Both the position numbers and the translations under genes were made by a program. Of a DNA stretch of 10,168 nucleotides, positions 1 through 10,168 are shown one piece after another. Position 1 is the first letter of the stretch; every line of letters begins with the position of its first letter. Source of the DNA: DASVDK01 sp036562265 [NCBI: Thermodesulfobacteriota bacterium] (GTDB lineage Bacteria; DASVDK01); NCBI GenBank assembly GCA_036562265.1, contig DATCKS010000622.1:1-10168 (forward strand). The letters are read 5' to 3'. The notes beneath the pieces were generated by a model. It made no database searches. It saw only the letters and a list, made by a program, of their open reading frames with translations, and was not told the DNA's origin.

Positions 1-1017
1 GAGCTGCGCGTCGTGATCGACCGGGCCCGCGCCGCCGACCTCGGCGTCGACACGCGGGACATCGCCACGGCGTTGCGTCTCATGGTGGGCGGCGACGAGG
101 AGGTCACGCGGTTCCGCGACCCGCGCGTCGGCGAGGACTACGACGTTCAGCTCCGCCTGTCGGAGGAGGACCGCTCCGACCCCTCCACCATCTCGCGGCT
201 CTACGTGCCGCGCTCGTCGGGCGAGGGGCTCGTCCGGCTCGACAACGTGGTCCGGATCGTCTCGGGCGAGGGGCCCTCCCGGATCGATCGCCTCGACCGG
301 CAGCGCATGGTGGCGCTCCGCGCCGGCGTGGCGCCCGGCTACGCGCTCGCCGACCGGCTCGAGGCGCTGAGAGCGGCGACGGCCGAACTCAACCTGCCGC
401 CCGAGTACACGACCACGGTGTCCGGTCGCGGCCGCGAGCTCGAGCGCACGTTCCGGGAGTTCCTCTGGGCGTTCCTGCTCTCGGTCATCTTCATGTACCT
501 GATCCTCGCCTCGCAGTTCGAGAGCCTCGTCCACCCCTTGACGATCCTGATCTCGCTGCCGCTGTCGGTCCCCTTCGCCCTCTTCTCGCTCTGGGTGACC
601 GGCAACACGCTGAACCTCTACTCGGCGCTCGGCATCCTGGTCCTCTTTGGCGTCGTCAAGAAGAACGCCATCCTCCAGATCGACCACATGAACGGTCTCA
701 GGCGCCAGGGGATGGACCGCCTGTCGGCCATCATGCAGGCCAACCGCGATCGGCTGAGGCCCATCCTCATGACGACCCTCGCCCTCGTCGGCGGGATGCT
801 GCCGCTCGCGGTCGGCACCGGTCCCGGGGCCGAGGAGCGCCGCGCCATCGCGATCGTCGTCATCGGCGGCCAGACCCTCTCGCTGCTCCTGACGCTGCTC
901 GTGACGCCGGTCGTCTACTCCCTCTTCGACGACCTCGGGGCGCGGCTGCGCCCCAGGTCCAGGACCGCCGCCCGGCGTCCGAGCCCGGAGCGAGCGCCAG
1001 CGCCCGCGCTATCATGA
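1..1017 (+). CDS. RND-family efflux transporter, C-terminal part (5' end outside window)
   Basis: This is the C-terminal 338 residues of an AcrB/MdtB-like resistance-nodulation-division pump, an inner-membrane proton-driven exporter that works with a periplasmic adaptor and an outer-membrane channel. The frame is open from base 1, so the gene starts upstream. Numbering from the first visible codon, residues 1-140 are the end of the second periplasmic porter/docking region. Five membrane segments follow at about 154-173, 179-199, 204-224, 254-271 and 282-308, matching TM8-TM12 of the family. The TM10 motif GVVKKNAILQID holds the Lys (about 221) equivalent to the proton-relay lysine of AcrB, and TM11 begins with the family-typical RLRPILMT. 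A basic, low-complexity tail ends the protein. The stop lies 4 to 7 bp before the adaptor gene, so the two are almost certainly co-transcribed. The exported substrate cannot be told from this fragment. Confidence 0.95.
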   Translation, partial: ELRVVIDRARAADLGVDTRDIATALRLMVGGDEEVTRFRDPRVGEDYDVQLRLSEEDRSDPSTISRLYVPRSSGEGLVRLDNVVRIVSGEGPSRIDRLDRQRMVALRAGVAPGYALADRLEALRAATAELNLPPEYTTTVSGRGRELERTFREFLWAFLLSVIFMYLILASQFESLVHPLTILISLPLSVPFALFSLWVTGNTLNLYSALGILVLFGVVKKNAILQIDHMNGLRRQGMDRLSAIMQANRDRLRPILMTTLALVGGMLPLAVGTGPGAEERRAIAIVVIGGQTLSLLLTLLVTPVVYSLFDDLGARLRPRSRTAARRPSPERAPAPALS

Positions 1018-1024
1018 CGCCGTG

Positions 1025-2350
1025 ATGTCCGCGGCGCGCCGAAGGTTCCCGCATCGTCGCCTCGTCCTCGCCGCGGCCGGCCTCCTCGCCATCGTCGTCG
1101 TCCTCTGGCTCGCCCGCGGCTTCCACGAGGCCCCGGCGGCCCCCGCTCCGCCGACCGCCGCCGTCGAGGTGGCGCCGATCGTCGTCCGGGTGCGGGAGAC
1201 CGGCACCGTCATCCCCCGCCTCGCGGTCGAGGTCAAGTCCAAGGTCGGCGGCGAGGTCGTCAAGATGGCGGCCACCGAGGGGCAGGTCGTCGAAGCCGGC
1301 ACGGTCCTCGCCCAGATCGACCAGACCGACTTCGTCTCGCGCGTGCGCCAGGCCGAGGCCGACCTCGCCTCCGCCCGCGCCCGTCTCTCCGCCCTCGTCG
1401 AGGGGTCGCGGCCGCAGGAGATCGCCCAGGCGGAGGCCGAGGTCGCGCGGGCCAGGATCGCGCTCGCCGACGCGGAGAAGACCGAGAAGCGGCTCCGCGC
1501 GCTCCTCGAGGAGGGGTTCGTCTCCCGCTCCGAGGTCGACGCCGCGATCACCCAGCGCGAGATCGCCGAGCAGGCGCTCGTGCGGGCCAGGGAGGCGCTC
1601 TCGCTCGCCCGCGAGGGAACGCGGCAGCAGGAGATCGTCCAGGCGCGCGCCGCCGTCCTTCGGGCCGAGGACGTGCTGCGCAACGCCCGGGAGCAGCTGC
1701 GCGACACCGTCATCCGCGCCCCCATCAGCGGCACGGTGATCCGCCGCAAGGTGAACGAGGGCGAGATCGTCACGGCCGGCAACGTCTCCACGTCGGTCGG
1801 CACGCTCCTGCTCGTGGTGGCCGATCTCTCGGAGCTCCTGGTGCGCTCGAAGGTCAACGAGGTCGACGTCCCGAGGATCGCCATCGGGCAGCCGGCCGAG
1901 GTGCGCCTCGACGCCCTCCTCGGAACGGTGTATCGGGGCGAGGTGGTCCGGATCGCCCCCGCCGGCGACCGCGACGCCTCGAAGAACGTCGTGACGTACG
2001 AGGTGGACGTGCGGCTCGCCGACCCGGACGAGCGGATCCGGCCGGAGATGACGGCGAGCGTCGACATCATCGTCGGCCGCAAGGCGCGCGCCCTGGTCGT
2101 CCCCGCCGAGGCGGTTGAGCGCGAGGCGCCGCGCGCCGACGGCACCGTCCGCGAGGTCGTCTACGTCCGTCGCGGCGAGGGGACGGCGGCGACCTTCGAG
2201 CCGGTCCCGGTGACGACCGGGCTGCGCAACGAGACCCACGTCGAGATCCTCTCCGGCGTCGAGGCCGGCGACGTCGTGCGCCTCGGGTCGGGCGACGGCG
2301 ACGGGCCGGCCGGCGCGCCGCGACGCGGCCGGGCGGCGAGGGTGCGCTGA
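1025..2350 (+). CDS. HlyD/MacA-family periplasmic adaptor (membrane fusion protein)
   Basis: This is a periplasmic adaptor that links an inner-membrane pump to an outer-membrane channel. An N-terminal basic stretch and one hydrophobic segment (about residues 13-30) anchor it in the inner membrane or act as a signal. The domains follow the classic order: first half of the lipoyl-like domain (about 63-103, with [21 protein letters not shown]), a long Ala/Glu/Arg-rich coiled-coil hairpin (about 106-226), second lipoyl half (about 228-268, [20 protein letters not shown]), beta-barrel (about 270-350) and a membrane-proximal domain ending near 420. The hairpin contains two similar blocks beginning [14 protein letters not shown] and [14 protein letters not shown]. 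The ATG at 1025 is preferred; the GTG at 1022 would add one residue, and neither has a clear Shine-Dalgarno. The gene sits between an RND pump gene and a split MacB-type ABC exporter, so either or both could be its partner. Gene order and the downstream ABC pair favour a MacA/YknX role. Confidence 0.93.
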
Positions 2351-2354
2351 GGCG

Positions 2355-3056
2355 GTGGTTCGGCCCGTCATCGAGGCGTCCGACCTCACGAAGACCTACC
2401 GGATGGGCGACGAGGAGGTGCACGCGCTGCGCGGCGTCTCGCTGCGCGTCGATCCGGGGGAGTTCGTGTCGATCATGGGCCCGTCCGGCAGCGGCAAGAC
2501 CACCCTCATGGACATCCTCGGCTGCCTGGCGAGGCCCACGTCGGGCCGCTACCGGCTCGAGGGGGAGGACGTGGCGCACCTGTCGGAGGCCGACCTCGCC
2601 CGGGTGCGCAACCGCCGGATCGGTTTCGTCTTCCAGACGTTCAACCTCCTCGCGCGCGCCGACGCGCGGGAGAACGTCGAGCTGCCGCTCCTCTACGCCG
2701 GCGTCCCGCGGGCCGAGCGCCGTGCCCGGGCCGAGGCGGCGCTCTCGGCCGTCGGCCTCGCCGACCGGATGCGCCATCGGCCGAACGAGCTGTCGGGCGG
2801 GCAGCGCCAGCGGGTCGCCATCGCGCGCGCGCTCGTGGCCGAGCCCGCCCTCGTCCTCGCCGACGAGCCCACGGGGAACCTCGACTCGCGCTCCGGGGCC
2901 GAGATCCTCGCCCTCTTCGAGGCGCTTTCCGCGCGCGGGGTGACGCTCGTCCTCGTCACGCACGACGCGGCGGTCGCCGGGCGCGCACGCCGCGTCGTCA
3001 CCATCCGCGACGGTTGCATCGTCGGCGACACCGCCGCCCGGCCGGTCCTCGCATGA
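2355..3056 (+). CDS. ABC transporter ATP-binding protein, MacB/LolD type
   Basis: This 233-residue cytoplasmic ATPase powers the permease encoded immediately downstream. All nucleotide-binding motifs are present: Walker A GPSGSGKT (42-49), Q-loop Gln94 in FVFQTFNLL, signature LSGGQ (146-150), Walker B LVLADEP (166-172) and the switch His203. The stretch EPTGNLDS after Walker B is typical of the LolD/MacB/FtsE group. Length matches stand-alone ATPases of this group, and nothing appears missing. The start is a GTG only 4 bp after the adaptor stop; GAGGGT at 2338-2343 is a possible ribosome binding site. The stop overlaps the permease start in an ATGA (3053-3056), which implies translational coupling and a fixed ratio. 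In E. coli MacB the ATPase and permease are one chain; here they are split, as in YknY/YknZ. Substrates of such exporters range from macrolides to peptides and lipoproteins and cannot be chosen here. Confidence 0.95.
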
Positions 3057-4279
3057 GCGTCGGCGAAGCCTTCCTCGTCGCGCTGCGCAGCCTCGCGGCC
3101 AATCGCCTGCGCACCGCCCTCACGATGCTCGGCATCGTGATCGGCGTCGCGGCCGTCATCGCCATGACGTCGATCGGCGAAGGGGCGCAGCGCCGGGTGA
3201 CGACCCAGATCACGAACCTCGGTACCAATCTGATCCTCGTCTTTCCCAGACGCCCGAGACCGAGCGAACTCGTGGGGCTCGCCGGTCGCTCCGAGGGCCT
3301 GGTCAAGTCGGACGCCGACGCCATCGCCGCCGAGGTCCCGGGGGCGGTGCTCGTCGCGCCGACGATCAACGTGACCGGCACCGCCCAGCGTCTCGACTAC
3401 ACCTTCGAGGGGAGCATCGAGGGGACGACGCCGAGCTACGCCGTCATCCGGAACTTCCCCGTGGCGCGCGGCCGCTTCCTGACCCAGGCGGACCTCGACG
3501 AGTGGCGGTCGGTGGCCGTCCTGGGGGCCGAAGCGGCCGAGGCGCTCTTCCCCGACGGGGTCGACCCCATCGGCGAGGACATCCGGATCGGCACGGAGCG
3601 CCTCGTCGTCGTCGGCGTCATGGTCCCCAAGGGGCAGGTCTTCTTCACGAACTTCGACGAGAAGATCTTCATCCCCATCACCACCGCCTCCAAGCGCTTC
3701 ACCGGCGACGAGCGTCTCGGTTCAATCCAGGTCGAGGCCCGCTCGCCGGCCGCCGTGGCGGAGACGCGCGCCGCCGTCGAGGCGCTCCTCGCGGCCAGGC
3801 ACGAGGGGGTCCCCGACTACCGGATCCGCAGCCAGGACGAGTTCCTCGGGACGCTGCGCCAGACGATCACGACCTTCCGGCTGCTCCTCGGCGGGATCGC
3901 CGCCATCTCGCTCCTCGTCGGCGGCATCGGCATCATGAACATCATGCTCGTGTCGGTCACCGAGCGGACGCGGGAGATCGGGGTCCGCAAGGCGGTCGGC
4001 GCCACGCGCGGCGACGTGCTGCGGCAGTTCCTGATCGAGGCGGTCGCGATCAGCACCGTGGGCGGGGCGATCGGCATCGTGGCCGGCATCGGCCTCGGCT
4101 TCGGGGTCGCCCGCCTGCTGTCGAAGGGGCTGCCCGGCGAGCCGTGGCTCGCGGTGGTGTCCCCCGAGGCCGTCGCGATCGCCGTGACGTTCGCCGTGGG
4201 GGTCGGGATCGTCTTCGGCCTCTATCCGGCCGCGCGGGCGGCGGCGCTCGACCCGGTCGAGGCGCTGCGATACGAATAG
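3053..4279 (+). CDS. MacB/FtsX-family ABC transporter permease
   Basis: This 408-residue inner-membrane permease has the four-helix MacB topology. TM1 is at about 21-42 after the amphipathic [17 protein letters not shown] motif. A large periplasmic MacB_PCD-type domain spans about 43-270, and TM2-TM4 lie at about 274-300, 329-355 and 372-394. The conserved cytoplasmic loop [18 protein letters not shown] (301-318) and the closing [18 protein letters not shown] are family hallmarks. The reading frame is open further upstream to 3014, but the ATG at 3053, overlapping the ATPase stop as ATGA, gives the expected N-terminus. With the adaptor and ATPase it forms a split MacAB (YknXYZ-like) mechanotransmission exporter, which moves periplasmic substrate through an outer-membrane channel. 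No TolC-like gene is in the window; it may lie upstream of the RND gene or elsewhere. Confidence 0.94.
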
Positions 4280-4280
4280 C

Positions 4281-4312
4281 CGGCGGCCGCGAGGGGTCCC
4301 TGGCGGCCGCCG
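4281..4312 (+). terminator. Strong GC hairpin after the permease gene, possible terminator or mRNA-stabilising stem
   Basis: CGGCGGCCGC (4281-4290) and GCGGCCGCCG (4303-4312) are perfect 10-base inverted repeats around a 12-base loop that can itself pair (AGGG with CCCT). The stem begins two bases after the permease stop and ends before the Shine-Dalgarno of the next gene. No T-run follows, so it is not a classical intrinsic terminator. It could still block 3' exonucleases or separate expression of the efflux genes from mqnA. The structure is seen directly; the function is inferred. Confidence 0.4.
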
Positions 4313-4319
4313 TCACGCG

Positions 4320-4325
4320 AGGAGG
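4320..4325 (+). promoter_or_regulatory. Shine-Dalgarno of mqnA
   Basis: AGGAGG lies 3 to 4 bases before ATG 4329 (AGGAGG-TAC-ATG) and just downstream of the 4281-4312 hairpin. It fixes the start of mqnA and is much stronger than the starts inside the efflux operon, which suggests mqnA is translated independently of it. Confidence 0.75.
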
Positions 4326-4328
4326 TAC

Positions 4329-5207
4329 ATGAACCGTCCGCTCGTCGTGGGAGAGATCGCCTACGCCAACGTGGTGCCGCTGTTCGACGCCTGGCGCGCC
4401 GCCGCCGGGGTCGGGCCCGACGAGGCGCCCCCCGGCGTGCGGATCGTCCGCGGCGAACCGGCCGCGCTCAACGAGGCGCTCGCGGCCGGCGAGATCGACC
4501 TCGCCCCCTGCTCGTCGATCGAGTACGCCCGCCGCCCCGACGCGTACCGCCTCTTGCCCGACCTGTCCATCGCCGCCGACGGCGCGGTGGAGAGCGTGCT
4601 CCTCTTCGCGCGGCGGCCCCTCGAGGCGCTCGCCCCGGCCGGCCGCAGGCCGCGCGTCGCCCTCTCGCCGGCGTCGGCCGCCTCGAACGCGCTCCTGCGC
4701 CTGATCCTCGCCGAGCGCGACATCGGGGCCGAGTTCGCGCCGGCCGACATGGCGAGCGCCGACGGCGCCGATGCCGTCCTCGTGATCGGCGACCAGGCCC
4801 TTGCGGCCGCCGCCGACGACGCCCGCGTCGCACGGGCGGCCGGCTACCCGCTGGTCTACGACCTGGGGTGCCTCTGGCGCGACCTGACCGGGCTCCCCTT
4901 CGTGTTCGCGCTCTTCATCGTCCGGGCCGAGACGGCCGAGACCCGGCCGGAGGCCGTGGCCCGGATCGGCGCCGCCCTGGCCGCGGCCAAGCGCGCCGCC
5001 CCGGCCCGCCGCCTCGAACTCGCGGCCCGGGAGGCCGGGCGAGGCGGCCTGTCCGCCGAGCGGCTGGCCGCCTACTGGTCCGCCATCCGGTACGACCTCG
5101 GCCCGCGCGAGCAGGCGGGCCTTACGGCCTACTTCCGCCTCGCCGCCAGGCACGGATTGCTACCCGCCGCTCCCCCGCTTCGCTTCACGTCCGCCCCTCT
5201 TCCCTAA
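4329..5207 (+). CDS. mqnA: Chorismate dehydratase MqnA (futalosine pathway of menaquinone synthesis)
   Basis: MqnA converts chorismate to 3-[(1-carboxyvinyl)oxy]benzoate, the first step of the futalosine route to menaquinone, in the cytoplasm. The 292-residue protein has the periplasmic-binding-protein-like fold seen in this family. Recognisable stretches are VGEIAYANVVPLF (7-19), GEPAALNEALAAGEIDLAPCSSIEYA (42-67), YRLLPDLSIAADGAVESVLLF (73-93), ADAVLVIGDQAL (148-159) and YDLGCLWRDLTGLPFVFALF (177-196). Asn14 and Ser89 lie where the family has active-site residues, as far as I recall. The related enzyme MqnD shares the fold but not this motif set, so MqnA is the better call. The last 15 or so residues (Pro-rich) look dispensable. 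No other mqn gene is in the window. A strong hairpin separates it from the efflux operon, and a regulator gene follows after 93 bp. Confidence 0.9.
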   Translation: MNRPLVVGEIAYANVVPLFDAWRAAAGVGPDEAPPGVRIVRGEPAALNEALAAGEIDLAPCSSIEYARRPDAYRLLPDLSIAADGAVESVLLFARRPLEALAPAGRRPRVALSPASAASNALLRLILAERDIGAEFAPADMASADGADAVLVIGDQALAAAADDARVARAAGYPLVYDLGCLWRDLTGLPFVFALFIVRAETAETRPEAVARIGAALAAAKRAAPARRLELAAREAGRGGLSAERLAAYWSAIRYDLGPREQAGLTAYFRLAARHGLLPAAPPLRFTSAPLP

Positions 5208-5249
5208 CCAGGGGGATGGGCGCTACCCTGAGTGCCTGGTTGACCCAGG
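5206..5249 (+). promoter_or_regulatory. Alternative hairpins and possible -35 element between mqnA and the DtxR-family gene
   Basis: The segment CCTGG (5235-5239) can pair with CCAGG on either side. AACCAGG (5206-5212) pairs with CCTGGTT (5235-5241), and CCTGG pairs alternatively with CCAGG (5245-5249) in a perfect 5-5-5 inverted repeat. CAGGG (5209-5213) could also pair with CCCTG (5226-5230). TTGACC (5240-5245) inside the second repeat resembles a -35 box, but no good -10 box is seen 17 bp on. The repeats are real; any role as operator, attenuator or mqnA terminator is inferred. Confidence 0.3.
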
Positions 5250-5263
5250 ACGTGCACACGCAC

Positions 5264-5278
5264 TTAGGTCCGCCCTAA
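5264..5278 (+). promoter_or_regulatory. Probable DtxR/MntR-type operator upstream of the regulator gene
   Basis: TTAGG-TCCGC-CCTAA is a perfect inverted repeat with five-base arms and a five-base spacer, ending 22 bp before ATG 5301. TTAGG/CCTAA half-sites are typical of operators bound by DtxR, IdeR and related MntR proteins, although classical DtxR boxes have longer spacing. It lies where a -10 box would be if TTGACC at 5240-5245 is the -35. This fits metal-dependent autorepression by the protein encoded directly downstream. Binding is inferred, not shown. Confidence 0.55.
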
Positions 5279-5288
5279 CCCGTAGCCC

Positions 5289-5294
5289 GGAGGG
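5289..5294 (+). promoter_or_regulatory. Shine-Dalgarno of the DtxR-family gene
   Basis: GGAGGG ends 6 bases before ATG 5301, at good spacing. It supports this start over later in-frame Met codons, which would cut into the first helix of the DNA-binding domain. Confidence 0.7.
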
Positions 5295-5300
5295 AGCGTC

Positions 5301-6053
5301 ATGCGCACGGAGCGGCCCAACGGCCCGCCGGTCACCTCGACCGTCGAGGACTATCTCCAGCTCATCTACAAGATGGTGCAGGAGCACCGGCCGGTGCTCG
5401 CGTCGCGGCTCGCCGAGCGGCTCGGCGTCTCGCTGCCGACGGTCCTCGGGACCCTCCAGCGGATGACCCGGGACGGCCTGGTCGAGAGCGACGAGAAGCG
5501 CCAGATCGGTCTCACCGCGCGCGGCCTCGGTCTCGCCGAGTCGATGGTTCGCCGCCAGCGCCTCGCCGAGCGGTTCCTCGTCGACGTGCTCGGCCTCGAC
5601 TGGGCCGAGGCCAACGTCGAGGCCCACCTCCTCGAGCACGCCATCAGCCCCAAGGTCGAGGCGCGCCTCAACGCCATGCTCCGGTCCCCCGCGACCTGCC
5701 CCCACGGCAACCCCATCCCGGGCAACGGCGCCGAGACGCCGCGCGACCTCGTCACCGTCGCGTCGGCCCAGCCGGGCGAGGTCTTCGTCGTCGACCGCCT
5801 GGCCGAGGACGCCGAGGGGGACGGTGAGTTCCTCGGCTGGCTCCAGCGTCACGGCGTCATGCCGGGCCGCCGGCTGACGGTGGTCGAGCACGAGCGCGTG
5901 GCCGGCACCGTGGTGCTCGAGGGGGAGAAGGGGCGCGTCACCTTCGGCCTCTCGGCCGCCGAACGGGTCTACGGCCGGCGCGAGGCGTCCGGCCGGGCCG
6001 CGGGCAACGGCGCGGCGAAGAGCCGCGACCGGGCCCACGAGAGGCGGGCGTAG
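5301..6053 (+). CDS. DtxR/MntR-family metal-dependent transcriptional regulator with FeoA/SH3-like domain
   Basis: This 250-residue cytoplasmic repressor probably senses Mn(II) or Fe(II). Residues 12-75 form the winged helix-turn-helix (TVEDYLQLIYKM, then SRLAERLGVSLPTVLGTLQRMTRDGLV). Residues 76-140 are the metal-binding and dimerisation domain, including RQRLAERFL, LLEHAISPKVEARL and the family hallmark CPHGNPIPG. Residues 148-227 form a FeoA/SH3-like domain, and a basic tail (228-250) follows. By alignment from memory, the primary metal site reads Asp17, His109, Glu112 and His113, against Met10/Cys102/Glu105/His106 in DtxR. Asp17 matches Asp8 of B. subtilis MntR, which leans towards manganese. 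The ancillary site seems weakened, with Gln86 and Asn105 at the two His positions and Glu90 kept. A TTAGG-N5-CCTAA repeat just upstream suggests autoregulation. No metal transporter gene is in the window, so its targets must lie elsewhere. Confidence 0.92.
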   Translation: MRTERPNGPPVTSTVEDYLQLIYKMVQEHRPVLASRLAERLGVSLPTVLGTLQRMTRDGLVESDEKRQIGLTARGLGLAESMVRRQRLAERFLVDVLGLDWAEANVEAHLLEHAISPKVEARLNAMLRSPATCPHGNPIPGNGAETPRDLVTVASAQPGEVFVVDRLAEDAEGDGEFLGWLQRHGVMPGRRLTVVEHERVAGTVVLEGEKGRVTFGLSAAERVYGRREASGRAAGNGAAKSRDRAHERRA

Positions 6054-6098
6054 CGGCCCGTCCGGCGTTCGTCGCTCGAGACGCCCGATCCCGCGGAC
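6054..6098. terminator. Convergent intergenic gap with weak stem candidates
   Basis: The 45-bp gap between the convergent DtxR-family and hydrolase genes has GGCGT (6064-6068) pairing with ACGCC (6081-6085). An alternative pairs CGGGCGT (6045-6051, over the end of the regulator gene) with ACGCCCG (6081-6087). There is no T-run on either strand. A bidirectional terminator would be expected here, but this evidence is weak. Confidence 0.2.
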
Positions 6099-6968
6099 TC
6101 AGGCCCTGCCGAGCGCGGCGCCGAGCGCCCCGAGGAACGCCTCGGGCTCTTCGATCGGCGGGTCGTCGGCGGCGTCCTCGACGACGTGCAGCGGCCACCC
6201 GTAGCGCTCGCTCGCGGCCTCGGCGACGGCCAGCGGGGTCGCCCGATCGTGCCGCCCCCAGATCAGGGTCGTCGGGACCGCGATCCGTGCGAGATCGGCC
6301 GGCGGGATCGCCGGCAGGCCGAACTGCTCCATGAGGCTGCGCTGAGCGGGCTTCAGGTCCGCCGCGCCCGCGCGGTCCAGGTTGTACGCCCGGAGCCGGT
6401 CCCAGCGCTCCCCCATCCGTTCGCGCAGGCGATCCAGGTCGAACGCGCACTGCTGCCAGAGACGATCGTGCGTCTCCGCGGTCGGCCGCGCGACGAACTC
6501 GGCCAGGGCCTCCCCGAAGGCCGGCTCGGGGCGGAAGGGCGTGAGCCCGAGCGTGTCCACGAGCACCAGCCGACCGAGCCGGTCGCCCCGGTCGGCGGCA
6601 AAGCGGATCGCGACGGCGCCGCCCAGCGTCTGCCCCACCACCGCGGGCGGCGTCTCGCAGGTGTGCTCGATCAACGCCTCCACCCACGCCGACGCGCGAG
6701 CGGGGTCGAGCGGGCCGTCGGCGGCCCCCGATGCGCCGTGGCCCGGCAGGTCCGGGGCGATCACGCGATGGGCCGTCACCAGGCCCGGAATCACGCGCAT
6801 CCAGTGGCCGGCGTAGGCGCCGGGGCCGTGCAGCAGCACCACGGGCGCTCCCGTGCCCCCCGTAAGGACGGCGGTCGAGATGCCCGCGAGTTCGAGTCGT
6901 CGCTCCGTGACGGGCAGTCCGTCCAGCACCCGCTGGCGGGTCGCCGTGTGCGTGTGCGCATTGGTCAT
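6099..6968 (-). CDS. Alpha/beta-hydrolase-fold protein with substituted catalytic residues (probable pseudoenzyme)
   Basis: The 289-residue protein has the order of motifs of single-domain alpha/beta hydrolases. The oxyanion-loop motif LLHGPG is at 45-50 and APDLPGHGAS at 71-80. The nucleophile-elbow strand VVGQTLGGAVAIRFA follows at 110-124, then a helical cap at about 140-225, IWGRHD (236-241) and a C-terminal PIEEPEAFL segment (271-279). The elbow normally reads GxSxG but here reads GQTLG, with Thr114 (ACG) at the nucleophile position. The usual catalytic His, expected a few residues before the PEAF segment, is Asp268 (GAC) in DAADDPP. The acid Asp241 is kept. Serine-hydrolase activity is therefore doubtful, and a binding or sensing role is possible. 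The ATG at 6968 is chosen over the GTG at 6989 because AAGGAG precedes it at 6-base spacing. It is the last gene of the minus-strand group, 163 bp after a TPR-LuxR regulator. Confidence 0.88.
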   Translation of the reverse strand: MTNAHTHTATRQRVLDGLPVTERRLELAGISTAVLTGGTGAPVVLLHGPGAYAGHWMRVIPGLVTAHRVIAPDLPGHGASGAADGPLDPARASAWVEALIEHTCETPPAVVGQTLGGAVAIRFAADRGDRLGRLVLVDTLGLTPFRPEPAFGEALAEFVARPTAETHDRLWQQCAFDLDRLRERMGERWDRLRAYNLDRAGAADLKPAQRSLMEQFGLPAIPPADLARIAVPTTLIWGRHDRATPLAVAEAASERYGWPLHVVEDAADDPPIEEPEAFLGALGAALGRA

Positions 6969-6974
6969 GACGGT

Positions 6975-6980
6975 CTCCTT
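6975..6980 (-). promoter_or_regulatory. Shine-Dalgarno of the hydrolase-fold gene
   Basis: Read on the minus strand, AAGGAG stands 6 bases before ATG 6968 (AAGGAG-ACCGTC-ATG). It decides the start in favour of that ATG; the in-frame GTG at 6989 has no such site. Confidence 0.7.
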
Positions 6981-6993
6981 GGAGGCCACGCCC

Positions 6994-7010
6994 GCGGAAG
7001 CGGCTTCCGC
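6994..7010. repeat. Perfect 17-bp palindrome in the leader of the hydrolase-fold gene
   Basis: GCGGAAGC-G-GCTTCCGC has two perfect 8-base arms around one base. It lies 25 bp upstream of ATG 6968, just before the Shine-Dalgarno. Its form suits a dimeric regulator such as the LuxR-type protein encoded upstream. An RNA stem is less likely with a one-base loop, since it would have to open to form a loop. The palindrome is seen directly; its use as an operator is inferred. Confidence 0.45.
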
Positions 7011-7062
7011 TGTCGGCGGGACTCAGGGAGACGCTACGACGGAAGGTCCCGGCGCCGCATCG

Positions 7063-7109
7063 GGAGAACCCCCCAATTCGTCGCCTGGCGGCGGCGTGGG
7101 TGGTTCTCC
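7063..7109. repeat. Inverted repeat GGAGAACC/GGTTCTCC between regulator and hydrolase genes
   Basis: Perfect 8-base arms at 7063-7070 and 7102-7109 enclose 31 bases. Pairing could extend through CCC/GGG with one bulged base. It begins 22 bp after the stop of the TPR-LuxR gene. It may be a stem after that gene or a pair of separated protein-binding half-sites for the hydrolase promoter. No T-run follows on the minus strand and no clear promoter boxes are visible. Confidence 0.35.
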
Positions 7110-7131
7110 TCGATCGGTCGGCCGGGGAACG

Positions 7132-8760
7132 TCAGAGGAGGCCGTGCTCGTAGGCGTACGCCGTCGCGGCGGCTCGCGACGGGACGCCGAGCTTGGTGAA
7201 GATGTTGCTCGCGTGCCGGTCGACGGTCTTCTCGCTCACGCAGAGCGCGTCGGCGATGCTCCGGTTCGTCCTGCCCCTGGCCATCAGGCGGAGCACCTCG
7301 AGTTCGCGCGGGGAGAGGCCGTGACGATCGCTGGCCGGCCTCGCACGTCCGGTTGACGAGTCGACGCGGGCGAGGTCCGGTGCGGCGCCGAGTCGCTCGA
7401 ACGTCGCGCGGGCCGCGTCGAACTCGAGCCTCGCCCCGTCGTCGTCCCCGAGGGCGCGGCAGGCCCGCCCCGCCAGCTCACGGACCCGTGCCACCTGGTA
7501 GGGGGCCTCGACCTCCTGCCAGACCTGCCGGGCGCGACGCAGGGGCCCGAGCGCGGCCCGAGGGTGGCCGTCGGCCAGCTCGACCGCGCCCCGGGCGTGC
7601 GCGGCCATCGCGTCGAGCACGCTCGTGCCGATGCCACGCGCGGTCTCCTCGAGTTCCCGGCAGGCGTCCCGCGCGTCCCGGACGTCCCGCGCGGCCAGCG
7701 CGATCTCGACGTACGCGGGAAGGAGCCTCGCGCGCTCGAGCCGGTCGGTCGTCGCGCTCGTGACCCGGCGGATGGCCGCCGCGGCCGCATCGATGCGCCC
7801 CTGGGCGAGCCGTAGCAACGCGAGGCCGGGCTGCGGGTCCCGTCCCCAGAGGCTCGCGCCTTCGTACGCCTCCTCCGCGGCCGCCCACTCCCCGCGCAAC
7901 CGGTGCACCTCCGCCTGCTGGTAGCGCGCCGCGCCCGGAGGCTCCCGATCGATCCCTCGCGAGAAGCGCGCGCAGGCCCGCCGCGCCTCCTCGACCGCGT
8001 CCCGCCAGGCGCCGTGAAGCTGAAGGATCTCGGCGCGGTGCGAAAGGCAGGCGGAGGTGAAGGCGACCATCTGGGGCTGGCCTTCGCACCACCGCGCCAG
8101 CGCGGCGGTCCACTCGCACGCGCGGTCGAGCGCGTACACCCGCTGGCAGCTGTCGATCACGCTGCAGTAGACGAGACCGGTCATGACGGGCGACAGCTCG
8201 CCCGCGGTGACCGAGACCATCGCCTCGTCGAGGAGCGCGAGCCCGTCCTCGATCCGCCCCTGGTGGACGAGCGCCCGCCCCTCGAGGTGCCTGGCGCAGG
8301 CGACGAGGTCGGCCTCCCCGAAGCGCTCCCCGATCTCGACGGCGACCCCCGCCAGGGCGTGCGCGGCCTCGCCGTCGCCGGCATCGAGGCGCTGCTCCGC
8401 GGCCGGCAGCAACAGGTAGCCGCGCTCGACGCAGTCGTCCGCCTCCCGCTCGACCAGCCGCCGGGCGCGGACGAGCCACCCGGTCGCGGGCCCCGTCTCC
8501 CCGCGAAGGAGGAGGCGCAGCGCGAGCCAGAACGCGCAGCGGGCGGCGCGCGCCCCCGCGCCGATCTCGAGACAGGCGTGATGGGCGCGGTCGAGCGCCC
8601 TCAGGTACTCGTCGTCGGCGCCGATCAGGAACGCGCAGACCGCGAGCCGCTCGAGGTCGTCGACCCCGAGGGGCGACGTCTCGTCGGCACGCGCGAGCGC
8701 GTCGTACGCGTCGCCCCACGCCCGCCGCCGGTACGACTCGCGACCCCGTTCGACGCTCAT
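7132..8760 (-). CDS. LuxR-family transcriptional regulator with long TPR-like N-terminal region
   Basis: This 542-residue regulator has two parts. Residues 1-470 are Ala/Arg/Leu-rich paired helices of TPR type, for example AAEEAYEGASLWGRDPQPGLALLRLAQGR, with no Walker A motif and no receiver domain. Residues 482-542 are a complete LuxR/GerE helix-turn-helix. They begin LSPRELEVLRLMARGRTNRS and continue with the recognition-helix region SEKTVDRHASNIFTKLGV. It resembles the C-terminal half of MalT-type (LAL) regulators without the ATPase, so signal input probably comes by protein or ligand binding to the repeats. The ATG at 8760 has only a weak GGGGGCGA upstream. It lies 59 bp after the TPR lipoprotein gene on the same strand and 163 bp before the hydrolase-fold gene, which it may control. 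Paired palindromes in that gap support local regulation, but the target is inferred. Confidence 0.9.
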   Translation of the reverse strand: MSVERGRESYRRRAWGDAYDALARADETSPLGVDDLERLAVCAFLIGADDEYLRALDRAHHACLEIGAGARAARCAFWLALRLLLRGETGPATGWLVRARRLVEREADDCVERGYLLLPAAEQRLDAGDGEAAHALAGVAVEIGERFGEADLVACARHLEGRALVHQGRIEDGLALLDEAMVSVTAGELSPVMTGLVYCSVIDSCQRVYALDRACEWTAALARWCEGQPQMVAFTSACLSHRAEILQLHGAWRDAVEEARRACARFSRGIDREPPGAARYQQAEVHRLRGEWAAAEEAYEGASLWGRDPQPGLALLRLAQGRIDAAAAAIRRVTSATTDRLERARLLPAYVEIALAARDVRDARDACRELEETARGIGTSVLDAMAAHARGAVELADGHPRAALGPLRRARQVWQEVEAPYQVARVRELAGRACRALGDDDGARLEFDAARATFERLGAAPDLARVDSSTGRARPASDRHGLSPRELEVLRLMARGRTNRSIADALCVSEKTVDRHASNIFTKLGVPSRAAATAYAYEHGLL

Positions 8761-8819
8761 CGACGTCGCCCCCGTCCGCAGGCGAGCGCGAGCCGGGCGA
8801 GCGCCGAACGGTCAGCCGC

Positions 8820-10004
8820 CTACGGCGCCACTCCCGACTGCGCCTCGCCGGTGCGGCTCTGCTCGCGCAGCTCGTCGATCCGCTTGAGCATGCCCTGCGC
8901 CTTGCGGCGGTAGTCGAGGGCGATCTCGTTGCCCGGGTCGAGTTCGAGCGCCTCGCCCCACTCGAAGATCGCCCCCTCGAGGTCCTCGAGCTGGAAGCGG
9001 GCGATGCCGCGCTTGATGCGCGCCTCGACCTCGTCCCTGATCGCCTGCTCGAGCGCCTTGCGCGCCGCCACCACCTCGGGTGCGCGGGGCGCGATCGACT
9101 CGGCGCGCGCGACCGCCTCGCGCGCGCGCGCGAAGTCGCCCCGCCGGGTCGCCGAGCGGGCGGCGGCCAGCGCCTCGCGGACGGCGCCCGACCGCACCTG
9201 CGGCTGGCGCTCGCGCGCCGGCTTCTCCTGCCGCGCCGCCGCGTCGGCCGGCCTGGTCCCGGGTCCCTCGGCCGACGCGGCCTCGGAGGATACCGGCGGG
9301 CGGGCGGCGGCCGGCGTCGGGGCGTCCTCCTCCCGCAGTCGGGCCAGGAGTTCGCGCGCGGCCTCGCGCGACGGGTCGAGCTTCACGGCGAGGTCCGCCT
9401 CCTCGATCGCCTCCAGGAGCCGGCCGTCCTCCCTCAAGCTGCGCGCCCGCTCGAGGTGGATGGCCGCCTGCGAGCTCCGGTTGGCCGACAGCTCGGCGAC
9501 CCGGCGACGTACCCACCGGTCGTCGGGATCGACCTCGAGGACCGCGGCCCACGCGGCGGCCGCCTCGTAGCGCCCGCGGTCGTCGATCCGCTCCGCGGCG
9601 AGGCGCCGGCGCTCCTTCTCGCGCGTCAGCGTGTCGCGCGCCACCGCGAGGCGCGCCCTGAGACCCGCGTGCCGGGGGTCGGCCACGAGCGCCTTCTCGT
9701 ACGTGCGGACCGCGTCGAGCCACTTGCCCTGGGCCTCGAGTTCGGCCCCCCGGGCGATCGCCTCGCGCGGGATCCTGGCCCTGAGCAGCGCGGCGCGGGC
9801 GGCAAGCTGCTGGGCGCGGGCGTAGTCGTCGCTGTTGCGCGGCACCTCGCGCGCCGCCTCGATCGCCTCCGCCGCCCGTCCCTCCTCGACGAGGCGTTCC
9901 ACGCGGTCGGCCGTGCCGGGCGGGGGGAGGCGGAGCGTCGCGCAGCCGGACACCAGGGCCGCGAGGAGGCACGCCGCGCCGGCGGCGAGCCGCCGGCTAG
10001 GCAT
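8820..10004 (-). CDS. TPR-repeat lipoprotein, function unknown
   Basis: The 394-residue protein starts with a lipoprotein signal peptide: basic MPSRR, a hydrophobic run, then lipobox LVSGC with Cys21 as the lipidation site. It would be anchored in the inner or outer membrane facing the periplasm. Residues 30-225 contain several degenerate TPR-like helix pairs (for example KWLDAVRTYEKALVADPRHAGL at 94-115). A Pro/Ala/Glu-rich linker spans about 226-275. Further helices follow, ending in a well-formed TPR near 330-375 (RFQLEDLEGAIFEWGEALELDPGNEIAL). Such proteins act as scaffolds in envelope complexes, but no partner is evident. Its ATG lies inside the end of the upstream gene (ATGCCTAG), so translation is probably coupled; GAGGGG about 10 bases before the ATG may serve as ribosome binding site. 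The gene ends 59 bp before the TPR-LuxR gene. Confidence 0.88.
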   Translation of the reverse strand: MPSRRLAAGAACLLAALVSGCATLRLPPPGTADRVERLVEEGRAAEAIEAAREVPRNSDDYARAQQLAARAALLRARIPREAIARGAELEAQGKWLDAVRTYEKALVADPRHAGLRARLAVARDTLTREKERRRLAAERIDDRGRYEAAAAWAAVLEVDPDDRWVRRRVAELSANRSSQAAIHLERARSLREDGRLLEAIEEADLAVKLDPSREAARELLARLREEDAPTPAAARPPVSSEAASAEGPGTRPADAAARQEKPARERQPQVRSGAVREALAAARSATRRGDFARAREAVARAESIAPRAPEVVAARKALEQAIRDEVEARIKRGIARFQLEDLEGAIFEWGEALELDPGNEIALDYRRKAQGMLKRIDELREQSRTGEAQSGVAP

Positions 10005-10167
10005 GGAGCGCGCCCCTCACGTGGCGGCCGTCGCTCTCGGGTGCGGGGAGTCTCGCGAGCCGCTGCTCGACGTACGCGTCGAGGTCGCTCGACAGCTCCC
10101 GCGTGAGGTCGAGCACCTCGAGAACGGAGACCGCCTGCTGGCGACCGCGCACCGACTCGGCCGGCAA
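9997..10167 (-). CDS. C-terminal end of an unidentified protein (5' end outside window)
   Basis: An open minus-strand frame enters from the right edge and ends at TAG 9999-9997, giving 56 residues. The visible part is mostly helical and charged (AVSVLEVLDLTRELSSDLDAYVEQRLARL as two short blocks), with a loose tail ending RGALHA. I do not recognise it. Its stop overlaps the start of the TPR lipoprotein gene by 8 bp (ATGCCTAG), which supports that it is real and co-translated with it. Heptad-like Leu/Val spacing hints at coiled-coil or helix-bundle character only. Confidence 0.65.
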   Translation of the reverse strand: MPAESVRGRQQAVSVLEVLDLTRELSSDLDAYVEQRLARLPAPESDGRHVRGALHA

Positions 10168-10168
10168 G

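What the first reader, a model, noticed from the sequence alone, without database searches (positions are those of the whole stretch)
6099..6968. Alpha/beta-hydrolase fold with both nucleophile and catalytic His replaced
The nucleophile elbow reads GQTLG, so Thr114 stands where Ser (or Asp/Cys) is expected. The segment that should hold the catalytic His reads DAADDPPIEEPEAF, with Asp268 in that place. The acid Asp241, the oxyanion HGPG motif and the rest of the fold look intact. Each change is one base from the usual codon (ACG versus TCG, GAC versus CAC). Loss of two triad members with a preserved fold suggests a ligand-binding pseudoenzyme rather than decay. A precedent is the plant receptor GID1, a hydrolase fold that lost its catalytic His. 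Its neighbour encoding a TPR-LuxR regulator makes a sensor role plausible.
Basis: partly seen in the sequence, partly recalled or inferred. Interest (0 to 1): 0.6.

Follow-up and report, generated by a model that had tools for sequence, protein, structure and literature searches.

The report
Conserved pseudo-hydrolase in regulator-linked cassettes
This gene encodes a hydrolase-shaped protein whose family has kept the fold but replaced two of its three cutting residues, sits beside a gene regulator and is often joined to other small-molecule-modifying enzymes, so it probably holds a compound for partners instead of cutting it.

Summary
The ORF at 6968-6099(-) is an Abhydrolase_6 protein with Thr114 at the nucleophile elbow, Asp268 in place of the catalytic His, and the acid Asp241 kept. 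It is not decay. In 22 loci (window included; alpha-proteobacteria, actinobacteria, haloarchaeal plasmids) none has Ser, Cys or Asp at the elbow (Ile 11, Leu 6, Val 2, Thr, Gly, Ala 1 each); Asp268 is kept in 21 (one Asn), Asp241 and Asp269 in 22. Of 17 paralogues, 16 keep Ser/Asp and 16 keep His. The nearest outside relative (40%) has Ser-His-Asp.

Thr is not the conserved feature; the acid cluster is. A LuxR gene lies upstream in 20 of 20 bacterial loci, but not in the two haloarchaeal ones, and it also occurs without this protein. In 18 of 22 loci the pseudo-hydrolase is fused to, or near, a methyltransferase or FAD oxidoreductase; methyltransferase fusions occur in both domain orders.

Best reading: a non-hydrolytic ligand-holding partner of tailoring enzymes. 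A LuxR receptor or a rebuilt Asp-based enzyme remain possible. The mechanism is inferred, not shown.

The parts
6099..6968 (-). pseudo-alpha/beta-hydrolase ORF, 289 aa from ATG (alternative GTG start at 6989)
   Evidence: 22-member family
6627..6629 (-). codon of Thr114 (ACG) at the nucleophile elbow; Ile/Leu/Val/Ala/Gly in relatives
6555..6557 (-). codon of Asp138 at the end of strand 133-137 (beta6), a second acid position; Asp 21 of 22, Asn once
6246..6248 (-). codon of Asp241, the triad acid; 22 of 22
6165..6167 (-). codon of Asp268 in the place of the catalytic His; Asp 21 of 22, Asn once
6162..6164 (-). codon of Asp269, 22 of 22 in the family, Ala in the canonical relative L009
7132..8760 (-). 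TPR-LuxR regulator, 542 aa (GerE HTH at its C-terminus), upstream on the same strand
   Evidence: Pfam; orthologue upstream of the pseudo-hydrolase in 20 of 20 bacterial loci

Best explanation
[quoted passage not shown] The elbow carries a hydrophobic residue in 20 of 22 members (Ile, Leu, Val or Ala; Thr in the window, Gly once). The former relay positions carry a set of carboxylates: Asp138 after strand beta6, Asp241 after beta7, Asp268 and Asp269 after beta8. I think it most likely binds a small molecule, the substrate or product of a tailoring enzyme, and hands or orients it to that partner: a SAM-methyltransferase, a BBE-type FAD oxidase or a FAD_binding_3 enzyme, encoded near it or fused to it. 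The TPR-LuxR gene would switch the cassette on. In the window only the LuxR gene and the pseudo-hydrolase lie together, so any partner enzyme would have to be encoded elsewhere. Shown: the residue losses, their conservation, the gene order and the fusions; the fold by profile match and prediction. Inferred: ligand binding, handing-over, and co-regulation.
For: Family-wide loss of nucleophile and His with the rest under constraint. Fusion to a C-terminal methyltransferase domain in nine rhizobial loci (L001-L006, L029, L033, L034), to an N-terminal methyltransferase in a Solirubrobacteraceae MAG (L030) and to a BBE FAD oxidase in the same MAG (L007). Stand-alone copies near the same kinds of enzyme: methyltransferase in L008, L027, L028, L031; FAD oxidase in L090, L091, 66-67% identical to the fused one; FAD_binding_3 enzyme in L089. 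The methyltransferase homologous to the rhizobial fused domain is a separate gene before the pseudo-hydrolase in both haloarchaea (49-58% identity to the nine rhizobial domains). Precedents, read as passages: VdtD, a hydrolase-like protein without the serine that affects the stereochemistry of a laccase product (PMC6600887); ABHD5, Asn for Ser (PMC9694394), a cofactor for lipases (PMC11878206); the inactive Arb2 domain that follows the catalytic domain of deacetylases (PMC11878206).
Against: Four of 22 loci (window, L032, L035, L036) show no such partner enzyme next door. The partner enzyme type varies, so one shared ligand is not obvious. Conservation of four carboxylates could mean a rebuilt catalytic site. 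The fusion model was too poor to show a domain interface (pLDDT 39). No ligand is known.
Confidence: 0.42

Rival explanations
1. Ligand receptor of the adjacent TPR-LuxR regulator. The pseudo-hydrolase binds a small molecule and contacts the TPR region to switch transcription, as GID1 does with DELLA proteins.
For: LuxR gene upstream, same strand, in 20 of 20 bacterial loci; distance matrices of the two proteins correlate at r = 0.92, reached by 0 of 5000 permutations (shared descent alone could give much of this, and the LuxR row of L005 is only its best piece). In the window, L032, L035 and L036 the pair stands alone. GID1 keeps Ser and Asp and has Val/Ile for His (PMC5709395, passages).
Against: Both haloarchaeal loci lack a LuxR match and have an upstream gene annotated as a transcriptional regulator instead, of HVO_A0261_N/FilR1_middle type in L027. 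LuxR relatives at 51-54% identity occur with no hydrolase match around them. Fusion to enzymes is not needed for a receptor.
Confidence: 0.2
2. A rebuilt, non-hydrolytic enzyme. Asp268, Asp241, Asp138 and Asp269 act as general acid-base residues or hold a cation for an isomerase, lyase or cyclase step on the substrate that the neighbouring enzymes then methylate or oxidise.
For: Asp138, Asp268, Asp269, Cys104 and Cys174 are conserved in 21 or 22 of 22 members and all differ in the canonical relative L009. The only Asn at 268 comes with the only Asn at 138, in the same protein. Related LuxR cassettes without this protein carry SnoaL-type proteins (Pfam SnoaL in L093 and L083, a weak sub-threshold SnoaL_2 match in L075).
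Against: The only hydrolase-fold enzymes without the serine that the section I read describes as working by a known dyad, carboxy lyases, still use acid and His (PMC11878206 section 26). No reaction is known, and spatial proximity of the four Asp was not measured.
Confidence: 0.27
3. Plain decay or sequencing error in one genome.
For: Each change is one base from a usual codon (codons).
Against: The same losses in 22 loci from distant lineages; dN/dS 0.10-0.36 in 8 of 9 pairs.
Confidence: 0.02
4. Still an ordinary hydrolase using a relocated Ser and His.
For: The predicted fold is close to active hydrolases (2r11_C: Z 27.4, rmsd 2.2, 232 aligned). His77 is kept in 21 of 22 and Ser80 in 18 of 22.
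Against: Among Ser, Thr, Cys and His, only Thr32, His47 (oxyanion HG), Cys104 and Cys174 are invariant in 22 of 22; no Ser is. Many paralogues, and not only this family, also have His near position 77.
Confidence: 0.04

Closest known systems
Meta-cleavage-product hydrolases and other Abhydrolase_6 enzymes (BphD, HsaD, CarC)
   Same: Fold, oxyanion HG, elbow glycines, Asp after strand beta7; best PDB sequence matches and structural matches (CarC 1j1i: Z 26.3, rmsd 3.7, 233 aligned)
   Different: They have Ser-His-Asp (recalled for these names); this family has neither Ser nor His
GID1 gibberellin receptor
   Same: Hydrolase fold with the His replaced, by Val/Ile (PMC5709395 passages)
   Different: GID1 keeps Ser and Asp; HSL family; plant receptor with a known partner
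NDRG proteins
   Same: Hydrolase fold without the canonical triad (PMC12272907 passages)
   Different: Human family; no enzyme fusion or LuxR neighbour in the passages read
Bacterial DUF3530 (PF12048) and DUF687 (PF05095)
   Same: Bacterial hydrolase-fold families described as lacking the triad, with a proposed non-enzymatic or binding role (PMC11878206 passages)
   Different: Not among the three Pfam families that match this protein at E up to 0.01; different neighbours and hosts in the passages
VdtD of viriditoxin biosynthesis
   Same: Hydrolase-like protein with no nucleophilic Ser, helping a tailoring oxidase in its gene cluster (PMC6600887 passages)
   Different: Fungal, similar to carboxylesterases and neuroligins, has Asp at the Ser position; not compared by sequence here
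ABHD5/CGI-58 and Arb2 domains of deacetylases
   Same: Hydrolase folds that serve another enzyme, as lipase cofactor (ABHD5) or as a fused inactive domain (Arb2)
   Different: ABHD5 keeps Asp and His; neither is linked to methyltransferases or LuxR genes in the passages read

Membership tests
Alpha/beta-hydrolase fold (Abhydrolase_6) | profile match above the gathering score, and predicted fold like solved hydrolases | tested here: met
   78.6 bits against a cut-off of 26.3; VIA-align Z 24-27 with rmsd 2.2-3.8 over 196-252 residues in the 50 rows shown; Foldseek TM-scores only 0.57-0.71
Catalytic serine/Asp/Cys hydrolase | Ser, Cys or Asp at the nucleophile elbow | tested here: not met
   Thr114; 0 of 22 family members have Ser, Cys or Asp
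Catalytic serine/Asp/Cys hydrolase | His after strand beta8 | tested here: not met
   Asp 21 of 22, Asn 1 of 22
Catalytic serine/Asp/Cys hydrolase | acid after strand beta7 | tested here: met
   Asp241, 22 of 22
GID1-like hormone receptor | triad Ser kept, His lost | tested here: not met
   both lost
GID1-like hormone receptor | ligand-dependent binding of a transcriptional regulator | not testable with these tools
   needs protein interaction assays
Curated NCBIfam hydrolase families (PcaD, BioH, HsaD, BphD, MenH and others) | score above the curated cut-off | tested here: not met
   23 families match at E up to 0.01, none reaches its cut-off
TPR-LuxR regulator (neighbour) | C-terminal GerE HTH | tested here: met
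   GerE 66.7 bits against 23.5
TPR-LuxR regulator (neighbour) | TPR repeats | tested here: inconclusive
   TPR_12 at 20.2 bits, under its cut-off of 30.1

The most novel reading that the evidence does not exclude
The family is an alpha/beta-hydrolase-fold enzyme that has exchanged its nucleophile and catalytic His for a cluster of aspartates, and catalyses a non-hydrolytic acid-base or cation-assisted step (isomerisation, cyclisation or lyase-type) within mobile LuxR-controlled tailoring cassettes. That would be a hydrolase-fold active site with neither nucleophile nor His, carried by bacteria and haloarchaea.
Probability: 0.25. Interest if true: 0.8.

Novelty: new variant of a known kind. Interest (0 to 1): 0.58.

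Why it matters
Hydrolase folds that lost catalysis are known in eukaryotes (GID1, NDRG, ABHD5) and as two little-studied bacterial families (DUF3530, DUF687) in the papers I saw. A prokaryotic family that lost both nucleophile and His, occurs in bacteria and haloarchaea, and is joined to methyltransferases in both orders and to an FAD oxidase, is a natural test of how a dead enzyme domain may serve a live one. The two haloarchaeal members are annotated 'alpha/beta hydrolase' and 'alpha/beta fold hydrolase', which would mislead function prediction. Stand-alone, fused and enzyme-free versions allow deletion and swap tests.

Tried and rejected
Decay or error: rejected on 22 conserved loci. Thr114 as a family nucleophile: rejected, since 21 relatives have Ile, Leu, Val, Ala or Gly. 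Relocated triad: disfavoured, no invariant Ser and no invariant His but His47. LuxR dependence as the only role: weakened by haloarchaea and by LuxR relatives without the hydrolase. Mirror-tree r = 0.92 is compatible with plain shared descent; no unrelated control pair was run.

Led nowhere: the structure of the rhizobial fusion (pLDDT 39) gave no interface; the model file was not available to scripts, so no distances. Paper searches for this family or for LuxR plus hydrolase plus methyltransferase cassettes showed nothing on it in the rows listed (20 of 67, 6 of 6, 5 of 5, 3 of 3, 10 of 29, 2 of 2), in an open-access library only. The organism of the window was not identified.

Limits: ORF calls outside annotated plasmids are by script; partner identity rests on Pfam for ten proteins, eight and seven, and on BLAST to those. 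Genome searches scored only part of the candidates in each genome and at E 1e-30 or 1e-40, so absence in a genome is not proven. The 17 control paralogues are those given loci out of 72 other matches; one of them, L047, has an in-frame stop and Gly at the elbow, and L052 has a gap at the His. The pattern for the SAM motif missed several domains and was not used. Partner labels in the trees are my own reading.

Full report
Observation. The finding's ORF is there: window 6968-6099 on the minus strand, 289 residues from ATG. It is an Abhydrolase_6 protein, and its best sequence matches in the PDB are meta-cleavage-product hydrolases. No NCBIfam hydrolase family reaches its cut-off. Thr114 (ACG) sits at the elbow, Asp241 (GAT) at the acid, Asp268 (GAC) where the His belongs. 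The AlphaFold2 model from ten sequences is good in the core and poor in the cap (mean pLDDT 78). It resembles solved hydrolases (best 2r11_C: Z 27.4, rmsd 2.2, 232 aligned; Foldseek TM-scores 0.57-0.71) and puts the three residues after the strands that carry them in active enzymes. I could not read coordinates, so I claim topology, not geometry.

Family. A scan of genome contigs gave nine relatives, and an alignment showed that eight share the losses while the ninth, L009 at 40% identity, has Ser and His. Wider searches found more, always rare: 3 of 349 genomes in the class of G007, 1 of 347 in the order of G001, the centre itself, 4 of 199, 3 of 247, 3 of 146 (one search covered the same family), 5 of 119 in the genus of G002; centre genomes are counted in. 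A plasmid search added Sinorhizobium meliloti (67%), Haloterrigena turkmenica (58%) and Halorussus halophilus (53%). In all I used 22 distinct loci, the window included; the other 21 are 50-70% identical to it.

Conservation. Over the 22: position 114 is Ile 11, Leu 6, Val 2, Thr 1, Gly 1, Ala 1; Asp241 22; Asp268 21 and Asn 1; Asp269 22; Asp138 21 and Asn 1, the same protein as the Asn at 268; Cys104 22; Cys174 22. L009 has Ser, His, Ala, Gly, His and Ala at 114, 268, 269, 138, 104 and 174. As a control, 17 other hydrolases from the same genomes were aligned (those given loci, of 72 other matches): Ser or Asp at the elbow in 16 of 17 (Gly in L047), His in 16 of 17 (a gap in L052). dN/dS of the hydrolase region is 0.10-0.36 in eight of nine pairs; the ninth, 0.69, has dS of only 0.02. 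So the nucleophile position was freed and the relay re-fixed as acids. That argues for a function of the altered site, though salt bridges or helix capping could also fix the Asp residues.

Surroundings. The window's LuxR gene (8760-7132) has an orthologue upstream on the same strand in 20 of 20 bacterial loci (the window's own included), 49-65% identical in the other 19. From the end of the LuxR match to the start of the hydrolase match there are 139-222 bases in twelve loci and 973-1780 in eight. In the eight lie a methyltransferase gene (L001, L003, L008), an ORF family without a Pfam match (L002-L005, L033) or the N-terminal methyltransferase domain of L030. In the reverse direction, 11 of 12 LuxR genes at 49% or more in eleven genomes head a pseudo-hydrolase locus; the twelfth (L075, 54%) is followed by a weakly SnoaL-like ORF and an acyl-CoA-dehydrogenase-type one. 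Nine more distant LuxR relatives, 33-48%, were also read. On plasmids there are LuxR relatives in Streptomyces avidinii (51%), Rhodococcus opacus (45%), Embleya (43%) and Phyllobacterium, the last in three pieces. A search for the hydrolase in these 14 regions found one match, distant (29%, other strand, L085), and none in 13. Embleya has a BBE FAD oxidase behind its LuxR gene; Phyllobacterium has a SnoaL protein and a FAD_binding_3 enzyme that is 59% identical to the FAD partner in L089.

Partner enzymes. Nine rhizobial loci have a C-terminal methyltransferase domain fused to the pseudo-hydrolase; L030 has an N-terminal one; L007 has a BBE FAD oxidase fused. Separate partners: methyltransferase in L008, L031, L027, L028; BBE oxidase in L090 and L091; FAD_binding_3 enzyme in L089. 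The window, L032, L035 and L036 show none. The haloarchaeal methyltransferase is 49-58% identical to the nine rhizobial fused domains, and the small methyltransferase after the pseudo-hydrolase in L031 is 64% identical to that of Haloterrigena. In L033 the LuxR and pseudo-hydrolase are 84-88% and 83-85% identical to L001, L002, L003 and L005, while the fused methyltransferase is only 59-63%. This suggests that the enzyme domain was exchanged while the other two stayed. Trees of both proteins place the window within a supported group of twelve with the alpha-proteobacterial rows; enzyme-free loci fall in two separate places.

The canonical relative. L009 follows an ORF that is 67% identical over 141 residues to the weakly SnoaL-like ORF behind the LuxR gene of L075 in the same genome. 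Its contig is 3.1 kb, so a LuxR gene could not be seen. This hints that an active hydrolase occupies the same kind of cassette.

Mechanism. The fixed features are a hydrolase fold with lost hydrolysis residues, fused or nearby tailoring enzymes in 18 of 22 loci, and a transcription regulator whose type changes with the host (LuxR in bacteria; a gene annotated as transcriptional regulator in both haloarchaea, FilR1_middle type in the one scanned). A ligand-holding helper for tailoring enzymes fits most of these; precedents are VdtD, ABHD5 and Arb2. The LuxR receptor model explains the enzyme-free loci better but not haloarchaea. A rebuilt Asp-based enzyme explains the acid cluster best but has no precedent in what I read. 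I give these 0.42, 0.20 and 0.27.

Verdict. The combination (double loss, acid cluster, two-way methyltransferase fusion, haloarchaeal members) did not appear in the rows my literature searches listed, which cover open-access text only.

Noticed in passing
L033 7307-9034(-): The fused methyltransferase domain is 59-63% identical to those of relatives whose hydrolase domain is 83-85% and LuxR 84-88% identical: an apparent domain exchange at the fusion boundary.
   Followed up: partly
L027, L028 (haloarchaeal plasmids): The pseudo-hydrolase and methyltransferases sit behind an archaeal regulator gene (HVO_A0261_N/FilR1_middle type in L027) in place of the LuxR gene: a regulator swap across domains of life.
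   Followed up: partly
L075, L083, L084, L093, L095: The wider LuxR family heads or neighbours many small cassettes (SnoaL, methyltransferase, FAD oxidases) without the pseudo-hydrolase, in actinobacteria and rhizobia.
   Followed up: partly
L002-L005, L033, between LuxR and pseudo-hydrolase: An ORF of about 227 aa without a Pfam match is shared by five rhizobial loci (60-62% identity).
   Followed up: no
L005 2387-3997; L093 4154-5558: The LuxR matches fall in three pieces in both, so broken or mis-assembled.
   Followed up: no
L009/L076 and L075: The canonical (Ser/His) relative follows an ORF 67% identical to the SnoaL-like ORF behind a LuxR gene in the same genome, hinting that an active hydrolase occupies the same kind of cassette.
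   Followed up: partly
window 5301-6053(+): DtxR-type iron-dependent repressor with a C-terminal FeoA domain, convergent with the pseudo-hydrolase.
   Followed up: no
window 4329-5207(+): Menaquinone biosynthesis protein (VitK2_biosynth) in a 74.7% GC window.
   Followed up: no
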